Assembly: GCF_028994805.1 (NCBI RefSeq)
Contig: NZ_JAJQQP010000001.1
Location: forward strand, 186,001 to 250,000
Reading direction: 5' to 3'
Source: Promicromonospora iranensis
GTDB lineage: Bacteria; Actinomycetota; Actinomycetes; Actinomycetales; Cellulomonadaceae
Length of the DNA stretch: 64,000 nt
Shown here: positions 1-64,000 of the stretch, in pieces
How positions within the stretch are numbered: the first letter of the stretch is position 1
Layout: each line of letters begins with the position of its first letter
Notes under the pieces: model-generated
Told to the model about the DNA's origin: nothing
The model's database searches: none
What the model saw: the letters and a program-made list of their open reading frames with translations, nothing else
Made by a program: the position numbers and the translations under genes

Positions 1-734
1 ACGGCCGGGTGCCCGGCCGCGTCGAACGTGATGTCGGCGCCCTCGCCCCCGGTGTGCTCGAGCACCACGTCCGTCAGCGTCCGGTCGCCGGGGACGACGG
101 TGAGGCCGAGGTCCTCGAGGACGCCACGGCGCCAGGCCGACGGCTCGCTCACGATCACGCGAGCCGCGCCCGCGTGCCGGGCCACGAGCGCCGTGAGGAC
201 GCCGATCGGCCCACCGCCGGCCACCGCCACGACGTCGCCGGCGCCGACGCGCGCCGTGCTCACCGCGTGCACCGCCACCGCGAGCGGCTCGACCAGGGCG
301 CCCACGCGCGGGTCCACGCCGTCCGGCAGCCGGTGCAGCACCGCCGGGGGCAGGGCCACGTACTCCGCGAGCCCGCCGGGTGCGTCGATGCCGTAGAGCT
401 GCAGGTCACGACAGACGTGGGTGGCGCCATCCCGGCAGGCGCGGCAGTCCCCGCAGGAGATCAGCGGTTCGACGACGACGGTCGTGCCGGCGTCCGGGCC
501 GCCGTGACCAGGCGCGACCACGGTCCCGACGATCTCGTGGCCGGGGACGAGCCCGGCCGCCGCGCGCGGATGAGCACCGTGCACGATGGCCAGGTCGGTG
601 CCGCAGATGCCGTTGTACAGCACCCGCACCAGGGCCCAGCCGGGCGGCACCTGAGGGAGCGGCAGGTCGCGCACGCTCAGGGTGTCCGCCGCGTCCCACA
701 CGGCGGCGGTCATGGTGGTCGGGTTGCTCGGCAT
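1..734 (-). CDS. zinc-dependent medium-chain alcohol/polyol dehydrogenase, 3' part outside window
   Basis: This is an MDR-family NAD(P)-linked dehydrogenase, probably acting on a sugar alcohol or sugar acid. The visible 244 residues hold the catalytic zinc ligand Cys44 in GICGTD, the GHE motif (His66, Glu67) and the structural zinc cysteines 94, 97, 100 and 108. They are followed by a Rossmann segment with GGGPIG. The ATG at 734 lies one base after the stop of the upstream dehydrogenase (TGACATG), so the gene is translationally linked to the uronate operon. A second ATG at 713 is possible. The substrate cannot be read from sequence. The C-terminal ~100 residues lie beyond the left edge. Confidence 0.85.
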   Translation of the reverse strand, partial: MPSNPTTMTAAVWDAADTLSVRDLPLPQVPPGWALVRVLYNGICGTDLAIVHGAHPRAAAGLVPGHEIVGTVVAPGHGGPDAGTTVVVEPLISCGDCRACRDGATHVCRDLQLYGIDAPGGLAEYVALPPAVLHRLPDGVDPRVGALVEPLAVAVHAVSTARVGAGDVVAVAGGGPIGVLTALVARHAGAARVIVSEPSAWRRGVLEDLGLTVVPGDRTLTDVVLEHTGGEGADITFDAAGHPA

Positions 735-735
735 G

Positions 736-1785
736 TCAGGCTCCGATCGGCTGAGCGGCCAGGGCCAGGTGGGCGGTGCGTCCGCGACCCCAGGCCTCGG
801 GGTTCACCACCTCGCGGGGCGGGCGACCGGCGAGCACGTCGACGACGTTCTGCGCCGTGCGCCGCTTCAGCTCCCGGTAGGACTCCTCCGTGTACCAGGC
901 GAGGTGGGGCGTGAGCACCACGTTGTCGAACCGGGTCAGCGGGTGGTCGGTGGGCAGCGGCTCGACGTCGTGCGTATCGATGGCGGCACCGCCGATCGCG
1001 CCCCTGTCGAGCGCCGCGACCAGCGCCTCGGTGTCCACCACCCCGCCGCGCGCCGTGTTCACGACCACCGTCGTCGGGCGCATCAGCGCGAGCTGGTCGG
1101 GCCCGATCATGCCGCGGGTGCCGTCGTGCAGGGGCACGTGCACGGACACGACGTCGGCGGTCGCGCACAGCTCCTCGAGCGTCACGGCGGACACACCGCG
1201 GTAGTCGGCGCCCGGGGTGGCGAGCACGTCGTAGCCCACGACCTGGTACCCCAGACCCGCGGCCTTGCGGGCCGTGGCCCGCCCGATCCGGCCGAGCCCG
1301 ACGACGCCGAAGGTGCGCCCGGCGATCTGGTGCAGCGGCCGCACCCTCGGCAGGTCGACCCGGCCGGCACGCACCCCGCGGTCGAGCAGCGGGATGCCCC
1401 GCACGACGGCGAGCGCCATGCCTATCGCGTGGTCGGAGACCGCCTCGGTGCCGTAGTCGGGCACGTTGCACACCGCGATGCCGCGCTCGGTGGCGGCCTG
1501 GACGTCCACCGAGTCGACGCCGACGCCGTAGCGGCCGATGACGCGCAGGCGGGGCAGGGCGTCCATGAGCGCGGCGTCGATCGTCGCGTACTGGACGAGG
1601 ATCCCGTCGGCGTCGGCGCAGGCGCCTTCCAGCGCCGTGCGGTCGTGCGCCTGCTCGACGCGGAAGGTCGCCCCGGCCGCCCGTGCGACGTCTTCCTCCT
1701 GGAGGAACGCGTCGTGGTCGCACTCGGTGACCACGACCGTCGGGGTGGCTGTCCACCCGGCCGCCGGGGCCGTCGTCGCCGTCAC
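736..1785 (-). CDS. D-isomer specific 2-hydroxyacid dehydrogenase (CtBP/phosphoglycerate dehydrogenase-like)
   Basis: A 349-residue NAD-dependent 2-hydroxyacid dehydrogenase. The NAD motif GLGRIG is at residues 163-168, and the catalytic Arg246 (in TARGG), Glu275 (HDVEP) and His294 (TPHLAWYT) are all present. The GTG start at 1785 overlaps the kduD stop as GTGA, giving tight coupling. The open frame continues upstream, but that part reads as shadow of kduD. In the operon it may reduce a 2-keto or 2-hydroxy acid formed from uronate breakdown, but the substrate is inferred from neighbours only. Glyoxylate/hydroxypyruvate-type activity is an alternative. Confidence 0.88.
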   Translation of the reverse strand: MTATTAPAAGWTATPTVVVTECDHDAFLQEEDVARAAGATFRVEQAHDRTALEGACADADGILVQYATIDAALMDALPRLRVIGRYGVGVDSVDVQAATERGIAVCNVPDYGTEAVSDHAIGMALAVVRGIPLLDRGVRAGRVDLPRVRPLHQIAGRTFGVVGLGRIGRATARKAAGLGYQVVGYDVLATPGADYRGVSAVTLEELCATADVVSVHVPLHDGTRGMIGPDQLALMRPTTVVVNTARGGVVDTEALVAALDRGAIGGAAIDTHDVEPLPTDHPLTRFDNVVLTPHLAWYTEESYRELKRRTAQNVVDVLAGRPPREVVNPEAWGRGRTAHLALAAQPIGA

Positions 1786-2582
1786 CGGGCCAGCCACCCG
1801 CCGTCGACGGGGAGGATCGCGCCGTGCACGTAGTCCGACGCCGGCGCGGCGAGGTAGAGCACCGCGCCTGCGATGTCCTCGGGTGTGGCCCAGCGGCCCG
1901 CCGGGATGCGTCCGAGGATCTCGGCGTTGCGGTCCGCGTCGCTCCGGAGGGCGTCGGTGTTGTCGGTGGCGACGTAGCCGGGTGCCACCGCGTTGACGTT
2001 GACGCCGCGTCCGGCCCACTCGTTCGCGAGGGCCTTGGTCAGGCCGGCGAGCGCCGACTTCGACGAGGTGTAGCCCGGCACGTTGACGCCGCCCTGGAAG
2101 CTCAGCATCGAGGCGGTGTTGACGATCTTGCCGTGGCCGCGGCCGAGCATGGCCCGGCCGACCTCACGGGACAGCGTCCACGCGGACCGCAGGTTCACCT
2201 CGATCACGTGGTCGAAGTCGGCGTCCGGGTGCTCGGCCGCCGGAGCCCTGCGGATGGTCCCGCCGTTGTTGACGAGCACGTCCACCTCACGCTCCGCCAG
2301 GCGGTCGCACAGCTCGGTGACGGCGGCCCGGTCGGAGAGGTCGGTGGCGATCGGCGTGAAGCTGCGGCCTGCCGCCTCGACGGCCCGGCGGGCGTCGCTG
2401 TCGCCGTCCGGCATCGTGGTGCTGACGCCGATGACGTCCGCACCTGCCCGCGCGAGGAGGGTGGCGATGCCCAGCCCGATGCCCTTGCTCGCCCCCGTCA
2501 CGACGGCGGTGCGGCCGGACAGGCTGAACATCCGGGTCACTGCCGGGTCGATGTCGGGGGCTGTGGTGCTCGTAGTGCTCAC
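1782..2582 (-). CDS. kduD: 2-deoxy-D-gluconate 3-dehydrogenase / 2-keto-3-deoxygluconate 5-dehydrogenase (SDR)
   Basis: A 266-residue classical short-chain dehydrogenase. The cofactor loop TGASKGIG begins at residue 29, NNGG is at 104-107, and the catalytic Ser157, Tyr170 and Lys174 (GYTSSK) are intact. KduD reduces 2,5-diketo-3-deoxygluconate to 2-keto-3-deoxygluconate, the step after KduI in degradation of unsaturated uronates from pectin or glycosaminoglycan lyases. The assignment rests on family resemblance plus kduI and a TRAP transporter in the same operon; SDR sequence alone would not fix the substrate. Start is GTG at 2582. The 3' end overlaps the next gene by 4 bp. Confidence 0.85.
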   Translation of the reverse strand: MSTTSTTAPDIDPAVTRMFSLSGRTAVVTGASKGIGLGIATLLARAGADVIGVSTTMPDGDSDARRAVEAAGRSFTPIATDLSDRAAVTELCDRLAEREVDVLVNNGGTIRRAPAAEHPDADFDHVIEVNLRSAWTLSREVGRAMLGRGHGKIVNTASMLSFQGGVNVPGYTSSKSALAGLTKALANEWAGRGVNVNAVAPGYVATDNTDALRSDADRNAEILGRIPAGRWATPEDIAGAVLYLAAPASDYVHGAILPVDGGWLAR

Positions 2583-2635
2583 GTGTGATGTCTTTCGTCA
2601 GGCTCCGGGGCGGTCCCCGGCCGGGCACGTGTGCC

Positions 2636-3385
2636 CTACCGGTCGCCCCCGAGTGCGTGGGTGATGTCGGCGGCCGCCTTGTTCAGGTCGTCGGCCATCG
2701 CGGCGAGCTGTCCCTCCGTGTGCTCGAGCGCGAGCGAGGAGATCGACAGCCCGTAGTTGGAGTGCCCCGTGTGGTCGCGGACGGCGGTGCCGATGCAGAC
2801 GACGCCCGGCACGTTCTCCTCGCGGTCGAACGCGTAGCCGTCCCTGCGGATGTCGACGAGCTCCGCGCGGAGGTCTTCCAGGGTGGTGAGGCTGCGGGCG
2901 GTCCGGCGCGGCAGACCGGCCCGGTTGACGAAGCGCTCGATCGCGTCGTCGTCGAGCCGGGCCAGGATCGCCTTGCCGATCGCCGAGGTGTGCAACGGGA
3001 TCGCGGCGCCCACGCGGGACGGCATCCGGTACGGCTTGTCGGAGTCGGTGCGGACCACATAGATGATCTCGTCACCGCTCCGCACGCCGACGTGCACCGT
3101 GCACTGCACGCGGCGCACCAGGTCGTCGACGTACGGCTGGACGATCGTCGAGATGTCCACCCGGTCGTAGGCGATGCCGGCGAGCGACAAGATCTTGGGA
3201 CCGGGCACGTGCGCGCCGCCGTCGGCGACCCGGATGAAGTCCCGCTCGACGAGCGTGGTCAGTATCCGGTGGACCGTCGCCTTGGGCAGGTGCACCGCGG
3301 CCACGATCTCGCTGAACCGCTCGTGCGTCATCGCCGCCTCGAGCACCATCAGCGTCTTCTCGCTCGCCGTCGTCGCCTCGCTCAT
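2636..3385 (-). CDS. IclR-family transcriptional regulator of the uronate operon
   Basis: A 249-residue regulator with an N-terminal winged helix (recognition region about residues 26-45, with the LPKATVHRILTTL pattern) and a C-terminal IclR effector domain containing the usual R-x-D/GT-A-x-G-K-A pattern. The ATG at 3385 is preferred over the adjacent GTG at 3388, because the Shine-Dalgarno AGGAGG sits 5 nt before the ATG and only 2 nt before the GTG. It lies between kduI and kduD, so it probably senses a 2-keto-3-deoxygluconate-like compound, as KdgR does, and acts at the two palindromes before dctP. The ligand is inferred. Confidence 0.88.
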   Translation of the reverse strand: MSEATTASEKTLMVLEAAMTHERFSEIVAAVHLPKATVHRILTTLVERDFIRVADGGAHVPGPKILSLAGIAYDRVDISTIVQPYVDDLVRRVQCTVHVGVRSGDEIIYVVRTDSDKPYRMPSRVGAAIPLHTSAIGKAILARLDDDAIERFVNRAGLPRRTARSLTTLEDLRAELVDIRRDGYAFDREENVPGVVCIGTAVRDHTGHSNYGLSISSLALEHTEGQLAAMADDLNKAAADITHALGGDR

Positions 3386-3401
3386 CACTGCCTCCTGGTT
3401 G

Positions 3402-4241
3402 TCAACGCATCGTGGACACGTCGAAGCCGTCCATGTCGTCGAAGGCCTGGTTCTCGCCGGCCATGGCCCACACGAAGGAGTATGCGGCGGTGCCGACCCC
3501 GGAGTGCACTGACCAGCTGGGTGATATCACCGCCTGCCGGTCGCCGATGACGAGGTGCCGCGTCTCGGTGGGCTCACCCATGATGTGGATGACGCGCGCC
3601 TCGGCGGGCAGGTCGAAGTAGAGGTAGCACTCCGTACGCCGGTCGTGGGTGTGCGCCGGCATCGTGTTCCACATGGAACCGGGGTGCAGTGTCGTGACAC
3701 CCATGACCACCTGGCACGACCGCACGCCGTTCTCGTGGATGTACTGGTTGAGCGTGCGGCGGTTCGAGGTGACGGGGTCGCCCAGCTCTCGCACCGTGCC
3801 CTGGCCCGGCGGCACCAGCGTGGTCGGGTACGCGGTGTGCGCCGGCGCGGAGAACAGATAGAACCGCGCGGGCCCTGCCTCCGCCGTCGGGTCGTCGGAG
3901 GCGAGCACGACGTCGGCGGCGCCCCTGCCGACGTAGAGGCAGGCGCCGTGGTCCAGCCGGTGCTCGGTCCCGTCCACCGTGATCGTGCCGGGGCCGCCCA
4001 CGTTGACGATGCCCGCCTCGCGGTGCTCGAAGAACTGCTCCGAGCGGATCTCGGGGTAACCCGGCAGGGTCAGCGGCGCCGACACCGGGCTGATCCCGCC
4101 CAGCACGACGCGGTCGTGGTGGGTGTAGACCGTGCGGATCTCGTCGTCGACGAAGAGCTCGGGGACGAGGTAACGGCGACGCAGGTCGTCCGTGGTCATT
4201 CCGGGAACCTGGTCAGGTGCGGTGGCGTATCGCTGTTCCAA
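3402..4241 (-). CDS. kduI: 5-dehydro-4-deoxy-D-glucuronate isomerase
   Basis: A 279-residue cupin enzyme that isomerises 4-deoxy-L-threo-5-hexosulose uronate to 2,5-diketo-3-deoxygluconate. The zinc ligands are visible as His197, His199, Glu204 and His246, each one residue after the numbering I recall for E. coli KduI, and the length matches the family. The start is TTG at 4241, supported by AAGGAGG 7 nt upstream. It is followed closely by the IclR gene and preceded by dctM. This gene is the strongest indicator that the operon handles unsaturated uronates. Confidence 0.95.
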   Translation of the reverse strand: MEQRYATAPDQVPGMTTDDLRRRYLVPELFVDDEIRTVYTHHDRVVLGGISPVSAPLTLPGYPEIRSEQFFEHREAGIVNVGGPGTITVDGTEHRLDHGACLYVGRGAADVVLASDDPTAEAGPARFYLFSAPAHTAYPTTLVPPGQGTVRELGDPVTSNRRTLNQYIHENGVRSCQVVMGVTTLHPGSMWNTMPAHTHDRRTECYLYFDLPAEARVIHIMGEPTETRHLVIGDRQAVISPSWSVHSGVGTAAYSFVWAMAGENQAFDDMDGFDVSTMR

Positions 4242-4271
4242 CTGGATGCCTCCTTGGCAGGGTAGAGCGGG

Positions 4272-5576
4272 CTAGACGAGCCCGAGGACGGTGGGCAGCC
4301 ACATCGACAGCGCCGGGGTCATCGCGACGACCAGGAGCAGGAGCACCAGTGCGACGAAGAACGGCACGAGCCGGCGGATGACGCTCTCGATCGATATCCC
4401 GGAGATCCGGGCACCAACGAAGAGGACCGGCCCCACCGGCGGTGTGATCGTGCCGATCGACAGGGCCATCACCATGAAGATGCCGAAGTGGACGGGGTCC
4501 ATCCCGAAGGCCGTGACGACGGGAAGGAAGATGGGCGCGAAGATCAGCACGGCCGGCGTCGGGTCCATGAAGCAGCCGATGGCCAGCAGCAGCACGACGA
4601 TCAGGATGATCAGCACGTACGGGTTGGTCGTCACGGACAGCAGGGCGTCCGTGACCAGCTGCGGGATCTGCGCGAACGACATGACCCACGACATCACCGC
4701 GGACACACCGACCAGGAACATCACGATCGACGTGGTGCGCGTCGACTCGAGCAGGATGCCGTACAGGTCGCGGACCTTGACCGTCCGGTAGACGAACGCC
4801 AGCACCAGCGAGTAGACGACCGCGATGCAGGACGCCTCGGTCGGGGTGAAGAACCCGAGCAGGATGCCGCCGATCACGATCACGATCAGCATCAGCGCAG
4901 GGAGCGCTTCGAGGGCGACACGGAGCGCCGCCGCGAACGACAGCCGCTCGGTGACACGCAGCTCGGGCCGCTTGCGGGCGTACAGGTAGACGATCACCAT
5001 GCACACTGCCGCCCAGAGCACGCCCGGCACGTAGCCGGCCATGAAGAGCGCCGCGATCGACGTGCTCGACACCAGCGAGTACACGATCATCAGGTTGCTC
5101 GGCGGGATGATCATCCCCGCGGGCGCCGACGCGATGTTCGTGGCGGCGGAGAAGTCCCTCGGGTACCCCTCCTTGGCCTGGAGCGGGCCCATCGTGGACC
5201 CGACGGCGGCGACGGACGCCACCGCGGAGCCGGAGACCGCGCCGAACATCGCGTTCGCCGCGACGTTGGTCTGCGCGAGCGACCCGGGGGCACGCCCGAC
5301 CAGCATCTTGGCGAAGTTGACGAGCCGCAGCGCGATCCCGCCGTTGTTCATGATCACACCGGCGAGCACGAAGAACGGGATCGCGAGCAGCGAGAAGTTG
5401 TTGATACCGCGGAACATCTGCTGCGCGGACGTCAGCAGACCGTTCTCGAAACCCAGGGCCGTGATCGCCGCGGCCGCGGCGGACGTGCCGACAGCCACGG
5501 AGACCGGGACCCCCAGCACGAGGAGCACGACGATCCCCACCACCAGGACGAGCCCGGCGAGAGCAGCCACCTCCAT
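4272..5576 (-). CDS. dctM: TRAP transporter large permease subunit DctM
   Basis: A 434-residue, strongly hydrophobic protein with about a dozen membrane segments, as in the DctM/ion-transporter superfamily. Family-like stretches include the N-terminal LVLGVPVSVAVG region, GSAVASVAAVG, and an IPPSNLMIVYS loop. DctM forms the Na+-coupled translocation channel that receives solute from DctP. The ATG at 5576 has GAGGAGG 8 nt upstream. It lies 13 bp behind dctQ in the order dctP-dctQ-dctM, the usual arrangement for three-component TRAP systems. Confidence 0.93.
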   Translation of the reverse strand: MEVAALAGLVLVVGIVVLLVLGVPVSVAVGTSAAAAAITALGFENGLLTSAQQMFRGINNFSLLAIPFFVLAGVIMNNGGIALRLVNFAKMLVGRAPGSLAQTNVAANAMFGAVSGSAVASVAAVGSTMGPLQAKEGYPRDFSAATNIASAPAGMIIPPSNLMIVYSLVSSTSIAALFMAGYVPGVLWAAVCMVIVYLYARKRPELRVTERLSFAAALRVALEALPALMLIVIVIGGILLGFFTPTEASCIAVVYSLVLAFVYRTVKVRDLYGILLESTRTTSIVMFLVGVSAVMSWVMSFAQIPQLVTDALLSVTTNPYVLIILIVVLLLAIGCFMDPTPAVLIFAPIFLPVVTAFGMDPVHFGIFMVMALSIGTITPPVGPVLFVGARISGISIESVIRRLVPFFVALVLLLLVVAMTPALSMWLPTVLGLV

Positions 5577-5589
5577 GTGTACGACCTCC

Positions 5590-6093
5590 TCAGATGGCGT
5601 CCGGCTCGCCGTCGGTGGTGGCGTTCTCCACGCCCCGCACGACGGCTACCAGGTGGTAGGCGGTGTAGAAGAGCACCAGGGCACCCGACAGCGGGAGCGC
5701 CAGGTAGAGCCAGCCGACGTTCAGCGGCAGGCCGGGCAGGTTCTGGTTCCAGGCGAGCTCGGAGACCTGCCACCCGCCGTAGACCAGCACGAGGGCGGCG
5801 AAGGCCCCGATCACCACCTGGCCCAGCACGGCGTTCCAGCGCTGCCACCGCTGCGGCAGCTTGCGGACGACCGCGTCGATGGCGATGTGCCCCCGCTCAC
5901 CGAAGACGAGCGCCGCGCCGAAGAGGCCGAGCCAGATGAAGATGTACTTGGCGAGCTCCTCGGACCAGGTGCTCGGCGCGGACAGAACCTGCCGGGTGAA
6001 GACCTGCCACACCACGACCAGCACCAGCGCCGCGAACAGCCCGACGCAGAACCACTTCAGCGCGGCGTCGAGACCCTGCTTGAGGTGTGTCAT
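5590..6093 (-). CDS. dctQ: TRAP transporter small permease subunit DctQ
   Basis: A 167-residue membrane protein with four predicted membrane helices. It carries the family-typical W-x-x-E/x-A-x-Y motif (SEELAKYIFIWLGLFGAAL, about residues 42-60) and the RGHI segment. DctQ pairs with DctM in the inner membrane. It is placed between dctP and dctM with short gaps (23 and 13 bp), so it is almost certainly co-transcribed. Confidence 0.92.
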   Translation of the reverse strand: MTHLKQGLDAALKWFCVGLFAALVLVVVWQVFTRQVLSAPSTWSEELAKYIFIWLGLFGAALVFGERGHIAIDAVVRKLPQRWQRWNAVLGQVVIGAFAALVLVYGGWQVSELAWNQNLPGLPLNVGWLYLALPLSGALVLFYTAYHLVAVVRGVENATTDGEPDAI

Positions 6094-6116
6094 CGCTTCC
6101 GAGCCTCAGGGCCGGG

Positions 6117-7163
6117 TCACTTGGCGGCCGCACGGACGCTGTCGTACAGGTCCTTGGCGGTGTCGGTGGTCAGCGACTCGTCCAGGAGCGGCTCGACGGC
6201 CGTCCGGAACGGCTCGATGTCCGGCTCGTTGAACTGGGCGCCCGCCTCCTCCGCGGCTGCCTGGCTCTCCGTCATGACCTTCGTCGTCAGCTCGCTGGAC
6301 TCCTCGTACGCCACCTCGAGCTCCTCGAGGAAGACGGCGCGGTCCTCCTCGGACATGGCGTCGAAGACCGCGGGGCTCGTGATGAGGTAGTCCGGGATCA
6401 TGAGGTGCTTGGTGTACGAGTAGTACGGCGCCACCTCGGCGTGCTTGAGGTTCGCGTAGATCGACTCGTTGTTCTCGCCGCCGTCGAGCACGCCGGACTG
6501 GATGGCCGTGTAGACCTCGCCCTGGCCCATCGGCGTCCCCGTACCGCCCATGAGGTCGAGCATCCGGGTGTTGGTGTCCGACTCCATGACCCGGATCTTC
6601 AGGCCGTCGAGGTCCTCGGGCGCCTCGATCGGGTGCGAGGAGTTGTAGACGCTGCGGACCCCGGCGGAGAAGCCGCCGAGCACTCGCAGGTTCTGGTCCT
6701 CGATCGAGGTGAACAGGTCGCCCGTGATCTCCGGGTCGTTGAGCACCGCTTCCTGGTGCTCCTGGGAGTCGTACACGTAGGGCAGGTTCAGCGCGACGAA
6801 GTCAGGGTTGAAGTTCTCCAGCAGCGAGCCGGCCACGAGCGCGAAGTCGACGGTCCCGGACTGGACGAGCTCGACCGTGTCCTTCTGCGCGCCGAGCGTC
6901 TCGTTCGGGAACACCTCGAGCGTGTAGCGGCCGTCGGTCCGCTCCGCGAGGCGCTCACCCAGGTTGGTCATGGCGACCGCCTCGGGCTGGTCCGCGTTCT
7001 GGTTGAAGGCGACCTTGAAGACCGTCTCCGCCTCCGGGGCGCCTGCGCCGCCGGTGGCGTCGGTGCCACCCTCGGCGGGGGCCTCGAAGCCACCGCCACA
7101 GGCCGTGAGCGTCACAGCCACGAGCGCCGCCGTGCCGGCGACAACCATCTTCTTGAGCCTCAT
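6117..7163 (-). CDS. dctP: TRAP transporter substrate-binding lipoprotein DctP
   Basis: A 348-residue solute-binding protein and the first gene of the operon. The N-terminus has a positively charged start, a hydrophobic stretch and the lipobox LTACG (Cys22), so it is probably an acylated membrane-anchored receptor. The DctP pattern is clear: the KVAFNQN strand, LEVFPNETLG, the conserved arginine in LKIRVMES, and the GEVYTAIQSGVLDG region. Given kduI and kduD downstream, the likely ligand is an unsaturated or deoxy uronate or a short uronide; this is inference. Shine-Dalgarno AAGGAG lies 5 nt before the ATG. Confidence 0.93.
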   Translation of the reverse strand: MRLKKMVVAGTAALVAVTLTACGGGFEAPAEGGTDATGGAGAPEAETVFKVAFNQNADQPEAVAMTNLGERLAERTDGRYTLEVFPNETLGAQKDTVELVQSGTVDFALVAGSLLENFNPDFVALNLPYVYDSQEHQEAVLNDPEITGDLFTSIEDQNLRVLGGFSAGVRSVYNSSHPIEAPEDLDGLKIRVMESDTNTRMLDLMGGTGTPMGQGEVYTAIQSGVLDGGENNESIYANLKHAEVAPYYSYTKHLMIPDYLITSPAVFDAMSEEDRAVFLEELEVAYEESSELTTKVMTESQAAAEEAGAQFNEPDIEPFRTAVEPLLDESLTTDTAKDLYDSVRAAAK

Positions 7164-7211
7164 CGCTTCTCCTTCTGCTCAACGTCGAGCGGGACATTCC
7201 ATCGGTACGTT

Positions 7212-7248
7212 GGTCCGCCTAGCGGAACTGAGTTCTGTCGTACGGAAC
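7212..7248. promoter_or_regulatory. tandem 17-bp palindromes, probable IclR operators of the dct-kdu operon
   Basis: Two 17-bp inverted repeats lie 49-85 bp upstream of the dctP start: 7212-7228 (arms GGTCCGC/GCGGAAC around CTA) and 7232-7248 (arms GTTCTGT/ACGGAAC around CGT). Each has one mismatch in seven arm positions. Their centres are exactly 20 bp apart, about two helical turns, so both would be bound on one face. The TTCC/GGAA core is typical of IclR-type operators. A TTGACA hexamer is present on the minus strand at 7271-7266, but no convincing -10 follows it. Confidence 0.6.
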
Positions 7249-7311
7249 CATCTTGAGCCGGAACATGTCAAACTCGGCCGCTCGGGCGAGGCTGCTCGTC
7301 GTGCCGCAACG

Positions 7312-7355
7312 CACGAAGGCCCGGCCACCCCTCTCGGGGTGACCGGGCCTTCGTG
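7312..7355. terminator. strong hairpin terminator behind clpC
   Basis: A 20-bp inverted repeat with one mismatch (CACGAAGGCCCGG..CACCCC and its complement) and a 4-nt TCTC loop starts 22 bp beyond the clpC stop on the minus strand. It separates clpC from the downstream dct-kdu operon, which is transcribed in the same direction. Confidence 0.8.
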
Positions 7356-7376
7356 GTCCGGAGTACTACCGGGTGA

Positions 7377-9938
7377 TCAGGCTCCGCCGGCAGCCATCTG
7401 GCCTGACGGCGGCAGGTCCCGCGGCACCAGTCCGGCGCCCGCGGGCACCGACTGCGGCTCGGCCGGGGTCGGACGACGACGCTCGTCGCGCTCCACACCG
7501 CGGAACGTGAACTCGCCGAGGATGCCCTCTCCCTCGCCGTCGACGATCACCAGCTGACCAGCCGTGAGCTCGCCGAACAGGATCTTCTCGGACAGCGAGT
7601 CCTCGATCTCCCGCTGGATCGCCCGCTTGAGCGGCCGCGCACCGAGGACCGGGTCGTAACCCTTCTCGGCCAGCAGGTGCTTGGCGGCGGGCGTGAGCTC
7701 GAGGCCCATGTCCCGGTCGCGCATACGGCGGTCGAGCTTCGCGATCTCCAGGTCGACGATCTGGATGATCTCGTCCTGCGAGAGCTGCGGGAACACGACC
7801 GTGTCGTCGACGCGGTTGAGGAACTCCGGCCGGAAGTGCTGCTTGAGCTCCTCGTTGACCTTCGCCTTCATGCGCTCGTAGGAGGTCACCAGGTCGCCAC
7901 CGGAGTTGAAGCCGGTCTGGACGCCCTTGGCGATGTCCCGCGTGCCCAGGTTGGTGGTCATGATGATCACGGTGTTCTTGAAGTCGACCACTCGACCCTG
8001 CGAGTCCGTGAGCCGCCCGTCCTCGAGCACCTGGAGCAGCGAGTTGAAGATGTCGGCGTGCGCCTTCTCCACCTCGTCGAACAGGACCACGGAGAACGGC
8101 TTGCGACGGACCTTCTCGGTGAGCTGGCCACCCTCGTCGTAGCCGACGTATCCGGGCGGGGAGCCGAACAGTCGCGAGACCGTGTGCTTCTCCGAGAACT
8201 CGGACATGTCGAGCTGGATGAGGGCGTCCTCGTCGCCGAACAGGAACTCCGCGAGGGCCTTGGCGAGCTCGGTCTTACCGACACCCGTGGGGCCGGCGAA
8301 GATGAACGAGCCACCGGGGCGCTTCGGGTCCTTGAGACCGGCACGCGTACGGCGGATGGCCTGCGAGAGCGCCTTGATCGCCGTCTCCTGGCCGACGACC
8401 CGCTTGTGCAGCTCGTCCTCCATGTGGAGCAGCCTGCTGGACTCCTCCTCGGTGAGCTTGACGACCGGGATGCCCGTGGACATCGCCAGCACCTCGGCGA
8501 TCAGCTCGTCGTCGACCTCTGCGACCGTGTCGAGATCGCCCGACTTCCAGGCCTTCTCCTTGTCCGCACGGAGCTGCGTGAGCTGCTTCTCCTTGTCACG
8601 CAGGCCGGCGGCCTTCTCGAAGTCCTGCTCGTCGATGGCCGACTCCTTCTCGCGGCGCGCCTCGGCGATGTTCTCGTCGAGCTCCTTGAGCTCCGGCGGT
8701 GCCGTCATGCGACGGATGCGGAGGCGTGCGCCAGCCTCGTCGATCAGGTCGATCGCCTTGTCCGGCAGGAACCGGTCGTTGATGTACCGGTCGGCGAGCG
8801 TGGCCGCGGAGACCAGCGCGGAGTCCGTGATGGACACGCGGTGGTGCGCCTCGTAGCGGTCGCGCAGCCCCTTGAGGATCTCGATGGCGTGCTCGAGCGA
8901 CGGCTCGGACACCTGGATCGGCTGGAAGCGACGCTCCAGGGCCGGGTCCTTCTCGACGTACTTGCGGTACTCGTCGAGCGTGGTGGCACCGATGGTCTGC
9001 AGCTCACCGCGAGCCAGCATGGGCTTCAGGATGGAGGCGGCGTCGATCGCGCCCTCGGCGGCACCCGCACCCACCAGGGTGTGGATCTCGTCGATGAACA
9101 GGATGATGTCGCCGCGCGTGCGGATCTCCTTGAGCACCTTCTTGAGGCGCTCCTCGAAGTCACCGCGGTACCGCGAACCGGCGACCAGGGCGCCGAGGTC
9201 CAGCGTGTACAGCTGCTTGTCCTTGAGCGTCTCCGGGACATCGCCCTTGACGATGTCCTGCGCCAGGCCCTCGACCACCGCGGTCTTGCCGACGCCGGGC
9301 TCACCGATCAGCACCGGGTTGTTCTTGGTGCGGCGGGACAGGACCTGCATGACCCGCTCGATCTCCTGCGTACGACCGATGACCGGGTCCAGCTTGCCCT
9401 CGCGCGCGGCCTGGGTGAGGTTGCGGCCGAACTGGTCGAGCACTGCCGAGCCCGCGGGCTGGCCCTCCTGGGGACCGCCTGCGGAGACCGGCTCCTTACC
9501 CTGGTAGCCGCTCAGCAGCTGGATGACCTGCTGGCGCACCTTGTTCAGGTCGGCACCCATCTTGGTGAGCACCTGTGCTGCGACGCCCTCACCCTCGCGG
9601 ATGAGACCGAGCAGGATGTGCTCCGTGCCGATGTAGTTGTGGCCGAGCTGCAGCGCTTCGCGGAGCGACAGCTCAAGCACCTTCTTGGCGCGCGGCGTGA
9701 ACGGGATGTGCCCGCTCGGCGCCTGCTGCCCCTCACCGATGATCTCGGTGACCTGGGTGCGGACGCCGTCCAGCGAGATCCCGAGCGACTCGAGCGCCTT
9801 GGCGGCTACGCCCTCACCCTCGTGGATGAGGCCGAGCAGAATGTGCTCCGTGCCGATGTAGTTGTGGTTCAACATCCGCGCCTCTTCTTGGGCGAGGACG
9901 ACGACCCGACGGGCGCGATCCGTAAATCTCTCGAACAT
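7377..9938 (-). CDS. clpC: ATP-dependent Clp protease ATPase subunit ClpC
   Basis: An 853-residue Hsp100 unfoldase that feeds substrates to ClpP. The order is a Clp N-domain repeat pair (about 1-145), AAA+ domain 1 with Walker A GEPGVGKT at 212-219 and Walker B IDEIH, a UVR-type coiled linker around 425-460 ([20 protein letters not shown]), and AAA+ domain 2 with Walker A GPTGVGKT and sensor motifs. The ATG at 9938 is chosen because GGGAG lies 6 nt upstream and [11 protein letters not shown] is the family start; a longer frame begins 15 bp earlier. It is transcribed alone, with its own terminator and a repeat-rich upstream region. Confidence 0.97.
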
Positions 9939-10021
9939 GTGCTGCTCCCTCACGAGCGGCGTACACCTGCACCGGCGGTACCAGGCCTGACCGCAACGAC
10001 TCTATGCGGTCACAACGTGCC

Positions 10022-10096
10022 CATGGGCCGGTTGATGCCCATGTTCGCCAGGGGCGTGACGATGTCCGTCCCTGGTCCGTCCCTGGTCCGTCCCTG
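10022..10096. promoter_or_regulatory. clpC upstream control region: palindromes and three 11-bp direct repeats
   Basis: The 318-bp gap between clpC and the divergent gene at 10257 holds three ordered elements: an inverted repeat CATGGGC/GCCCATG (10022-10043), a CGCC-AGG-GGCG palindrome at 10046-10056, and three perfect tandem copies of GTCCGTCCCTG at 10064-10096. The CGCC/GGCG palindrome with TTCGCC..GGGGCG resembles the ClgR activator box (CGC-N5-GCG) that controls clp genes in actinobacteria. That identification is tentative. The 11-bp period places the repeats on one helix face. Confidence 0.4.
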
Positions 10097-10256
10097 GAGA
10101 GGCGCCGAGCACCCCGTTGCGTGACGACACGCCCGGGTGCAGGCTCTGGGTGGCGAGTCCCGGCTGATTCCGGGCCGATTCCGGTGGAGGTCGTTGACGC
10201 CTTCCGCCGCACCCGGCAGTCTCGTGTCGAACCCGAACCCACCCCGGGGAGGCCAC

Positions 10257-10877
10257 ATGGCGGACGAACCGAGCCCGACCCCCGAGTCCTGGGAACAGAT
10301 CGTCGCGCGCTTCGCGCGTTTCTCCGGTGTCGTCGGCGAGGTCGACGACCCCCTGACCTGGGGACTCGACCTGGTCGAGGAGGAGGTCACCGGGATCGCC
10401 GACAGCACGGACCCCACCGAGGAGCGCTTCCTGCGCTCCTACCGCACGTTCTCCGGCGAGACCGTCGAGGTCGAGACGCTCCGCGTCCCCGCGACGCCGG
10501 CACAGATCGAGGACATCGTCCGCGCCGCCTGCAGCGGCGCGCTCGTCGCACCGCTGCACGCCGACGTCGACCCGTCGGCGCCGCCGGAGATCGCCGACGT
10601 GGCCGACCTGGCCGAGTCCTACCAGGACTACCGCAGCGCCATGCGGGCCATCGTGGCCGAGGTCGACGACGTCCCGTGCGAGACACGGCAGTTCCGGGTC
10701 GACGGCACGGGCAAGCGCTGCATGCGCGTCACCGTGCGCAACGTGACCGCCGTCTACTCCCCGGCCGCCGACCGTGCGGTCGTCGTGACCGGCCCCGCCG
10801 ACCTCGTGGACCGGGTGGACGTGGTCACCCGCCCCATCCGCAACCTCCTCCACGGCGAGGAAGGCCCGCGCTTCTAA
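10257..10877 (+). CDS. conserved hypothetical protein
   Basis: A 206-residue acidic soluble protein that I do not recognise. The ATG at 10257 is chosen over the longer open frame because a GGGGAGG Shine-Dalgarno ends 5 nt upstream. There is no signal peptide, membrane helix or obvious catalytic motif. Hydrophilic Asp/Glu-rich stretches alternate with a few short hydrophobic strands. It is divergent from clpC and followed 49 bp later by a surface-protein gene on the same strand. Confidence 0.75.
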   Translation: MADEPSPTPESWEQIVARFARFSGVVGEVDDPLTWGLDLVEEEVTGIADSTDPTEERFLRSYRTFSGETVEVETLRVPATPAQIEDIVRAACSGALVAPLHADVDPSAPPEIADVADLAESYQDYRSAMRAIVAEVDDVPCETRQFRVDGTGKRCMRVTVRNVTAVYSPAADRAVVVTGPADLVDRVDVVTRPIRNLLHGEEGPRF

Positions 10878-10926
10878 CCCGCTCCTCATCCTCGGCAGCA
10901 CGCCGCACGGCGGTACGATCGCCGCT

Positions 10927-11784
10927 GTGATACGTGCCACCGCCTCTGACACGACGCCGCAGCCGACGGTGCGTGCTGCCCCGGCACGACGTCGCGCCCT
11001 GCTGGTGCTGCTCCTGCTGACGGTGCTCGCCCTGGGAAGCAGCACCGTCGCCGGGCAGCGCGCCACCGCCGCCGAGCGCTCGAACGACAACATCTGGGTG
11101 AACGTCGACGGCGTCGCCTTCGAGCGGGGCAGGGAGAGCGACGAGGTCGCCTACGTCGTCCGGCCGCCGGGGGAACGCAGGGGCGGCAGGGCCTTCTCCC
11201 GCGAGCTCACCCGGGAGGAGCAGGACCACGGCTGGGCCGCGTTCTGGGAGGCGCGGCAGGCCTACCCCGACGGGTACTGCGTGGTGTGGGTGGAGGTCGA
11301 GGACGCGAGCAGCTGGCACGAGTCGAGGAACAACACCGCGTGCTGGGGCAACCCCCAGCAGGCTCCGACGTCGACACCCACCCCGACCCCCACCCCGTCC
11401 GAGACCGACAAGCCCACACAGGGGCGGGCCCCGGCCGCGCCGAAGCCGGCACGCCCGCAGCCCCCCGCCGAGTCGCCGACGCCCTCGTCGACCCCGACGC
11501 CGACCGCGACGCCCACGCCGACCCCGACGCCCACGCCCAGCGCGAGCCCGTCACCGTCACCGTCGCCGTCCGTCTCGAGCACGCCGAGCCCTTCGCCATC
11601 CCACACGTCCCCCCAGGCGGCGCTCCTGCAGAACCTCCGTGAGCAGCAGAAGCCCCAGACCCAGGCGGTCGCCGTCCAGCAGGACGAGATCATCTCGCCG
11701 CTCGGCTGGGTGGCAGTGCTGGGCAGCGGTGCGCTGCTCACCGCCGGCGGGGTGCTGCTGCTGTGGCGTCGCCTGCTGATCTGA
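10927..11784 (+). CDS. surface-anchored protein with Pro/Thr/Ser-rich stalk
   Basis: A 285-residue exported protein of unknown function. An N-terminal hydrophobic segment (about residues 23-42) probably serves as signal peptide. A small folded domain follows (about 48-130, containing the only two cysteines, in YCVVW and TACWG). Next is a long low-complexity linker of TP, SP and PT repeats (about 133-225), a short charged region, and a C-terminal transmembrane helix ending WRRLLI. This architecture fits a wall-spanning stalk with a small extracellular head. No LPxTG motif was seen. The start is GTG at 10927. The TP-repeat DNA is slippage-prone. Confidence 0.75.
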   Translation: MIRATASDTTPQPTVRAAPARRRALLVLLLLTVLALGSSTVAGQRATAAERSNDNIWVNVDGVAFERGRESDEVAYVVRPPGERRGGRAFSRELTREEQDHGWAAFWEARQAYPDGYCVVWVEVEDASSWHESRNNTACWGNPQQAPTSTPTPTPTPSETDKPTQGRAPAAPKPARPQPPAESPTPSSTPTPTATPTPTPTPTPSASPSPSPSPSVSSTPSPSPSHTSPQAALLQNLREQQKPQTQAVAVQQDEIISPLGWVAVLGSGALLTAGGVLLLWRRLLI

Positions 11785-11837
11785 ACCTGCCGACCTGAAC
11801 CGGCCGACCTGAACCGGCCCAGGGCAGACTGGGGTAC

Positions 11838-12416
11838 GTGAGCACTCCCGCTGGTCTCCTCCTGACACCTGGCGCAGGCGCGAACCGGGACAGCCCGGCG
11901 CTCGTCGCGGTGGAGCAGGCCCTGACCGACGCCGAACCGCCCCTCCCCGTACGCCGGGCCGACTTCCCGTACCGCCTGGAGGGCCGGCGGATGCCGGACC
12001 GCGCGCCGGTCGCCGTCGCGCACCTGCGGGCGGAGGCCGCCGCGTGGGCGGACGAGCTCGGTGTCGCGACCGACCGGCTGCTCCTCGGCGGACGGTCGTA
12101 CGGCGGACGGATGTGCTCGATGGCCGTGGCGGAGGGCCTGCCCGCGGCAGGCCTGGTACTGCTCAGCTACCCGCTGCACCCACCGGGGCGGCCCGAGAAG
12201 CTCCGCGTGGAGCACTTCGGGCAGATCACGGTCCCCACGCTGTTCGTGTCCGGCGACAAAGACCAGTTCGGCACCCCCGACGAGCTCGCGGAGCACGTGG
12301 CCACGATCCCGGGGCCCGTCACGACGGTGACGCTGTCCGGCGCGCACGACATGCGCGGCGCCGCCCGGCAGCAGGAGGTCGCGGACGCCGTGGCGAGCTG
12401 GGTCGCCTCGCTGTGA
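11838..12416 (+). CDS. small alpha/beta hydrolase (KANL3/Tex30-like)
   Basis: A 192-residue alpha/beta hydrolase lacking a large lid. The nucleophile elbow GRSYGG contains the catalytic serine (about residue 88). The acid is probably the Asp in SGDKDQFG and the histidine the one in SGAHDM. The N-terminal LLLTPGAGANRDSPAL segment matches the oxyanion-hole region of this compact family. The substrate is unknown. The start is GTG at 11838. It converges on the deformylase gene with only 25 bp between the stops. Confidence 0.82.
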   Translation: MSTPAGLLLTPGAGANRDSPALVAVEQALTDAEPPLPVRRADFPYRLEGRRMPDRAPVAVAHLRAEAAAWADELGVATDRLLLGGRSYGGRMCSMAVAEGLPAAGLVLLSYPLHPPGRPEKLRVEHFGQITVPTLFVSGDKDQFGTPDELAEHVATIPGPVTTVTLSGAHDMRGAARQQEVADAVASWVASL

Positions 12417-12441
12417 GCACAACCCACGCCGGACGAGCGGG

Positions 12442-13131
12442 TCAGCGGCCGCCGGCCGGCTTCTCGGGATACTCCGGCGGCGTCTTGTCGAGCTCGATGG
12501 CGATCTCGCGACGCTCCGCGACGATGTGCGGACGTTCCTCGTCCCGCTGCTCCAGCGCGTCCGCCTGCAGGTCCTCGCTCAGGTGGTCCCAGTAGAGGGT
12601 GCCGTCGAGATGCTGCGACTCGTGGATGAGGCAACGCGCCAGGTACCCGGTGCCCGACAGCTGCACCGGCCCGCCGTGCTGGTCCACACCGCGTACCGTC
12701 GCCCGGCCGGGGCGTTCCAGCGGCTCGTACGCGCCGGGGACCGAGAGGCAGCCCTCCTCCTCGGTCTCGGGCTCGGCCTCGAGGTCCATCTCGAGCACCG
12801 GGTTCACCACGTGGCCCACGTGCCGGTCCCCCGTCGAGTCGGTGAGGTCGTACACGAACACCCGCAGGTCCACACCGATCTGGGGCGCCGCGAGACCCAC
12901 ACCCTGGGCCGACTCCATGGTGGCGAACAGGTCGTCGACCAGCCGGGCGAGCTCCGGGGTCGAGAACGTGTCGACCGTCCGGGCCGGGGTGTGCAGCACC
13001 GGCTCGCCGATCTCGGTGATGCGCAGCACGCGGCCGCGGTGCACCTCGGGCGCTGTCGCGGGGTATTCCTCGACCGGTTCGCCGAGCAGGTAGGTGACGG
13101 GCTTGCGCCGTCGGGCGCGGGTCCATGCCAT
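12442..13131 (-). CDS. def: peptide deformylase
   Basis: A 229-residue peptide deformylase, which removes the formyl group from nascent proteins. The three family motifs are intact: GVGLAAPQIG (77-86), EEGCLS with metal ligand Cys128, and HESQH with His170 and His174. It has a longer N-terminal tail than the roughly 170-residue enzymes of many bacteria, as is common in actinobacterial copies. The ATG at 13131 is the family-like start; the open frame continues upstream without homology. Confidence 0.95.
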   Translation of the reverse strand: MAWTRARRRKPVTYLLGEPVEEYPATAPEVHRGRVLRITEIGEPVLHTPARTVDTFSTPELARLVDDLFATMESAQGVGLAAPQIGVDLRVFVYDLTDSTGDRHVGHVVNPVLEMDLEAEPETEEEGCLSVPGAYEPLERPGRATVRGVDQHGGPVQLSGTGYLARCLIHESQHLDGTLYWDHLSEDLQADALEQRDEERPHIVAERREIAIELDKTPPEYPEKPAGGR

Positions 13132-13200
13132 GGCACAGAGGGTACCTTCGACGCATGCAGTCCACGCCGATCCGCGACGCCGCGCACCTGAGCGGCCCGT

Positions 13201-13629
13201 ATGGCGGATGAGTCGAGGGACCGGCTCCGGCGTCGGGTGGTAGCGGCTCTCGCGGCCGGCATGACGGTGGCAGCAGGGCTGTCCGTGCGGTCGGTGCTCG
13301 GCGGCGACCTCGCGAAGTATGCGGGTGACGCGCTCTACGCGCTGCTGATCTTCTGGCTCGTGCTCGTGGTGGCGCCGCGCAGCCGGGCCTGGGTGGCTGC
13401 TGCGGTGGCGTTCGGGGTAAGCGTGACGGTCGAGCTCTTCCAGCTCACCGGTGTCCCCGCCGAGCTGGGCGCGCACAGCACGCTCGCGCGGCTGGTGCTC
13501 GGCACCACCTTCAACGCGCCGGACCTGCCGTTTTACGCCCTGGGTGCAGTGCTCGGGTGGGCCCTGCACCGCGCCGCCGGGGAGATCCGGTCGGCGCGAC
13601 GACGCCGGCGCGCCGCGCACTCCCGCTAG
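13201..13629 (+). CDS. DUF2809 family membrane protein
   Basis: A 142-residue integral membrane protein with about four hydrophobic helices and a basic C-terminal tail (RSARRRRRAAHSR). The pattern GDALYALLIFWLV, VELFQLTG and an LG(T/S)TFN(A/S)PDL(P/I)FYALGA-like stretch fits DUF2809, whose function is unknown. Its TAG stop and the stop of the convergent TetR gene share the palindrome CTAG, so the two coding regions overlap tail to tail by 4 bp. Confidence 0.85.
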   Translation: MADESRDRLRRRVVAALAAGMTVAAGLSVRSVLGGDLAKYAGDALYALLIFWLVLVVAPRSRAWVAAAVAFGVSVTVELFQLTGVPAELGAHSTLARLVLGTTFNAPDLPFYALGAVLGWALHRAAGEIRSARRRRRAAHSR

Positions 13630-14231
13630 GCGGAGCCCGCCAGCCCTCGCAGCGCGTGCCGGACGATCGCCCGCACGCCCTCGGGCGTGAGGTCGCCGGA
13701 CCGTTCCGTCCAGCGGCGCGTGACCGGCGCGAAGATCAGGTCCACGGCCAGGTCCAGGTCGACGTCGACGTCGAGCTGGCCCACCTCCTGCGCCCGGCGC
13801 AGCCGCCGCCGCTTGAGCTCCCGCATGGGCTCGTCCAGCCGCTCGCGATAGGCCTGACCGAGCTCGGGGTCCTCGATGATCGCCGCGGTGAGACCACGCA
13901 GGGCACGGTCGAACGCGGGGTCGGCGAACTCCTCGACGGTGGCGACCAGCACGGCCGTCAGGTCTTCCTCGAGGTCACCCGTGTCAGGCAGGTCCACCGG
14001 CTCCCCCGGCCCCAGCGAGCGCTCGAGGACGGCGTCCAGCACCAGGGCACCCTTGGTGGGCCACCACCGGTAGATCGTCTGCTTGCCGACGCCGGCCCGG
14101 GCAGCCACCTTCTCGATGGTCAGCCGCGCATAGCCGAGCTCGGCGACGACGTCGAAGGTCGTGGCGAGGATCGCCGCGCGGGTGGCGGGGTTGCGACGTC
14201 GCCCGGTGGACGCCTGCTGTGCGGTCGGCAT
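13626..14231 (-). CDS. TetR-family repressor, probably of the divergent SDR gene
   Basis: A 201-residue TetR-type regulator. The N-terminal helix-turn-helix (about 20-65) contains the signature AxxAGVGKQTIYRWWPTK, followed by a C-terminal TetR_C-type ligand domain. The ATG at 14231 is chosen from homology; the open frame runs on upstream across the promoter region. It is divergent from the SDR gene at 14341, and the 109-bp gap contains a promoter and a perfect 7-bp inverted repeat, so local repression of itself and the SDR is likely. Confidence 0.9.
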   Translation of the reverse strand: MPTAQQASTGRRRNPATRAAILATTFDVVAELGYARLTIEKVAARAGVGKQTIYRWWPTKGALVLDAVLERSLGPGEPVDLPDTGDLEEDLTAVLVATVEEFADPAFDRALRGLTAAIIEDPELGQAYRERLDEPMRELKRRRLRRAQEVGQLDVDVDLDLAVDLIFAPVTRRWTERSGDLTPEGVRAIVRHALRGLAGSA

Positions 14232-14268
14232 GCATGAACGATATCCCACCAAGACGAGACGTTGCGTA

Positions 14269-14320
14269 TTGACAAAACGAGCTAGCGCTGCCATAGTCTT
14301 TAACGAGACGCACCGTCTCG
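14269..14320 (+). promoter_or_regulatory. promoter and TetR operator of the SDR gene
   Basis: The -35 hexamer TTGACA (14269-14274) and -10 CATAGT (14292-14297) are 17 bp apart. A perfect inverted repeat CGAGACG-CAC-CGTCTCG (14304-14320) covers the predicted transcription start. A further half-site CGAGACG lies upstream at 14255-14261, before the TetR start. A repressor bound over the start would block initiation. Confidence 0.7.
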
Positions 14321-14340
14321 CCAACTGTGAGGGGATCTCC

Positions 14341-15186
14341 ATGAACGAACCGACCACCACCCCGCGGCGTCGCACCTGGTTCATCACCGGGGCGAGCCGT
14401 GGCCTCGGCCGTGCTTTCACCGATGCGGCCCTGGCCGCGGGTGACCAGGTCGCCGCCGTATCGCGCACGATCCGGGACGACGACCAGCGCGACGGCCTGG
14501 TCCAGATCACCGCCGACGTCCGTGACCCGGCGTCGGTCCGCGCGGCCGTCCAGCAGGCCGTCGACGCCTTCGGACGGCTCGACATCGTGATCAACAACGC
14601 CGGGACCATGTCGTACGGGTTCGTCGAGGAGTTCACCGAGGCGCAGGTCCGCGCCCAGCTGGAGACCAACTTCTTCGGCGCCGTCTGGGTGACCCAGGCA
14701 GTGGCCCCGGTGCTCCGCCGGCAACGGTCCGGCCACCTCATCCAGGTCTCCAGCATCGGCGGCCTGGCCGGCTTCGCCGGCACCGGGCTGTACAGCGCGA
14801 GCAAGTTCGCGCTGGAGGGCTTGAGCGAGGCCGTGGCGCACGAGCTCGCCGACTTCGGCGTCGACGTGACGATCGTCCAGCCGGGCGGCTACTGGACCGA
14901 CCTCTACACCGCGATGGACACCGCGACACCCCTGCCCGAGTACGACGGGCTGCGCGACCACCTGGCCGCGCAGTTCGCCGAGAACAGTGTCGACAGCGAC
15001 CCGAAGCGTGCCGCCGCGGCGATCCTCGAGCTCACCGCGAGCCCTCGCCCACCGCGCCGGCTGCTCCTCGGCGGCACCGCCTACGACATCGCGTTCGACG
15101 TCACCGACGAGCGGCGGCGGACCTGGAAGGAGTGGGAGGCCGTGAGCCGTGCGGCCGAGGAGCCGATCCCGGCACCGCCCGGGTAG
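14341..15186 (+). CDS. SDR-family oxidoreductase
   Basis: A 281-residue classical short-chain dehydrogenase with TGASRGLG (17-24), NNAG (85-88) and catalytic Ser138, Tyr151 and Lys155 (YSASK). The C-terminus (after PGGYWTDLY) resembles the group of TetR-controlled actinobacterial SDRs acting on unknown carbonyl compounds. The ATG at 14341 follows a GAGGGG Shine-Dalgarno by 6 nt and lies just behind the operator. It is probably inducible by the ligand of the adjacent TetR protein. Confidence 0.9.
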   Translation: MNEPTTTPRRRTWFITGASRGLGRAFTDAALAAGDQVAAVSRTIRDDDQRDGLVQITADVRDPASVRAAVQQAVDAFGRLDIVINNAGTMSYGFVEEFTEAQVRAQLETNFFGAVWVTQAVAPVLRRQRSGHLIQVSSIGGLAGFAGTGLYSASKFALEGLSEAVAHELADFGVDVTIVQPGGYWTDLYTAMDTATPLPEYDGLRDHLAAQFAENSVDSDPKRAAAAILELTASPRPPRRLLLGGTAYDIAFDVTDERRRTWKEWEAVSRAAEEPIPAPPG

Positions 15187-15349
15187 GCCAGGGCGCAGGC
15201 CGACGGCGCGCTGTCACACAGAGGGCGGCTGTGCCGTCGGCGGGGCGGAGAACACACGCGAGGACGGGCTCGACGACGTCAGACCATCAGGCCTATCCGA
15301 CACCGAATGGGCGGACGTTTCCAGATCAAAGTCGTACCTTTCAGTACTA

Positions 15350-15580
15350 ATGGTTGGGTTCGATGCGCCAGCCGACAGCCCGGACGGCGTCAAGGATCTG
15401 GAACCGTGGTTCCGGCCACGTGTCAAGGGCTTCGGCGACGGCACCAAGTACGACGACATGCACTCCGTCTATAGCCCGCACATGCCGTATATGACCCAGC
15501 ATTGCAGACTCCTGGACGACTTCGTCCGGGAGTATCTGATTCCGTGGGCACGTCAGAGCGTTCGCCCCGCAATTGACTAA
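15350..15580 (+). CDS. small hypothetical ORF in accessory region
   Basis: A possible 76-residue protein, rich in aromatic and charged residues (EPWFRPRVKGFG, EYLIPWARQS), with no family I recognise. There is no good Shine-Dalgarno before the ATG at 15350, and the open frame extends upstream into low-confidence sequence. It may be a fragment of a larger gene in this rearranged stretch. The 163 bp before it (15187-15349) hold nothing recognisable. Confidence 0.3.
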   Translation: MVGFDAPADSPDGVKDLEPWFRPRVKGFGDGTKYDDMHSVYSPHMPYMTQHCRLLDDFVREYLIPWARQSVRPAID

Positions 15581-15584
15581 GGCC

Positions 15585-15742
15585 ATGACCGCTGCGAGAT
15601 AGCCCTGGACCACCGGTGCGAAGCCGTAGGGCACGTAGTCGCTGAACTGGTCCGGCGTAGCCCACGCGAGGTCCGAGAGTTCCTCCGTGTCGGCCACGTA
15701 CGCCGTGCCGCTCTTAACCTCGCAAGCCATTCGGTCGAACAG
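15585..15742 (-). pseudogene. C-terminal remnant of a Nudix hydrolase
   Basis: Minus-strand codons from about 15742 to 15585 encode ELSDLAWATPDQFSDYV and PYGFAPVVQGYL, the pattern of the last 50 residues of many actinobacterial Nudix hydrolases. The Nudix box and everything before it are missing. At its 5' side the frame runs into the 3' end of the AbiEii gene, whose stop codon lies inside the Nudix sequence in another frame. It looks like the scar of an insertion or deletion that brought the AbiE pair next to a chromosomal Nudix gene. Confidence 0.55.
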
Positions 15743-16595
15743 CCAGTACGGGGTCGATGAACCTCCCGATCGCGGTGAGGAGGTCGGAGAATCGTTCGGG
15801 TGCAAGTTCAGAGAGCCCGTGCTTGCGTCGCCAGGCGATGTACCGAGCCTGTGCAACCTCAGCAAACATTACTAGGTCGATCGTTTGGGCAAGAGGGGCC
15901 AGGACTACACCTCGATGTTCGGCGACCACACGCAACGACGTCCGGAGCTCGTCCGGGTCGAGCGCAATGGTTCTACCTATGGTGTAGAGGTCCACGAAGT
16001 CACGCCAGCGGGTGTTCGTCTCACCACGCGCCAGTGCGGTGACGTACTTCTCGGCGACGATCATCGCGGGCACATAGCCGCGCACGACCACGTCCTGACC
16101 GAGCATCCCCGGCAGCACGACGTCGACCGCCGGCGGTGCCACAGGGTCACCGGCCGAGAAGTCGAAGGCAATCTTCTGCCTGTCGGTGTGCAGGTTGCAG
16201 GTCATGGCGGCACGGAAGCCGGTGTAGTCGTCGTTCTCGCGAATCTCGGTGACCGTCAGCGTCTCGACGTCGTACGTCAGCCCGTCCGGCTCGTCCACTG
16301 CGATGACGGCACGGCAGACCTGGCGAACGGTGGCCTCATCCAGGCTGAGGTTACTCAACATCGCATCGATGTCCTTGGTCGGGCGACGCTCGACATACGC
16401 CGCCAGTAGGAAGCCACCCTTGAGGACGAACTTGTCTCGGTAGACGGTCCGCGTAAGCCTGTGCAGCGTGCGCTCGAGCTTGTAGAGGACAAGCGCCTCG
16501 GCGAAGTTAACGCCTTCCTCCTTGGCCACCCTCCGCAGCGCGAGATAGGTCGCTCTAGCCTGCTCAACTGTGGTGGCCGTCGCACTCTCGGTCAC
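15714..16595 (-). CDS. abiEii: AbiEii-type nucleotidyltransferase toxin
   Basis: A 293-residue member of the AbiEii/AbiGii family, a type IV toxin-antitoxin nucleotidyltransferase linked to abortive phage infection. The fold signature is visible: VLKGGFLLAAY with KGG at 59-61 and the metal-binding R-x-T-x-D-I-D at 71-77. A conserved lysine is in MIVAEKYVTAL, and the helical tail ends FIDPVLA. The GTG start at 16595 overlaps the antitoxin stop as GTGA. The last few residues (after about FIDPVLA) are read from the Nudix remnant, so the native stop was probably lost in a rearrangement. Confidence 0.88.
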   Translation of the reverse strand: MTESATATTVEQARATYLALRRVAKEEGVNFAEALVLYKLERTLHRLTRTVYRDKFVLKGGFLLAAYVERRPTKDIDAMLSNLSLDEATVRQVCRAVIAVDEPDGLTYDVETLTVTEIRENDDYTGFRAAMTCNLHTDRQKIAFDFSAGDPVAPPAVDVVLPGMLGQDVVVRGYVPAMIVAEKYVTALARGETNTRWRDFVDLYTIGRTIALDPDELRTSLRVVAEHRGVVLAPLAQTIDLVMFAEVAQARYIAWRRKHGLSELAPERFSDLLTAIGRFIDPVLAVRPNGLRG

Positions 16596-17167
16596 GTCAA
16601 TATCTCCAGAGCGGTACGGAGCGGCCCCTCGGCACGGGGCAGCTGACGGGCGATGCGGAGCAGTTCGGAGGGCTGATTCCCGCGCCTAAGGAGCCAACGG
16701 CGCAACGCGGTGGTCGCTGTCTCGTAGCCCTCGTAGCCCCGCATACGAAAGGCGTCGACGACGCTTCGGGCGGGTGAGTAGATCGGAACGGCGACACCGC
16801 TGACCTGCTCGATCCTGCGCTCCAGATAGAACGTCTCGGCGTCGAACGATCGCCATGCGACTCGCGTAGCCAGCACCGGTTTGTGTGCGCCGCGCGGGAG
16901 GGCGAGGTCGTACGCCGCTGGGATATCGTCCACCAGGTCGTACTGGGCCAGGGCGCTCGTGAGGCAGATCGTCGCTCGCGGAGACCTGGTGACGATCTCG
17001 ATCAGATCAGGATCCCCCACCTCGGTATCCGTCGGCTGGTACCACCCGCGCGCGATCTGAGCAACAAGGCCGGTATCCACCCAGGCGCGCAGCGTCCGCG
17101 CGTTGATCCCTTGAGCGCGCGCCTCAGCAGTACGGAACGGACCGCGTTGAGCGAGTAGATCGTGCAC
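16592..17167 (-). CDS. abiEi: AbiEi-type antitoxin and autorepressor
   Basis: A 191-residue antitoxin with an N-terminal winged helix (about 1-45, including ARTLRAWVDTGLVAQIARGWY) and a C-terminal domain with YSPARSVVDAFRMRG, both typical of AbiEi proteins. In characterised systems the N-domain represses the operon and the C-domain is needed for antitoxicity. The GTG start at 17167 has AGGAAGG 5 nt upstream. It is immediately followed by the toxin gene with 4-bp overlap. A perfect 14-bp inverted repeat just upstream is the expected operator. Confidence 0.88.
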   Translation of the reverse strand: MHDLLAQRGPFRTAEARAQGINARTLRAWVDTGLVAQIARGWYQPTDTEVGDPDLIEIVTRSPRATICLTSALAQYDLVDDIPAAYDLALPRGAHKPVLATRVAWRSFDAETFYLERRIEQVSGVAVPIYSPARSVVDAFRMRGYEGYETATTALRRWLLRRGNQPSELLRIARQLPRAEGPLRTALEILT

Positions 17168-17191
17168 CGGGGCCTTCCTGGAGCGGGTGGG

Positions 17192-17231
17192 TCAAACTCT
17201 CTACAGATAACCTTAGATGTAGAGAGTTTGA
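17192..17231. promoter_or_regulatory. inverted-repeat operator of the AbiE operon
   Basis: Perfect 14-bp arms TCAAACTCTCTACA (17192-17205) and TGTAGAGAGTTTGA (17218-17231) flank a 12-nt AT-rich spacer, 25 bp before the abiEi start. The arrangement agrees with the inverted repeats bound by AbiEi in characterised systems, where binding blocks the promoter. Confidence 0.75.
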
Positions 17232-17255
17232 TCCGCAGCTCGGCGGCGACGCATG

Positions 17256-17292
17256 CAGAAGGCCCGAAACCACTGAGGTTCCGGGCCTTCTG
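17256..17292. terminator. hairpin, probably the original terminator of tRNA-Thr
   Basis: 16-bp arms CAGAAGGCCCGaAACC/GGTTcCGGGCCTTCTG with one mismatch surround an ACTGA loop. On the minus strand it directly follows the displaced 3' tRNA segment (17299-17341), as expected if this was the native tRNA terminator before an element inserted. Confidence 0.65.
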
Positions 17293-17298
17293 CTGGCT

Positions 17299-17341
17299 GA
17301 GCCGCCTGTCAGAATCGAACTGACGACCTTCTCATTACGAG
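17299..17341 (-). repeat. attachment-site copy: 3' end of tRNA-Thr, distal
   Basis: 43 bp identical to 20298-20340, covering the tRNA-Thr sequence from the anticodon to the 3' end plus two flanking bases. No 5' half is present, so it cannot encode a tRNA. It marks the left end of the integrated element. Confidence 0.88.
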
Positions 17342-17428
17342 AACGTCCCGGAGGCCTGCGGGCCGCTTCTCCGGCTTGGTTTCGCGTGCATGTGGTGCGC
17401 TCGAACTACACGACCGCTCGTCGGGGGT

Positions 17429-17445
17429 GCGCGGGGGGTGCACGA
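17429..17445 (+). repeat. 17-bp direct repeat near left end of element
   Basis: GCGCGGGGGGTGCACGA, identical to 20198-20214. It lies 87 bp inside the left attachment copy. The partner lies 83 bp inside the right one. The matched positions suggest integrase arm-binding sites or a residual end repeat. Confidence 0.6.
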
Positions 17446-17495
17446 ATTCGGGGCTGTCGTCGCAGGTCTGTGACCCAACATGCTCCTACTTCGGG

Positions 17496-17682
17496 GCCCC
17501 TGTTCCTCCGTCATCCGTTGGCGCGGGGCACGTCTCGGACATCGGTTCTGCCGTCAGTGCAACAGGTCCCGCTCATCGGGCGTCGGTGCGGTGGTGCTGG
17601 GTGTCGGCGGGGCCTGTTGCGCTGGCGGCGGGTTCGGTGTCAGGGTCCCGATCAAGCCAATGGATGACGGAGGAACAGGGGC
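17496..17682. repeat. 27-bp inverted-repeat pair, MITE-like
   Basis: Left copy 17496-17522 and right copy 17656-17682 are inverted relative to each other over 27 bp with one mismatch. They start GCCCCTGTTCCTCCGTCATC at the outer end and are separated by 133 bp with no coding potential. The size (187 bp) and terminal inverted repeats fit a miniature transposable element, but no matching target duplication was found. The rest of 17342-17804 holds no gene. Confidence 0.5.
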
Positions 17683-17804
17683 ACCGCGGCTCCCTCGATC
17701 CTCTTGATTCCCGGGTGCCCGCCGGAGGCACTTGGTGGGTGCGTCTCGGAGGGTTTCCTGGGAGCGGCGGTGAGCTGTGCTGGCACTGTGTCTACAGTTC
17801 GGCC

Positions 17805-18152
17805 ATGGCATCCAGCGACGCTGACTTCGAGCTCTACGCCATCATGACGAGCACGGCGCATCAGGTCCTTGCTTCGAGTGATCCGTACTGGGTCGGCATC
17901 GACGGCATGGACGAGATTGCCGCTGACGAAGTCATGTTCGATGCCGAGCACGGCGCGGCGGCATATCTCCTGTGGGCGAACCTGACCGACATCAATGATG
18001 ATCCGCGGATCGACGGCGACCGTGCGCTCTGCGAGGACCGGCTAAGGATGGCTGCTGGCGAGTGGCTGGAACTGGACCTCGCTCGCCCGGAGGCGATCGA
18101 GCGCTATTTCAGGCGTTGGCACGACCCGATGGAGCCGGTGGACGCCCAGTAG
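17805..18152 (+). CDS. hypothetical protein in integrative element
   Basis: A 115-residue, strongly acidic soluble protein (MASSDADFELYAIM...) with no family I recognise. Residues about 40-75 (DEVMFDAEHGAAAYLLWANL) look like a helical core, and the C-terminal part carries ERYFRRWHDP. The ATG at 17805 is the only well-placed start after the MITE-like repeats. It is followed 34 bp after its stop by a hairpin terminator, so it is probably an independent transcription unit. Confidence 0.6.
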   Translation: MASSDADFELYAIMTSTAHQVLASSDPYWVGIDGMDEIAADEVMFDAEHGAAAYLLWANLTDINDDPRIDGDRALCEDRLRMAAGEWLELDLARPEAIERYFRRWHDPMEPVDAQ

Positions 18153-18185
18153 TCAGGCAGTCGGACGCGAGCTGCACAACGAGAG

Positions 18186-18213
18186 ACGGTCTCGACCACT
18201 GAGTCGGGACCGT
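18186..18213 (+). terminator. hairpin terminator
   Basis: 11-bp stem ACGGTCTCGAC/GTCGGGACCGT with one G-T pair and a 6-nt loop, followed by CTTCGTC, 34 bp after the stop of the hypothetical gene ending at 18152. The remaining gap to 18364 is GC-rich with short palindromes and no gene. Confidence 0.65.
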
Positions 18214-18364
18214 CTTCGTCATGTTCCGGGCCGGTAGGCCGTCGGGGTGCGGTGGGGTGCGCGCAGGGCGCGAAGCGCCCGGAGCGCGGGGCCCCATCGC
18301 GGGCCCCCGCCGGCCGCACGGCCCAGCGCGCCGCAGGCGCGCCTTGAGCCAGTAAAGAAAGTCC

Positions 18365-19012
18365 TCACGGGGCTGGCGGCAGCCTCCGCTTACACCGGAC
18401 CAGGTGAGTACCCCCGCGTCCCTTTCGAACCGTGACTTCATACTCTGCGCCAGACTCGCGGCGCACGAAGCACATGGTCGCAGTGGGCCCTTCTGTCTCG
18501 ATCGACTGGAGGATGAAGTCGGCGTCTTGCACCTCGTAACGGGTAGCGAGCCGCCAACGAGCAGCGTGTGTCGCCTCCTCCTCACTGATCGTGAGGTCCT
18601 CGCCGTCGGTATCGCGCCACCTTGCGGCAAGACGTTTGCCCATCTCTTCGATCAGCTTGCCGACCCCATATGCAACTGCGGCATCGTAGAACGTGCTACC
18701 TACGTGTGCGAGGTACTCGACCGATGCCCCGCTGGCGCCCCACTCGACGCTCTTCCGGCTCTCACGAAGAATGATGGCCGGGCCTTCGGACCGGGGATCC
18801 GACGCACGTTCGATCGCGTGATCAAGCCAGCCCCGCTTCCACGCTGTGCCATCTGCTTGGATCGCGACCCATTCGTCGCCTTGCACCTTGTCGAAGTCAT
18901 CCACCGGAACGAAAGTGATCCCGACCCTGTCTGCCCGGTCCTCTTCGGGGTCAAAGTCGAACTCCGACTCGGGGTCGAAGGCTGCCTCGGCGTTACGGTC
19001 GCTTTTTTCCAT
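18365..19012 (-). CDS. hypothetical protein in integrative element
   Basis: A 215-residue soluble protein, unrecognised. Its N-terminal 30 residues are very acidic (DPESEFDFDPEEDRADR). The middle has a GDEWVAIQADGTAWKRGW strand region and an EEMGKRLAARWR helix. The C-terminus is basic and ends with a RKGRGGTHLVRCK-like strand. Codon use is somewhat less GC-rich than the core genes, in keeping with acquired DNA. The ATG at 19012 follows a weak AGGAAG-like site. Confidence 0.6.
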   Translation of the reverse strand: MEKSDRNAEAAFDPESEFDFDPEEDRADRVGITFVPVDDFDKVQGDEWVAIQADGTAWKRGWLDHAIERASDPRSEGPAIILRESRKSVEWGASGASVEYLAHVGSTFYDAAVAYGVGKLIEEMGKRLAARWRDTDGEDLTISEEEATHAARWRLATRYEVQDADFILQSIETEGPTATMCFVRRESGAEYEVTVRKGRGGTHLVRCKRRLPPAP

Positions 19013-19072
19013 AGAGGAAGAATGGCGGTTGCACTCCGGTTTGGCGACCGGTCCAGCCTGCTTGCTGTCGAG

Positions 19073-19603
19073 TCAGGCTCTCTGAGTGGCGAGACTGCTC
19101 ATGTCAGCAACAAGGGCGTTAGCACCGGCAACTCGAAGTTCAGTACCACGACGCGGTGTCTTTGCATAGCCGATGCACGGAACAGCAGTCGCCCGCGAGA
19201 CTTGGACGTCGGATACGGAGTCTCCGATGAACACGGCACGTCCAGGTTGGACCTGGAGGAGTCGCAGCGCTTCGTCAACGGTGTACGTATTGGGCTTCAT
19301 GAGGTTGGGCCTATGTACTGGTCGGCCGACAACAGCAACCACGTAGGGTGAGAGCACCCAACGTTCCAGGTAGGCACGGATCGCAACTTCGGCATTGTTG
19401 CTGACGATCACTACCGGCTTGCCGCCCTGGTGGCAGCGAGCCAGCAAGTCATGTGTACCGTGCGTCGGCTCGGCTGTGAGTGCGGCGGCGGTCTCGGCGT
19501 CGTCACAGAGGGCTTCGACTTCGCCCAGCGCCTGGGGTGCGCTGGTGGCGGTCCACCGCAGGACGGCGAGGTGATCGCTAGTCGTGCCGATGCGGTCGTC
19601 CAT
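19073..19603 (-). pseudogene. N-terminally truncated HAD-family hydrolase
   Basis: The 176 visible residues cover HAD motif II (VIVSNN), motif III (lysine in LMKPNTYT) and motif IV (FIGDSVSDVQ). The N-terminal block with the nucleophile DxD motif I is absent. The frame stays open a little upstream of the ATG at 19603, giving LLARNIA in phase, which suggests the true gene continued. A stop then appears where the truncated integrase begins on the other strand. Without motif I the phosphatase should be inactive. Confidence 0.65.
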
Positions 19604-19623
19604 CGCAATGTTGCGCGCGAGCA

Positions 19624-20235
19624 GTGGACGAGATGGACCCGTTCACTGAGAGCGGGCTGGAGGCGGCCTACCTGACCTGGCGGATGAAGGACGAACGTCT
19701 GGCTGACGTCCTGCTCGTGATGGGCTGGACGGGTCTGCGCTGGGGCGAGGTACGTTCGATGCAGGTGGCGAACTTCGTCGAGGTCCCGACCCCGGGTCTG
19801 ATGGTGCGTCGCAGCCAGCCCGAGGGCTCGCCGGCCAAGGCCACCAAGGGCCGGTCGATGCGTCGTGTCCCGCTCGCAGATCGCGTGCTGTCGATCGTGC
19901 AAGAGCTGGCGGACGGCCGGACGCCACATGATCTGCTGTTCACGTCGTCGGGCGGGTCGCAGCTCTGGTGCACGGCTACCGTTCGGACTCTCGCCTGGGA
20001 GACGACCGGTCAGGGCCGACGCCTGCACGACCTGCGGCACACGGCCGTGTGCCTCTGGCTGTCCCGTGGTGTGGAGCCTGGGACGGTGCAGGCGTGGTGC
20101 GGACACGAGTCGATCGCGACCACGAACCGGTACCTGCACTTCCTCGGGACCGACGCCGACAAGGCGGGCCTGAACAAGCTGAATGACGGCCTGGGGAGCG
20201 CGGGGGGTGCACGAGATGAGCGCAACGGCGCGTAG
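19624..20235 (+). pseudogene. tyrosine integrase, catalytic domain only
   Basis: A 203-residue C-terminal fragment of a phage/ICE-type tyrosine recombinase. The catalytic residues are all visible: Arg in GLRWGE, His and Arg in LHDLRHT, His in CGHES and the tyrosine nucleophile in NRYLHF. Full-length enzymes of this group have about 370-400 residues; the arm-binding and core-binding N-terminal domains are missing. The frame opens at a GTG (19624) with no ribosome binding site. It ends 63 bp before the att repeat beside the intact tRNA, the normal position for a tRNA-targeting integrase. Confidence 0.75.
20198..20214 (+). repeat. 17-bp direct repeat near right end of element
   Basis: Identical to 17429-17445. 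Here it lies inside the last codons of the integrase fragment, 83 bp from the right attachment copy. Confidence 0.6.
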
Positions 20236-20242
20236 GACGCAA

Positions 20243-20290
20243 GAAACCCCGCCCCACCTCGGCACATATGGCCTGGTGGGACGGGGTTTC
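20243..20290 (+). terminator. terminator behind the integrase fragment
   Basis: 16-bp arms GAAACCCCGcCCCACC/GGTGGGaCGGGGTTTC with one mismatch and a 16-nt loop, starting 8 bp after the integrase stop. It would also terminate transcription leaving the tRNA on the minus strand. Confidence 0.75.
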
Positions 20291-20297
20291 CATGGCG

Positions 20298-20340
20298 GAG
20301 CCGCCTGTCAGAATCGAACTGACGACCTTCTCATTACGAG
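20298..20340 (-). repeat. attachment-site copy within intact tRNA-Thr
   Basis: 43 bp identical to 17299-17341. Here it forms the 3' part of the complete tRNA-Thr gene and marks the right end of the integrated element. Confidence 0.88.
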
Positions 20341-20371
20341 TGAGATGCTCTACCGACTGAGCTAAGGCGGC
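20299..20371 (-). tRNA. tRNA-Thr(CGT)
   Basis: 73 nt on the minus strand that fold fully: acceptor GCCGCCT/AGGCGGC, D-stem GCTC/GAGC, anticodon stem TCTCA/TGAGA with loop CTCGTAA (anticodon CGT, reading ACG), five-base variable region, and T-stem GTCAG/CTGAC with loop TTCGATT. The discriminator is U and CCA is not encoded. Its 3' half was used as integration target by the adjacent element. Confidence 0.96.
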
Positions 20372-20495
20372 GTGCGCACCGCGAGCCGGTACGAACCGGA
20401 TCGGTGAGCGGCCCTCACTGTACCCAATGGAAGGCCCAGGTTTCAAAGTGAAACCGTGTGACGTCCTCGACCCGTGGGATCCGGGCTCCGGACGG

Positions 20496-22043
20496 TCAGC
20501 AGGCGAGGCCGTCCTCCGGCACCTTGCCCTCCACCAGGTAGTCCTCGACCGCCGTGCTGATGCAGGTGTTGGACCGGCCGTACGCCGTGTGCCCCTCACC
20601 CTCGTACGTCACCAGGGTGCCCGACGAGAGCGTCTTCGCGAGCGACTCGGCCCAGCGGTACGGGGTGGCGGGGTCGTTGGTGGTCCCGACCACGACGATG
20701 GGCGGTGCGCCCTTCGCCGCAGGGTCGAACTTCTGCTTGGCCGGCGGGTACGGCCAGTCGGTGCACTCGATGCCGGAGTACCCGAACGACTCGCCGAGGG
20801 TGGGCGCCGCCGCCTCGATCTCGGCGGCGAGCTGCTGCATCTTGGCCATGTCCTCCTCGGCGCGGGAGTCGGCGCAGTTGATCGCGCGGAACGCCTCCTC
20901 GCTGTTGGACTTGAACGTGCCGTCCTCGTTGCGGTCGTTGTAGACGTCCGCCAGGTAGAGCAGGTCGTCGCCGGTGCCCTCCCACAGGACCTCCTGCAGG
21001 GCCTGCGTGAGGAACGACCAGGATCCCTCGTCGTACATCGTCACGGCCACGCCGTAGAACGCGAGCTTCTTCGTCACGGAGCGCCCGGACGACGTCGGGA
21101 TCGGGTTGGGTTCCGCGTCCTCGACGATCGACTGGATCTGCTGCAGACCGCTGTCGACGTCACCGGTGAGCGGGCAGCTGCTGCCCGCCTGGCAGTCGGT
21201 CACGTACGCGCGCAGAGCGCTCTCGAAGCCCTCGGCCTGCTGCAGCGCCACCTCGTCCGAGCCCAGCGTCGTGTCGAGCGCGCCGTCGAGCACCAGCCGC
21301 CCGGTCCGCTTCGGGAACAGCCCCGCATAGGTGGCCCCGAGCTGGGTGCCGTAGGAGAAGCCGAGGAAGTTGAGCTTGTCGTCACCGAGCGCGCCCCGGA
21401 GCATGTCCATGTCGCGCGCGGCGGACTGCGTGTCCACGTGCTCCAGGAGCGGACCGGTGTTCTCGGCACACGCCTGGCCCCAGTCCCGGACCGCGTCCTT
21501 CCGGGCGGCCAGCCCTTCCTCCGTGTACGGGAAGTCGGTGCTGAGGAACTCGTCCTTGCCCGCGTCGTCGTAGCACTTCACGGGCGTCGACTGCCCCACC
21601 CCGCGGGGGTCGAAGCCCACGATGTCGAACGACGAGCGCAGCGACTGCCCGAACCGCGCCGGGTCACCCACGAAGTCCACGCCCGAGCCGCCCGGCCCGC
21701 CCGGGTTGACCAGCAGCGATCCCACCTTCTGCCCCGAGGCGGGAATGCGCTTGAGCGCGATCTCGATGCTGCCGGACCCAGCGTCCTGCCAGGAGAGCGG
21801 CGCGGAGGCGGTGGCGCACTGGAAGCCCTCGCCACAGTCGGTCCACTCCAGCGACTGGCCGTAGTAGTCCTCGAAGCCTTTCGGCGCACCCACCGTCGCC
21901 GAGCCGTCCGACTTGCCCACGTCCTCCAGCGCCGTCTGCACCTTGGGCGGTGCACCACAGGCGGCGAGCAGGAGAACGGTGGTGAGCAGCGTGGCGACGA
22001 CGGCCGCGGGCTGACGACGGCGGGCGGGGCGAATCACCCGCAC
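20496..22043 (-). CDS. secreted alpha/beta-hydrolase peptidase (tripeptidyl aminopeptidase-like, S33)
   Basis: A 515-residue exported lipoprotein-type hydrolase. The signal ends in a lipobox LLAACG (about residues 24-29). The hydrolase domain shows NPGGPGGSG (oxyanion loop), FDPRGVG, and the nucleophile elbow GFSYGT. The C-terminal TAP-like domain contains the acid in GTTNDPATPY and the histidine in GEGHTAYG. This is the pattern of actinobacterial tripeptidyl/prolyl aminopeptidases that trim peptides outside the cell. The start is GTG at 22043; a second GTG lies two codons on. A lipoprotein gene lies 57 bp upstream on the same strand. Confidence 0.9.
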   Translation of the reverse strand: MRVIRPARRRQPAAVVATLLTTVLLLAACGAPPKVQTALEDVGKSDGSATVGAPKGFEDYYGQSLEWTDCGEGFQCATASAPLSWQDAGSGSIEIALKRIPASGQKVGSLLVNPGGPGGSGVDFVGDPARFGQSLRSSFDIVGFDPRGVGQSTPVKCYDDAGKDEFLSTDFPYTEEGLAARKDAVRDWGQACAENTGPLLEHVDTQSAARDMDMLRGALGDDKLNFLGFSYGTQLGATYAGLFPKRTGRLVLDGALDTTLGSDEVALQQAEGFESALRAYVTDCQAGSSCPLTGDVDSGLQQIQSIVEDAEPNPIPTSSGRSVTKKLAFYGVAVTMYDEGSWSFLTQALQEVLWEGTGDDLLYLADVYNDRNEDGTFKSNSEEAFRAINCADSRAEEDMAKMQQLAAEIEAAAPTLGESFGYSGIECTDWPYPPAKQKFDPAAKGAPPIVVVGTTNDPATPYRWAESLAKTLSSGTLVTYEGEGHTAYGRSNTCISTAVEDYLVEGKVPEDGLAC

Positions 22044-22100
22044 AACCTATCGGTTGTGCTGGGTAGATTTCTTACCCGTTGGCGAACCGACACGCGACCC

Positions 22101-22775
22101 TCACGAGTCGAGCCACGCCACCGGTCCCGGCTCGCCCTCTGCGGGGCGGGGCTCGAGCTCGACCGTGCCCTTGTCGCCCAGCACGACCGGTACGGGCTCG
22201 CCGGTGTCAGCCTCCGCCGGCACCTCGACCACCGTGGTCGTGGGCACGAAGTCCATGGTGCAGATGCCGTCGCTCGGCGGCACGAGCTGCACGGTGAGCA
22301 CGCCGTTCTCCGCGTCGACCCCACCCCTCTTGCCGCCCGAACCGAGGGTCGCCTCCGGCTCCGCGAACGTGGGGCACGAGCTGGACCCGTTCGTCACGAC
22401 GTACAGCAGGCCCTCCACGGGCGCCCAGGCCGCACCGACCGTCGAGCTGGTGCTGCCCTCCAGGCCCGGCGGCAGACCGCGTCCGGAGTTCCCTGCCGCG
22501 ACCTCCATGTCGGCGGCCTGCGGCAGCCTGCCGTCCTTGCCCGCTCCGCCGGTCTCACCCGTGTCATCCGTCGGGCCAGGGCTGGTCATGTCGCTCTCCT
22601 CCGGTGAAGGGGACGTGGTGGCGCTCGAGTCCGCCGCCTCGGAGCCCCCGACGTCGGACTGTGCGCACCCCGACAGCGCGAGCGCCGCCGTCACGCCGAG
22701 GCCCAGGGCCGCCGCGCCAGCACGTACCAGAGGTCGTGCCGTCGCACCGGATCGGTCCATCCGCCTGATGTTCAT
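22101..22775 (-). CDS. putative lipoprotein of unknown function
   Basis: A 224-residue exported protein. After a basic start (MNIRRMDRS...) comes a hydrophobic segment and the lipobox ALSGCAQ (Cys about 39), then a Ser/Thr/Glu-rich linker and a small globular domain with two further cysteines (SSSCPTF, DGICTMDF). The ATG at 22775 is chosen because it gives a normal signal peptide; the frame opens about 38 codons earlier. It lies 57 bp before the peptidase gene and may be co-transcribed with it. Confidence 0.75.
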   Translation of the reverse strand: MNIRRMDRSGATARPLVRAGAAALGLGVTAALALSGCAQSDVGGSEAADSSATTSPSPEESDMTSPGPTDDTGETGGAGKDGRLPQAADMEVAAGNSGRGLPPGLEGSTSSTVGAAWAPVEGLLYVVTNGSSSCPTFAEPEATLGSGGKRGGVDAENGVLTVQLVPPSDGICTMDFVPTTTVVEVPAEADTGEPVPVVLGDKGTVELEPRPAEGEPGPVAWLDS

Positions 22776-22898
22776 GCCCAGATCCTTCCACTCGCCTGAC
22801 ACCACCGGGTGTGCGTCGCAGGGTTGCGACGCCTCCACCCTGGTCATGTGGCGGGCGACACGTGTCTTGCACCACACCCCATGATCCATGACATGTCA

Positions 22899-22928
22899 GG
22901 TGACCGGCGGCCCGAGCCACCGGTCACC
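22899..22928. terminator. probable terminator behind hypX
   Basis: 9-bp perfect arms GGTGACCGG/CCGGTCACC with a 12-nt loop, 52 bp downstream of the hypX stop on the minus strand. Confidence 0.5.
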
Positions 22929-22979
22929 CGATCTGCCACCGATCATCCGCGTTCGCGCGACATCACGCGCGTCGGCGGC

Positions 22980-24650
22980 TCACACGCGGGCGGTGGAGAA
23001 GCGAAGCTTCTCGGGGGTGGAGTCGGCCGCCGTCTTGCGCAGGAAGGCGCGGCGGTGCACCGAGAAGGCGTTGCGGTCGTCGAAGAAGTCGCGCGCCATC
23101 TCGGCCAGCTCGATCGTCTGGTAGTACGACAGCGGCCGGTCCGTGGCCCGGCGCTCCGCACGGGCGGCGAGCATCCAGCCGAGCGTGGCCGGCTCCTCGT
23201 ACCCCTGGGCGGCCGACGACAGCCAGGTGTTGAACTCGCCCCACTCCCGCGGCCCGACGGCGCTGATCAGCCCGATGCGTGCTGCCTCGGCCACCGAGAT
23301 CGGCAGCTTGCGGTTCAGGAGCAGCGATGCACGGTGCTCTCCGACGCGCGCCGGGACGCTCCAGGAGTGCAGCTCGGAGCCGTAGATCCCCATGTCGTAG
23401 TACGGGTTGAGGACGACGCCCTCGCGGGCGAGGGTCACGTCGGCGCAGAGCCCCGCCATGACGCCGCCCGCACCGGCGTTCGCGGTGAACGCGGCGACGG
23501 TGAGCTGCTCGGCGGTCGCGATGGCGAGGCACAGCTCGTCGATGGCGCAGATGTTGTCCCAGGCCTCGGCGGCCGGGTCCGGCGACGCGTCGATGGTGCC
23601 CAGGTGGATCCCGTTGGAGAACGCGTGCTCGGTCCCCTTGATGACGAGCACCCGCGTGTCCTCGGTGAGGGCCTTCTCGACCGCGCTGGTCAGGCGGCGG
23701 CACTGCTCCGTGTACATCGCGCCGCTGTACGAGCGGATCGTCAGGTACCCGACCGCGCCGTCCCGCACGTAGGTGGTCTCCGCCAGGGCGTCCGGGACGC
23801 GGCGGAACGGCGCGCCGTTCGCGTCGATCACCTGGGCGGCCGGGAGCTTGGCACCGCGACGTCCGCTGAGCTCGGCGGCGTAGCCGACCCAGAGCGTGCC
23901 GACGCCGCAGGCGATCGCCACGGCGTCGAGGTTGCGGCCGACCACGGTGCCGGGCGCGGCACCGGTGTGCTCCGGCGACGCGACGGCGTCGAACACGCAG
24001 ACCGACCGGCCGTTCACGCCGGCGGGAGCGCCGGGGGCGCCGTCGGCCGCCGCGACGAGCCGCTCCAGCTCGGTCGCGGGACGGCTCCAGTCGATGCGGA
24101 AGTCCTCCCGGCGCAGCAGCGGCAGCTCGCCGTCGACGGGCACGATCCGCAGGCAGGCCTCCGCCGGGATCGGCCGCTCGCCGTCGGCCACCTTGCGCAC
24201 CACCTCGCCGATACAGGCCATCGCGGCGTCCGCGACGCGGCTGTTGTAGAGCGCGCTCTTGGCGATCGGCTGGTCGGGCATGTCGAACACCGCCGTGGCC
24301 CACACGGGGCCGGCATCCAGCTCCTCCACCGCGGACAGGGCGGTGACGCCCCAGCGGTCGCGGCCGTCCCGGATCGCGTGGTCCAGCGACGAGGGCCCAC
24401 GGTCGCCGACGGGACCGGGGTGCACGATGACCGTCGGCCACCGCTCGTAGATCGTGTCCGGCACGCGGTGCTTCAGGAACGGGCACAGGATCAGGTCGGG
24501 GTCGGCACGTTCGACGGCCCGCGTCATGGCGGCACCCGACTCGAACGTCGGGGCCAGCTCGACGCCGACGTCGTGCCCCTGTTCCCTCAGGGAACACCAG
24601 ACCCGCTGGGTGAGACCGTTGAAGGCTGAGACCAGCAGGAGGATCCTCAT
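22980..24650 (-). CDS. hypX: HypX/HoxX-like protein (formyltransferase plus enoyl-CoA hydratase fold)
   Basis: A 556-residue two-domain protein. The N-terminal half resembles formyl-tetrahydrofolate-using formyltransferases, with the HypX-specific HPGPVGDRGPSSLD motif at 77-90. From about residue 260 a crotonase-like domain follows, with ALTEDTRVLVIKGTEHAFSNG and the oxyanion segment AGAGGVMAGLCADV. In characterised bacteria HypX makes the CO ligand of [NiFe]-hydrogenase from formyl-tetrahydrofolate under oxic conditions. No hydrogenase or other hyp gene lies in this window, so the gene is an orphan here. The ATG at 24650 has AAGGAG 11 nt upstream. Confidence 0.88.
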   Translation of the reverse strand: MRILLLVSAFNGLTQRVWCSLREQGHDVGVELAPTFESGAAMTRAVERADPDLILCPFLKHRVPDTIYERWPTVIVHPGPVGDRGPSSLDHAIRDGRDRWGVTALSAVEELDAGPVWATAVFDMPDQPIAKSALYNSRVADAAMACIGEVVRKVADGERPIPAEACLRIVPVDGELPLLRREDFRIDWSRPATELERLVAAADGAPGAPAGVNGRSVCVFDAVASPEHTGAAPGTVVGRNLDAVAIACGVGTLWVGYAAELSGRRGAKLPAAQVIDANGAPFRRVPDALAETTYVRDGAVGYLTIRSYSGAMYTEQCRRLTSAVEKALTEDTRVLVIKGTEHAFSNGIHLGTIDASPDPAAEAWDNICAIDELCLAIATAEQLTVAAFTANAGAGGVMAGLCADVTLAREGVVLNPYYDMGIYGSELHSWSVPARVGEHRASLLLNRKLPISVAEAARIGLISAVGPREWGEFNTWLSSAAQGYEEPATLGWMLAARAERRATDRPLSYYQTIELAEMARDFFDDRNAFSVHRRAFLRKTAADSTPEKLRFSTARV

Positions 24651-24789
24651 CAGGCGGTGGACTCCTTGTCGCACGAAAAAGCTCTGGGGGCGTCCCGCAG
24701 CCTAACCATGGACGCCAACCGGGACAATCTGCCTTGGCGCTTCAACTTCACCCGTGCGAAATCTTCACACGGGCGGACCCGCGCGCCGG

Positions 24790-25926
24790 TCACCCCTGCG
24801 GGCGCAGGGCTATCGTCATCGCCTCGAGCGCGAGCAGCGGAGCGACGTTGCCGGCCAGACGGGTGCGCGCCACACCTATCGAGTCCATCCGCCGCACCGT
24901 CTGCTCCGGGGTGGAGTCTGCGGCCAGCGAGCGCACGGTCTCGGCGAGCTCCGCGTTCACCAGGTCGACCTCCGCGCCGAGCTGCACCACGAGCACGTCC
25001 CGGTAGAGGGAGAGCAGGTCGACCATGGCACGGTCGAGCACGTCGCGCTGGTGCCGTGTGGCGCGCCGCTTCTGGTCGTCCTCCAGCTGCTTGAGCTGGG
25101 AACGCAGGCGCGGCGGCAGCGTCTCGCCGTCGGCCACGCCCAGCCCGCGCATCAGCTCGGCCTTCTCCGCCGCGTCCCGCTCCTGGGTGGCCGACACGGC
25201 CTCCGCCTTCGCCACGTCCACGAGCTCGCCCGCCGCGACCACCGCGTCCCCGACACCGCGGATGCGCCGCGCGATGCTCAGCACGGCGGTACGTCGTTCG
25301 CGCGCGCCGGCGTCACGGGCCAGCCGCTTCGCCAGGCCGACGTGGCTCTGCGCCGCGCGGGCAGCGCTCAGGGCGACCGCAGGATCGGCTCCGTCACGCC
25401 GCACCAGCAGGTCGGCGACCGCCTGCGGCGGCGGCACACGCAGCACCACGGCGCGGCAGCGGGACCGGATGGTCGGCAGCACGTCCTGGACCGACGGCGC
25501 GCACAGCACCCAGACGGTGTGCGGTGGCGGCTCCTCGATGGTCTTGAGCAGCACGTTGGTGGTGCGCTCCGCCATACGGTCGGCGTCCTCGATGATGATC
25601 ACGCGCCACCGTCCGCCCGACGGCGACCGGGACGCGGTCATGATCAGGCCCCGCACCTCGTCGATGGTGATGACCACCTTCTCCGTGGCCAGCAGCGTCA
25701 CGTCCGGATGGGTGCCCGCCATGGTGGTGGTGCACGCCTGGCACGTGCCGCAGCCGCCCTGGGGGCACTGCAGCGCCGCCGCGAACGCGCGGGCCGCGAC
25801 GGAGCGGCCGGACCCCGGCGGACCGGTCACCAGCCACGCGTGCGTCATCGCCACCGGGTTCGCCACGGCTCCCTGGAGCGCCGCGACGGCATGCTCCTGC
25901 CCGACGACGTCGTCCCACACCGTCAT
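24790..25926 (-). CDS. holB: DNA polymerase III subunit delta'
   Basis: A 378-residue clamp-loader subunit. Residues 35-42 give GPPGSGRS, a Walker-A-like loop lacking the usual lysine as in delta'. Four cysteines (54, 59, 62, 65) form the zinc module, and the sensor region reads RVIIIEDADRM with the SRC motif in TIRSRCR. The C-terminal half is helical and divergent. The ATG overlaps the tmk stop as ATGA (25923-25926), so tmk and holB are translationally coupled, a standard bacterial pairing. Confidence 0.93.
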   Translation of the reverse strand: MTVWDDVVGQEHAVAALQGAVANPVAMTHAWLVTGPPGSGRSVAARAFAAALQCPQGGCGTCQACTTTMAGTHPDVTLLATEKVVITIDEVRGLIMTASRSPSGGRWRVIIIEDADRMAERTTNVLLKTIEEPPPHTVWVLCAPSVQDVLPTIRSRCRAVVLRVPPPQAVADLLVRRDGADPAVALSAARAAQSHVGLAKRLARDAGARERRTAVLSIARRIRGVGDAVVAAGELVDVAKAEAVSATQERDAAEKAELMRGLGVADGETLPPRLRSQLKQLEDDQKRRATRHQRDVLDRAMVDLLSLYRDVLVVQLGAEVDLVNAELAETVRSLAADSTPEQTVRRMDSIGVARTRLAGNVAPLLALEAMTIALRPQG

Positions 25927-26633
25927 GAACGGTCCTCGCCGGCGGCCTCGGTGGCTCCGCCGACGTCGGCCAGGTTGCTGGCCTCCGTCACCACCGGAGT
26001 GAGGCCGAGCCGGGCCGAGACGTCCACCCGGATCTGCGCCTGGATGTCGTCGACCGGCGCCCTCGCGTCGATGATCACCCAGCGGTCGGGGTCGGCAGCG
26101 GCGCGCTGGAGAAACGTGTCCCGTACCCGGGTGTGGAACTCGAGGCCGGCTCGCTCCAGACGGTCCAGCGCGCCCTTGCCCTCGGCCTTGGCGCGGCGGG
26201 CCGCCGCGGCGCCGGGCTCGAGGTCCAGCAGGACGGTGACGTCGGGCCGCAGGCCCTTCGTGGCCCACAGGGACAGGTGCTCCACCTCGTGGCCGGGCAG
26301 GTCCCGGCCACCCGACTGGTACGCGACGGACGAGTCGAGGTAGCGGTCCGTGACCACCACCGCGCCACGCTCCAGGGCCGGCCGGACGACCGTCTCGACG
26401 TGGTGGGCGCGGTCTGCCGCATAGATCAGCGCCTCGGCGCGCGGGCCCATGTCCTGGCCGTGCATGACCGCGGCCCGCAGCTCCTTGCCGAGCGCGGTGC
26501 CACCCGGCTCGAACGTGAGCACGACCTCGCGGCCGGTCAGGTCGGCCAGCCAGTCGCCGAGGAGGCGGGACTGTGTCGACTTGCCGACGCCCTCGCCGCC
26601 CTCGAAGGAGATGAAGTAGCCCGGTGCGTTCAC
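25923..26633 (-). CDS. tmk: thymidylate kinase
   Basis: A 236-residue enzyme phosphorylating dTMP. The P-loop is GGEGVGKST (12-20), followed by EPGGTALG, the DR-Y/S motif VTDRYLDSSVAYQ, and a LID region with RRAKAEGKG. It is slightly longer than many family members because of a roughly 20-residue acidic C-terminal tail. The start is GTG at 26633. It lies in the order topA, PNPOx-like gene, tmk, holB, a common actinobacterial arrangement of replication genes. Confidence 0.95.
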   Translation of the reverse strand: MNAPGYFISFEGGEGVGKSTQSRLLGDWLADLTGREVVLTFEPGGTALGKELRAAVMHGQDMGPRAEALIYAADRAHHVETVVRPALERGAVVVTDRYLDSSVAYQSGGRDLPGHEVEHLSLWATKGLRPDVTVLLDLEPGAAAARRAKAEGKGALDRLERAGLEFHTRVRDTFLQRAAADPDRWVIIDARAPVDDIQAQIRVDVSARLGLTPVVTEASNLADVGGATEAAGEDRS

Positions 26634-26703
26634 GCCGCAACCCTAACCGCGCCCACCGACATCGACCGGCCGGCGTGTGCACCGGGCCGGCGCCCGAACC
26701 GGG

Positions 26704-27102
26704 TCAGCGGCGCAGCCTGCGGCCGGTCACCCGCGTGGGCGTGATGCGCACCCAGGTGTCCCGGGTGTCGTCCAGGTAGCTGACCAGGTTGGTCGCCTCG
26801 GCCGCTGCGATGTCGGCGTCGTTCTCCAGGATCTCCGCGGTGCCCTTCACGACCACGCTGTACGCGATCTCGGGACCCCACTGGTCGACCTCGAAGGCGA
26901 CCTTCTCGTTGATCGCGACCTCCGCGACCTTGGTGCCGGGGATCGTGTGGAAGTAGATGTTCCGGTCCGCCGTGGCGAAGTTCAGCGGGAAGATCTCGGG
27001 CTCTCCGGCGACGGCCGTACCGAGCCGCCCGATGGGCTGCATCGAGAGGAACTCCCAGCACTCGTCCTCGGTCATCGGCGTGATCTGCTCGTTGACGTCC
27101 AT
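26704..27102 (-). CDS. pyridoxamine 5'-phosphate oxidase-like flavin/F420-binding protein
   Basis: A 132-residue split-barrel protein. The MTEDECWEFLSMQPIGRLGT start, the PEIFPLNF strand and the IPGTKVAEVAINEKVAFEVD segment match the short PNPOx-like families common in actinobacteria. Members bind FMN or F420 and reduce diverse small molecules. The exact activity is not readable. It is inserted between topA and tmk on the same strand. Confidence 0.85.
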   Translation of the reverse strand: MDVNEQITPMTEDECWEFLSMQPIGRLGTAVAGEPEIFPLNFATADRNIYFHTIPGTKVAEVAINEKVAFEVDQWGPEIAYSVVVKGTAEILENDADIAAAEATNLVSYLDDTRDTWVRITPTRVTGRRLRR

Positions 27103-27201
27103 GCGTCCATCGTGCGCTCGGCGCGCACGGCTCGCTTGGCGAGAAGGCCTGGTCCGACGGGTCGGACGTGCAGGTCACCGCAGCGACCCGCACGACCGAC
27201 G

Positions 27202-30015
27202 CTACTTCGAGCTCGACGCCTTCTTGGCCGGTGCCTTCTTGGCCGGTGCCTTCTTCGCGGCGGGCTTCTTGGCCGCGGCGGTGCGCGTCGTGCGCTTCTT
27301 CGCCGGGCCCTGGGCGCGCTTCTCCGCGAGCAGCTCGATGGCCTGCTCCGCGGTGACCGACTCCGGCGTGACGTCGCGCGGCAGCGTGCGGTTGGTCTCA
27401 CCGTCGGTCACGTACGGGCCGAAGCGGCCGTCCTTGACCTGGATCGGCTTGCCGCTGTTCGGGTCGTCCCCGAGCTCCTTCAGCGGCGGCGTCGCCGTCC
27501 GACCGCGGCCCCGCTTGGGCTGCTTGTAGATCTCCAGCGCCTCGTCGAGGGTGACCGTGAACATGGCCTCCTCGGACGGCAGGGTGCGCGAGTCCGTGCC
27601 CTTCTTCAGGTACGGGCCGTAGCGCCCGTTCTGCGCGGTGATCTCGTCACCCGACTCCGGGTCCACGCCCACCACGCGCGGCAGCGACATGAGCTGCAGG
27701 GCGTCCTCCAGCGTCACCGAGTCGAGGGCCTGCGACTTGAGCAGCGACGCGGTCTTGGGCTTGGGCAGAGCAGCCAGCGCCCGCTTCTTCGCCGCGGCCG
27801 ACAGGCCGGGGTCGAGGTCCGGCTCGGGCAGCTGCTCCGTGACGTACGGGCCGTACCGGCCGTTCTTCGCCACGATCGGGTTGCCCGTCTCGGGGTGCGT
27901 GCCGAGCACACGGCCGTCGTCCGCCCCTGCCGCGAGCAGCTCACGCGCCTTGGCGACGGTCAGCTCGTCGGGCGCGACGTCGTCGGGCACGGAGGCGCGG
28001 GGCGGGGTCTTGCCCTCCTCGACCTCGGCCGCGAGGTCCTCGAGGTACGGGCCGTACCGGCCCACCCGCACGCGGATGCCCTCGCCGATCTCGACGGAGT
28101 TGATCGCCGCGGCGTCGATCTCACCGAGGTTCTCGACGAGCGCACGGAGGCCGCCGCCGTCGCTGTCCACACCGAGCGCATCGGACGTGCCCATGTTGCC
28201 CGGGGCCTCGCCGAAGTAGAACTCCTTGAGCCACGCGACCCGTTCCCGCGACCCGGCGGCGATCTGGTCGAGGTCGGCCTCCATCGTGGCCGTGAAGTCG
28301 TAGTCGACCAGCCGGTCGAAGTGCTCCTCCAGCAGGCGGACCACCGCGAACGCGAGCCAGGTCGGCACCAGCGCCTGGCCGCGCGTGATCACGTAGCCGC
28401 GGTCCTGGATGGTCGAGATCGTCGCGGCGTACGTGGACGGGCGGCCGATCCCCCGCTCCTCCAGCGCCTTGACCAGCGAAGCCTCCGTGTACCGCGCGGG
28501 CGGCGACGTCGAGTGGCCGTCGGCGGCGAGGTCGGTCCCGACCAGCGCGTCGCCCTCGGACATCGTCGGCAGACGCGTCTCCTTCGCCGCGGCGGCGCCG
28601 TCGGCCGCCTCGACGTCGACGTCCGCGCTCTCCTCGTAGGCCGCGAGGAACCCGCGGAACGAGATCACCGTGCCCGACGCCGAGAACACCGCCTCGTTGC
28701 CGTCCTGCTCGCCGCCGCTGATGACCGCGCCGAGCCGGACGGATGCCGTCGAGCCCTTCGCGTCGGCCATCTGCGACGCGACCGTGCGCTTCCAGATCAG
28801 CTCGTACAGACGGAACTGGTCGCCGCTCAGCTCACCGGCGACCTGCGCGGGCGTGCGGAACGAGTCACCCGCCGGGCGGATCGCCTCGTGCGCCTCCTGG
28901 GCGCCCTTCGACTTGGACTGGTAGAGCCGGGGAGCACCGGGTACGTACTCGGGGCCGTACAGCTCCGCGGCCTGACGGCGTGCGGCGTTCGTTGCCTCCG
29001 CCGACAGCGAGGGGCTGTCGGTACGCATGTACGTGATGTAGCCGTTCTCGTACAGGCCCTGCGCGGTACGCATCGCCTGGCGCGACGACATCCGCAGCTT
29101 GCGGCCCGCCTCCTGCTGCATGGTGGAGGTGGTGAACGGCGCCGCCGGGCGGCGCGTGTACGGCTTGGTCTCCAGGCTGCGGACCGAGAAGTCGGCGGTC
29201 TCGAGCCCGGCGACGACGGCGTGCGCCGTCGCCTCGTTCAGCTGCACGACGCCGGTGCGGACCTTGAGCCGTCCGCGGTCGTCGAAGTCGCGGCCGGAGG
29301 CGACCTTCTCGCCGGCGAGCTGGGTGAGCCGGGCGCGGAAGGACGGCTGCCCGGAGGCGCCGCCGTCGTCGTCCGCGACCGCGAAGGTGCCCGCCACGTC
29401 CCAGTAGTCCGCTGAGACGAACGCCATACGCTCGCGCTCCCGCTCGACGACGAGACGCGTCGCCACCGACTGCACGCGGCCCGCGGACAGACCTTGCCGC
29501 ACCTTGCGCCACAGCACCGGGGAGACCTCGTAGCCGTACAGGCGGTCGAGGATGCGCCGGGTCTCCTGGGCGTCCACGAGGTCCTGGTCCAGCTCGCGCG
29601 TGTTCTCCAGGGCCCGGAGGATCGCGTCACGGGTGATCTCGTGGAACACCATGCGCTTGACCGGGACCTTGGGCTTGAGCTCCTGGATCAGGTGCCACGC
29701 GATGGCCTCGCCCTCGCGGTCCTCATCGGTCGCGAGGAAGAGCTCGTCGGCGTCCTTGAGCGCCTTCTTGAGCTCGCTGACCTTCTTCTTCTTGTCCGCG
29801 TGGACCACGTAGTACGGGTCGAACCCGTTGTCCACGTCGACGGAGAACTTGCCGTACGGGCCCTTCTTCATCTCCGCCGGCAGGTCCTTGGGCTGCGGGA
29901 GGTCGCGAATATGCCCGACGCTGGCTTCGACCTCGTAGTCGTCGCCGAGGTAGCTCTGGATCTTTCGAGCCTTCGTGGGCGACTCCACGATCACGAGCTT
30001 GCGTGCCTGGGACAT
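27202..30015 (-). CDS. topA: DNA topoisomerase I
   Basis: A 937-residue type IA topoisomerase that relaxes negative supercoils. The Toprim domain has VESPTKA and DEDREGEAIAWH (about 97-108). The catalytic tyrosine is Tyr329 in YITYMRTDS. After about residue 600 come several repeated actinobacterial C-terminal modules with NGRYGPY and DGRFGPYV motifs, replacing the zinc fingers of proteobacterial enzymes. The last 30 residues are a Lys/Ala/Pro repeat (AKK, APAKK) typical of actinobacterial TopA, which aids DNA binding. ATG at 30015. Confidence 0.97.
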   Translation of the reverse strand: MSQARKLVIVESPTKARKIQSYLGDDYEVEASVGHIRDLPQPKDLPAEMKKGPYGKFSVDVDNGFDPYYVVHADKKKKVSELKKALKDADELFLATDEDREGEAIAWHLIQELKPKVPVKRMVFHEITRDAILRALENTRELDQDLVDAQETRRILDRLYGYEVSPVLWRKVRQGLSAGRVQSVATRLVVERERERMAFVSADYWDVAGTFAVADDDGGASGQPSFRARLTQLAGEKVASGRDFDDRGRLKVRTGVVQLNEATAHAVVAGLETADFSVRSLETKPYTRRPAAPFTTSTMQQEAGRKLRMSSRQAMRTAQGLYENGYITYMRTDSPSLSAEATNAARRQAAELYGPEYVPGAPRLYQSKSKGAQEAHEAIRPAGDSFRTPAQVAGELSGDQFRLYELIWKRTVASQMADAKGSTASVRLGAVISGGEQDGNEAVFSASGTVISFRGFLAAYEESADVDVEAADGAAAAKETRLPTMSEGDALVGTDLAADGHSTSPPARYTEASLVKALEERGIGRPSTYAATISTIQDRGYVITRGQALVPTWLAFAVVRLLEEHFDRLVDYDFTATMEADLDQIAAGSRERVAWLKEFYFGEAPGNMGTSDALGVDSDGGGLRALVENLGEIDAAAINSVEIGEGIRVRVGRYGPYLEDLAAEVEEGKTPPRASVPDDVAPDELTVAKARELLAAGADDGRVLGTHPETGNPIVAKNGRYGPYVTEQLPEPDLDPGLSAAAKKRALAALPKPKTASLLKSQALDSVTLEDALQLMSLPRVVGVDPESGDEITAQNGRYGPYLKKGTDSRTLPSEEAMFTVTLDEALEIYKQPKRGRGRTATPPLKELGDDPNSGKPIQVKDGRFGPYVTDGETNRTLPRDVTPESVTAEQAIELLAEKRAQGPAKKRTTRTAAAKKPAAKKAPAKKAPAKKASSSK

Positions 30016-30247
30016 CCGGTCCTGCCTGCTTCCTGCGGGGTCTGGGGGAGGGCGTCGAGCGCCGCTGGAGAGTTCACGGTACGCCAGACACGACGGCTCG
30101 CACCCTATCCGGGCCGAAAGCCGGATGCCGGGCGGTCTCGCATGACCGTGGTGATTTTCACTCGTGGCGTGATGAACGACGCGTTGAACAACGGAGCGTC
30201 ACACCGGACACACGGTCTCTTCAGGCCGTTCCCCTACGGTTGAGCCT

Positions 30248-31345
30248 ATGACGGACCAGACCCTCCCGCTGCCCGACCATCCGCAGCCCGCGCACGGCCG
30301 CGTCGTCGGCACGGCCAAGGGGTACACGCCGCCCGCCGGGCCGGCGCCCAAGGTCCGTAGGCCCCGCCGCGCCCCCCGCCCGGCCCCGCTCCTGAGAGAG
30401 CCGCTCCCGGCGAGCCCGCGCCCGCCGTCGGGCGAGCCGCACGAGCCGGACCGGACCAGCACCAGCAACGAGTCCGGTCCGCGAACAGCCGGGCTCCGGC
30501 CCCGGCTGGCGCCCCGCATCACCGCCGGGATCGTGGCGGCGCTCGCGCTGTGGGCCGTGTGGGCCACGTGGGACACGTTCGTCGTGTCACCGGTCGGCCA
30601 GCGCGCGGACCAGCTCGCGCTCGACGGCGCCGCCCGCGGCCAGGGCGTGCTCTGGGAGCTGGCCGAGCCGGTGCTCGGGGTGGTCTCGAACACGTTCATC
30701 GGCCTGGGCCTCGCGGCCGCCGTGGTCCTCGCGCTGGCCCGCGGGCGCTGGTGGCTCGCCGCACAGGTGGCGATCCTCGTGGCCGGGTCCAACCTCACCA
30801 CGCAGGTGCTCAAGCACGCGGTCCTCGACCGGCCGGCGCTGCTCGACGTCCCGCGCGCCGACATCAACACCCTGCCCAGCGGGCACACGACGGTCGCCGC
30901 GTCCATCGCGGCAGGTCTCCTCATCGCGGTCCCCCGGCGCTGGCGTCCCGTCGTGGCGGTGGCCGGTGCCGTCTACACGGGGGCCACCGGCGTGTCGACG
31001 CTGGTCGGACAGTGGCACCGGCCCTCCGACGTCGTCGCCGCCATCCTCGTGGTGCTCGCCTGGGGTGCGGGTGTGTGCCTGCTGAGCTCGTCCTCCTCGC
31101 TGGACGCGCCGCAGGACGGCCGGGACCGCGGGACGTCGGGCGCGGCCGGGCTGCTCCTGCTCGGCGCGGTGGGCACCGGAGCTCTCGCGGTCGGCGCGCT
31201 CGGCAGCGTGCGGGGCGACGGCTGGGGCCTCCCGCTGGGTGGTGACCTCACCGCGTACATGGGCGGGATGCTCGGCGTCGTCGCGGTGACCCTCGCCTCG
31301 TTCGCGCTGCTGCTCCTCGTGCGGCAGTCGACGGCGCGGCCCTGA
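30248..31345 (+). CDS. PAP2-superfamily membrane phosphatase
   Basis: A 365-residue membrane protein. A long, Pro/Arg-rich cytosolic N-terminus (about 1-90) precedes a set of transmembrane helices. The three phosphatase motifs are visible: KHAVLDRP (motif 1), PSGHT (motif 2) and GQWHRPSDV (motif 3). After them come about three more helices. The usual substrates of such enzymes are lipid phosphates such as undecaprenyl pyrophosphate or phosphatidate. Start ATG at 30248, divergent from topA. Confidence 0.88.
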   Translation: MTDQTLPLPDHPQPAHGRVVGTAKGYTPPAGPAPKVRRPRRAPRPAPLLREPLPASPRPPSGEPHEPDRTSTSNESGPRTAGLRPRLAPRITAGIVAALALWAVWATWDTFVVSPVGQRADQLALDGAARGQGVLWELAEPVLGVVSNTFIGLGLAAAVVLALARGRWWLAAQVAILVAGSNLTTQVLKHAVLDRPALLDVPRADINTLPSGHTTVAASIAAGLLIAVPRRWRPVVAVAGAVYTGATGVSTLVGQWHRPSDVVAAILVVLAWGAGVCLLSSSSSLDAPQDGRDRGTSGAAGLLLLGAVGTGALAVGALGSVRGDGWGLPLGGDLTAYMGGMLGVVAVTLASFALLLLVRQSTARP

Positions 31346-31373
31346 GCCGGTCGAGTGCACACACCGGACACCG

Positions 31374-31418
31374 GACGTCAGACGCCCAGGTCATCGGGTG
31401 ACCTGGGCGCCTGACGTC
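31374..31418. terminator. bidirectional terminator
   Basis: 20-bp arms GACGTCAGACGCCCAGGTCA/TGACCTGGGCGCCTGACGTC with one mismatch and a 5-nt loop, between the convergent PAP2 and protease genes. Its core resembles the hairpins at 50678-50717 and 54821-54866. Confidence 0.85.
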
Positions 31419-31438
31419 ACGTGCTCACGCGGGGGCCG

Positions 31439-32896
31439 TCACGGGGTGGTGTAGCCGCCCGTGTACGAACCCGAGCCGGAGTACGCGTGGACGACCCAGC
31501 GGTACGTGCCCGACGTGCCCGTGTAGCGCACGTTCTCGTCGGACGAGGCCGTGATGCCCTGGGCCACCGTGGTCCAGGAGCCGCCGCTCGCCTTCTGCAG
31601 GTAGAGGTCGAAGTCGGTCCCGGTCGGCCCGTCGAGGCAGCCCGTGATGGTGCCGGACAGCATGGAGAACCCGGTGGTACCCGGCTTCGCCGCCTGGCCA
31701 CCGGAGCTCAGGGAGCCGCTGAACGCGGTCCGCTGGCTCGCGCAGCCCGGGGGCGGCGTCGTGCCACCGCCACCACCGGTGATCAGCGAGACGCCCGCCG
31801 CACTGAGGGCCTCGCCGACCGGCTGGAAGTAGGTGGTGCCGCCGGAGGAGCAGTTGCCCGAACCGCCGGAGGTCAGGCCCTGGGCCTGCGAGCCCGCGAG
31901 CAGCGAACCACCGGAGTCACCCGGCTCGGCGCACACGTTGGTCCGGATCAGGCCCGACACGGTGCCCTGGGGGTACGTGACCGACGAGTTCAGGGCCTGG
32001 ATGGTGCCGCAGTGCCAGCCGGTCGTGGAGCCCGAGCGGCAGACCGTGGAACCGACGGCGGCCGCGGTCGAGCCCGCGACGTTCACGGTGCCGCCGTTGT
32101 AGTTGTTGACGGCGCCCACGGGGGTGTCGTCGGTGCCGGTGTTCACGTAGGCGTAGTCGTTGCCGGGGAACGAGGACACCTGGAAGGTGCCGCTCGGCTG
32201 GCTGGTGGTGGCACCGCGCGAACCGCAGTGGCCGGCGGTGACGAAGCCGCCCGTGGCCGAGAACCCGACCGAGCAGCGCGAACCACCGATGTAGTAGGCG
32301 TTGCCACCGACCACGTTGATCAGGGTGCGCGGCATCTCGGCCACCTCGACGACGGAGACGGAGCCCGCCGAGACACCCGCCTGCCGGACGGCGGCGGCGA
32401 CGGCGCCCTTCGCCCCCTTGGCCACCTCCATGACCACCGAGTTCGACTCGACGTCCACGTACGTGGCGGCGACCTTGGCCCGGGGCGCGGCGCGGTAGGC
32501 CTTGGCGGCCAGCCGGTCGAGCTGGCTCAGCGACTTGTCGACGGTGACTGCCTTGGCACCGGCGGCACGGACCTCGGCGGCTCCGGCCTTGTCGGTGACG
32601 GCGACGAACAGCTCGTCGCCGTCCACCCACGCCCCCGCGTAGCCCCTGTCGAGGGTCTTGATGATGGTGTGCTGCTTCTCGGACAGCGACTCGTCCGTCT
32701 TGAGGCGGTCCACCGCCTGTGCGGTGGTGAGGCCGAGGTCGCGCTCCATCGCGGCGACCATGCCCGGGGCGTACCCGTCCACCTCGGGCCTGTCGGAACC
32801 GGCGGCAGTGCCTGCGGTAGCAGCGGTGATGCTGGCGGCGAGGAGCGTCGCAGCGGCTGTAGCCACGGTGATCGCTCTGAAGGATGTGCGTCTCAT
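31439..32896 (-). CDS. secreted streptogrisin-type serine protease with C-terminal PPC-like domain
   Basis: A 485-residue preproprotease of the S1 chymotrypsin fold. A signal peptide (1-33) and an alpha-lytic-type prodomain (about 40-190) precede the mature protease, which starts near residue 192. The triad is His223 (TAGHC), Asp247 (GNDYAY) and Ser328 (GDSGGS), with paired cysteines around each. A Gly/Pro linker leads to about 100 C-terminal residues resembling bacterial pre-peptidase C-terminal (PPC) domains. It shares an almost identical catalytic core with the next gene. Confidence 0.92.
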   Translation of the reverse strand: MRRTSFRAITVATAAATLLAASITAATAGTAAGSDRPEVDGYAPGMVAAMERDLGLTTAQAVDRLKTDESLSEKQHTIIKTLDRGYAGAWVDGDELFVAVTDKAGAAEVRAAGAKAVTVDKSLSQLDRLAAKAYRAAPRAKVAATYVDVESNSVVMEVAKGAKGAVAAAVRQAGVSAGSVSVVEVAEMPRTLINVVGGNAYYIGGSRCSVGFSATGGFVTAGHCGSRGATTSQPSGTFQVSSFPGNDYAYVNTGTDDTPVGAVNNYNGGTVNVAGSTAAAVGSTVCRSGSTTGWHCGTIQALNSSVTYPQGTVSGLIRTNVCAEPGDSGGSLLAGSQAQGLTSGGSGNCSSGGTTYFQPVGEALSAAGVSLITGGGGGTTPPPGCASQRTAFSGSLSSGGQAAKPGTTGFSMLSGTITGCLDGPTGTDFDLYLQKASGGSWTTVAQGITASSDENVRYTGTSGTYRWVVHAYSGSGSYTGGYTTP

Positions 32897-33085
32897 GTCC
32901 AGCGACTCCTTGTCGTCGGGGCAATGAATTCACCCAGTGCGGCACAGCGTAGGGTCGCTTCCAGGGAACTCCCAGATACCGATTTGGACATATCGGCGCA
33001 ATATGCGGGCATCCCGAGAGGCGGGTAGGGAATGCCCCTACCCGCCTCTCAGGCGATGACGTACTAGCTCGGAACGGTCACCTGG

Positions 33086-34207
33086 TCACCTGGTCACCAG
33101 CGACACACCGGCCGCGCGGAGGGCCTCGCCGACCGGCTGGAAGAACGTGGTGCCGCCGGAGGAGCAGTTGCCCGAACCGCCGGAGGTCATGCCCTGGGCC
33201 TGCGTGCCCGCGAGCAGCGAGCCGCCCGAGTCACCCGGCTCGGCGCACACGTTGGTCCGGATGAGACCGTAGACACTGCCCTGGGCGTAGTTCACCGTGG
33301 CGTTCAGTGCCTGGATGGTGCCGCAGTGCCAGCCGGTGGTGGAGCCCGAGCGGCAGACCGTGGAACCGACGGCGGCCGGGGACGAGCCCGTGACGTTGAC
33401 CGTGCCGCCGCGGTAGTTGTTGACCGCACCGATCAGCGTGTCGTCGGTGCCGGTGTTGACGTAGGCGTAGTCGTTGCCGGGGAACGAGGAGACCTGGAAG
33501 GTGCCGCTCGGCTGGCTGGTGGTGGCACCGCGCGAACCGCAGTGGCCGGCGGTGACGAAGCCGCCTGTGGCCGAGAACCCGACCGAGCAGCGCGAACCAC
33601 CGATGTAGTAGGCGTTGCCACCGACCACGTTGATCAGCGTCGTGGGCCGCTCGGCGGCCGTCGACAGCGACACCGCGTCGGCGGGCACGCCCGCCTCGAC
33701 GATCGCCGCCTCGACGTCCGCCTGGGCTCCGTCGACCACGTCGACGACGATCTCGTTGGTCTCCACGTCGACGTGGTACGAGGTCACGTCCGACTCGGAC
33801 AGCGCACCGTCCAGGTCCGCCGTCCAGGCGTCGAGGGCCGCGAGCGAGTTGTCCACGGCCACCGGGGTGGCTCCGGCCGCACGGACCGCTGCGGCGTCGG
33901 CGGTGTCGGTCACGGCGACGTGCAGCTCGTCCGCGCCCTCGACCCAGGCGCCGGCGTAGGTGGCACCCAGCGACTTCTCGAGGCTGCGCTGCGTTCCCGC
34001 CAGGGCCTCCTGTGCCTTGATCTGCGCCACGGCCTCGGTGGTGCTCAGACCGAGGTCGCGCTCCATGGCCGCGACCATGCCCGGCGCGTACTGGGAGGCG
34101 GCCGCCTCGGTGTCGGGCTGTGCGGCGGCGACGGCGTTGATGGTGCCGACGAAGAGGCCCACGGTGGCGGTTGCCACGGCGAGACCCCGGAGGGAAGTAC
34201 GACTCAT
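33086..34207 (-). CDS. secreted streptogrisin-type serine protease without C-terminal domain
   Basis: A 373-residue paralogue of the neighbouring protease. Signal peptide about 1-29, prodomain about 38-188, then the catalytic domain with His222, Asp246 and Ser327. It ends right after the protease fold (VSLVTR). The prodomain is clearly divergent from its neighbour, but residues 190-257 are identical to 191-258 of the other protein. This points to recent gene conversion or to strong purifying constraint on the core. Both genes have separate upstream gaps of 180-190 bp. Confidence 0.92.
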
Positions 34208-34389
34208 CTCAGCGACTCCTTGTGTCGGAGAGCAGGTGAAAGTGCCACCTACGGGCGACTATTCACCCGTGCGCTCAACCTAGGAGTAGTTGGACTTCAC
34301 GTACAGATCACACTCAGGTCATACAAATTTCCTATGGTGGGCAAAACGCGTACGAGGGAGCCCTGCCGTCAGCCCCGCAGCACGCGAGG

Positions 34390-35364
34390 TCAGCCGAGCA
34401 TCCCGTACATCGCGAGCCACTGTTCGTACTGCGGGCTGCGGCGCACGGCGTCACGGTGCGCGCGGTGAGCGGCGCCCTCGACGGCCTCCAGGTCCACGCG
34501 CAGGTCGGCGTCGTGCCGCCAGCCCAGGTAGTGGGTGCGCCGCAGGGGCGACCCCACGAGGGGGACCGTCACGACACCCGGCGGGTCCAGCTGCCCTGGC
34601 TCCACGAGCGCGACGGCACGTCCCGCCCGCACCTGGTCGACGGCGGTGGTCCACTCCGCCTCGCCCATGCCACGCGGGGTGAACCCCGCCCGCACGCACG
34701 CCGACACGAAGCACTCCTCGAGGCAGCCGCGCGACGACACGCAGAGCCACTGCTCCTCGGACAGCTCGGCGAGCGCGATCTCCGGCTTGCCCGCATACGG
34801 ATGGTGCTCGTCGATGAGGACGAACATCGGGTCGGTGCAGACCCGGGTCCACGCGACCTCCCCGGCGGCCGGAGGGGAGACGTCGGAACACATGCCGACC
34901 AGCCCGACGTCGATGGTGCCTCTCGCGAGCCGGGACGCCACGTCGTCCGCGAGGTGGGGCATGGCGGTGGTGACCTGTGTGCCCGGTATCGCGATGTGCA
35001 GCTGGTTGATGAACAGACCGCCCAGCGCGGTGCCCGTGATGCCCACCCGCACCGTCTCGCCCTTGGCCACGTCCCCGTTGACCAGACGCTCGGCGTCGTC
35101 GGCCAGGGCCGCCATGGCCGGCAGCAGCACACGGGCGTGCCGCAGGATCAGCTCACCGAGCTCCGTGGGCCGCGCGCCGAAGCGGTCACGGACGAACACG
35201 TTCCCACCCAGCGAGCGATCGATCCGGTTGAGCTGCGCAGTCAACGCCGGCTGCGCGATGCCGAGAGCAGCGGCCGCCTTCGTGACGCTGCCCGACTCGG
35301 CAACAGCGACAACCATCCTCAAGTGCCGCATGTCGAGTTCCACACGGTGGAAAATATCTGTCAT
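34390..35364 (-). CDS. LysR-family transcriptional regulator
   Basis: A 324-residue LysR regulator: winged helix at about 10-70 (MRHLRMVVAVAESGSVTKAAAALGIAQPALTAQLNRIDRSLG) and a substrate-binding domain after residue 90. The ATG at 35364 is preferred, with the usual start a few residues before the helix-turn-helix; another ATG lies nine codons upstream and one at MRHLRM. No divergent partner gene is present; the upstream gene is a same-strand methyltransferase. Target and effector are unknown. Confidence 0.9.
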   Translation of the reverse strand: MTDIFHRVELDMRHLRMVVAVAESGSVTKAAAALGIAQPALTAQLNRIDRSLGGNVFVRDRFGARPTELGELILRHARVLLPAMAALADDAERLVNGDVAKGETVRVGITGTALGGLFINQLHIAIPGTQVTTAMPHLADDVASRLARGTIDVGLVGMCSDVSPPAAGEVAWTRVCTDPMFVLIDEHHPYAGKPEIALAELSEEQWLCVSSRGCLEECFVSACVRAGFTPRGMGEAEWTTAVDQVRAGRAVALVEPGQLDPPGVVTVPLVGSPLRRTHYLGWRHDADLRVDLEAVEGAAHRAHRDAVRRSPQYEQWLAMYGMLG

Positions 35365-35445
35365 GGGCGCGTATGTCTCTGTTCTGAACAAGATTTATCG
35401 GTGCGCGCAACTGACCGTTACCTGCGCGAAACGGACAGCGCAGCG

Positions 35446-37029
35446 TCACTCCGCCAGGAAGCCGTCACGGACCAGACCGCGCACCGCCGGGAGCAGCTCC
35501 GCCGCGAGGTCGGCGGCGGAGACGTCGAACAGCGACGCGAGCGCGCCGACGATCTGCCCGACCGAGAGCTCGCCGTCGCAGGCTCCCACGAGAGCGGCGA
35601 GCGGGCTCGACGCCTGCACCCCGCGCCCCAGCCCGTCCCCCTGGCGCAGGATCACGATGTTCGGGTCGGCGGCGCCCGGCGTCAGATAACGCTCCTCCGT
35701 GACGTCCGCGGCCGTAACCAGGCGTGCCGCCGCGAGTGCCGCGTCGTCCCGGTCCGCGAGCCAGTCGTGGCCGGCGAGGCTGCGGGCGATGTGCGCCCCG
35801 AGTGGCTGCCGGACCGAGCCCGTGTGCTCCTCGAGGCGGCGCAGCGTGGCCGCCCCCGACACGGGCCGGCGCAGGGTCACCAGCCCGAAGCCGACCGCCT
35901 CGACGTCCCGGGACGCGAAGTCGTCGAGCCACGCGCCGTAGGCCGCGGCCCAGGCGTCCGGCTCACGGTCGGGAGTGGTGCCGCCGTCGCGGATCCACGT
36001 CTCGGCGTACTCGGCGGGGTCCAGGACCTCGCGCTGGATGATCCAGCCGTCCAGGCCCGCCGTGTCGAGCCAGGCGCCGACCCGCTCGGTCCACGGCTCG
36101 CCCCGGCGGTGCTCCCAGTTGCCGAGAAGCTGGGCGGTGCCGCCGGGCGCGAGGACGCCGCCCACCCCGAGGATCAGGTCCCGCACCAGGTCGTCGCCCG
36201 CGCGGCCGCCGTCGCGGTACTCGTAGTCGCCGAGCGCGTCGGCGACCGCGCGCCCCGCAGCCCCGGCGTGGGGGGTGATCACGAACGGCGGGTTGGAGAC
36301 GACGAGATCGAACCGCTCCCCCGCGACCGGCTCCAGCATGGACCCGTGCCGCAGGTCCAGCTCCGCACCGGCCGGGGTGTTCAGCGCAGCGTTGAACGCC
36401 GCGAAGGCCAGGGCCCGGCGCGAGATGTCCGTCGCCACCACGTGCTGCGCGTGCCGCGCGGCGTGCAGGGCCTGGATCCCGCAGCCGGTGCCGAGGTCGA
36501 GCACCCGGCCGGTCGGGTTGCGCACCGTGACCTGTGCCAGCGTGAGGGAGGCACCGCCCGCACCCAGCACGTGGTCGGTGGCCAGGCGACCACCGGTGGC
36601 CAGCTCACCCAGGTCGGAGGCCAGCCACCAGCTCGCGTCACCCACCGCGTCGACCGAGGAGTAGGGGCGCAGGTCCACGACGGCACGCACCTCGTCGTCG
36701 GCCCCCGCGCCCTGGGCGGCGACCAGGCCGAGCCGCTCCGCACCCGCCGTCCCCGTCCCGGGCAGGGCCCGGTCCAGTGCGGCGCGCGGCACCGCCGCGC
36801 CCAGGAGGAACAGGCCCACGAGGGTCGCCACCGGAGCGCGGTCCGCCGGCGGCCTGCCACCCTCCGCAGCGGCCACCGCCCGGCGCGCCGGCAGCGACTG
36901 CTCGCGGTGCAGCGCGGCGGCGGCAAGCGGTCCGAGGAAGCGCTCGACGCCGTCGACGTCGTAGTCGGAGGCGACGAGGTCGTCACGGAGGGCGCCGACG
37001 AGGGCAGGGTCGGTCACGGGAGGGTGCAC
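35446..37029 (-). CDS. class I SAM-dependent methyltransferase (HemK/RsmC-like, NPPF motif)
   Basis: A 527-residue protein. The central methyltransferase domain has motif I VLDLGTGCGIQALHAA and the catalytic NPPF (VSNPPFVITPH), typical of enzymes that methylate amino groups of nucleic acids or glutamine. It is flanked by an N-terminal domain of about 170 residues and a C-terminal domain of about 200, as in an uncharacterised actinobacterial family. The start is taken as GTG at 37029; GTG at 37017 is possible. The target is unknown. Confidence 0.85.
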   Translation of the reverse strand: MHPPVTDPALVGALRDDLVASDYDVDGVERFLGPLAAAALHREQSLPARRAVAAAEGGRPPADRAPVATLVGLFLLGAAVPRAALDRALPGTGTAGAERLGLVAAQGAGADDEVRAVVDLRPYSSVDAVGDASWWLASDLGELATGGRLATDHVLGAGGASLTLAQVTVRNPTGRVLDLGTGCGIQALHAARHAQHVVATDISRRALAFAAFNAALNTPAGAELDLRHGSMLEPVAGERFDLVVSNPPFVITPHAGAAGRAVADALGDYEYRDGGRAGDDLVRDLILGVGGVLAPGGTAQLLGNWEHRRGEPWTERVGAWLDTAGLDGWIIQREVLDPAEYAETWIRDGGTTPDREPDAWAAAYGAWLDDFASRDVEAVGFGLVTLRRPVSGAATLRRLEEHTGSVRQPLGAHIARSLAGHDWLADRDDAALAAARLVTAADVTEERYLTPGAADPNIVILRQGDGLGRGVQASSPLAALVGACDGELSVGQIVGALASLFDVSAADLAAELLPAVRGLVRDGFLAE

Positions 37030-37082
37030 GGGCCTATCCTGCCCGCAGATCCCGCACCCCCACCACGCGGGCAGTTGTCCGG

Positions 37083-38276
37083 CTAGCCGCGGCAGTTCGA
37101 GGCCACGAACTCCTGCACGCGCTGGGACGCCTCGACCATCGCGTCGGTGTCGAGCTCGCGCTGCGCACCACCCACGGCGTCGCTCACCGCCGGGCCGTCG
37201 TTCGGCTTCACCTTCTCGATGTTGTTCGCGACCGTCGAGTAGTAGGTGAAGGCGATCGCCCAGTCCTCCGCGATGGCCTCGGGCGGCGTCACGCCCTCCA
37301 GCGCGTTGCGCGCGTTGATGAACCCCTTGCGCAGGGTCTCCGGCTGGTCCTCGACCATCGCCGACTGCGCGTTGGCGGCCTGCGTCCACGCCATCTGCGT
37401 CTGCGCGCACGATGCGGCGTCCGCGCTCGACAGGACCTCGTCGTCCTGGAGAAGGGTCATCCCCCAACCGGTGCCGAGGCCCAGCACCGCGGCGATGACA
37501 CCGGCGAGCACCAGGACCACCGGCTTGTCCAGGAGCCTGGGCAGCCCGCGGCGCAGCGTCCGCTTGATCCGCTTCTGCTGCGCCGTGCTGGGGCCCGCGA
37601 TGCGGCGCCTGGGACCCTTGGAGCTCTGCTTGCCCGACTTCCTGGACCCCGGCTTGGCCGGGCGGGCGGGCGGGGCCTCGTCAGGGAGCGGGGCGGACGC
37701 GGCCTCGTCCGGCAGGGGGTCGGCAGCGAGGTCGTCCTCGACCGCCGGGCCGGAGCTCAGCGGCTCGGCCACGGGGCCCACGTTCAGCGGGAAGCCACCT
37801 GCCGGGGTGGGCGCGGGCTCGCTCTTCGGCGCGCCCTTCGTGCCGGGCTTGGCGGCCTTGCCCTTCGACCGGGACCTGCCGGCCTTGCCGGCCCTGCCGC
37901 TCTTGCCGCCGGCGTTCTTGCCGCGGCCGCGGGTCACCGGCGGCTCGGCCGCCGCCACGGCGCCCCACGGGTTGGCGTCGCCGTCGCTCTCGCCGTCCGC
38001 CACGGCGGGTGTCGGCACGGGACCCCAGGGAGAGCCTGTCGTCTCGTCGGCCGGGGACGGCTCCGCGGGGGCGTCGACCGCCGCTCCGCTGCCCCAGGGA
38101 CTCGGTGCGGGCTCGTCCTCCTTGAGGCTCTCGGCCCATTCGAGGGCGCTGGCGCTGGGCGCGGCCTCTCCGGCCGCGAGGCTCTCCGCCCACGTGAGCG
38201 CATTCGATGCGGGGGGACCACCAGCGCGAGACGCAGCACGACCACCCCGCGAACCCTTGCGTCGTGTCGCACTCAT
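37083..38276 (-). CDS. single-pass membrane protein with long basic/acidic cytosolic region
   Basis: A 397-residue protein of unknown function. The first half is low complexity, with three SPWG/NPWG-type repeats and two ALxWAESL repeats. A Lys/Arg/Gly-rich basic block (RGRGKNAGGKSGRAGKAGRSRSKGK) follows. One transmembrane helix lies near residues 263-285 (KPVVLVLAGVIAAVLGLGTGW), then an extracytoplasmic domain with two cysteines (AASCAQT and the terminal SNCRG). The ATG at 38276 is the first sensible start; seven further codons are open upstream. Confidence 0.7.
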   Translation of the reverse strand: MSATRRKGSRGGRAASRAGGPPASNALTWAESLAAGEAAPSASALEWAESLKEDEPAPSPWGSGAAVDAPAEPSPADETTGSPWGPVPTPAVADGESDGDANPWGAVAAAEPPVTRGRGKNAGGKSGRAGKAGRSRSKGKAAKPGTKGAPKSEPAPTPAGGFPLNVGPVAEPLSSGPAVEDDLAADPLPDEAASAPLPDEAPPARPAKPGSRKSGKQSSKGPRRRIAGPSTAQQKRIKRTLRRGLPRLLDKPVVLVLAGVIAAVLGLGTGWGMTLLQDDEVLSSADAASCAQTQMAWTQAANAQSAMVEDQPETLRKGFINARNALEGVTPPEAIAEDWAIAFTYYSTVANNIEKVKPNDGPAVSDAVGGAQRELDTDAMVEASQRVQEFVASNCRG

Positions 38277-38354
38277 AGCCGCGAACTTTACCCGCAAGTC
38301 CCACCAGGGCAGGAGGGGCAGTCGTGTGAACGTCGCGAACCGCGGGTGAAGTTG

Positions 38355-38687
38355 CTACCCGTTCAGGTAGTTGATGCTCGACCAGAAGACGACGAACACC
38401 ACCATGACGATTCCGATCGCGAGCGACAGGAGTCCCCAGTTGCGCGCTCGGCGCGACGCTTTCCTGGACTTGTCGTGCTCCTGGGCCTTCCAGAGGGAAT
38501 GGACGCGCAGCGCGTTCACGAGCGCGACCAGGCCGGTGGGCGGAAAGCAGAAGATGGTCACCAGCACGGAGAACACGAGATACGTCCGCGGCGGATACTG
38601 CAGCTGCGCCGGGTAGGTGTGGACGTTGACGCGCACGGGCGAGCGCGATCCGCCCGGGACGGCGGGCGGTACGGCGGAGCTGCTCAT
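38355..38687 (-). CDS. CD225/dispanin-family membrane protein
   Basis: A 110-residue small membrane protein. The sequence from PPRTYLVFSVLVTIFCFPPTGLVALVNAL onward, with the basic loop HDKSRKASRRARNW and a second helix, matches the CD225/dispanin (IFITM-like) two-helix pattern found in many actinobacteria. The bacterial function is unknown; the family can insert into and bend membranes. The ATG at 38687 has GAGGGAG 8 nt upstream. Confidence 0.82.
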   Translation of the reverse strand: MSSSAVPPAVPGGSRSPVRVNVHTYPAQLQYPPRTYLVFSVLVTIFCFPPTGLVALVNALRVHSLWKAQEHDKSRKASRRARNWGLLSLAIGIVMVVFVVFWSSINYLNG

Positions 38688-38754
38688 GGACGTCTCCCTC
38701 ACCTACGTGAAGGGAGAACTTAGTCCAATTTCGGCGATTTGTTGAATGCGCAGG

Positions 38755-40479
38755 TCAGCCGGGTATCTTGCGCAGCACCTCACGGTAGAAATGCACGCCA
38801 CGGCCCAGGGAATCGACGCTCAGGTGCTCTCCGACGCCATGAATCGACTGCCGCTGCGCACGCGACAGAGCGAAAGGGCTGAACCGGTAGACGTGGTCGC
38901 TGATGGGGGTGAAGGTACGCGCGCCGGTGGCCGTGAGCGACACGTACGGGACCACCACCGCGTCGGGGTACGACGCGCCGATCGCCTCGCTGAGCAGCGC
39001 GAACTGCTGGCTGTCCGTGGGCGAGACCTCGCTGGGCTCGCTGCTCTCGACCACCTCGAGCACCACCCTCTTGTCCCGGATGACGCGGCGCAGCCGCGCC
39101 ACCGTGCGGTCCACCGTCTCGCCGAGCGCCACCCGTACGTCCAGGCGCGCGCGGGCCGACGACGCCGCGGCGTTCGCCGCCGCGCTGCCCTCGAGCTCGG
39201 TGACGGCGACAGTGGTGCGGACCAGCGCCGAGGCCTCCGGACCGCCTCCGGCGAGCAGCCAGGCCGCCACCTTGCGCAGCGGCCCGGAGGCCATCCTGGT
39301 CGCCAGCTTGAGGCCCAGGCCCTTGGCACCGCTCACGTCCGGTGCGACGCGTCCCAGCATGGCGGCCGTCGGCGGGCTGACCCGCGCCGGGAACCGGTGT
39401 CGGCTGACCCGTGTCACCGCGCGGGCAAGACGCGCCGTGGCGGACTGCTTGCCGGGCGTGGCAGCGTGCCCGCCGACGTCGGAGGTGTACAGGTCGATCC
39501 CGACCAGGCCCTTCTCCGCGACGCCCACCATGGCCGTCTGGCGGTCCAGGCCCGGGAAGGCGTCGGACACGACGCCCCCGCCCTCGTCGATCACGAGCCA
39601 CGGGCGCACCCCGAGCTCGTACAGCCGCCGGACGGCGATCTGCGCCGACTCCCCCGCCGCCTCCTCGTCCGCTCCGAAGAACAGCCAGACGTCGCGCTCG
39701 GGCACGAAACCGTCGCCGAGCAGGGTCTCCACGGCGTCGAGCACCGCCACGAGCCCACCCTTGTCGTCGAGCGTGCCGCGGCCGTGCACCACCCCGTCCC
39801 GGATCTCGCCGGAGAACGGGTTGGCGGGCCAGTCCGCGACCTGGACGGGCACCACGTCCTGGTGCGCCATGAGGACCACGGGGAACGGGTGCAGCACGTC
39901 CTGCCGCCCACGGCCCGGCCACCGGTAGAGCAGCCCGTGATCGCCCGCCGGCTCGCTCTGCAGGGCGTGCACGCGGGGGTAGAACGCCGCGAGCGCCGCG
40001 CGGTGCCGGGCGAACGCGTCGTGGTCCACGTACTGCGGGTCCCACGACGAGACGGTGGGGATCTGCACGAGCGAGGACAGGTGGGCGGCCGCGATGTGCC
40101 CCGCGGACGCGTGCTGCTCGCCGTACGCCTCCGAGGGGGCGAAGGCGGGCGGGCCCGCCTGGTCGGCGAGCACCGCGTCCGGCGCCGCAGGCTGTTCCGA
40201 GATCTGCGGCGCGTCCTGCTGCGGTGCCACGGCCTCCACCTCGGCGGGCCTGCCGTGCTCGGACGTCCCGCTGCCGTCGGACGTTCCGCGGCCGTCGGGT
40301 GCGGGACGCGCGAGCGAGGTGTCCGGACGGGTCGCCGACAACGGGGCGGGGGGCTCCGCCCGGCGCGGCTCGGGTGCGGGTTCGGTGGACGGCGACGCAG
40401 CCGGTTGGACTGCCGCCTTGGCGATCATTTCGGCCGTGACCTGAGGGATGGCCTCGGTCGGGTCGATGTCGGCACTCAC
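38755..40479 (-). CDS. M20-family metallopeptidase / amidohydrolase
   Basis: A 574-residue enzyme. The first ~120 residues are a Pro/Ala-rich disordered extension. The M20 core then shows the zinc ligands in LMAHQDVVPV (His), GRGTLDDKGG (Asp) and GADEEAAGE (Glu pair), and the lid-domain GGHAATPG. It is closest in pattern to carboxypeptidase S/PM20D-like members that act on dipeptides or N-acyl amino acids. The start is GTG at 40479 with GAGAAGG upstream. Confidence 0.88.
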   Translation of the reverse strand: MSADIDPTEAIPQVTAEMIAKAAVQPAASPSTEPAPEPRRAEPPAPLSATRPDTSLARPAPDGRGTSDGSGTSEHGRPAEVEAVAPQQDAPQISEQPAAPDAVLADQAGPPAFAPSEAYGEQHASAGHIAAAHLSSLVQIPTVSSWDPQYVDHDAFARHRAALAAFYPRVHALQSEPAGDHGLLYRWPGRGRQDVLHPFPVVLMAHQDVVPVQVADWPANPFSGEIRDGVVHGRGTLDDKGGLVAVLDAVETLLGDGFVPERDVWLFFGADEEAAGESAQIAVRRLYELGVRPWLVIDEGGGVVSDAFPGLDRQTAMVGVAEKGLVGIDLYTSDVGGHAATPGKQSATARLARAVTRVSRHRFPARVSPPTAAMLGRVAPDVSGAKGLGLKLATRMASGPLRKVAAWLLAGGGPEASALVRTTVAVTELEGSAAANAAASSARARLDVRVALGETVDRTVARLRRVIRDKRVVLEVVESSEPSEVSPTDSQQFALLSEAIGASYPDAVVVPYVSLTATGARTFTPISDHVYRFSPFALSRAQRQSIHGVGEHLSVDSLGRGVHFYREVLRKIPG

Positions 40480-40666
40480 GGGACCTTCTCCTGCTCCGGG
40501 GTCTCCCACGAGGGGGGCTCCTGCGTCGGGGCTCTCGTCGGCACCCGCGGACCGCGGAGCGTTCGGGAGCACAACACCGCAGACGATAGCGGTAGCAACC
40601 GGTTTTCCCCATACCCCTGGTGATGCTGGACGGTGCAGCGTCACGACCTCGGAGAGGTCGCAGCCA

Positions 40667-43345
40667 TCACCGGGCAGCCCAGTGGATGGCCGTCGCCGCC
40701 TGGCTGAGGCCACCCCGGGGGTGGGTACGGAAGAAGACCGACGTGCCGAACACGAACGCCCGCGCGTGTCCCATTTTGCCGGATACGGCGGCAGCCTGCC
40801 CGAGGGCGGCACGCGGTCCGTCCGACCCACCCGACCGCGGCCAGTAACCGGCCCGGAACGTGCCGTAGGCCAGCTCCGTGGTGGTTCCCGGGCCCAGGTC
40901 CGTGAACCAGACGGCCGGGTAGACGAAACCGTGGGGCTGCGCGTGGTCGTCCAGCACCTCACCCGGGGTGCGGGTGGCGACGATGCCGTTGCTCGCCGGG
41001 TCTCCCGTCACCGCGGTACCACTGACCAGGCCATACGCCCGCGCGGCCGCGAAGGCGCCCGCTCCGCGGCCGACGATGGCACCGCCGTCGCGCAGCCAGG
41101 AGCCGACGTGGGCGCGGCCCGCCGAGCCCGCCCGGAGGTTGAGGGACGAGCCCACCCAGAGCACGTCGGCCTCCTCGAGCCCGGTGGCGGTGCCCGCAGC
41201 GGCGCCCTTCTCGATCCCGGACGCCGACACCGGCACGAGGTCGTCGAAGCCGAGCGACAGGAGCGACAGCCGGTCGTCCTGGTTGCCCGTGTACGCGATG
41301 GTGAGGTCCTCGGCCGGCTCCCCGGCGGTGTACTCGGCGCGGGAGGCGGTCGCGAAGGTGATGCCGTACCGCTCCGCCACGGCGCGCGCCGCCGCGAGTC
41401 CGCGGGGTCCGACGACGGCACGCCCGTCCGCCGTCAGCCGCACGGCAACGTCCTGTCCCAGGAGGTCGTTCAGGGCGCGGTGGTCCTCGACGCCCGCCAC
41501 GTCGAAGGTGGCGTACCGGGCTCGTTCCGGGACGCTCCCGCGCGGGGCGGTTCCGCGCACCGGCGTCGTCGGCCCGATCGGGCCGTCGGTGGTGACGCCG
41601 ACGCGGTCCACCGTCGCGCCCCAGAGGTAGGCGGCCGACCACGCGGAGATGTCGTACATGGCCGGGACCTCGTCCGAGACGTCCGAGCCGAGGGCGAGCA
41701 GCGCGCTCGCGAGCCCGCGCAAGGGCTGGTGCAGGTCCACCACGTACGAGCCGGCCGGGTAGGTGGTGCCGGCGACGTGCGCGGGGGCGGCCAGCCGCTC
41801 CACCTCGACGCCGTGGAACAGGAGCGCGTCGACCAGCTGCTCGGCGTCGGACGCCGAGCGCTGGCCTGGGCCGACCGGGATCACGTACGCGCGCGGCAGG
41901 CGCACCTTCCCCTGGTCGTCCGCCGGGTCCCAGAGCTGCTTCCACTCGTCCGGACCAGGGACGTCGCCGATGTTGTCGACGGTCAGCGCGACCTTGGGCG
42001 CGCCCGCGACACCGCGGCGGAACAGCTCTGCCTGGTCGGCGAGCATGGCGTCCGAGTGGGTGTGGACGTAGTCGATCATCGACCGCATCACCGTGACCGC
42101 CACCTCGGTGTTCACCGCCGCGTCCGCCCGCGTGGTGGTCCGGCCCGTCAGGCCGAGCGGCAGCTCGACGGTGCTGGTCACGGCGCCGTGGAGCGGCGCG
42201 TACTGCGCGGTGAAGACCGGCGGGTAGTCGTCCCAGCCCGACGGCGTGTCCCGGTAGGGGATCTTGATGAACCCGGTGTTCTCCGCCACGGCGTCGCCGC
42301 TGCCCGGGTCGTAGTAGGTGTTGCCGGCGATCTCGGCTGCGACGACGTCGTCCTCCACCTGGCGTGCGACCGCGTAGCCGTGCGGCAGGAAGAGGTCGTA
42401 CTCGTAGTTCTCGCCGTGCGGCGGCCCGGCCGGCTCGACCTGGAGCACGTCGGTGTAGCCGTGGAAGTCCGCCGCGAACAGCGGCTGCACGGCCTGCGCC
42501 GTGCGGACGTACGAGCGCGCCTCGGGCGTGGCGAGCGTGATCATGTCGCGGTTCGCGTCCAGGCCCAGGGACGTGGAGCGCGTCGCGTGCGTCCGGCCGT
42601 CCGGGTTGAGCGTCAGGCTGAACACGATCCGGTGGTGCTCCAGCATGCCCCGGGTGGCCTCGTCGTCCGCGGTGGCGAGCCGCTCGATCACCCGCAGCGC
42701 GGCGTCCGTGCCCTCCCACTCGTTGCCGTGGATGTTCGCGCTGATCCAGATCGGCGTCTTGTAGCCCGCCCGCAGACCGGCGTCCCGGAGGGCCTCGTGC
42801 GGCCGCTCCTTGATCTCCTCGCGCCACGCCTTCTGCCGGGCGGTCTCCCGGCGCCGCTCGGGCGCCGTCACGGTGACGAGATAGAGGTCGCGGCCCTCCG
42901 TCGACCTGCCGACGACCTGGGTGGACACCCGGTCGCTGCGCTCCATCAGCCGGGTCAGGCGGGGTGCCAGCTCCGCGTGGCTGACGGTCCCGTTCCGCTC
43001 GGTGGCGTCGTCGTCACCGGGCGGGAGGACCCGAAGCTCCGGCTGGTGCGGGTACGACGCCGGCATGCGCAGGGCGGGCCCGCCGCGTGACGGCAGCGGC
43101 CCCGGCGGGTCGGCCGCGCCATGGTCGTCGTCCGCCGTCGGGTCGGTCAGGACATCGGCCTCGACGCCCCGGCCCAGACTCGCCGGCGCGACTCCCGTGG
43201 TCGCGACTGCCGTGCCTGGCCGGCCGTCCACGAACCCGCCCGAGGGCTGCGCGACGGCGGGCGCCGCCAACGAGCCCGCCGCCAGCGCGACGCCGGTGAG
43301 CGCGGCGCCGGCCAGCACGGCGAGCGAACGAGTTCGAGCGAGCAA
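40667..43345 (-). CDS. secreted M14-family zinc carboxypeptidase
   Basis: An 892-residue exported peptidase. It begins with a signal peptide (LLARTRSLAVLAGAALTGVALAAG) from a TTG start at 43345, chosen because GGGAGG lies 5 nt upstream and no in-frame ATG gives a better signal. The M14 core follows with zinc ligands His206 and Glu209 in ANIHGNEWEG. The C-terminal ~400 residues include a region like the glutamine-amidotransferase fold (ADVLWVGSSLNL, GSWLRDGGAIVGRG), as in several actinobacterial M14 peptidases. It probably degrades peptides outside the cell. Confidence 0.88.
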   Translation of the reverse strand: MLARTRSLAVLAGAALTGVALAAGSLAAPAVAQPSGGFVDGRPGTAVATTGVAPASLGRGVEADVLTDPTADDDHGAADPPGPLPSRGGPALRMPASYPHQPELRVLPPGDDDATERNGTVSHAELAPRLTRLMERSDRVSTQVVGRSTEGRDLYLVTVTAPERRRETARQKAWREEIKERPHEALRDAGLRAGYKTPIWISANIHGNEWEGTDAALRVIERLATADDEATRGMLEHHRIVFSLTLNPDGRTHATRSTSLGLDANRDMITLATPEARSYVRTAQAVQPLFAADFHGYTDVLQVEPAGPPHGENYEYDLFLPHGYAVARQVEDDVVAAEIAGNTYYDPGSGDAVAENTGFIKIPYRDTPSGWDDYPPVFTAQYAPLHGAVTSTVELPLGLTGRTTTRADAAVNTEVAVTVMRSMIDYVHTHSDAMLADQAELFRRGVAGAPKVALTVDNIGDVPGPDEWKQLWDPADDQGKVRLPRAYVIPVGPGQRSASDAEQLVDALLFHGVEVERLAAPAHVAGTTYPAGSYVVDLHQPLRGLASALLALGSDVSDEVPAMYDISAWSAAYLWGATVDRVGVTTDGPIGPTTPVRGTAPRGSVPERARYATFDVAGVEDHRALNDLLGQDVAVRLTADGRAVVGPRGLAAARAVAERYGITFATASRAEYTAGEPAEDLTIAYTGNQDDRLSLLSLGFDDLVPVSASGIEKGAAAGTATGLEEADVLWVGSSLNLRAGSAGRAHVGSWLRDGGAIVGRGAGAFAAARAYGLVSGTAVTGDPASNGIVATRTPGEVLDDHAQPHGFVYPAVWFTDLGPGTTTELAYGTFRAGYWPRSGGSDGPRAALGQAAAVSGKMGHARAFVFGTSVFFRTHPRGGLSQAATAIHWAAR

Positions 43346-43503
43346 GGGTGCCTCCCAGCGGCAAGTCGGCCAATTCTGGCCCACGACCCTGCCGCACGGG
43401 AAACACCTGGGGCGGAGAGTTCACGGCGAGGTTCCCGCGGTCGCGCGGCGCGCACGCCGAGAAAGCCGTTGACCGGGGTAGCACGCGGCGGTCCACTGTC
43501 GTC

Positions 43504-44082
43504 ATGACCACCGAGCGATGGACCGCCGCCACCGTCTACCCCGACATGTGGACCGACCCCGACAAGGACCCGCGCGAGGCGCTGTCGAAACCGGTCGGGG
43601 AGAAGGAGACCTATCAGAACTATCTCAAGCACTACCGGCTCACGCTGGAGATGAAGTGCGAGGGGCTCGACGCCGAGCAGCTCGCCCGGCGCGCGGTGCC
43701 GCCGTCGACGCTGTCACTCCTAGGACTGGTGCGGCACCTTGCCCACGTCGAGCAGAGCTGGTTCCAGCGGATCCTGCAGGACCAGCCGGACCTGCCCAAG
43801 CTGTTCGGCAAGTCGCCGGAGAATCCGGACGCTGACTTCGACGACGCCGTCGGCGACCCTGCGGTGGTCGAGGACGCCTGGGAGAACTGGCGGCGCGAGG
43901 TCAGGGCAGCCGACGACTGGCTGGCCGCGCTGCCCGAGGACGAGCTGGGCCGGACCGTGCGGCGCGGCGACGACGAGATCCCGGTCCGTGACGTCCTGGT
44001 GCACATGGTCGAGGAGTACGCGCGCCACGTGGGCCACGCCGACCTGCTGCGCGAGTGCATAGACGGCCGAGTGGGCCAATGA
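43504..44082 (+). CDS. DinB-family (DUF664) protein, probably thiol-dependent
   Basis: A 192-residue four-helix-bundle protein. The segment LLGLVRHLAHVEQSWFQR with His near residue 79 and the C-terminal HMVEEYARHVGHADLLRE supply the metal-binding histidines of the DinB fold. The actinobacterial DUF664 branch is often predicted to use mycothiol as cofactor. Substrate unknown. ATG at 43504; divergent from the M14 gene and convergent with hppA. Confidence 0.88.
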   Translation: MTTERWTAATVYPDMWTDPDKDPREALSKPVGEKETYQNYLKHYRLTLEMKCEGLDAEQLARRAVPPSTLSLLGLVRHLAHVEQSWFQRILQDQPDLPKLFGKSPENPDADFDDAVGDPAVVEDAWENWRREVRAADDWLAALPEDELGRTVRRGDDEIPVRDVLVHMVEEYARHVGHADLLRECIDGRVGQ

Positions 44083-44089
44083 CCCACCC

Positions 44090-44165
44090 CGCCGAGGTAG
44101 TCATCTGGCGAGGTAGTCAGCCGAGTGGAGCTGGCTGACTACCTCGCCAAGTGACTACCTCGGCG
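44090..44165. terminator. nested palindrome, bidirectional terminator
   Basis: Inner arms 44107-44122 and 44133-44148 (GGCGAGGTAGTCAGCC and complement, 10-nt loop) are embedded in outer arms 44090-44102 and 44153-44165 (CGCCGAGGTAGTC and complement), with 4-nt spacers. The structure abuts the hppA stop and lies 8 bp after the DinB stop. GAGGTAGTC is thus present twice on each side. Confidence 0.8.
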
Positions 44166-46478
44166 TCAGACGACCGCGTTCTCCTCCGCGCGGTCCTGCT
44201 GCTCCTGCTGCTCGGCGTCCACGCGGGAGGCGCGCATGCGGGACCAGACGACGGCGCCGAACGCCACGGCCGCCGCCAGGAGGGCGATGCCGATCCGGAG
44301 CGTGTGGTTGGCGTCCGCGGGCACGCTCATCGCCACCACTGCCGGCGCGATCAGCAGCGCGACCAGGTTCATCACCTTGATCAGCGGGTTGATCGCCGGG
44401 CCGGCGGTGTCCTTGAACGGGTCGCCCACGGTGTCACCGATGACGGTCGCCGCGTGCGCGTCGGAGCCCTTGCCGCCGTACTTGCCGTCCTCGACGATCT
44501 TCTTCGCGTTGTCCCAGGCACCACCCGAGTTGGCCAGGAAGATCGCCATGAGCACCCCGGACCCGATCGCACCGGCGAGGAAGCCGGCCAGCGGCCCGAC
44601 GCCGAGGCCGAAGCCGACGGCGATGGGAGCGAACGCCGCCAGCAGACCCGGGGTGATGAGCTCGCGCAGCGAGTCGCGGGTGCAGATGTCGACGACCTTG
44701 GCGTAGTCGGGGCGCTCCTCGTACGTCATGATGCCCGGGTGGTCGCGGAACTGGCGGCGCACCTCGAACACGATGGCGCCGGCGGCGCGCGTCACGGCGT
44801 CGATCGCGAGCCCGGAGAACAGGAACACGGTGGCCCCGCCCAGGATCACGCCCACGAGGGTGACCGGCGAGATGATCTCGTAGCTGAGCATGGAGGTCAC
44901 CAGGCCCGTGCCGACGTTGTTGACCTGCGCGAGCGCGTTCGACACGGCGTCGGCGTAGGAGCCGAACAGCGCGGTGGCGGCGAGCACCGCCGTCGCGATC
45001 GCGATGCCCTTGGTGATCGCCTTGGTCGTGTTGCCGACGGCGTCCAGGTCGGTGAGGATCTGCGCGCCCTCCTCGTCGACGTCGCCCGACATCTCGGCGA
45101 TGCCCTGTGCGTTGTCGCTCACGGGACCGAACGTGTCCATGGCCACGATGACGCCGACAGTGGTGAGCAGACCGCAGCCCGCGAGCGCGACGAGGAACAG
45201 CGCGAGCGGCACGGAACCGCCCGCGAGCAGGAACACGCCGCAGATCGCGGCGGCGATGATGCCCGCCGTGTACACCGCGGACTCGAAGCCCACGCCGATA
45301 CCGGAGAGGACGACGGTCGCCGCGCCCGTCCGGGAGGTCGCCGCCACGTGCAGCGTCGGCTTCTTGTCGGTGCCGGTGAAGTACCCGGTCACCCACAGGA
45401 TGACGCCTGCCAGGACCACGCCGATGAGCACGGCGAGCGCCGAGACGACCCGCGGGTCGGCGGTGACGCCCGAGAGGTCGGCGGTACCCGGTACCTGGTC
45501 GAAGGAGGACGGCAGGTAGGCGAAGGCGGCGAGCCCGGCCAGTGCGGCGCCGACGACGGCGGAGACGTAGAACCCGCGGTTGATCGCGGCGAGGCCGCTC
45601 TCCGACCCGCGGATCCGGGTGATGAACACGCCCAGCAGTGCGACGAACGCACCGATCGCGGTGACGATCAGCGGGAACACGAGGCCCTGCTCACCCATGG
45701 CGGCCTTGCCGAGGATGAGAGCCGCCACGAGGGTCACGGCGTAGGACTCGAAGAGGTCTGCGGCCATGCCCGCGCAGTCGCCGACGTTGTCGCCCACGTT
45801 GTCCGCGATGGTGGCGGCGTTGCGGGGGTCGTCCTCGGGGATGCCCTGCTCGACCTTGCCCACCAGGTCGGCGCCGACGTCGGCCGCCTTGGTGAAGATG
45901 CCGCCGCCCACGCGCATGAACATGGCGAGCAGCGCGGCGCCGAAGCCGAAGCCCTCGAGCACGGCAGGCGCGTCGACGTCGTACACGAGCACGACGAGCG
46001 CGGCGCCCAGCAGGCCGAGACCCACCACGGACATGCCGACGACGCCACCGGTGCGGAAGGCGATCCGGGCGCCCTCGGCGCGGCCACCGGGGCGGGTCGC
46101 GGCCGCGGCCACGCGGACGTTCGCCCGCACCGCCAGCCACATGCCCAGGTAGCCGATCGCCGCGGAGAACCCGGCGCCGAAGACGAACGCGATGGAGCGC
46201 CCGACCCGCACGCCGCTGTCGCCCGGCAGCAGGAAGAGCAGCCCGAACACCACCGCGGCGAACAGCACGAGGGTGCGGAACTGCCGTTTCAGGTAGGCGG
46301 AGGCTCCCTCTTGCACCGCCTGGCCGATGTCCTGCATCTTCGCGGTCCCATCAGGTGCGGCGAGCACCTGGCGGCGCAGCACGAAGGCACACCCGAGTGC
46401 CAGGACCGCGATGAGAGCGATCACCGCCACCGTGGTGTAGCTCCCCGCGCCGAAAACAATGCCGTCTTCGAGCCCCAT
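44166..46478 (-). CDS. hppA: K+-insensitive membrane H+-translocating pyrophosphatase
   Basis: A 770-residue pump with about 16 membrane helices that couples PPi hydrolysis to proton export. The PPi-binding motif DVGADLVGK is at 200-208, followed by EDDPRNAATIADNVGDNVGD. Residue Lys486 in GNTTKA is the K+-independent signature; K+-dependent enzymes have Ala here. The ATG at 46478 has GAGGAGG 5 nt upstream. The 187-bp gap upstream holds a TAGACT-type -10 and a GTGAC-N4-GTCAC palindrome at 46610-46623. Confidence 0.95.
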   Translation of the reverse strand: MGLEDGIVFGAGSYTTVAVIALIAVLALGCAFVLRRQVLAAPDGTAKMQDIGQAVQEGASAYLKRQFRTLVLFAAVVFGLLFLLPGDSGVRVGRSIAFVFGAGFSAAIGYLGMWLAVRANVRVAAAATRPGGRAEGARIAFRTGGVVGMSVVGLGLLGAALVVLVYDVDAPAVLEGFGFGAALLAMFMRVGGGIFTKAADVGADLVGKVEQGIPEDDPRNAATIADNVGDNVGDCAGMAADLFESYAVTLVAALILGKAAMGEQGLVFPLIVTAIGAFVALLGVFITRIRGSESGLAAINRGFYVSAVVGAALAGLAAFAYLPSSFDQVPGTADLSGVTADPRVVSALAVLIGVVLAGVILWVTGYFTGTDKKPTLHVAATSRTGAATVVLSGIGVGFESAVYTAGIIAAAICGVFLLAGGSVPLALFLVALAGCGLLTTVGVIVAMDTFGPVSDNAQGIAEMSGDVDEEGAQILTDLDAVGNTTKAITKGIAIATAVLAATALFGSYADAVSNALAQVNNVGTGLVTSMLSYEIISPVTLVGVILGGATVFLFSGLAIDAVTRAAGAIVFEVRRQFRDHPGIMTYEERPDYAKVVDICTRDSLRELITPGLLAAFAPIAVGFGLGVGPLAGFLAGAIGSGVLMAIFLANSGGAWDNAKKIVEDGKYGGKGSDAHAATVIGDTVGDPFKDTAGPAINPLIKVMNLVALLIAPAVVAMSVPADANHTLRIGIALLAAAVAFGAVVWSRMRASRVDAEQQEQQDRAEENAVV

Positions 46479-46665
46479 TCGTCCTCCTCGACGAGCTCCG
46501 GGGAGGTCCCCCAGAAAAGTGTGTTGCCCTGCACGGGGTTGACCCGTACAAGGCCTCTGCGTCCCACCGGCAACGTCGATGGCGGGAAGAGACCAGAGTC
46601 TACCCACATGTGACGCCAGTCACTATGTCGAAGCGCAGGACGTTCGCACCCGCACCGGGACGTCT

Positions 46666-47418
46666 CTACCGGGGCCCCGCTCCCGTGGTGAGCTCGCGGA
46701 TCTCCTGGAGCAGCCGAGCGGCGTCGGTGAGGTCCGGGAGCACCACGTCGGCGCCCGCCGCGACGAGCCGGTCCGCCGACGTCGTGCCCGAGGCGACGGC
46801 GATCACCCGCGCCCCACCCTCGAGCCCTGTCCGCACGTCCTCGAGCGAGTCCCCGACGATCACCGTGTTGCCGACGTCGAAGGCGCTGCCGTAGCGCTCG
46901 CCCGCCCGGCGCTGGGCGATGGCCACGAGGGCCGGCCGGTGCGCGTCGTCGGACGAGAAGCCGCCCACCGTGGCGTCCACGTACCGCTCCATGCCGAACA
47001 CCTGCAGCTTGACCAGGGCGTTCGCCCGGAGGTTCCCCGTCAGGACCGTCGAGACCAGGCCGGGCTCCGCCGCGACGGCCTTGAGCGCCTGCATGGCCCC
47101 GGGCAGGACGGAGCCGACGGTCCGCACGTCCTCGGTGTGCGCCGCGAATCGCACGGGCACCACCTCGAGCATGCGCGGCAGCAGCGCGTCCGCCTCGTCC
47201 CCGCTGACCCCGTTGTCCTCCAGGAGAACGCGGATCGCCAGCGGCATGGTCACTCCGGTGCCCTTGGCCGGGAGGCGTTCGGCGGGTCGTCCCACGACTT
47301 CGGCGAACGCCTCCCGGTATGCCGTCCGGTCCACCTCCCCGACGTACACGAGCGTGCGATCGATGTCCCAGAGCACCAGGGCCCTGGCATCACCGCGGGA
47401 GGTGACCGGCGCGGTCAC
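46666..47418 (-). CDS. HAD-superfamily phosphatase (phosphoglycolate phosphatase-like)
   Basis: A 250-residue HAD hydrolase with all four motifs: LWDIDRTL (nucleophile Asp), STVLTGN (motif II Thr), a HRPALVAIA region providing the lysine/arginine position, and VIVGDSLEDVRTG (motif IV). A helical cap separates motifs I and II. Many related proteins dephosphorylate phosphoglycolate or small sugar phosphates. The GTG start overlaps the upstream XRE gene's stop as GTGA, so the two are coupled. Confidence 0.9.
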   Translation of the reverse strand: MTAPVTSRGDARALVLWDIDRTLVYVGEVDRTAYREAFAEVVGRPAERLPAKGTGVTMPLAIRVLLEDNGVSGDEADALLPRMLEVVPVRFAAHTEDVRTVGSVLPGAMQALKAVAAEPGLVSTVLTGNLRANALVKLQVFGMERYVDATVGGFSSDDAHRPALVAIAQRRAGERYGSAFDVGNTVIVGDSLEDVRTGLEGGARVIAVASGTTSADRLVAAGADVVLPDLTDAARLLQEIRELTTGAGPR

Positions 47419-49055
47419 GACGCGAGTGCCGCGATCCGCTCGGTCAGCACGCGGGCGCCGACCCCGGACCGCCTCGACGACCCGCCACGCCGGAGGTCCG
47501 CCGACAGGTCGCGCAGGTGCTCCCGCAGCCGCGCCGACTGCACGGTCTCCGCGATGCTCACCGCCTCGTCGCCCGTCGCGCAGGCCGCGTCGAGGTCACC
47601 CGCCCTGGCGTGCGCCTGGGCCGCCCGGCTCAGGAACAGCCCGTGCGTGCGGCGCTCGCCGGCGCGGTCGGCCTGGATCGCGTGGCCGAAGCTCTCCACG
47701 GCGAGTGCCGTGTTGCCGAGTGCGAGGTGCGCCGACCCGGACTGCCCGTGGATCTCGCCCTCGTTCATCCAGTACAACCAGTGGGGGTCGTCCTCGCCGC
47801 GGCCGCGGGCACACAGCTCCGAGGCCTCACCGAGAGCCCGGCGCGCCGCCTCGCCCTCGCCCGCGGCGGCATGGCCGCGCGCCTGCCGGGTCAGCAGCGT
47901 CGCCGACAGGTGGGGCGCGTCGAGGCGGGCGATCCGACGTCGGCCCGCCTCGGCGGCACGGACCGCGTCCCGCGGGTCGCCGCTGGAGTAGCCGTGGATC
48001 GCGAGGTAGGACAGCGCACCCGCGCCGAGCCGGTCGTCGGCGGCCGCGTGCGCGGCCCGCAGACCGGCGAGCATGTAGGCGCGCGCCGCGTCAGGGCGCC
48101 CCGCGTCGAACGCGAACCAGCCCGCCTGCGTGGCGGTGTCCGCGGCGACGGCGGCGAGCCGCCGGCCCGTGACCTCGTCGTACGTGCTGCGCTCCAGGAT
48201 GCGGACGACCAGGGCCAGGTGCGCGCGGGCCAGGTCGGCCACCGACCCGCTGCCCGAGCCCTTGTCCATGACCCGCAGCTCGTCCAGCGTGCCCTGCAGG
48301 TGCCCGCACAGCTCGTGCGACACCCGGGTGCCGGCCGTCGCGCGACGCAGCGGCTCGGCCTGCTCGGCGTCCCAGCGCTGGATCATCGAGTTCAGCGCGA
48401 TGCCGGACGCCGGGCGCGGGGAGTCGGTCCCCGCCGCCTCCACCATCGCCGTGGCCGACACGGGACCGTTGGCGTCCGTCGGCAGCCAGTCCGCCGTGTT
48501 GTCGGCGACGTGCGCCAGGCGGAGCGCGGTGAGCATGCGGTCCGCTGTCCAGGGCAGCGTCGGGTCCGGCGCCGTGGGCGTCACCGGCTCCGGCGCCGTC
48601 TGGCCGGACGCGGCGGTGCGTGCGGGAGCGGCGGCGTCGGGCAGCGGGCTGATCCCCGGGAGCGGGAGCCGGACCAGGTCAGGTGGTGTGCCCAGGCCCG
48701 TGAGGAACTGGACCACCCGCGAGACGTCGGTGAGGCGGCGGTCGCCGCACTCGAGCATCGACAGGTAGGACTGGCTCAGCCCGGTCAGGGCCGCCACATC
48801 CTCCTGGCGCAGCGGGACGAGCTGCCGCACCATGCGGCTGACCTGGCCGAAGTCCCAGTCCGCGAGGGCTGACCGGACGGCTTCGTCCTGCCAGACCCGC
48901 GTCGGCACGCTGGGCAGTGAGACCACGGGCACTGACTCGGTGCGCCGGCACGCGGCACAGCGAGCTTCGGAGTTGTAGCGGCTGAGTACACAACCGCATC
49001 GGGCGCAAGTGCGAACGGTGGCACGAGGCAACGGGGGCTCCTGAGGGTCCGGCAT
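47415..49055 (-). CDS. XRE-type regulator with zinc ribbon and TPR repeats
   Basis: A 546-residue Streptomyces-style regulator. An N-terminal zinc ribbon (CARCGCVL...CAACRR, about 17-37) precedes a Cro/C1 helix-turn-helix (LRQEDVAALTGLSQSYLSMLECGDRRLT, about 80-110). A low-complexity linker leads to about 300 residues of tetratricopeptide-like helices rich in Ala (e.g. RAYMLAGLRAAHAAADD, HAAAGEGEAARRALGEAS). Such proteins often control development or metabolism by binding peptides or partner proteins. It is coupled to the HAD phosphatase downstream. An AT-richer gap with a palindrome lies upstream. Confidence 0.85.
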   Translation of the reverse strand: MPDPQEPPLPRATVRTCARCGCVLSRYNSEARCAACRRTESVPVVSLPSVPTRVWQDEAVRSALADWDFGQVSRMVRQLVPLRQEDVAALTGLSQSYLSMLECGDRRLTDVSRVVQFLTGLGTPPDLVRLPLPGISPLPDAAAPARTAASGQTAPEPVTPTAPDPTLPWTADRMLTALRLAHVADNTADWLPTDANGPVSATAMVEAAGTDSPRPASGIALNSMIQRWDAEQAEPLRRATAGTRVSHELCGHLQGTLDELRVMDKGSGSGSVADLARAHLALVVRILERSTYDEVTGRRLAAVAADTATQAGWFAFDAGRPDAARAYMLAGLRAAHAAADDRLGAGALSYLAIHGYSSGDPRDAVRAAEAGRRRIARLDAPHLSATLLTRQARGHAAAGEGEAARRALGEASELCARGRGEDDPHWLYWMNEGEIHGQSGSAHLALGNTALAVESFGHAIQADRAGERRTHGLFLSRAAQAHARAGDLDAACATGDEAVSIAETVQSARLREHLRDLSADLRRGGSSRRSGVGARVLTERIAALAS

Positions 49056-49199
49056 TTCTCTTTTGCCGAGTTCACGGCTCGGATGACCACAGTGGTATCA
49101 CCCCCCTGAGGTCCATGCATCCGGACGGTACTAGGTATTTTCTTCCAGATCAGCGGCCACCTGAGAGCGTACGTTTTCGCAGGTCAGCCGTGGTCTTTA

Positions 49200-49215
49200 T
49201 TGGACAAACGTCCAA
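49200..49215. promoter_or_regulatory. palindrome in AT-rich gap, possible operator
   Basis: TTGGAC-AAAC-GTCCAA, perfect 6-bp arms, in the 273-bp gap between the M18 gene's 3' end and the XRE gene start (145 bp upstream of the latter). This gap is visibly less GC-rich than its surroundings. Autoregulation by the XRE protein is possible but unproven. Confidence 0.3.
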
Positions 49216-49328
49216 CTAGTGCCCGAATTACGTCAATTGTAGACCGGGACAGAACCAACGAAACATGCATAAGCCCAGGTCACTCCGATTAACCACGCTA
49301 GGGGCCCGTTCCGGGAGGATTCGGCGTT

Positions 49329-50645
49329 TCACCGGGCGAAAACGGACTCCATGGCACGCGCCAGGTACCAGGGATCGACGACGGCGGTGAGCTCGCGTGC
49401 CGAGTGCATCGACAAAATTGGTACCCCGACGTCCACAGTGCGGATGCCCAGACGCGTCGCGGAGATCGGTCCGATCGTCGATCCGCACGGCATCACGTTG
49501 TTCGAGACGAACTCCTGGGTGGGCACCCCGGCCGTCGCGCACGCCACGCTCCACGCCGCCGCACCATGCGCGTCCGTGGCGTAACGCTGGTTCGCGTTGA
49601 TCTTGAGGATCGGGCCGCCGCCCGCCACCGGGCGGTTGGCCGGGTCGTGCCGCTCGGTGTAGTTCGGGTGCACCGCGTGCCCGACGTCGGACGACACGTG
49701 GAGCGACGCCGCGAACGCCCGCGCGCGCTCGTCCACCGTGGCGCCCAGGGCCGACGAGATGCGGGTCAGCACCTCTTCGAGGAACGGTCCCGCCGCGCCC
49801 GAGCGGGACGCGCTGCCGATCTCCTCGTGGTCGAACCCGGCGAACACCTGGATCGAGCCGGCCCCGCCGGCCCGCAGCAGCGCCGTCAGCCCCGCGTGCG
49901 TGGAGAGCAGGTTGTCCAGCCGCGCCGAGGCGAAGAGCGCCTGCCCGGCGCCGAAGGCTCGGGCCGGCTGCGTGTCGGCCAGCACGACGTCGTACCCGCC
50001 GATGGCCGCCGGATCGACGCCGGCGTCCGCCGCGAGCGCCGCGAGGACGTCGGCGCTCTCCGCGTCCCCGAGCCCCCAGACGGGCTGGGTGTGGCGCTGT
50101 TTGTCCAGGGTGAGGCCGTTGTCGTTGACGCCGCGGTCCAGGTGGATGGCGAGCTGTGGGATGCGCAGCATCGGGCCGGTGCGCACGAGGTGCTCGGTGC
50201 CGTCGTGGGTGACGATCCGCCCGGCCAGCTCGAGCTCGCGGTCGAGCCAGGAGTTGAGCAGGGGGCCGCCGTACACCTCGACGCCGGCCTGCCACCAGCC
50301 GCCGGCGCCGTGCGTCGTCGGCTTGGGCTTGAGCTTGAAGCCCGTGGAGTCCGTGTGGGCGCCGACGATGGTGAACGCGGTGGTGGGACCGGCGGCGTCC
50401 GGCAGGGTGAAGGCGATGACCGAGCCGTCCCGGACCACCACGTGGCGCCCGCCCAGGGCCACCGCCCAGGCGGTGTCCTCCGCGAGGCGGGTGAAGCCCG
50501 CCGCCTCCGCGCGCCGGGCCACCTCCTCGGCCGCGTGGTAGGACGACGGCGACGCCGCCACGAAGGCGCCGAGGTCCGCGACGTGCTCGCGGGCGGCGGC
50601 GGGGACGACGACGGCAGTGGGCTGGGCGGGGTTGTCAGTGCTCAC
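49329..50645 (-). CDS. M18-family aminopeptidase
   Basis: A 438-residue cytosolic aminopeptidase with two-metal centre residues in GAHTDSTGF (His97, Asp99), ASARLDNLLS (Asp), DHEEIGS (Glu pair) and SMHSARE (His). It releases N-terminal acidic or neutral residues and forms large tetrahedral oligomers in known members. The start is GTG at 50645 (VSTDNPAQ); the open frame extends eight codons upstream. Length matches the family. Confidence 0.93.
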   Translation of the reverse strand: MSTDNPAQPTAVVVPAAAREHVADLGAFVAASPSSYHAAEEVARRAEAAGFTRLAEDTAWAVALGGRHVVVRDGSVIAFTLPDAAGPTTAFTIVGAHTDSTGFKLKPKPTTHGAGGWWQAGVEVYGGPLLNSWLDRELELAGRIVTHDGTEHLVRTGPMLRIPQLAIHLDRGVNDNGLTLDKQRHTQPVWGLGDAESADVLAALAADAGVDPAAIGGYDVVLADTQPARAFGAGQALFASARLDNLLSTHAGLTALLRAGGAGSIQVFAGFDHEEIGSASRSGAAGPFLEEVLTRISSALGATVDERARAFAASLHVSSDVGHAVHPNYTERHDPANRPVAGGGPILKINANQRYATDAHGAAAWSVACATAGVPTQEFVSNNVMPCGSTIGPISATRLGIRTVDVGVPILSMHSARELTAVVDPWYLARAMESVFAR

Positions 50646-50677
50646 CGGGCCATTATGTCCGGCCCGCACAGGGGGCC

Positions 50678-50717
50678 GTCGGACGCTCAGGTCACGCGGG
50701 TGACCTGAGCGTCCGAC
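50678..50717. terminator. hairpin terminator
   Basis: Perfect 17-bp arms GTCGGACGCTCAGGTCA/TGACCTGAGCGTCCGAC with a 6-nt loop, just beyond the stop of the sensor gene ending at 50728. The same 17-nt arm recurs at 54824-54840. Confidence 0.85.
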
Positions 50718-50727
50718 AGGTGCGGGG

Positions 50728-52407
50728 TCAGTCCCCGACGGAGTAGGACAGCCAGTCGCCGGCCATGTTCATCCCGACCCGCACGCCCTGGTAGCCGCCC
50801 GCCCTCTGGGCGTCCGCCTCCTCGGCGGTGAGCAGGCCCGCAGCCACGACCTCGGCCCAGGCCTCGTTCGAGTCACGGAACTCGTCGGCAGCCACCCGGG
50901 GCCAGACGACGGTCGCATCAGCGCTGCCCTCGTCCACGATCACCGCCCGGGTGTCGGTCAGGACGGCGGCGAGCTCCCGGTAGCGTCCCGCGTCGGGTTC
51001 AGGCAGGGCGAAGACCTGCTCCGGGGTCCCGCCGCCGTCCAGGCTCTCGGTCCTCGACTCCTTCACCAGGGCGACCAACGCCTCGATGTCGCAGTCCATC
51101 GCCGCGATCACGATGGACCCGGCAGTCGCCGAGGTGCTCCCGGTCACCGAGTTCCCCGGTACGTACTTCGGTTCGAACCCGGTCGACGAACACTCCGGCC
51201 CGCCGTCTCCGCCGATGGGCGTCGCCGGCTCGAGGGACACCCAGAGCCGCGTGACGCCGTCGGGCACGCTCGGCAGCCGGATATCGATGACCTCGCCGCC
51301 ACCGTCGAGCCCGGTAAGGTCCGCCCCCGCCTCGTTCCCGTCGCAGGAGATCTGGGTGGTCCCGACCACCTTGGCGGTGGAGGGCTGCACGAGCTCGATC
51401 GGGAGCACGGCCTCCGGGTCCGGACCCTCGCACTGTCCGATGACTCGCATCGGGGTGTCCGAGGAGTAGCCGCGCTGTGTCATCTCCGCCGTCACCCAGT
51501 CCGTGGTGCGGTCCAGCTCGAAGCGCGAGACCTGACCCTCGGCCGGCTCCGGGAACGCGATGGTCGAGTCCCCGGGCGCCGCACCCGGGCTGTGCGCGCC
51601 GTCGGCGTCGACCCGGACCGGGACCGGCTCGCTCACTGCCGTCGCCCGTGTGCCCAAGGCGACCTCCGGGAAGGCGACGACCCGTACCTCGTAGTCTCCC
51701 TCGGGCAGTGTCGCTTCGTAGACCGGATCGAGATCGGTGGATGTCGGCGAGCACGTCGACGCGGAGGCGCCCGCGGCCGCGACGGCACCCGGGCCGCCGC
51801 CAAGGAGCGGCTCGGACTGCTCGCCCGGTGTCTCGAAGACGTTCGGGCCCAGGTCCAGCACCACACCGTCGCGGCTCCACACCAGGACGGGCGCGACATC
51901 GAGCGAACCTTGGCCCTTCTCGAGCGTCGACGCCATGCCCCACGACGTCGCTGCAGGGTCCTCGAGGTCCGCCGTCCGCCCGTAGATGTCGCCCGACGAC
52001 GTCACCGACCAACCCGGCGCCGTCGTCTCCAGGTCGGTCACCGGCATGCCGCACGTCAGGTCGCTCCAGTCGAGCCATGGCGGCTGATAGCCGTCCTGGA
52101 GCCGGAAGTCCGACGCGGGCGACGACTCCCCAGGCAGCAGCTCGGATGGCTGCGACGGCGCGAGCTGCCCCGCCCCGAGCACCAGCGCACCGGCCAGGGC
52201 GAGCGCGCCACCGCCAAGCCCGCCGAGCTTCGCCGTCCGACGCCGCCGCACCCGCCTGCTCATCGCCGTCATGGCCGCGGCGGGCCCGGTCGGCGACGCG
52301 GGGTCCACGCCGTCGGCCATCGCACCGAAGGTCTGCTTCAGGAGGCCGGCCTCCGCCGGGTCCGACCAGCCGTGGTCCTGGTCCCGGCCCTCGTTCTGCT
52401 GGTTCAT
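50728..52407 (-). CDS. single-pass membrane sensor partnered with ECF sigma factor (cassette A)
   Basis: A 559-residue protein, unrecognised as a named family. Cytosolic N-terminus (1-60, acidic then RRVRRRRTAK), one membrane helix (about 61-80), and about 480 extracytoplasmic residues. The outer part has a first module (CGMPVTDLETTAPGWS...GDIYGRT...LVWSRDGVVLDLGPNVFE), a beta-rich middle (LPEGDYEVRVVAFPEVA, DADGAH) and a C-terminal module (EQVFALPE...WPRVAADEFRD...AEEADAQRA). It overlaps the sigma gene by ATGA. It may restrain the sigma factor, but no zinc anti-sigma motif (HxxxCxxC) is visible. Paralogous to cassettes B and C. Confidence 0.75.
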   Translation of the reverse strand: MNQQNEGRDQDHGWSDPAEAGLLKQTFGAMADGVDPASPTGPAAAMTAMSRRVRRRRTAKLGGLGGGALALAGALVLGAGQLAPSQPSELLPGESSPASDFRLQDGYQPPWLDWSDLTCGMPVTDLETTAPGWSVTSSGDIYGRTADLEDPAATSWGMASTLEKGQGSLDVAPVLVWSRDGVVLDLGPNVFETPGEQSEPLLGGGPGAVAAAGASASTCSPTSTDLDPVYEATLPEGDYEVRVVAFPEVALGTRATAVSEPVPVRVDADGAHSPGAAPGDSTIAFPEPAEGQVSRFELDRTTDWVTAEMTQRGYSSDTPMRVIGQCEGPDPEAVLPIELVQPSTAKVVGTTQISCDGNEAGADLTGLDGGGEVIDIRLPSVPDGVTRLWVSLEPATPIGGDGGPECSSTGFEPKYVPGNSVTGSTSATAGSIVIAAMDCDIEALVALVKESRTESLDGGGTPEQVFALPEPDAGRYRELAAVLTDTRAVIVDEGSADATVVWPRVAADEFRDSNEAWAEVVAAGLLTAEEADAQRAGGYQGVRVGMNMAGDWLSYSVGD

Positions 52408-53030
52408 CGCCGTGCTCCCTCTGTCGTGGCCGATCCGGCCGGTCCTGTCGTGGCCGATCCGGCCGGATCCAGCACGTCCCGCAGGACGTGCAGCGCGTCA
52501 TGGAGATGGCGCTTGACGGTGCCCGGAGCGTTCCCGAGCGTCTCCGCCACCTGGTCGATGGTCATGTCCTCGAAGTAGCGCAGCACCACGCACGCGCGCT
52601 GCCGCGGCGAGAGACGGGAGAGCGCCTGCACCACGTCCGCGCGGGCGGTGACGCCCGAGTCGGGGAACCGCACGTGGTCGTCCGTGGCGATCCTGGGCTC
52701 GATGTCCGCCCACCTCTTGCGGCGGCGCCAGCCGTCCAGGTACAGGTTCAGCACCATGCGGCGCACGTATGCCTCGGCGTACTCCACGGCCCGCCGCTCG
52801 GGGGGACCCCCCGGACGGTCTCGCGGTCCGTCCAACGGCACGGTGCGCATGCCCGACGCCGCGGCGCCGCGTCGACCACCCGGCCGCACCAGGCGGGAGC
52901 AGTACTTGACCAACGCCTCCTGCACCAGGTCCTCGGCCTGCCGGACATCGCCGCACAACGCGTACGCGTACCCGACGAGCACGCCGCCACGCTCTGCGGC
53001 AAGCAACTCCAGGTCTTCGTGCCAGCCCAT
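52404..53030 (-). CDS. ECF sigma factor, SigE-like family (cassette A)
   Basis: A 208-residue extracytoplasmic-function sigma factor. Sigma-2 region about 17-105 (GYAYALCGDVRQAEDLVQEALVKYCSRL...YVRRMVLNLYLDGWRRRKR), interrupted by a 30-residue Gly/Arg/Pro loop. Sigma-4 about 138-185 (LSPRQRACVVLRYFEDMTIDQVAETLG). The ATG at 53030 has AAGGAG 7 nt upstream; the open frame extends 38 codons further. Followed by its membrane partner with ATGA overlap. A CCAAC-N17-CGTC element lies 33 bp upstream. Confidence 0.92.
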   Translation of the reverse strand: MGWHEDLELLAAERGGVLVGYAYALCGDVRQAEDLVQEALVKYCSRLVRPGGRRGAAASGMRTVPLDGPRDRPGGPPERRAVEYAEAYVRRMVLNLYLDGWRRRKRWADIEPRIATDDHVRFPDSGVTARADVVQALSRLSPRQRACVVLRYFEDMTIDQVAETLGNAPGTVKRHLHDALHVLRDVLDPAGSATTGPAGSATTEGARR

Positions 53031-53339
53031 TGCCGGCTCCTTCCTGCTGTCCTGACCGTATCGACGAACCAACGGGCCGCCAGGTTGGGGCAGATCGCCA
53101 TCGGGTTCCGAACCCCCCGCCCGAGCTGACGGAGCTTCGCCCATGAGCCGGCCAGGTGACGCCGACGCTGACTGTCGTTCAGCAGGCGTCGGACAGCCGT
53201 TGTCGGATGAGTTGTGGCTCTTCCAAGCCTGCTGAACACCGGTCAGCGCACGGGAGCGGAGGGCCGGAATTGCTGCGGGCGGTCGCAGCGCATTGCCGGC
53301 GCGCTTCTGGTGTGGGGGGCAGGCGGGTCAGGATGGGGC
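53031..53339. other. divergent intergenic region between sigma A and the MpaB-like gene
   Basis: 309 bp without a gene. Besides the candidate ECF promoter it contains a perfect 10-bp inverted repeat TTCAGCAGGC (53178-53187) and GCCTGCTGAA (53227-53236), spaced 39 bp, in front of the rightward gene. No other structure is evident. Confidence 0.5.
53063..53088 (-). promoter_or_regulatory. candidate ECF-type promoter of cassette A
   Basis: On the minus strand, CCAAC (53088-53084), 17 bp, CGTC (53066-53063), 33 bp before the sigma start. The same CCAAC-N17-CGTC pattern precedes cassette B. It resembles the AAC/CGTC promoters of SigE-like ECF factors and suggests autoregulation. Confidence 0.4.
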
Positions 53340-54854
53340 ATGGTGCCTGGGCATGCAGCGAACGACGTCGGCCGGTCGCCCGTGCCGGCGTACCCCCGCC
53401 GGTTCCGCTCCGCCGAGGCGCGCGGGGCACGGATCGGCCGGCCGCTGCGCCTGTTCGGGCGTGCGGGCGACGTGGACGAGGCGCTCCTGGACCGGATCGG
53501 CCGCGCGTTCTTCGAGGAGGACGCCGCCGGGGCGGCGCTCGCTGCCGCGATGCGGCTACCTGCGGGGACGCCGGGGCGGGTGACCCACGCACAGCTCCGG
53601 GCGGCGCTGGCGGGTCCGGCTGCGGGTGCGGGGGACCTGAGGGGTGCCGAAGACCCGAGGGGCGCCGGGGATCTGAGGGGTGCCGGTGATCTGAGGGGCG
53701 CCGGTGACCGTGAGATCGGACCGTCGCTCAGCCCGGACGCCGAGATCGGTCCCTTGCACCGTCGCACCACCGAGATCGGTCCCTTGCTTCGAGATCGGTC
53801 ATTCAACCGACCGATCTCGAAGCAAGGGACCGAACTCAGTACGAGACGTGTGCACAGGACCGAACCCGGCACCGACCTGCCCGAGGCGCTGCGCCGGTTC
53901 CTCGACGAGGTCACCAGCGTGCCCGACTGGGTGGACTGGGACCTGGTCGAGGAGGGTGCCGCGGTGCAGCGGAGGCTCGGACAGAACGCGGGCGACGTGC
54001 TGCTCCAGCTCTCGCTCGTCGGCGGGTACCGGTTCGGCGGGCCGACGGACCTGCTCGCGGCGACCGGCGCCCTGACCGGCGGGACACTGCGTCGCCTCGC
54101 GGAGACCCAGGAGTGGACGGTCGGGCTGTCCGAGCCGGGGGCGCTCCGGCCCTTCGCCTCCGCGTGGCGGGCCACCGCGCACGTGCGGGCGATGCATGCG
54201 CTGGTCAGCGCGTCGTTCGCCGACCCGGCCACCGGCAGGGGCGGGCGAGGCGCCGAGCCGTGGGACACCGCGCGCTGGGGCCTGCCGATCAACCAGGCGG
54301 ACCAGGCGGCGACGCTCGGGCTGTTCGACGGCACCCTGATCCTCGGGTGCCGAGCGCTCGGGGTGCGCATCCCGCCGTCGGACAGCCAGGCCCTGATGCA
54401 CCTGTGGAAGTGGGTGGGGCACCTGCTGGGGGTGCACCCGGACTTCCTCGTCGACGACGAGTGGGAGCGGCACCGCATCAGCTACCACGTGCTGCTCGCG
54501 CAGGCAGGGATCTCGGACGCCGGGCCACGCCTCGCCCGGGCGGTGGTCGCCGCGCAGGCCGACCGGACCTACCCCGGCCCGTCCTGGTGGCAGCCGTTCC
54601 GGGCGTGGTTCGAACGCGAGCGCCTGCTGTCGATGCTGACGGCGTTCCTCGGGGTGCGCAGCATGCGCGAGCTCGGCCTGCCGCTGCGCCCGCCGTGGGC
54701 GCACGCCTACCTGCTGCCGCTCAACATCTGGCGGTACCACCTGCGCGGACGCTCCCGGCAGGGCCGGGAGCGTCTTGAGCGGTGGGGCCGACGCCGGAGC
54801 GCCGCGATCCTGGCGAGCTACCTGTCGGACGCTCAGGTCACCGAGGTGGCCTGA
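53340..54854 (+). CDS. MpaB/rubber-oxygenase-like (DUF2236) protein with repeat-expanded linker
   Basis: A 504-residue protein of the oxygenase-MpaB/latex-clearing family. The helical core contains RATAHVRAMHALV (histidine likely heme ligand), and the hallmark DTARWGLPINQADQAATLGLFDG. Members are b-type heme proteins; some cleave polyisoprene, most are uncharacterised. Between the N-terminal ~95 residues and the core lies an unusual stretch (about 98-180) made of four GDLRGA-type repeats and EIGP repeats, encoded by tandem DNA repeats and a palindrome. ATG at 53340; divergent from sigma A. Confidence 0.8.
   Translation: MVPGHAANDVGRSPVPAYPRRFRSAEARGARIGRPLRLFGRAGDVDEALLDRIGRAFFEEDAAGAALAAAMRLPAGTPGRVTHAQLRAALAGPAAGAGDLRGAEDPRGAGDLRGAGDLRGAGDREIGPSLSPDAEIGPLHRRTTEIGPLLRDRSFNRPISKQGTELSTRRVHRTEPGTDLPEALRRFLDEVTSVPDWVDWDLVEEGAAVQRRLGQNAGDVLLQLSLVGGYRFGGPTDLLAATGALTGGTLRRLAETQEWTVGLSEPGALRPFASAWRATAHVRAMHALVSASFADPATGRGGRGAEPWDTARWGLPINQADQAATLGLFDGTLILGCRALGVRIPPSDSQALMHLWKWVGHLLGVHPDFLVDDEWERHRISYHVLLAQAGISDAGPRLARAVVAAQADRTYPGPSWWQPFRAWFERERLLSMLTAFLGVRSMRELGLPLRPPWAHAYLLPLNIWRYHLRGRSRQGRERLERWGRRRSAAILASYLSDAQVTEVA
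53634..53705 (+). repeat. four tandem 18-bp repeats inside the MpaB-like gene
   Basis: Units 53634-53651, 53652-53669, 53670-53687 and 53688-53705 follow GAyCtGAGGGGyGCCGgt with small variation. They are in frame and encode the peptides GDLRGA/EDPRGA/GDLRGA/GDLRGA. Confidence 0.85.
53777..53832. repeat. perfect 24-bp palindrome inside the MpaB-like gene
   Basis: Left arm 53777-53800 starts CGGTCCCTTGCTTCGAGATC; right arm 53809-53832 is its exact reverse complement; loop 8 nt. A shorter direct copy of GAGATCGGTCCCTTG lies at about 53742-53756. The reading frame passes through without a stop. Confidence 0.88.
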
Positions 54855-54866
54855 GCGTCCGACAGG
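54821..54866. terminator. bidirectional terminator overlapping the MpaB-like stop
   Basis: 16-bp perfect arms CCTGTCGGACGCTCAG/CTGAGCGTCCGACAGG with an inner extension, overlapping the stop of the rightward gene and ending one base before the stop of the leftward sensor gene. Shares its 17-nt core with 50678-50694. Confidence 0.85.
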
Positions 54867-56606
54867 TCAGGGAGAGGCGGGCGAGTAGTACCGCCAGGTG
54901 CCTGCCCGGTCGATGGCGAGCGTCATCCCCGTGTAACCGAACGTCTCGTCGGCTCGCTGTGCCTCGGCCTCCGCCTGCGTGAGCAGGCCCGACTCCACGA
55001 CCTCGGCCCACGCCTCGTCCGAGTCGCGGAACTCCTCGGTCGCGACCCGCGGCCACGTGATCGTCTCGTTCCCGGGGTCCCCGCCGTCGGCGGCGCCGGT
55101 GGTACCCACGAGCAGGCGGACGATCGTCTCGTACGGCAACGCGTCGTTCTCGGGAAGGCCGAAGACCTGCTCCGGGGTCTCGACGCTGAACATGAGCTCC
55201 GTGCCGTCGTCCGTCGCGAGCTGGATCAGCCGTTCGGAATCACAGGCCCGCGCGGCATCCACGATGGCCTGTGCGGCCGCCCCGGCTGCCTCGGTCGGCG
55301 CGTTCGCGGGGTCGTACTCCATGTCGAGGCTTCTCGCGGAGCACTCGCCCGCGACGTCACCGCGGGCGCTGTCGCCCGGGGCGAGGACCGCCCAGAAGCG
55401 TGCGACACCGTCGGGAACGTCCGTCAGGCGGATGTCCACCGCCTCCTCGCCACCGCCGACCACGGGCTCCGACTGGAATGGGGAACCGTCGCACGGCACC
55501 TCGCCGGACCGGAGGTCCTCTCCGGAGCTCGTTGCCAGCTCGTAGCGCACCGTGTCCGTCGGGTCGGAGCTCTCGCACTCCGCGGTGACCGACGGCGTGC
55601 CGGTCGTCACGTACCCGCGCTGCGTCAGCTCCGCGGTGACCCGGTCCGTGCTCCGGTCGAGCACGAACCGGGAGAGCTCGCCCTCGGCGGGCTCCGGCGG
55701 CTCGATCGTCGCGTCGTCGCCGCGCGTACCCGTCGCCGTGTGCGCGCCGTCGGCGTCGAGGCGGACCGAGACCGGTGCGCTCACCGCCGTCGCCCACTGG
55801 CCGGACGCGACCTGCGGGAAGGCGACCACGTGTACCTCGTAGTCGCCCTCGGGCAGCGGCGTCTGGAAGATCTGTCCGGCGTCGCCGTCGGTCGGCGCGC
55901 ACGTCGTGAACGCACCCCCCTGCGCCTCGCTGACGTCACCGGTCTCGGAGCTGAGCAGCGGCGCGCTCTGGACGGACCCCTCGAAGACGTTCGGTCCCAG
56001 GTCCACCACCACACCGTCCTGGCTCCACACCAGCACCGGGGAAGCGTCGAGCGTTCCTTCGCTACCCGAGACGAGCGCTGACATACCCCAGCTCGTCGAG
56101 GGGGTGCCGTCCAGGTCGAAGGTCCGCGCGTAGATGTCACCGGCCGACGCCGCCGACCACCCGGTCGCCGTCGTCTCCAGGTCCGCGACGGCCATGCCGC
56201 ACTCCAGCCCGGCCTCCAGGTCCCGGATCCAGGAGGGCTGGTACCTGTCCTGGATGACACTGGTCGCCGGCGGCCCCGTCGGGCCTGGCTCCGGCGTCTG
56301 CGTCGCGGCCCCGCTCGGAGAAGAGGAGGCGGACGCACTCTCGGACTGCCCCGGCAGCACCGGCTCGCGGTCCAGCAGCGGAGTCTGGGTAGCGCCGAAG
56401 GCCAGCACGCCCACCAGGGCGAGGCTCGCGCCGGTGAGACCGCCGATCTTGGCGACACGGCGGCGCCGCACGCGGTCACGCACCACTCCGAATGAGACGT
56501 GCAGGTCGTCCACCTCCCCGCCGGGCATCGTGTCGGCGGCGCCGCGGAGCGCGCCGCTCAGGAAGTCGTTGTCGTCGTGTCCGCTGTCGTTCCGGTCGGT
56601 GTTCAT
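54867..56606 (-). CDS. single-pass membrane sensor partnered with ECF sigma factor (cassette B)
   Basis: A 579-residue paralogue of the cassette A sensor. Acidic cytosolic N-terminus, the same basic juxtamembrane motif (RDRVRRRRVAK), a membrane helix at about 53-72, a Ser/Pro-rich stalk, then the same order of outer modules: ECGMAVADLETTATGWS...GDIYART, LVWSQDGVVVDLGPNVFE, LPEGDYEVHVVAFPQVA, DADGAH, and the C-terminal EQVFGLPE...ITWPRVATEEFRD...EAEAQRA block. Overlaps its sigma gene as ATGA. Role as anti-sigma or signal receptor is inferred from coupling only. Confidence 0.75.
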   Translation of the reverse strand: MNTDRNDSGHDDNDFLSGALRGAADTMPGGEVDDLHVSFGVVRDRVRRRRVAKIGGLTGASLALVGVLAFGATQTPLLDREPVLPGQSESASASSSPSGAATQTPEPGPTGPPATSVIQDRYQPSWIRDLEAGLECGMAVADLETTATGWSAASAGDIYARTFDLDGTPSTSWGMSALVSGSEGTLDASPVLVWSQDGVVVDLGPNVFEGSVQSAPLLSSETGDVSEAQGGAFTTCAPTDGDAGQIFQTPLPEGDYEVHVVAFPQVASGQWATAVSAPVSVRLDADGAHTATGTRGDDATIEPPEPAEGELSRFVLDRSTDRVTAELTQRGYVTTGTPSVTAECESSDPTDTVRYELATSSGEDLRSGEVPCDGSPFQSEPVVGGGEEAVDIRLTDVPDGVARFWAVLAPGDSARGDVAGECSARSLDMEYDPANAPTEAAGAAAQAIVDAARACDSERLIQLATDDGTELMFSVETPEQVFGLPENDALPYETIVRLLVGTTGAADGGDPGNETITWPRVATEEFRDSDEAWAEVVESGLLTQAEAEAQRADETFGYTGMTLAIDRAGTWRYYSPASP

Positions 56607-57181
56607 CGGGCGGCCCTCCCTTCGGCAGGTCGGAAGTCGTCGGGGCGCAGGAACTCCTGCATGTTCTTGGTGGCATCCGACAGGTAGCGCTTGACCGTTC
56701 CCTGGGCGGTGCCCAGGGCGTCCGCAATCTGCGGCACCGTCATGTCCTCGAAGTAGCGGAGCACCACGCAGGCCCGCTCGCGAGCGCCGAGCCGGGCGAG
56801 CGCCGCCATGACGTCGACCCGGGCCGAGGCGGCCTGGTCGGCGCCCCGGGTGCTGGGGTCGTCAGCCAGCAGGTGCTTGATCCCCGTCCAGCGCTGCCGC
56901 TTGCGGTAGCCGTCCAGGTAGATGGTCAGCACCGCACGCCGCACGTAGCCCTCGGCGTTCGTGAACGGTGAGTCGAGGTCGTGCGCCCGGCTGCCCTCGG
57001 CCACGCCCACCGCCCCGGAGACGGCGGGGCGGCCGCGGAGCCGCGAGTAGACCTTGACCAGCGCGTCCTGGACCAGGTCCTCGGCGAGCGCTCGGTCGCC
57101 CGAGAGCATGTAGGCATAGCGGACGAGCGCGCCGCCGCGCACTCGCATGAGCTCATCGAGCTCCTGCTCCCATCCCGCCAT
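56603..57181 (-). CDS. ECF sigma factor, SigE-like family (cassette B)
   Basis: A 192-residue ECF sigma factor. Sigma-2 about 18-92 (VRYAYMLSGDRALAEDLVQDALVKVYSRL...EGYVRRAVLTIYLDGYRKR). Sigma-4 about 127-175 (LGARERACVVLRYFEDMTVPQIADALG). The ATG at 57181 has GGGAGG 5 nt upstream and beats an in-frame GTG two codons earlier. The sigma parts of B and C are the most alike of the three. Preceded by the same CCAAC-N17-CGTC element as cassette A. Confidence 0.92.
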   Translation of the reverse strand: MAGWEQELDELMRVRGGALVRYAYMLSGDRALAEDLVQDALVKVYSRLRGRPAVSGAVGVAEGSRAHDLDSPFTNAEGYVRRAVLTIYLDGYRKRQRWTGIKHLLADDPSTRGADQAASARVDVMAALARLGARERACVVLRYFEDMTVPQIADALGTAQGTVKRYLSDATKNMQEFLRPDDFRPAEGRAAR

Positions 57182-57230
57182 GACCACCTCCCGGGGGTGT
57201 GTGTGCTGTCATCGTCTCCACATCCACCAT

Positions 57231-57256
57231 GACGCGCCGTGGGAGGGTTTCGTTGG
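57231..57256 (-). promoter_or_regulatory. candidate ECF-type promoter of cassette B
   Basis: CCAAC (57256-57252), 17 bp, CGTC (57234-57231) on the minus strand, inside the 85-bp gap after the fused gene and 50 bp before the sigma B start. It would let cassette B be expressed apart from the fused gene. Confidence 0.4.
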
Positions 57257-57266
57257 TCAGGACGTC

Positions 57267-59117
57267 TCACAGGTCGGCGCACTCCGGAGGCGGTTCGCGG
57301 TACGCGCTGTTGCAACTTGGGTCATATCCCTCGTAGAAGGTCTCCCAGGTGTGCCCCTCCCCCATTCCGGGGTCCTGGATGCTCAGCTGCCATCCGCTGT
57401 ACCTACCGGCAGCACGATCGGCGTCGGCCTGCGCCGAGCTGACGGCCCCGGCGTCGATCGCTTCCTGCCATGCGGTCTCGCTCTTGAGGAAGGTGGTCAC
57501 CCGAGGCCACGTCCCGGAACCCCCGTCGTACGAGTTGACCGGTTGGGTCTCGGTCAGGAGCCGCGCGATCGTCGCGTAGGGCGTGCGGCCACCGGTCTCC
57601 GGGAGTGCGAACACCTCGTTGACCGATCGCACCTCCGTCTGGAACGTGGACGCCGTGTCGAAGACGTTGCCGGCCAGCTCCACGACCAGACGCTCGTCGC
57701 AGGTGGTGACCGCCTCGAGAAGTCGCGCAGCCGTGTCCCGCACCCCAGCCGGGGCTCCTGGCGCGACCAGCTCCCGCCCGGCGTACGCGGCCCCGCTGCA
57801 GTCGTCGGACGGCGGCGCGAACTCCGGCGGCGGTGCCACGCCGCTGTCCAGATCGACGGTGACCGGGTCGCTGACGAGCAGGCGCCGATCGTCGAGTTCC
57901 GGATCGTCGCCCGTGTGCGGGTCGGCGACGATCACCATCAGCTCGTACCGCCCGCCCGCGCGTTCGTTGTCGTAGTAGCTGCTGGGAACGTCCGCCGTAC
58001 CCACCAAGGTGTCCGCGCGGCAGGTGGACGCGTTCCCGGTAGAGGCGAGCCCGGTCCAGGTGCCGTGCTCGACGAGCTCCGGAGGTGCCTCGTCGTTGGC
58101 CGCCTCCCGCCAGTAGTCCGGGAGATCGACGATCCGACCCTCGTGGGTCCAGACGATCAAGGGCCAGGTCATGTAGCCGGAACTCTCGTCGAACATGCCG
58201 TCCGGCACCTCGCCGGAGATCGTCACCGGCAGGCTCCAGAACGCGGTGGTCCCCTGCGGGTCGGGAACAAGGTCACCGGCGATCTCGACGTCCAACGTGC
58301 CCGTGTCCATCGCCTCCAGCTCCTCGACCGGCATACCGCAGTAGATCCCGACGTCCTCGTGCCAGCTGGCCGGCACGTACCCCGGCGTGTACTCGATCTT
58401 GTCCTCGGCGGGCAGCGGCTCCGACCGGATCCAGGGCTTGACCGAGAACGCGCCCCACGCCAGCACCACCGCCAGCACCATCGACATGCCGGCCACGGCA
58501 CCCACCTTCGCCGTCCGACGGCGACGCACGGCGCCCGCCACCGCGTCCAGCCGCTCGTCCAGGGCGGTGTCCACGTCCGGCGTCACGATCTCCGCGAGCG
58601 ACACGCGCAGCAGCTCCATCGCGTCCGACAGGTACCGCTTGATGGTGCCCGGCCGGGTTCCGAGCGCGGTCGCGATCTGCGGCACCGTCATGTCCTCGAA
58701 GAAGCGCAGCACCACCGCCTCGCGCTGGCGGGTGGAGAGCTGGGCGAGCGCCACGCCGACGTCGACCCGCGCGGTGGCCACGCGGTCCGCACCGGGCGAC
58801 AGCTCGTCGTCGGCCAGGAGGTGCTTGAGGCCGGACCAGTGGTTCTGCCGCCGGTAACCGTCCAGGTAGATCGTCAGGATCGCCCGCCGGACGTACCCTT
58901 CGGCATTGGTCACCTGCGGCTGGTCCAGGTCCACGACGTGCTGCCCGCCGTCGGCGCTGCCGTGCGGACGCCGCAGGCGCGAGAACACCTTCACCAGGGC
59001 GTCCTGCACCAGGTCCTCCGCCCGTGCCCGGTCCCGGCACAACGAGTACGCGTACCCGACGAGCGCCCCGCCACGGCTTGTCGCGAGCTCCGTGAGCTCG
59101 GCCTCCCACTGCGCCAT
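57267..59117 (-). CDS. fused ECF sigma factor and membrane sensor in one polypeptide (cassette C)
   Basis: A 616-residue protein. Residues 1-175 are a complete ECF sigma factor: sigma-2 about 18-92 (GYAYSLCRDRARAEDLVQDALVKVFSRL...YVRRAILTIYLDGYRRQ) and sigma-4 about 124-172 (LSTRQREAVVLRFFEDMTVPQIATALG...TIKRYLSDAMELL). After a short linker comes the basic motif GAVRRRRTAK and a membrane helix (about 205-224). The outside region has the same modules as the A and B sensors: YCGMPVEELEA..., PLIVWTHEGRIVDL, and NEVFALPE...GTWPRVTTF...AQADADRAAGRYSGW. The sigma factor is thus tethered to the membrane. ATG at 59117 behind GGAGG. No frameshift or stop separates the halves. Confidence 0.9.
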   Translation of the reverse strand: MAQWEAELTELATSRGGALVGYAYSLCRDRARAEDLVQDALVKVFSRLRRPHGSADGGQHVVDLDQPQVTNAEGYVRRAILTIYLDGYRRQNHWSGLKHLLADDELSPGADRVATARVDVGVALAQLSTRQREAVVLRFFEDMTVPQIATALGTRPGTIKRYLSDAMELLRVSLAEIVTPDVDTALDERLDAVAGAVRRRRTAKVGAVAGMSMVLAVVLAWGAFSVKPWIRSEPLPAEDKIEYTPGYVPASWHEDVGIYCGMPVEELEAMDTGTLDVEIAGDLVPDPQGTTAFWSLPVTISGEVPDGMFDESSGYMTWPLIVWTHEGRIVDLPDYWREAANDEAPPELVEHGTWTGLASTGNASTCRADTLVGTADVPSSYYDNERAGGRYELMVIVADPHTGDDPELDDRRLLVSDPVTVDLDSGVAPPPEFAPPSDDCSGAAYAGRELVAPGAPAGVRDTAARLLEAVTTCDERLVVELAGNVFDTASTFQTEVRSVNEVFALPETGGRTPYATIARLLTETQPVNSYDGGSGTWPRVTTFLKSETAWQEAIDAGAVSSAQADADRAAGRYSGWQLSIQDPGMGEGHTWETFYEGYDPSCNSAYREPPPECADL

Positions 59118-59168
59118 CGAAGCGCCTCCTCTCCCCTGCTCATGCTCCCTGACGGACAGGAGGAGGAA

Positions 59169-59196
59169 AACGATGCGTTCGATCGCGAGAAAGTTC
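59169..59196 (-). promoter_or_regulatory. candidate ECF-type promoter of the fused gene
   Basis: GAACTTT (59196-59190), 17 bp, CGTT (59172-59169) on the minus strand, 52 bp before the start. It resembles general ECF promoters but differs in spacing and -10 from the A and B elements. Confidence 0.3.
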
Positions 59197-59369
59197 TACT
59201 TCACCCACAGTGACGCGTCGGGGTCCTGAGCCCGCGGAACGATGGCCCCGGGCGGAGAAAGTAGGAACTGCTGGTCAGCCGCCGACCAGTCAGTCCTCGA
59301 CGACGTGCTCCGCACGGGATATCGGACGCATGGGCCGCCGATGAGTTCCGTGCTCTCGGTCCACCCGGC

Positions 59370-59741
59370 ATGAGCCGGTTCCGTGTCGAGACACGCCCCG
59401 AGACGCCCACCGTCGGCATCACCGAGACCGTCACCATGACGGGGTTCGCAAAGATAGCCGACCGCATCCCGGAGATCGTCGCCTGGCTGGCCGAGCGCGA
59501 CACGCAGGCTTCCCCGTGCCCGACGACGCCGCGCTCACCCCGTCCGGCGACGTCACCCTCGGCACCGTCCCCGCCGGGCGGTACGTGACGACCGTCCACC
59601 ACGGGCACCCCGGACGAGCTGATCGACGTGACCGACGCGCTGTTGCGGTGGGCGGCCGCGGAAGGCCTCACCTTCGACCGCCACGACACCGACGCCGGCG
59701 ACGCGTGGGCCGGCCGGTTCGAGTTCTACCTCACGGACTGA
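59370..59741 (+). pseudogene. broken GyrI-like/effector-binding domain protein
   Basis: Three frame segments together make a GyrI-like small-molecule-binding protein. 59370 onward encodes ETRPETPTVGITETVTMTGF...VAWLAERDTQ. A break near 59508-59512 shifts into GFPVPDDAALTPSGDVTLGT..GRYVTTVHHG. A one-base insertion near 59603 shifts again to TPDELIDVTDALLRWAAAEG...GRFEFYLTD and a TGA at 59741. About 25-30 residues seem to be missing at the first break. The gene is dead unless the assembly has errors. Confidence 0.7.
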
Positions 59742-59766
59742 CCCGTCGAGGGCTGCAGACCTCTTC

Positions 59767-59820
59767 GAGGCCTAGGTTTCTCCGCTCTGAATCGGTTCAG
59801 AGCGGAGAAACTTAGACCTC
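59767..59820. terminator. bidirectional terminator with TCGG tetraloop
   Basis: Perfect 16-bp core GTTTCTCCGCTCTGAA/TTCAGAGCGGAGAAAC around TCGG, extended by nine further near-paired positions. It lies between the convergent GyrI-like remnant and the hemD fusion gene. Confidence 0.88.
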
Positions 59821-59831
59821 GGAGGAGGAGG

Positions 59832-61007
59832 TCAGGCCAGCTCGATGCGGTAGCCCCGCTTCACGACCGTGCGGATCAGGTCGCGGCGTCCCGCCGCCTC
59901 GCGCAGCCTGGCGATGGCGACCTCGGCGGCGTGCGTGTCCTGCGAGTCACCCGGCAGCGCGGCGAGCACCTGCTCGCGCGGCACGACGTCACCCTCGGCC
60001 GCGGCGAGCAGCCGCAGCACCGCGACGCCCGTCGGCGACAGGGGCAGCACCTTCCCGTCCAGCACCGCCACGCGTGCCCGGATCACCAGCGACCCGGCGA
60101 CGGTGCTCAGCGCCACGGAGTCGATGTGCTCGTAGTGGCCCACCAGCGCGCGGACGAGCGCCCCGAGCCGGCCGCGCTCGGGCTGCAGGGGCACGATCCC
60201 CCGGCTCTCCAGCGGCTTCGCCGTCACGGGTCCGACAGCGGCCGCGACCGTCCCGCCCTCGACGAACCGGGCTCGGACACGGTCGAGCAGCCGCTCCTCC
60301 TCGACGGTCCGCAGCCAGGCCTCGGCGCCGGGGGCGGAGGTGAACACGACGGCATCGATCTCGCCGTCCGCCAGCGCGTGCACCGAGGCGCGCACCGCTG
60401 CCGGGTCGGGCGCCGGTCCCCAGCGGTAGACGACGAGGCTGGCGACCTGGGCGCCCGCCTTCTCGAAGACCTCGTCCAGACCGTCGGCGCCCGCGCCGTG
60501 GTGCTGGATGGCGATGCGCAACCCCTGCACACCCTCGCTGAGCAGCACCTCCGCCACCTCGGCGGACGTCTCGGACTCGGCGACCCAGTCGGCCTGCAGG
60601 CCAGCGGCCTGGATCGCGCCGCGGGCCTTCGGGCCGCGCGCCACGATCCGGGTCTTGCGCAGCAGGTCGAGGAGCGGCTCCGCGAGGCCGTGCGCGTCAG
60701 CCGCCTCGATCCAGGCGCGGAAGCCGATCCCGGTGGTGACCACGACGACGTCGGGCGGGGCGGAGAAGATCGCGCGCGTCGCGGCGATCAGGGTCTCGTC
60801 GTCGACGTGCGGGATCATGCTCAGTGCGGGCGCGTGCCGGATGGTCGCGCCGCGCCGTTCCAGCGCCGCCGCGAGCTCGGCGGCCCGGCGCTCTGCGGTG
60901 ACGAGAACCGTCGCCCCGGCCATGACCTGGCCCAGAGTCGGGTGGGTCGCCTGGGCGTGCGCAGGCGCTGCGACATCAGACACCGGCACCTGCCAGACGT
61001 CGCTCAC
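59832..61007 (-). CDS. hemD: uroporphyrinogen-III synthase fused to a winged-helix DNA-binding domain
   Basis: A 391-residue fusion. Residues about 30-280 form a HemD-type domain (GATVLVTAERRAAEL, VVTTGIGFRAW, VFTSAPGAEAWL, AAVGPVTAKPLESRG). Residues about 295-391 form an OmpR-type winged helix (LSPTGVAVLRLLAAAEGDVVPREQVLAAL...TVVKRGYRIE). Such fusions are known in actinobacteria, in nitrite/nitrate assimilation loci, and may regulate as well as, or instead of, making uroporphyrinogen III. The GTG at 61007 has GGAGG 6 nt upstream and lies inside the SUMT gene, giving a 32-bp overlap. Confidence 0.88.
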   Translation of the reverse strand: MSDVWQVPVSDVAAPAHAQATHPTLGQVMAGATVLVTAERRAAELAAALERRGATIRHAPALSMIPHVDDETLIAATRAIFSAPPDVVVVTTGIGFRAWIEAADAHGLAEPLLDLLRKTRIVARGPKARGAIQAAGLQADWVAESETSAEVAEVLLSEGVQGLRIAIQHHGAGADGLDEVFEKAGAQVASLVVYRWGPAPDPAAVRASVHALADGEIDAVVFTSAPGAEAWLRTVEEERLLDRVRARFVEGGTVAAAVGPVTAKPLESRGIVPLQPERGRLGALVRALVGHYEHIDSVALSTVAGSLVIRARVAVLDGKVLPLSPTGVAVLRLLAAAEGDVVPREQVLAALPGDSQDTHAAEVAIARLREAAGRRDLIRTVVKRGYRIELA

Positions 61008-61794
61008 TCGTACCCTCCACCGTTCCGACCAGGAGTCCTTCCGCTGCCACACGGCCGATCACGACGACCGCCGGTGACCGCACCCCGCGAACCGCTGCCA
61101 CACCGGCTGCCTCGTCGAGACGCGCCCGGGTGACACGCTGCTCCGCGGTGGAACCGTTCTCCACGATCGCCACCGGGGTTGCGGGATCGGCGCCTGCGGC
61201 CAGGGACTGCGCCACGATCGCGCCGAGGGACCGCACCCCCATCAGTACGACAAGAGTAGCCGTGGCATCACGCACGCAGGCCACGGCGGCGGCGTCGAGC
61301 GGTTCGGGCCGGTCAGCCGCGCCGTCCGACCCCGCGGCGCAGTGACCGGAGACGACGTGGAAACCCGTGGTGACCCCACGGTGCGTGAGCGGGATACCGG
61401 CCAGGCCGGGCACGGCGACGGCAGACGTCACGCCGGGCACCACCTCCACCGGCACGCCTGCCGCCACGCACGCGATGACCTCCTCGCCGCCCCTGCCGAG
61501 CACGAACGGGTCGCCGCCCTTGAGCCGCACCACGTGCGCGCCGGTCAGGGCGTGCTCCACGAGCAGCTCGTTGATGCTCTCCTGCGGCACGGGGTGCCGG
61601 CCGGGCTCCTTGCCGACGTCGACCACGCGGACGTGCGGAGGCAGCTCGGCGAGGATCTCGACGGGACCCAGCCGGTCCGCGACCACGACGTCCGCCGACT
61701 GCAGCGCACGCCATGCCCGCACGGTCAGGAGGTCCACCGCCCCGGGCCCACCCCCGACGAGCGTCACCCGCCCCTTCGTCGAGGCGGCTGTCAC
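60976..61794 (-). CDS. cobA: uroporphyrinogen-III C-methyltransferase (SUMT)
   Basis: A 272-residue enzyme making precorrin-2, the precursor of siroheme needed by NirB. Motifs: VTLVGGGPGAVDLLTVRAW (start of the SAM domain), DVGKEPGRHPVPQESINELL, VRLKGGDPFVLGRGGEE and PGVTSAVAVPGLAGIPLTHRG. No oxidase/chelatase domain is attached, so it is SUMT only. The GTG start at 61794 overlaps the nirD stop as GTGA. The role in siroheme supply is inferred from the nir operon. Confidence 0.95.
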   Translation of the reverse strand: MTAASTKGRVTLVGGGPGAVDLLTVRAWRALQSADVVVADRLGPVEILAELPPHVRVVDVGKEPGRHPVPQESINELLVEHALTGAHVVRLKGGDPFVLGRGGEEVIACVAAGVPVEVVPGVTSAVAVPGLAGIPLTHRGVTTGFHVVSGHCAAGSDGAADRPEPLDAAAVACVRDATATLVVLMGVRSLGAIVAQSLAAGADPATPVAIVENGSTAEQRVTRARLDEAAGVAAVRGVRSPAVVVIGRVAAEGLLVGTVEGTSERRLAGAGV

Positions 61795-62225
61795 GGGAGG
61801 CCCACGTGGACCACGCCGTCCCGGATCTCTACCGGGTAGGTCACCAGGTCCGCCGGCAGGTCCGCCTTCGGGGTCTTGTCCGCCGCGACCAGGCACTCGC
61901 CCGTGAGCAGGGAGAAGACCTGCTTGTAGACCGGGGCGGCCACCGTGGGCACGCCGGCCCGGGTACCGACGATCCCGCGCGACATCACGTGCGCCCCGGA
62001 GAACGGGTCGAGATTCTGCACGGCGTAGACCTGACCGCCGGGTGCCGGGTCGGCAGGGTCCTCCGCGAGGCGGAAGAGCGCGACCTGCACGTCACCGAAG
62101 AGCGCCGCCGCGCCGCGCTCGGGGAACAGGTCCGTGAGCAGGCAGGCTCGCTCCCAGCGGGCCGCGGCGGCGGACACCAGGGTCGTCCCGGCCGCCTGTG
62201 CTTCTGACACGTCGTCGGAGCTCAT
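61791..62225 (-). CDS. nirD: nitrite reductase small subunit NirD
   Basis: A 144-residue Rieske-fold subunit. It has the NirD pattern QVALFRL...VYAVQNLDPFSGAHVMSRGIVGT...PVYKQVFSLLTGECL, in which the Rieske Cys/His cluster ligands are replaced, as usual for NirD. It pairs with NirB for NADH-dependent reduction of nitrite to ammonium. The ATG at 62225 overlaps the nirB stop as ATGA. Confidence 0.95.
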   Translation of the reverse strand: MSSDDVSEAQAAGTTLVSAAAARWERACLLTDLFPERGAAALFGDVQVALFRLAEDPADPAPGGQVYAVQNLDPFSGAHVMSRGIVGTRAGVPTVAAPVYKQVFSLLTGECLVAADKTPKADLPADLVTYPVEIRDGVVHVGLP

Positions 62226-64000
62226 GCTCGGACCTCCAGCTTCGGGCCTGCGATGACGACGCCGGCCGCGCGCTCCTGCGCCGTGGCGGGACGGCGCTGG
62301 CCGCGCTCCTCCACGTAGGCGAGGGACGGGTCGGCGTCCTTGGGGGCGTTGACGAACGACGAGAACCGGCGCAGCTTCTCCGGGTCCTCGAGCACTGCCT
62401 TCCACTCGTCCTCGTAGTTCTCGACGTGGCGGGCCATGGCGGCGTCCAGGTCGGCACAGATGCCGAGCGAGTCCTCCATGATGACCTCGCGCACGCCTTC
62501 CAGGCCGCCGTCGACCTCCTCGATCCACGGCGCGGTGCGCTGGAGGCGGTCGGCCGTGCGCACGTAGTACATGAGGAAGCGGTCGATGGTCCGCAGGAGC
62601 TCCTCGGACGTCAGGTCCTCGGCGAGCAGCTTCGCGTGCCGCGGCGTCTGACCGCCGTTGCCGCCCACGTAGATGTTCCAGCCTTTGTCCGTGGCGATGA
62701 CGCCCACGTCCTTGCCGCGCGCCTCGGCGCACTCGCGGGCGCAGCCGGAGACGCCCATCTTGAGCTTGTGCGGCGAGCGCAGGCCGCGGTAGCGCAGCTC
62801 GAGCTCGACGGCCATGCCCACGGAGTCCTGCACGCCGTAGCGGCACCACGTGGACCCGACGCACGACTTCACCGTGCGCAGCGACTTGCCGTACGCGTGC
62901 CCGGACTCGAAGCCGGCGTCGACCAGCCGCCGCCAGATGTCGGGCAGCTGCTCGACGCGCGCGCCGAACATGTCGATGCGCTGGCCGCCGGTGATCTTCG
63001 TGTACAGCCCGAAGTCCTTGGCGACCTGCCCGACGACGATCAGTCCCTCCGGCGTGACCTCACCGCCGGGCATCCGCGGCACCACCGAGTACGTGCCGTC
63101 CTTCTGCAGGTTGGCCAGCATGTGGTCGTTGGTGTCCTGCAGCGTGGACTGCTCGCCGGCCAGGATGTGGCCGTTGCCCAGCGACGCGAGGACCGAGGCG
63201 ACCACGGGCTTGCAGATGTCGCAGCCACGGCTGCCGGTCGAGGTCCCGAACCGCGACACGATGTCGCTGAACGAGTGCAGGTCGGCGACCCGGACGGCGT
63301 CGAACAGCTGGGCGCGGGACATGTCGAAGTGCTCGCACAGCGCGGTGCTGACCTCGATGCCGGCGCGCTCCAGCTCGGTGTCGACGAGCTTCTTCACCAG
63401 CGGCAGGCAGGCGCCGCAGGTGGTGCCGGCGCGGGTGCAGGCCTTCACCCCCGGGACGTCGGTGCACTGGTGCTCGGTGACCGCGCCGCGGATCGCGCCG
63501 GCGGAGACGTTGTTGCACGAGCAGACGTTGGCCTCGTCCGGCAGCTCCAGGTTCGGGGCGCCGCCACCGCCCTCGGGAAGAAGGAAGGCGCTCGGGTCGT
63601 CACCGGGCAGCTCGGCGCCGAGCATCGGGCGCAGGCTGGCGTACGGTCCGGCGTCGCCCACGAAGACCCCACCCAGGAGGGTGCGGGCGTCGTCGGACAG
63701 GACGAGCTTCTTGTAGACGCCGGCCACCGGGTCGGCCCAGACGACCTCGACGGCGTCCTCGGTGCGGGCGTGCGCGTCACCGAACGACGCGACGTCGACG
63801 CCCGAGAGCTTGAGCTTGGTGGCGGTGTCGGCACCGGGGAACTCCGCCAGGCCGCCGAGCAGCCGGTCCACGACCACCTCGGCCATGGTGTTGCCGGGTG
63901 CGACGAGGCCGATGCAGCGACCCTCGATGCAGGCCACCTCCCCGACCGCCCAGATGTGCGGGTCCTCGGTACGGCAGGACAGGTCGACGACGGCGCCGCC
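62222..64000 (-). CDS. nirB: nitrite reductase large subunit NirB, 5' part outside window
   Basis: 593 residues are visible of an enzyme that usually has about 830-870. They cover the end of the FAD/NADH domain (HIWAVGEVACIEGRCIGLVAPG), the BFD-like [2Fe-2S] region (CSCNNVSAGAIRGAV...CTRAGTTCGACLPLV), a second [2Fe-2S]-type segment (SRGCDICKP), the sulfite/nitrite reductase half domains, and the siroheme/[4Fe-4S] cysteines in SCVGSTWCRYG and GVSGCARECAEA. It is assimilatory and cytosolic, receives electrons from NADH, and is the first visible gene of nirB-nirD-cobA-hemD. Confidence 0.96.
   Translation of the reverse strand, partial: GGAVVDLSCRTEDPHIWAVGEVACIEGRCIGLVAPGNTMAEVVVDRLLGGLAEFPGADTATKLKLSGVDVASFGDAHARTEDAVEVVWADPVAGVYKKLVLSDDARTLLGGVFVGDAGPYASLRPMLGAELPGDDPSAFLLPEGGGGAPNLELPDEANVCSCNNVSAGAIRGAVTEHQCTDVPGVKACTRAGTTCGACLPLVKKLVDTELERAGIEVSTALCEHFDMSRAQLFDAVRVADLHSFSDIVSRFGTSTGSRGCDICKPVVASVLASLGNGHILAGEQSTLQDTNDHMLANLQKDGTYSVVPRMPGGEVTPEGLIVVGQVAKDFGLYTKITGGQRIDMFGARVEQLPDIWRRLVDAGFESGHAYGKSLRTVKSCVGSTWCRYGVQDSVGMAVELELRYRGLRSPHKLKMGVSGCARECAEARGKDVGVIATDKGWNIYVGGNGGQTPRHAKLLAEDLTSEELLRTIDRFLMYYVRTADRLQRTAPWIEEVDGGLEGVREVIMEDSLGICADLDAAMARHVENYEDEWKAVLEDPEKLRRFSSFVNAPKDADPSLAYVEERGQRRPATAQERAAGVVIAGPKLEVRA

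Follow-up and report, generated by a model that had tools for sequence, protein, structure and literature searches.

Elements of the pSAM2 (RepSA) type belong to the actinomycete integrative and conjugative elements (AICEs), whose gene set has been defined in a survey (Ghinet 2011, PMC3218068) that, in the parts drawn on here, set aside remnants of the kind we describe and that includes an earlier report of related AICE integrases using different tRNAs, those for Lys and Met. For a second class of elements, the CIMEs, tandem accretion is a route described in PMC5704250, again in the parts on which we rely. We have found that a segment of a 64,000-nucleotide stretch of Promicromonospora iranensis DNA (referred to here as the window) brings these two classes together: the segment, which spans the 2,999 bp that separate two 43-bp cores, is very probably (we put this at roughly 93%) a decayed pSAM2 (RepSA)-type AICE that is now a cis-mobilizable element. 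Its origin is supported by the core duplication, an empty site in a relative, homology to complete AICEs and the truncation of its genes. No published work on this Promicromonospora element was among the matches listed in the literature. The features on which the argument draws are these, in window coordinates.

15714-17167, minus strand: AbiEi/AbiEii toxin-antitoxin pair in the chromosomal flank, just outside attL; also beside the tRNA in the relatives G012 and G002
17256-17292, minus strand: original tRNA terminator hairpin, stranded behind the distal copy (from folding; directly behind the tRNA in G012)
17299-17341, minus strand: attL core, the distal copy of the tRNA 3' part, ending at the first base of the anticodon loop (43/43 identity)
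17424-17445, plus strand: candidate left integrase arm site, two G-rich units 11 bp apart
17491-17732, plus strand: REP1, a long covarying hairpin (17492-17690) with a short tail; an int-distal AICE module
17817-18152, plus strand: 111-aa ORF, cargo with no assigned function (94% in the G002 remnant)
18169-18370, plus strand: REP2, a hairpin with G+C-rich palindromes, which joins REP1 directly in several relatives
18365-19012, minus strand: 215-aa ORF, cargo with no assigned function, found in its own genome only among 13 genus genomes
19073-19603, minus strand: HAD-like hydrolase without ~67 N-terminal residues (Pfam; 56% to the 242-aa HAD of the G001 element)
19591-19630, no strand: deletion junction between the truncated HAD and truncated int genes, where homology to the G001 HAD and the G005 Int ends
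19624-20235, plus strand: 203-aa C-terminal part of a tyrosine integrase, with its catalytic domain and without ~157 N-terminal residues (Pfam, alignment)
20193-20214, plus strand: candidate right integrase arm site, inside the int 3' end
20243-20290, no strand: element-borne hairpin between int and the tRNA, a probable two-way terminator (folds on both strands)
20297-20371, minus strand: intact tRNA-Thr(CGT), whose 3' part, 20298-20340, is the attR core (ARAGORN, Rfam RF00005)

The tRNA-Thr(CGT) gene is the only tRNA that ARAGORN finds in the window, and an earlier note, made from the letters of this DNA, had claimed that its 3' part is duplicated exactly about 3 kb away, with perfect att sites at both ends. 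For the cores this is correct: direct reading and a repeat search both give identity at 43 of 43 bases, and widening the comparison to 48 bp around the two cores brings in one mismatch. The duplicated block extends as far as the 5' edge of the anticodon loop. When 30 bases of the core are searched for with up to 3 mismatches, the whole genome matches at the two cores only and the reversed control pattern matches nowhere (0 hits), and the duplication is therefore not a product of chance. The earlier note had also suggested that relatives be compared for an undisrupted tRNA locus, and one was found in G012, the closest relative compared (96% identity over the region right of the tRNA), in which a single core joins the left flank, which includes the AbiE pair, to the tRNA-bearing right flank. 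When the window flanks are spliced at one core and aligned with this empty site, 470 of 511 columns are identical, and the match continues through the junction. The strong hairpin at 17256-17292, which had been proposed to be the native terminator of the tRNA, can be identified as such because its G012 counterpart lies directly behind the tRNA. Hairpins resembling the one at 20243-20290 are present at the right ends of relatives. The terminator scan returned no T-run terminators, and the window hairpins are called from folding only.

Complete elements occupy the same tRNA in other genomes. G005 carries a 9,956-bp element whose left 449 bp are 88% identical to the window, whose right end is 86% identical over 820 bp reaching into the tRNA, and whose Int is 89% identical to the window integrase fragment; it has REP1 and REP2 as well. 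The genes of this element, which fit the AICE set of PMC3218068, include RepSA (PF20199, 1.6e-148), a WhiB-like protein, DUF2637 and an FtsK-type protein. A similar element of 7.5 kb is found in Antribacter (G014), and G001 has one of 12.8 kb with a different left end. Judged by sequence, the family is one of AICEs of the pSAM2 (RepSA) type.

Set beside these relatives, the window element has lost most of its content, as the earlier note had supposed. Its integrase fragment is directed at the intact tRNA, also as supposed (PF00589, 3e-16), and has lost about 157 N-terminal residues, since it aligns with the G005 protein only from about residue 160 onward and 203 of about 360 aa are left; these C-terminal 203 aa are all that stands for a site-specific recombinase gene. 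Of the four candidate genes between attL and attR that were scanned, none is a replication gene (RepSA or other AICE type) or an FtsK/SpoIIIE-type Tra gene, and the 215-aa and 111-aa ORFs have no match in Pfam, PADLOC or NCBIfam. On the simplest reading, a single deletion would have taken tra, rep and the starts of both the HAD and int genes. The ends and the integrase are homologous to those of complete AICEs at the same tRNA, which makes the segment an AICE-derived remnant; it also has what defines a CIME, with attL and attR retained (43/43 cores, arm candidates at both ends) and the genes for integration and transfer lost (int truncated and tra not found). G002 and G006 have remnants of 2.06 kb and 1.2 kb, respectively, at this tRNA, and these differ in content. 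Three observations thus bear out the scar of an integrative element that the earlier note had read here: the empty site, the complete AICEs found at this tRNA, and the remnants in two further species of the genus.

It is very improbable that the segment descends from a temperate phage instead of a conjugative element. Phages and conjugative elements alike can have a tyrosine integrase at a tRNA 3' end, and the intact Int does match phage records, although at low identity (264 matches, all below 60%, with 25-30% in the best 20 of the 264); matches to plasmid records number 24, again all below 60%. Close full-length relatives at the same tRNA nevertheless have RepSA, FtsK, WhiB and DUF2637, no phage-structural gene is present among the 10 scanned G005 proteins (which have AICE functions or no such match), and we also count against a phage origin the failure of the two window ORFs with no assigned function to match Pfam or NCBIfam. 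A direct repeat alone can come from segmental duplication of part of the tRNA, with no site-specific integration, and G010 indeed has a degenerate partial second copy of tRNA-Thr. We regard this explanation as barely credible, however, given the empty site in G012 and the same-ended complete elements in relatives, and given that, by eye, the identity of the two cores goes no further than the 5' edge of the anticodon loop in all 7 Thr pairs read, each within one record (window, G001, G002, G005, G006, G014 and L146), and in one Ala pair (L127). Nor did either outcome materialise that the earlier note had named as contrary to its view, a duplication lacking any integrase homologue or relatives with the same genes between two tRNA copies of unrelated origin: the gene at the right end is homologous to integrases, and the cores collapse to one site in a relative.

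A further explanation, which we consider improbable if somewhat less so, is that the segment is a small satellite maintained by selection and living off AICE integrases, and not a product of random decay. Its ends are intact although the movement genes are gone, and three species retain remnants, of 1.2, 2.06 and 3.0 kb, with one cargo ORF common to two of them. Each remnant has different deletion breakpoints, however, truncated genes are still present, and in one remnant, that of G002, the left arm site is damaged, having been split by an insertion; for these reasons we favor decay over selection as a satellite.

The tRNA-Thr(CGT) site is evidently one that such elements use repeatedly. We surveyed its occupancy in 13 genomes of the genus (the sequence available behind the tRNA being only ~4.4 kb in G007 and G008), and two cores bracket an element in five of them (the window, G001, G002, G005 and G006). 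Integrase-tail sequence with a single core is found in one (G004), element-type right-end sequence beside the tRNA in three (G003, G007 and G009) and a degenerate partial second core in one (G010), while the remaining three (G008, G011 and G012) have no trace of an element in the stretch read. In G001 and G005 an element-type terminator and arm-like sequence lie ahead of attL, as expected if elements accrete in tandem. We note that the 111-aa cargo ORF differs between the window and G002 with a pS of 0.15, compared with 0.23-0.48 for flanking genes, a comparison that covers only 111 codons. A single old insertion shared by the window and G002 would require a loss in G012, and hence would amount to natural evidence of excision; synonymous divergence in the shared ORF and lineage-matched core variants led us to disfavor, weakly, such an insertion with clean loss. 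The idea that elements have rewritten T-stem variants of the tRNA is unsupported, as the variants in the genus track the neighboring-gene tree. We also note that attL and attR of G001 differ at two T-stem bases, which is insufficient alone to place the crossover.

Inside the cores lie G-rich tandem units that we regard as candidate integrase arm sites. Those of the window stand ~83 bp from the core at each end and both look intact; sites with the arm pattern number 2 in the window against 0.04 expected. Across the eight elements for which both ends are available (one of them, the G077 pair, consisting of ends on two contigs that are assumed to belong together), the repeat is found 80-83 bp inward of the left core and, at the other end, stops 82-86 bp short of the right core, and its units have a pitch of 11 bp, or of 10 in two left ends. 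Tandem units matching at 9 or more of 10 positions are present at 7 of 8 left ends and 7 of 8 right ends, compared with 6.6% of 885 control windows; the exceptions are the left end of L127, which has no strong tandem by that measure, and the right end of the window element (8/10). The unit sequence varies among elements, and in G001 and in L127 the odd version is common to left and right. Only in 2 of 8 elements (G001 and L127) is the left arm matched strictly best by the right end of the same element, and the left arm of L146 matches the right end of L127 better than its own. Arm sites of the common class thus do not single out their own partner, a point against our reading. In mycobacteriophages, anticodon-loop cores and paired arm sites are common according to the portion of PMC10865867 used here. 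For the present elements, we infer that the 7-nt anticodon loop is the region of strand exchange.

The same integrase family is found at a second tRNA. A tRNA lies behind the integrase gene at 20 of 23 loci, tRNA-Thr(CGT) at 8 and tRNA-Ala(CGC) at 12, with no other kind represented and none at the other 3. These 23 were drawn from 25 loci (L148 and L150 were left out), and they are not all independent, because L128 and L129, and likewise L134 and L135, look nearly identical. The two tRNAs share GACCTTCTCATTRCGA around the anticodon loop, a few Thr loci having a base change on the left side of this block. An integrase tree of 18 rows (the window fragment, G001, G005 and 15 of the 25 loci) was labeled by target tRNA, and the labels Thr and Ala require 5 changes, at least 3 of which are forced by well supported branches. 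On these data, the family targets both tRNA-Thr(CGT) and tRNA-Ala(CGC) and has switched between them repeatedly. A literature search on integrases acting at the anticodon loop of tRNA-Thr or tRNA-Ala found nothing related.

REP1, near the left arm candidate, forms a stem of more than 70 pairs, and 97.7% of cells pair in 16 aligned copies. Both sides have changed in 19 of its 85 pairs, compared with 5.9 in shuffles (0 of 500 reach this value) and 5-10 when partners are slid, the structure having been derived from the same alignment that was used for this test. As DNA, folding is more favorable for the plus strand (-74.5 kcal/mol) than for the minus strand (-57.9 kcal/mol) because several of the conserved pairs are G-T/G-U. 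Long copies (at least 230 bp) number 26 in the 200 genomes of the family that were searched. Similarity searches found AICE genes at 11 of the 20 REP1 loci with long flanks, and in all 11 REP1 stands before these genes in the same orientation; the other 9 are without AICE genes, some being cut by contig ends. REP1 and REP2 lie within about 50 bp of each other in several relatives, and other sequence separates them in the window, in G002, in G006 and in one further element of this genome; the window and G002 have the same ORF there. REP1 matched no family in Rfam and was not found in plasmids, and its covariance model, run with strict filters over 297 genomes of the order, found it in two, one of which is this genome. 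Streptomyces rolling-circle plasmids have single-strand origins (PMC3583192, from the part consulted), and our guess would be that REP1 serves as a single-strand origin or transfer signal of a rolling-circle AICE.

We propose that a complete ancestor was integrated by its tyrosine integrase into the 3' part of tRNA-Thr(CGT), that integration would have restored the tRNA from the attP of the element while displacing the original 3' end and terminator, and that a later deletion would have spared the cargo at the left end and the catalytic half of int. Since both att cores and the arm-site candidates are kept, an incoming AICE with a G005-type integrase could mobilise the remnant, either by recombining attL with attR or by inserting at attR beside the remnant and carrying it along. 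Excision in trans is plausible and is consistent with the intact cores and arm-site candidates at both ends. The host genome has no close second integrase (the next best match has 35% identity), and a helper would therefore have to come from outside. It is conceivable, if doubtful, that these observations belong to one scheme in which a single integrase family reads the anticodon stem-loop of Thr(CGT) and Ala(CGC) tRNAs and swaps targets, symmetric tandem arm sites of 11-bp pitch make up an unreported att grammar, the lineage-specific covarying hairpin of more than 70 bp by the left arm is a single-stranded signal of the circular AICE and the edge of a slot for cargo insertion, and remnants keep this package and ride with incoming AICEs.

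One tRNA thus provides a series across related species, empty, complete and decaying to various degrees, in which the continued mobilisability of decayed AICEs can be tested directly. It also yields testable rules as to where this integrase family binds and why it is found at two tRNAs, and a conserved hairpin in the AICEs of a bacterial family.

The window element adds one more AICE remnant that fits the CIME definition, a kind already known. We compare it here with known systems as they appear in the parts of each source that we used. Like the pSAM2/RepSA AICEs of PMC3218068 it has a tyrosine Int next to a tRNA 3' end, and its complete relatives have Int, RepSA and an FtsK-type Tra in the order att-tra-rep-int-att that the survey reports, whereas the window copy is without tra, rep and most of int. 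The AICE integrases of pSE211 type in that survey also use a tRNA-Thr, a likeness taken from their description, but the family here uses tRNA-Thr(CGT) and tRNA-Ala(CGC). The tRNA-targeted genomic islands of Islander (PMC4383910) similarly have a regenerated tRNA at one end and a displaced fragment at the other, although the window integrase, unlike theirs, is not intact. Finally, it resembles the CIMEs of PMC5704250 in having lost integration and transfer genes while keeping attL and attR, and in the signs of tandem accretion that G001 and G005 show at this tRNA; it differs from them in that a truncated integrase persists and in that cis-mobilisation is only putative.

REP1 (17491-17732, + strand), which consists of a long hairpin and a short tail, is a covarying hairpin module located at the end distal to int in AICEs of the host's bacterial family. 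We find copies of REP1 at many other loci as well (L097-L109, L009 and L088), 26 long copies were recovered in a search of 200 genomes of the family, and no Rfam match to REP1 was found.

We note that the genome studied here harbors a second element, of approximately 7 kb and associated with a tRNA-Ser gene (contig C30; positions 3197-10432 of locus L009), which is flanked by repeats, contains an integrase motif and has REP1 and REP2 copies of its own.

In the relative G010 (locus L082) a partial, degenerate second copy of tRNA-Thr lies approximately 2.1 kb from the tRNA-Thr of that genome and stands behind a terminator-like hairpin; it is possible that this copy represents a much older scar. 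At the left end of the G002 remnant (locus L077), approximately 220 bp are inserted within the candidate arm site, an insertion that would render this end nonfunctional.

Immediately outside attL is an AbiEi/AbiEii toxin-antitoxin pair (15714-17167), with a near-palindromic 22-bp repeat on its promoter side (17189-17234). Among the relatives aligned, G000, G012 and G002 are the only ones with this pair next to the tRNA.

Lastly, the genes or sequence between REP1 and REP2 vary from element to element (window 17732-18169; L009 7108-7739; locus L083), as if this junction were a slot for the insertion of cargo.

Follow-up and report, generated by a model that had tools for sequence, protein, structure and literature searches.

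The window analysed here, a stretch of 64,000 nucleotides from the 5.84 Mb genome of Promicromonospora iranensis, contains a reading frame that joins an ECF sigma factor, a transmembrane helix and a long extracytoplasmic region in one predicted polypeptide. Beside it lie two further sigma factor genes, each followed by a separate gene for a transmembrane partner. The features relevant to this locus are listed below, with promoters assigned to the fusion and split genes putatively, by motif only.

57267..59117, minus strand: sigma-transmembrane-ectodomain fusion gene, 616 aa (ATG at 59117, stop codon at 57267-57269)
58590..59117, minus strand: ECF sigma domain of the fusion, residues 1-176, regions 2 and 4 (Pfam PF04542, PF04545 and PF08281 above cut-off)
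58506..58589, minus strand: cytoplasmic juxtamembrane linker, residues 177-204 (28 residues), ending in VRRRRTAK (from pairwise identity)
58440..58505, minus strand: transmembrane helix, residues ~205-226 (hydropathy peak; predicted helix, low confidence)
57270..58439, minus strand: extracytoplasmic region, residues 227-616 (~390 residues; AlphaFold model, conserved Cys, no Pfam family)
59149..59175, minus strand: putative ECF-type promoter motif of the fusion, CATCGTT-N14-CGTCAG, 58 nt upstream of the ATG
56603..57187, minus strand: neighbouring split sigma factor (probable start ATG 57181)
54867..56606, minus strand: transmembrane partner of this split sigma factor, 579 aa (ATGA overlap at 56603-56606; VRRRRxAK-transmembrane junction as in the fusion)
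57229..57255, minus strand: putative promoter motif of the split sigma factor at 56603..57187, CAACGAA-N14-CGTCAT
52404..53144, minus strand: second split sigma factor (probable start ATG 53030)
50728..52407, minus strand: transmembrane partner of the second split sigma factor, 559 aa (ATGA overlap at 52404-52407)
53061..53087, minus strand: promoter-like motif of the second split sigma factor, CAACCTG-N14-CGTCGA

The first-pass annotation of this locus had described one 616-residue frame with intact sigma motifs, and the frame is indeed present on the minus strand, with regions 2 and 4 but without region 3, which is the ECF layout. PF04542, PF04545 and PF08281 pass their gathering cut-offs in the sigma domain, as does the general sigma model TIGR02937 (54.9 bits versus a cut-off of 42.9). 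The best specific model was TIGR02983 (SigE family), whose score of 98.4 bits falls below the curated cut-off of 141.55 bits and thus short of membership in that family. The best PDB matches, obtained with the sequence profile and also with the whole-protein model, were SigL, SigE and SigH of M. tuberculosis. The transmembrane helix and the roughly 390 outside residues that had been proposed were likewise recovered: a hydropathy peak at residues 208-226 (mean Kyte-Doolittle value of 2.06) directly follows VRRRRTAK, a helix is predicted with low confidence at residues 208-225 of the full-length model, and the ectodomain occupies residues 227-616. The RRRR run before the helix and the conserved cysteines after it (Cys 260, 366 and 440, with none in the linker) fit an N-inside, C-outside orientation, which would place the sigma domain in the cytoplasm and the sensor outside. 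GC3 stayed between 0.85 and 0.95 from one end of the frame to the other and did not shift where the parts join.

The contrast drawn with the neighbouring genes was also borne out, as both adjoining sigma genes overlap separate transmembrane-protein genes by ATGA. This arrangement extends through the family, where nearly all split sigma genes examined have a downstream transmembrane partner and the overlap is almost always 4 nt. The split partners carry 41-53 residues before the junction motif, where it could be located, followed by R-x-R-R-x-x-K and the transmembrane helix; one subgroup has the variant RRRVRTWRxAK. Because the partners share the RRRRxAK-transmembrane junction, the fusion links them functionally to their sigma factors. 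At 28% identity to both split partners in the window, the ectodomain of the window fusion is homologous to theirs as well. Two other genes were noted in the surroundings. One (53214-54854, plus strand) is situated between the split sigma pairs and reads in the opposite direction; its product contains the PF09995 catalytic domain of MPAB/Lcp oxygenases. The other (59832-61052, minus strand), which adjoins a tetrapyrrole methylase gene and a nitrite reductase gene, encodes the uroporphyrinogen-III synthase HemD joined to a DNA-binding domain of the Trans_reg_C type.

A sequencing error hiding a stop/start pair at about 58560-58600 had been put forward as the observation that would undo this reading. 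Every one of the 13 Promicromonospora genomes searched (the genus as defined by the genome search, with the window's own genome included) has these parts fused in one frame, which excludes such an error. Each genome carries one to four copies, 26 genes in total, in the same kind of tandem array, and at least one copy per genome is full-length. The end of the sigma domain, the length of the linker and the position of the transmembrane helix are nearly constant over the 26 copies, and RRRR begins at residue 195-200 in every one of them. In a quick tree of the sigma domain, all 26 fusions formed one clade apart from the split paralogues, with an SH-aLRT support of 99 that should be taken as indicative. 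The named close relatives of the fusion all belong to Promicromonospora. A conserved internal start for a separate transmembrane protein was not seen; where other copies have a Met near residue 182, this one has Val.

Mean pairwise identity was 60% for linker residues 177-198, 81% for residues 199-204 and 32-46% for the ectodomain. The mean dN/dS over six pairs was 0.18 for the sigma domain, 0.23 for the linker (where, owing to its short length, single pairs scattered widely from 0.10 to 1.01), 0.13 for the transmembrane helix and 0.49 for the ectodomain. Values below 1 in every part indicate purifying selection on all parts of the protein, with the sensor changing fastest, and homology and dN/dS together rule out a chance open frame in high-GC DNA. 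Judged by their sequences, some array copies are decaying: two of the 26 end after the first half of the ectodomain (L060 2503-3792 and L063 2681-4099), and one further array gene is degenerate, a short frame in which a partial sigma domain is joined to the end of the ectodomain (L063 6570-7313). These copies come from two other genomes. A mosaic fusion (L064 4526-6301), which combines the sigma domain of one clade with the ectodomain and promoter type of the other, suggests recombination or domain swapping among the tandem paralogues.

To place the fusion within its class, a profile built from 18 fusions was searched against 297 genomes from 115 genera. It matched in 28 of these genomes and, apart from the window's own fusion, no match ran past the sigma domain without a stop codon. 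Long open frames around other TIGR02983 sigma factors across the class proved to be upstream extensions only. As far as sampled, the fusion thus appears to be an innovation at the level of the genus and restricted to it. Its linker aligns with the junction region of the split pairs, while the C-terminal tail of the split sigma factor and the first residues of the partner are missing; the simplest history would be that an ancestral sigma/partner pair lost its stop/start overlap while the reading frame was kept. Sequence supports a scenario in which an ECF sigma factor and its single-pass membrane partner merged in the Promicromonospora ancestor and were then duplicated and diversified in a tandem array.

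Other sigma-transmembrane fusions were encountered along the way. The genome of the window holds a second one, of 641 aa (L007 1345-3270, also recovered as L123; G000:C27:170579-172498); another Promicromonospora genome has a full-length relative, 46% identical, and two more have partial matches. Like the window fusion, it is a SigE-family sigma-transmembrane-ectodomain protein in a single frame and is conserved in the genus; it scores above the TIGR02983 cut-off, at 163.5 bits, but its sigma domain is only distantly related and its ectodomain is different, and it probably had a separate origin. In another genus of the family, a 500-aa sigma-transmembrane fusion (L072 3031-4533, minus strand) was the sole other fusion on the sigma tree, where it fell outside the Promicromonospora clade on a long branch. 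The ectodomain of this protein shows a weak similarity to PF14032, the extracellular sensor domain of PknH (24 bits, with a cut-off of 27).

The fusion genes are preceded by a two-box motif, located 52-60 nt ahead of the start codon. The boxes CA[AT]CG and CGT[CT]A were paired 39 times at a spacing of exactly 16 nt, and at most twice at any other spacing within 40 nt. Among the fused genes, 21 of 27 had such a pair upstream (0.015 genes expected after shuffling of the upstream regions), and among the split genes 18 of 49 did (0.04 expected). The shuffles preserve blocks of two bases rather than exact dinucleotide content. Most of the remaining upstream regions contained near variants by eye. 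The exact pattern CATCGTTN14CGTCAG had 17 matches genus-wide, 15 of them directly upstream of array fusion genes, and its reversed control had none in the genus. Additionally, the box type tracked the sigma clade, with AAC...GTTA in 7 of 8 genes of one clade and ATC...GTC in all 18 genes of the other (Fisher p = 1.2e-5, a value that overstates independence because gene and promoter are adjacent and co-inherited). These patterns support the view that every fusion copy in the array retains its own ECF-type promoter, and suggest that each fusion gene may be autoregulated through it. For a regulon beyond the array, the motif search gave no convincing second target in the window's own genome: ten one-mismatch sites were found where we estimate about seven by chance, and no gene is placed to make use of the second exact site.

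Structural modelling and domain searches addressed the remaining parts of the protein. The full-length AlphaFold model was poor (mean pLDDT of 51.8), while the ectodomain modelled by itself (57270-58433, 30 sequences) reached a mean pLDDT of 79.8 and a pTM of 0.78, with a predicted beta-rich, beta-sandwich-like first half and an alpha/beta second half. Foldseek returned no match to this model at E <= 0.001, and VIA-align returned only common beta-sandwiches for model residues 28-196 (best Z of 6.6), so no function can be read from the fold. In none of 18 fusions did Pfam detect a zinc finger (zf-HC2/ZAS) between the sigma domain and the transmembrane helix, a FecR-type domain or a recognisable anti-sigma domain of any other kind, the linker included. 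A weak helix is predicted in the linker at residues 186-196, where model confidence is below 50.

Altogether, the explanation that we favour, with reasonable though far from full confidence, is a self-amplifying envelope signalling switch made of one protein and released by proteolysis, in which a single polypeptide probably does the work that two neighbouring genes normally share. At rest, the 28-residue linker and the transmembrane helix would hold the sigma domain at the membrane, so that little of it gets to RNA polymerase. The cysteine-containing ectodomain would perceive an envelope signal, a site-1 protease would trim it, and an M50 site-2 protease would then cut in or near the transmembrane helix to free the sigma domain. 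Free sigma factor could transcribe its own gene from CATCGTT-N14-CGTCAG, and possibly others, giving positive feedback; the split neighbours would follow an equivalent scheme with a non-covalent partner. By analogy with known systems, proteolysis is the most likely mechanism of release. Genes for M50 site-2 proteases are present in the genome and also in 14 of 14 control genomes; as these proteases are near-universal, their presence is permissive and not evidence. Against this explanation count the decaying array copies, the poor full-length model and the fact that, with no anti-sigma domain found, the sequence does not reveal how the tethered sigma factor would be silenced.

One answer would be that the linker or juxtamembrane helix acts, by packing on sigma2/sigma4, as a minimal and cryptic anti-sigma element, relieved by its own conformational change or degradation. 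The predicted linker helix, a linker conservation exceeding that of the ectodomain and the short helix-like segment that the split partners keep at a similar distance before RRRR would all agree with such an element, but it matches no known anti-sigma family in sequence and the low model confidence in the linker speaks against it. We regard it as unlikely on balance; it is compatible with proteolytic release and may be part of it. A comparably doubtful proposal is that the covalent tether alone regulates the sigma factor with no anti-sigma domain at all, either through transcription from the membrane or because tether and 28-residue linker suffice to silence it. If true, the same logic would extend to the many split SigE-like sigma/transmembrane pairs without a recognised regulator.

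Transcription from the membrane, taken by itself, has slightly poorer prospects still. The uncut protein would recruit RNA polymerase at promoters near the membrane while the ectodomain switches its conformation across it, much as in the one-component membrane regulators CadC and ToxR. This would account for intact sigma motifs, for a linker conserved (60% identity) alongside the sigma domain and for the lack of any anti-sigma domain needing removal. However, the ECF precedents of like architecture are explained by proteolysis (PMC5411451, PMC8999054), and a short tether would be expected to impede core RNA polymerase binding and promoter escape. It is very improbable that tandem duplication merely left the fusions behind as decaying by-products of little function, since the two truncated copies and the degenerate one are outweighed by dN/dS below 1 in all parts, a full-length copy in every genome and retained promoters.

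The split SigE-like pairs of the window and of other genera of the family share with the fusion a homologous sigma domain, the VRRRRxAK-transmembrane junction, a related ectodomain and similar promoters, but consist of two genes with an ATGA overlap where the fusion has a single frame. As a Rosetta-stone fusion, the present protein suggests a functional partnership between many SigE-like sigma factors and the uncharacterised transmembrane proteins whose genes overlap theirs. Encoded by a single gene whose own promoter can serve as a reporter, it could also reveal how a tethered sigma factor without a recognisable anti-sigma domain is switched off and on.

The interpretation in the first-pass annotation held for the fused frame, for its topology and for the difference from the split neighbours, but its statement that a transmembrane tether carrying a sensor is much less described was too strong, as IutY (PMC5411451) and groups ECF48, ECF52 and ECF53 (PMC8999054, PMC5826349) precede it. 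IutY of P. putida (ECF243) also combines an ECF sigma factor, one transmembrane segment and a large extracytoplasmic domain in one polypeptide, and is activated by Prc and RseP through site-1/site-2 proteolysis (PMC5411451). The fusion differs in its Gram-positive host, its several tandem paralogues, the absence of an outer-membrane receptor context and the lack of a FecR-type domain in our searches. Actinobacterial ECF48, ECF52 and ECF53, with SCO4117 (ECF52) as the studied case, have C-terminally fused transmembrane anti-sigma regions with a zinc finger, for which proteolytic activation is expected (PMC8999054, PMC5826349). They share with the fusion an actinobacterial ECF sigma factor, a fused transmembrane helix and a long extracytoplasmic extension. 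They differ from it by a zinc-finger (ZAS-like) domain and, for ECF52, a further carbohydrate-binding domain, neither of which was found in the fusion; the sigma family closest to the fusion is TIGR02983 (SigE-like). Thus, with a shared layout but no detectable zinc finger or FecR-type domain, the fusion is not placed in the IutY or ECF48/52/53 groups. It arose independently of the known one-piece sigma switches, and no description of a Promicromonospora ECF fusion was found in the literature searched. What is new relative to these precedents is the lack of a detectable anti-sigma domain, the different ectodomain and the genus-wide tandem array, and the main value of the system lies in the absence of a recognisable inhibitory domain together with its link to the many split SigE-like pairs.
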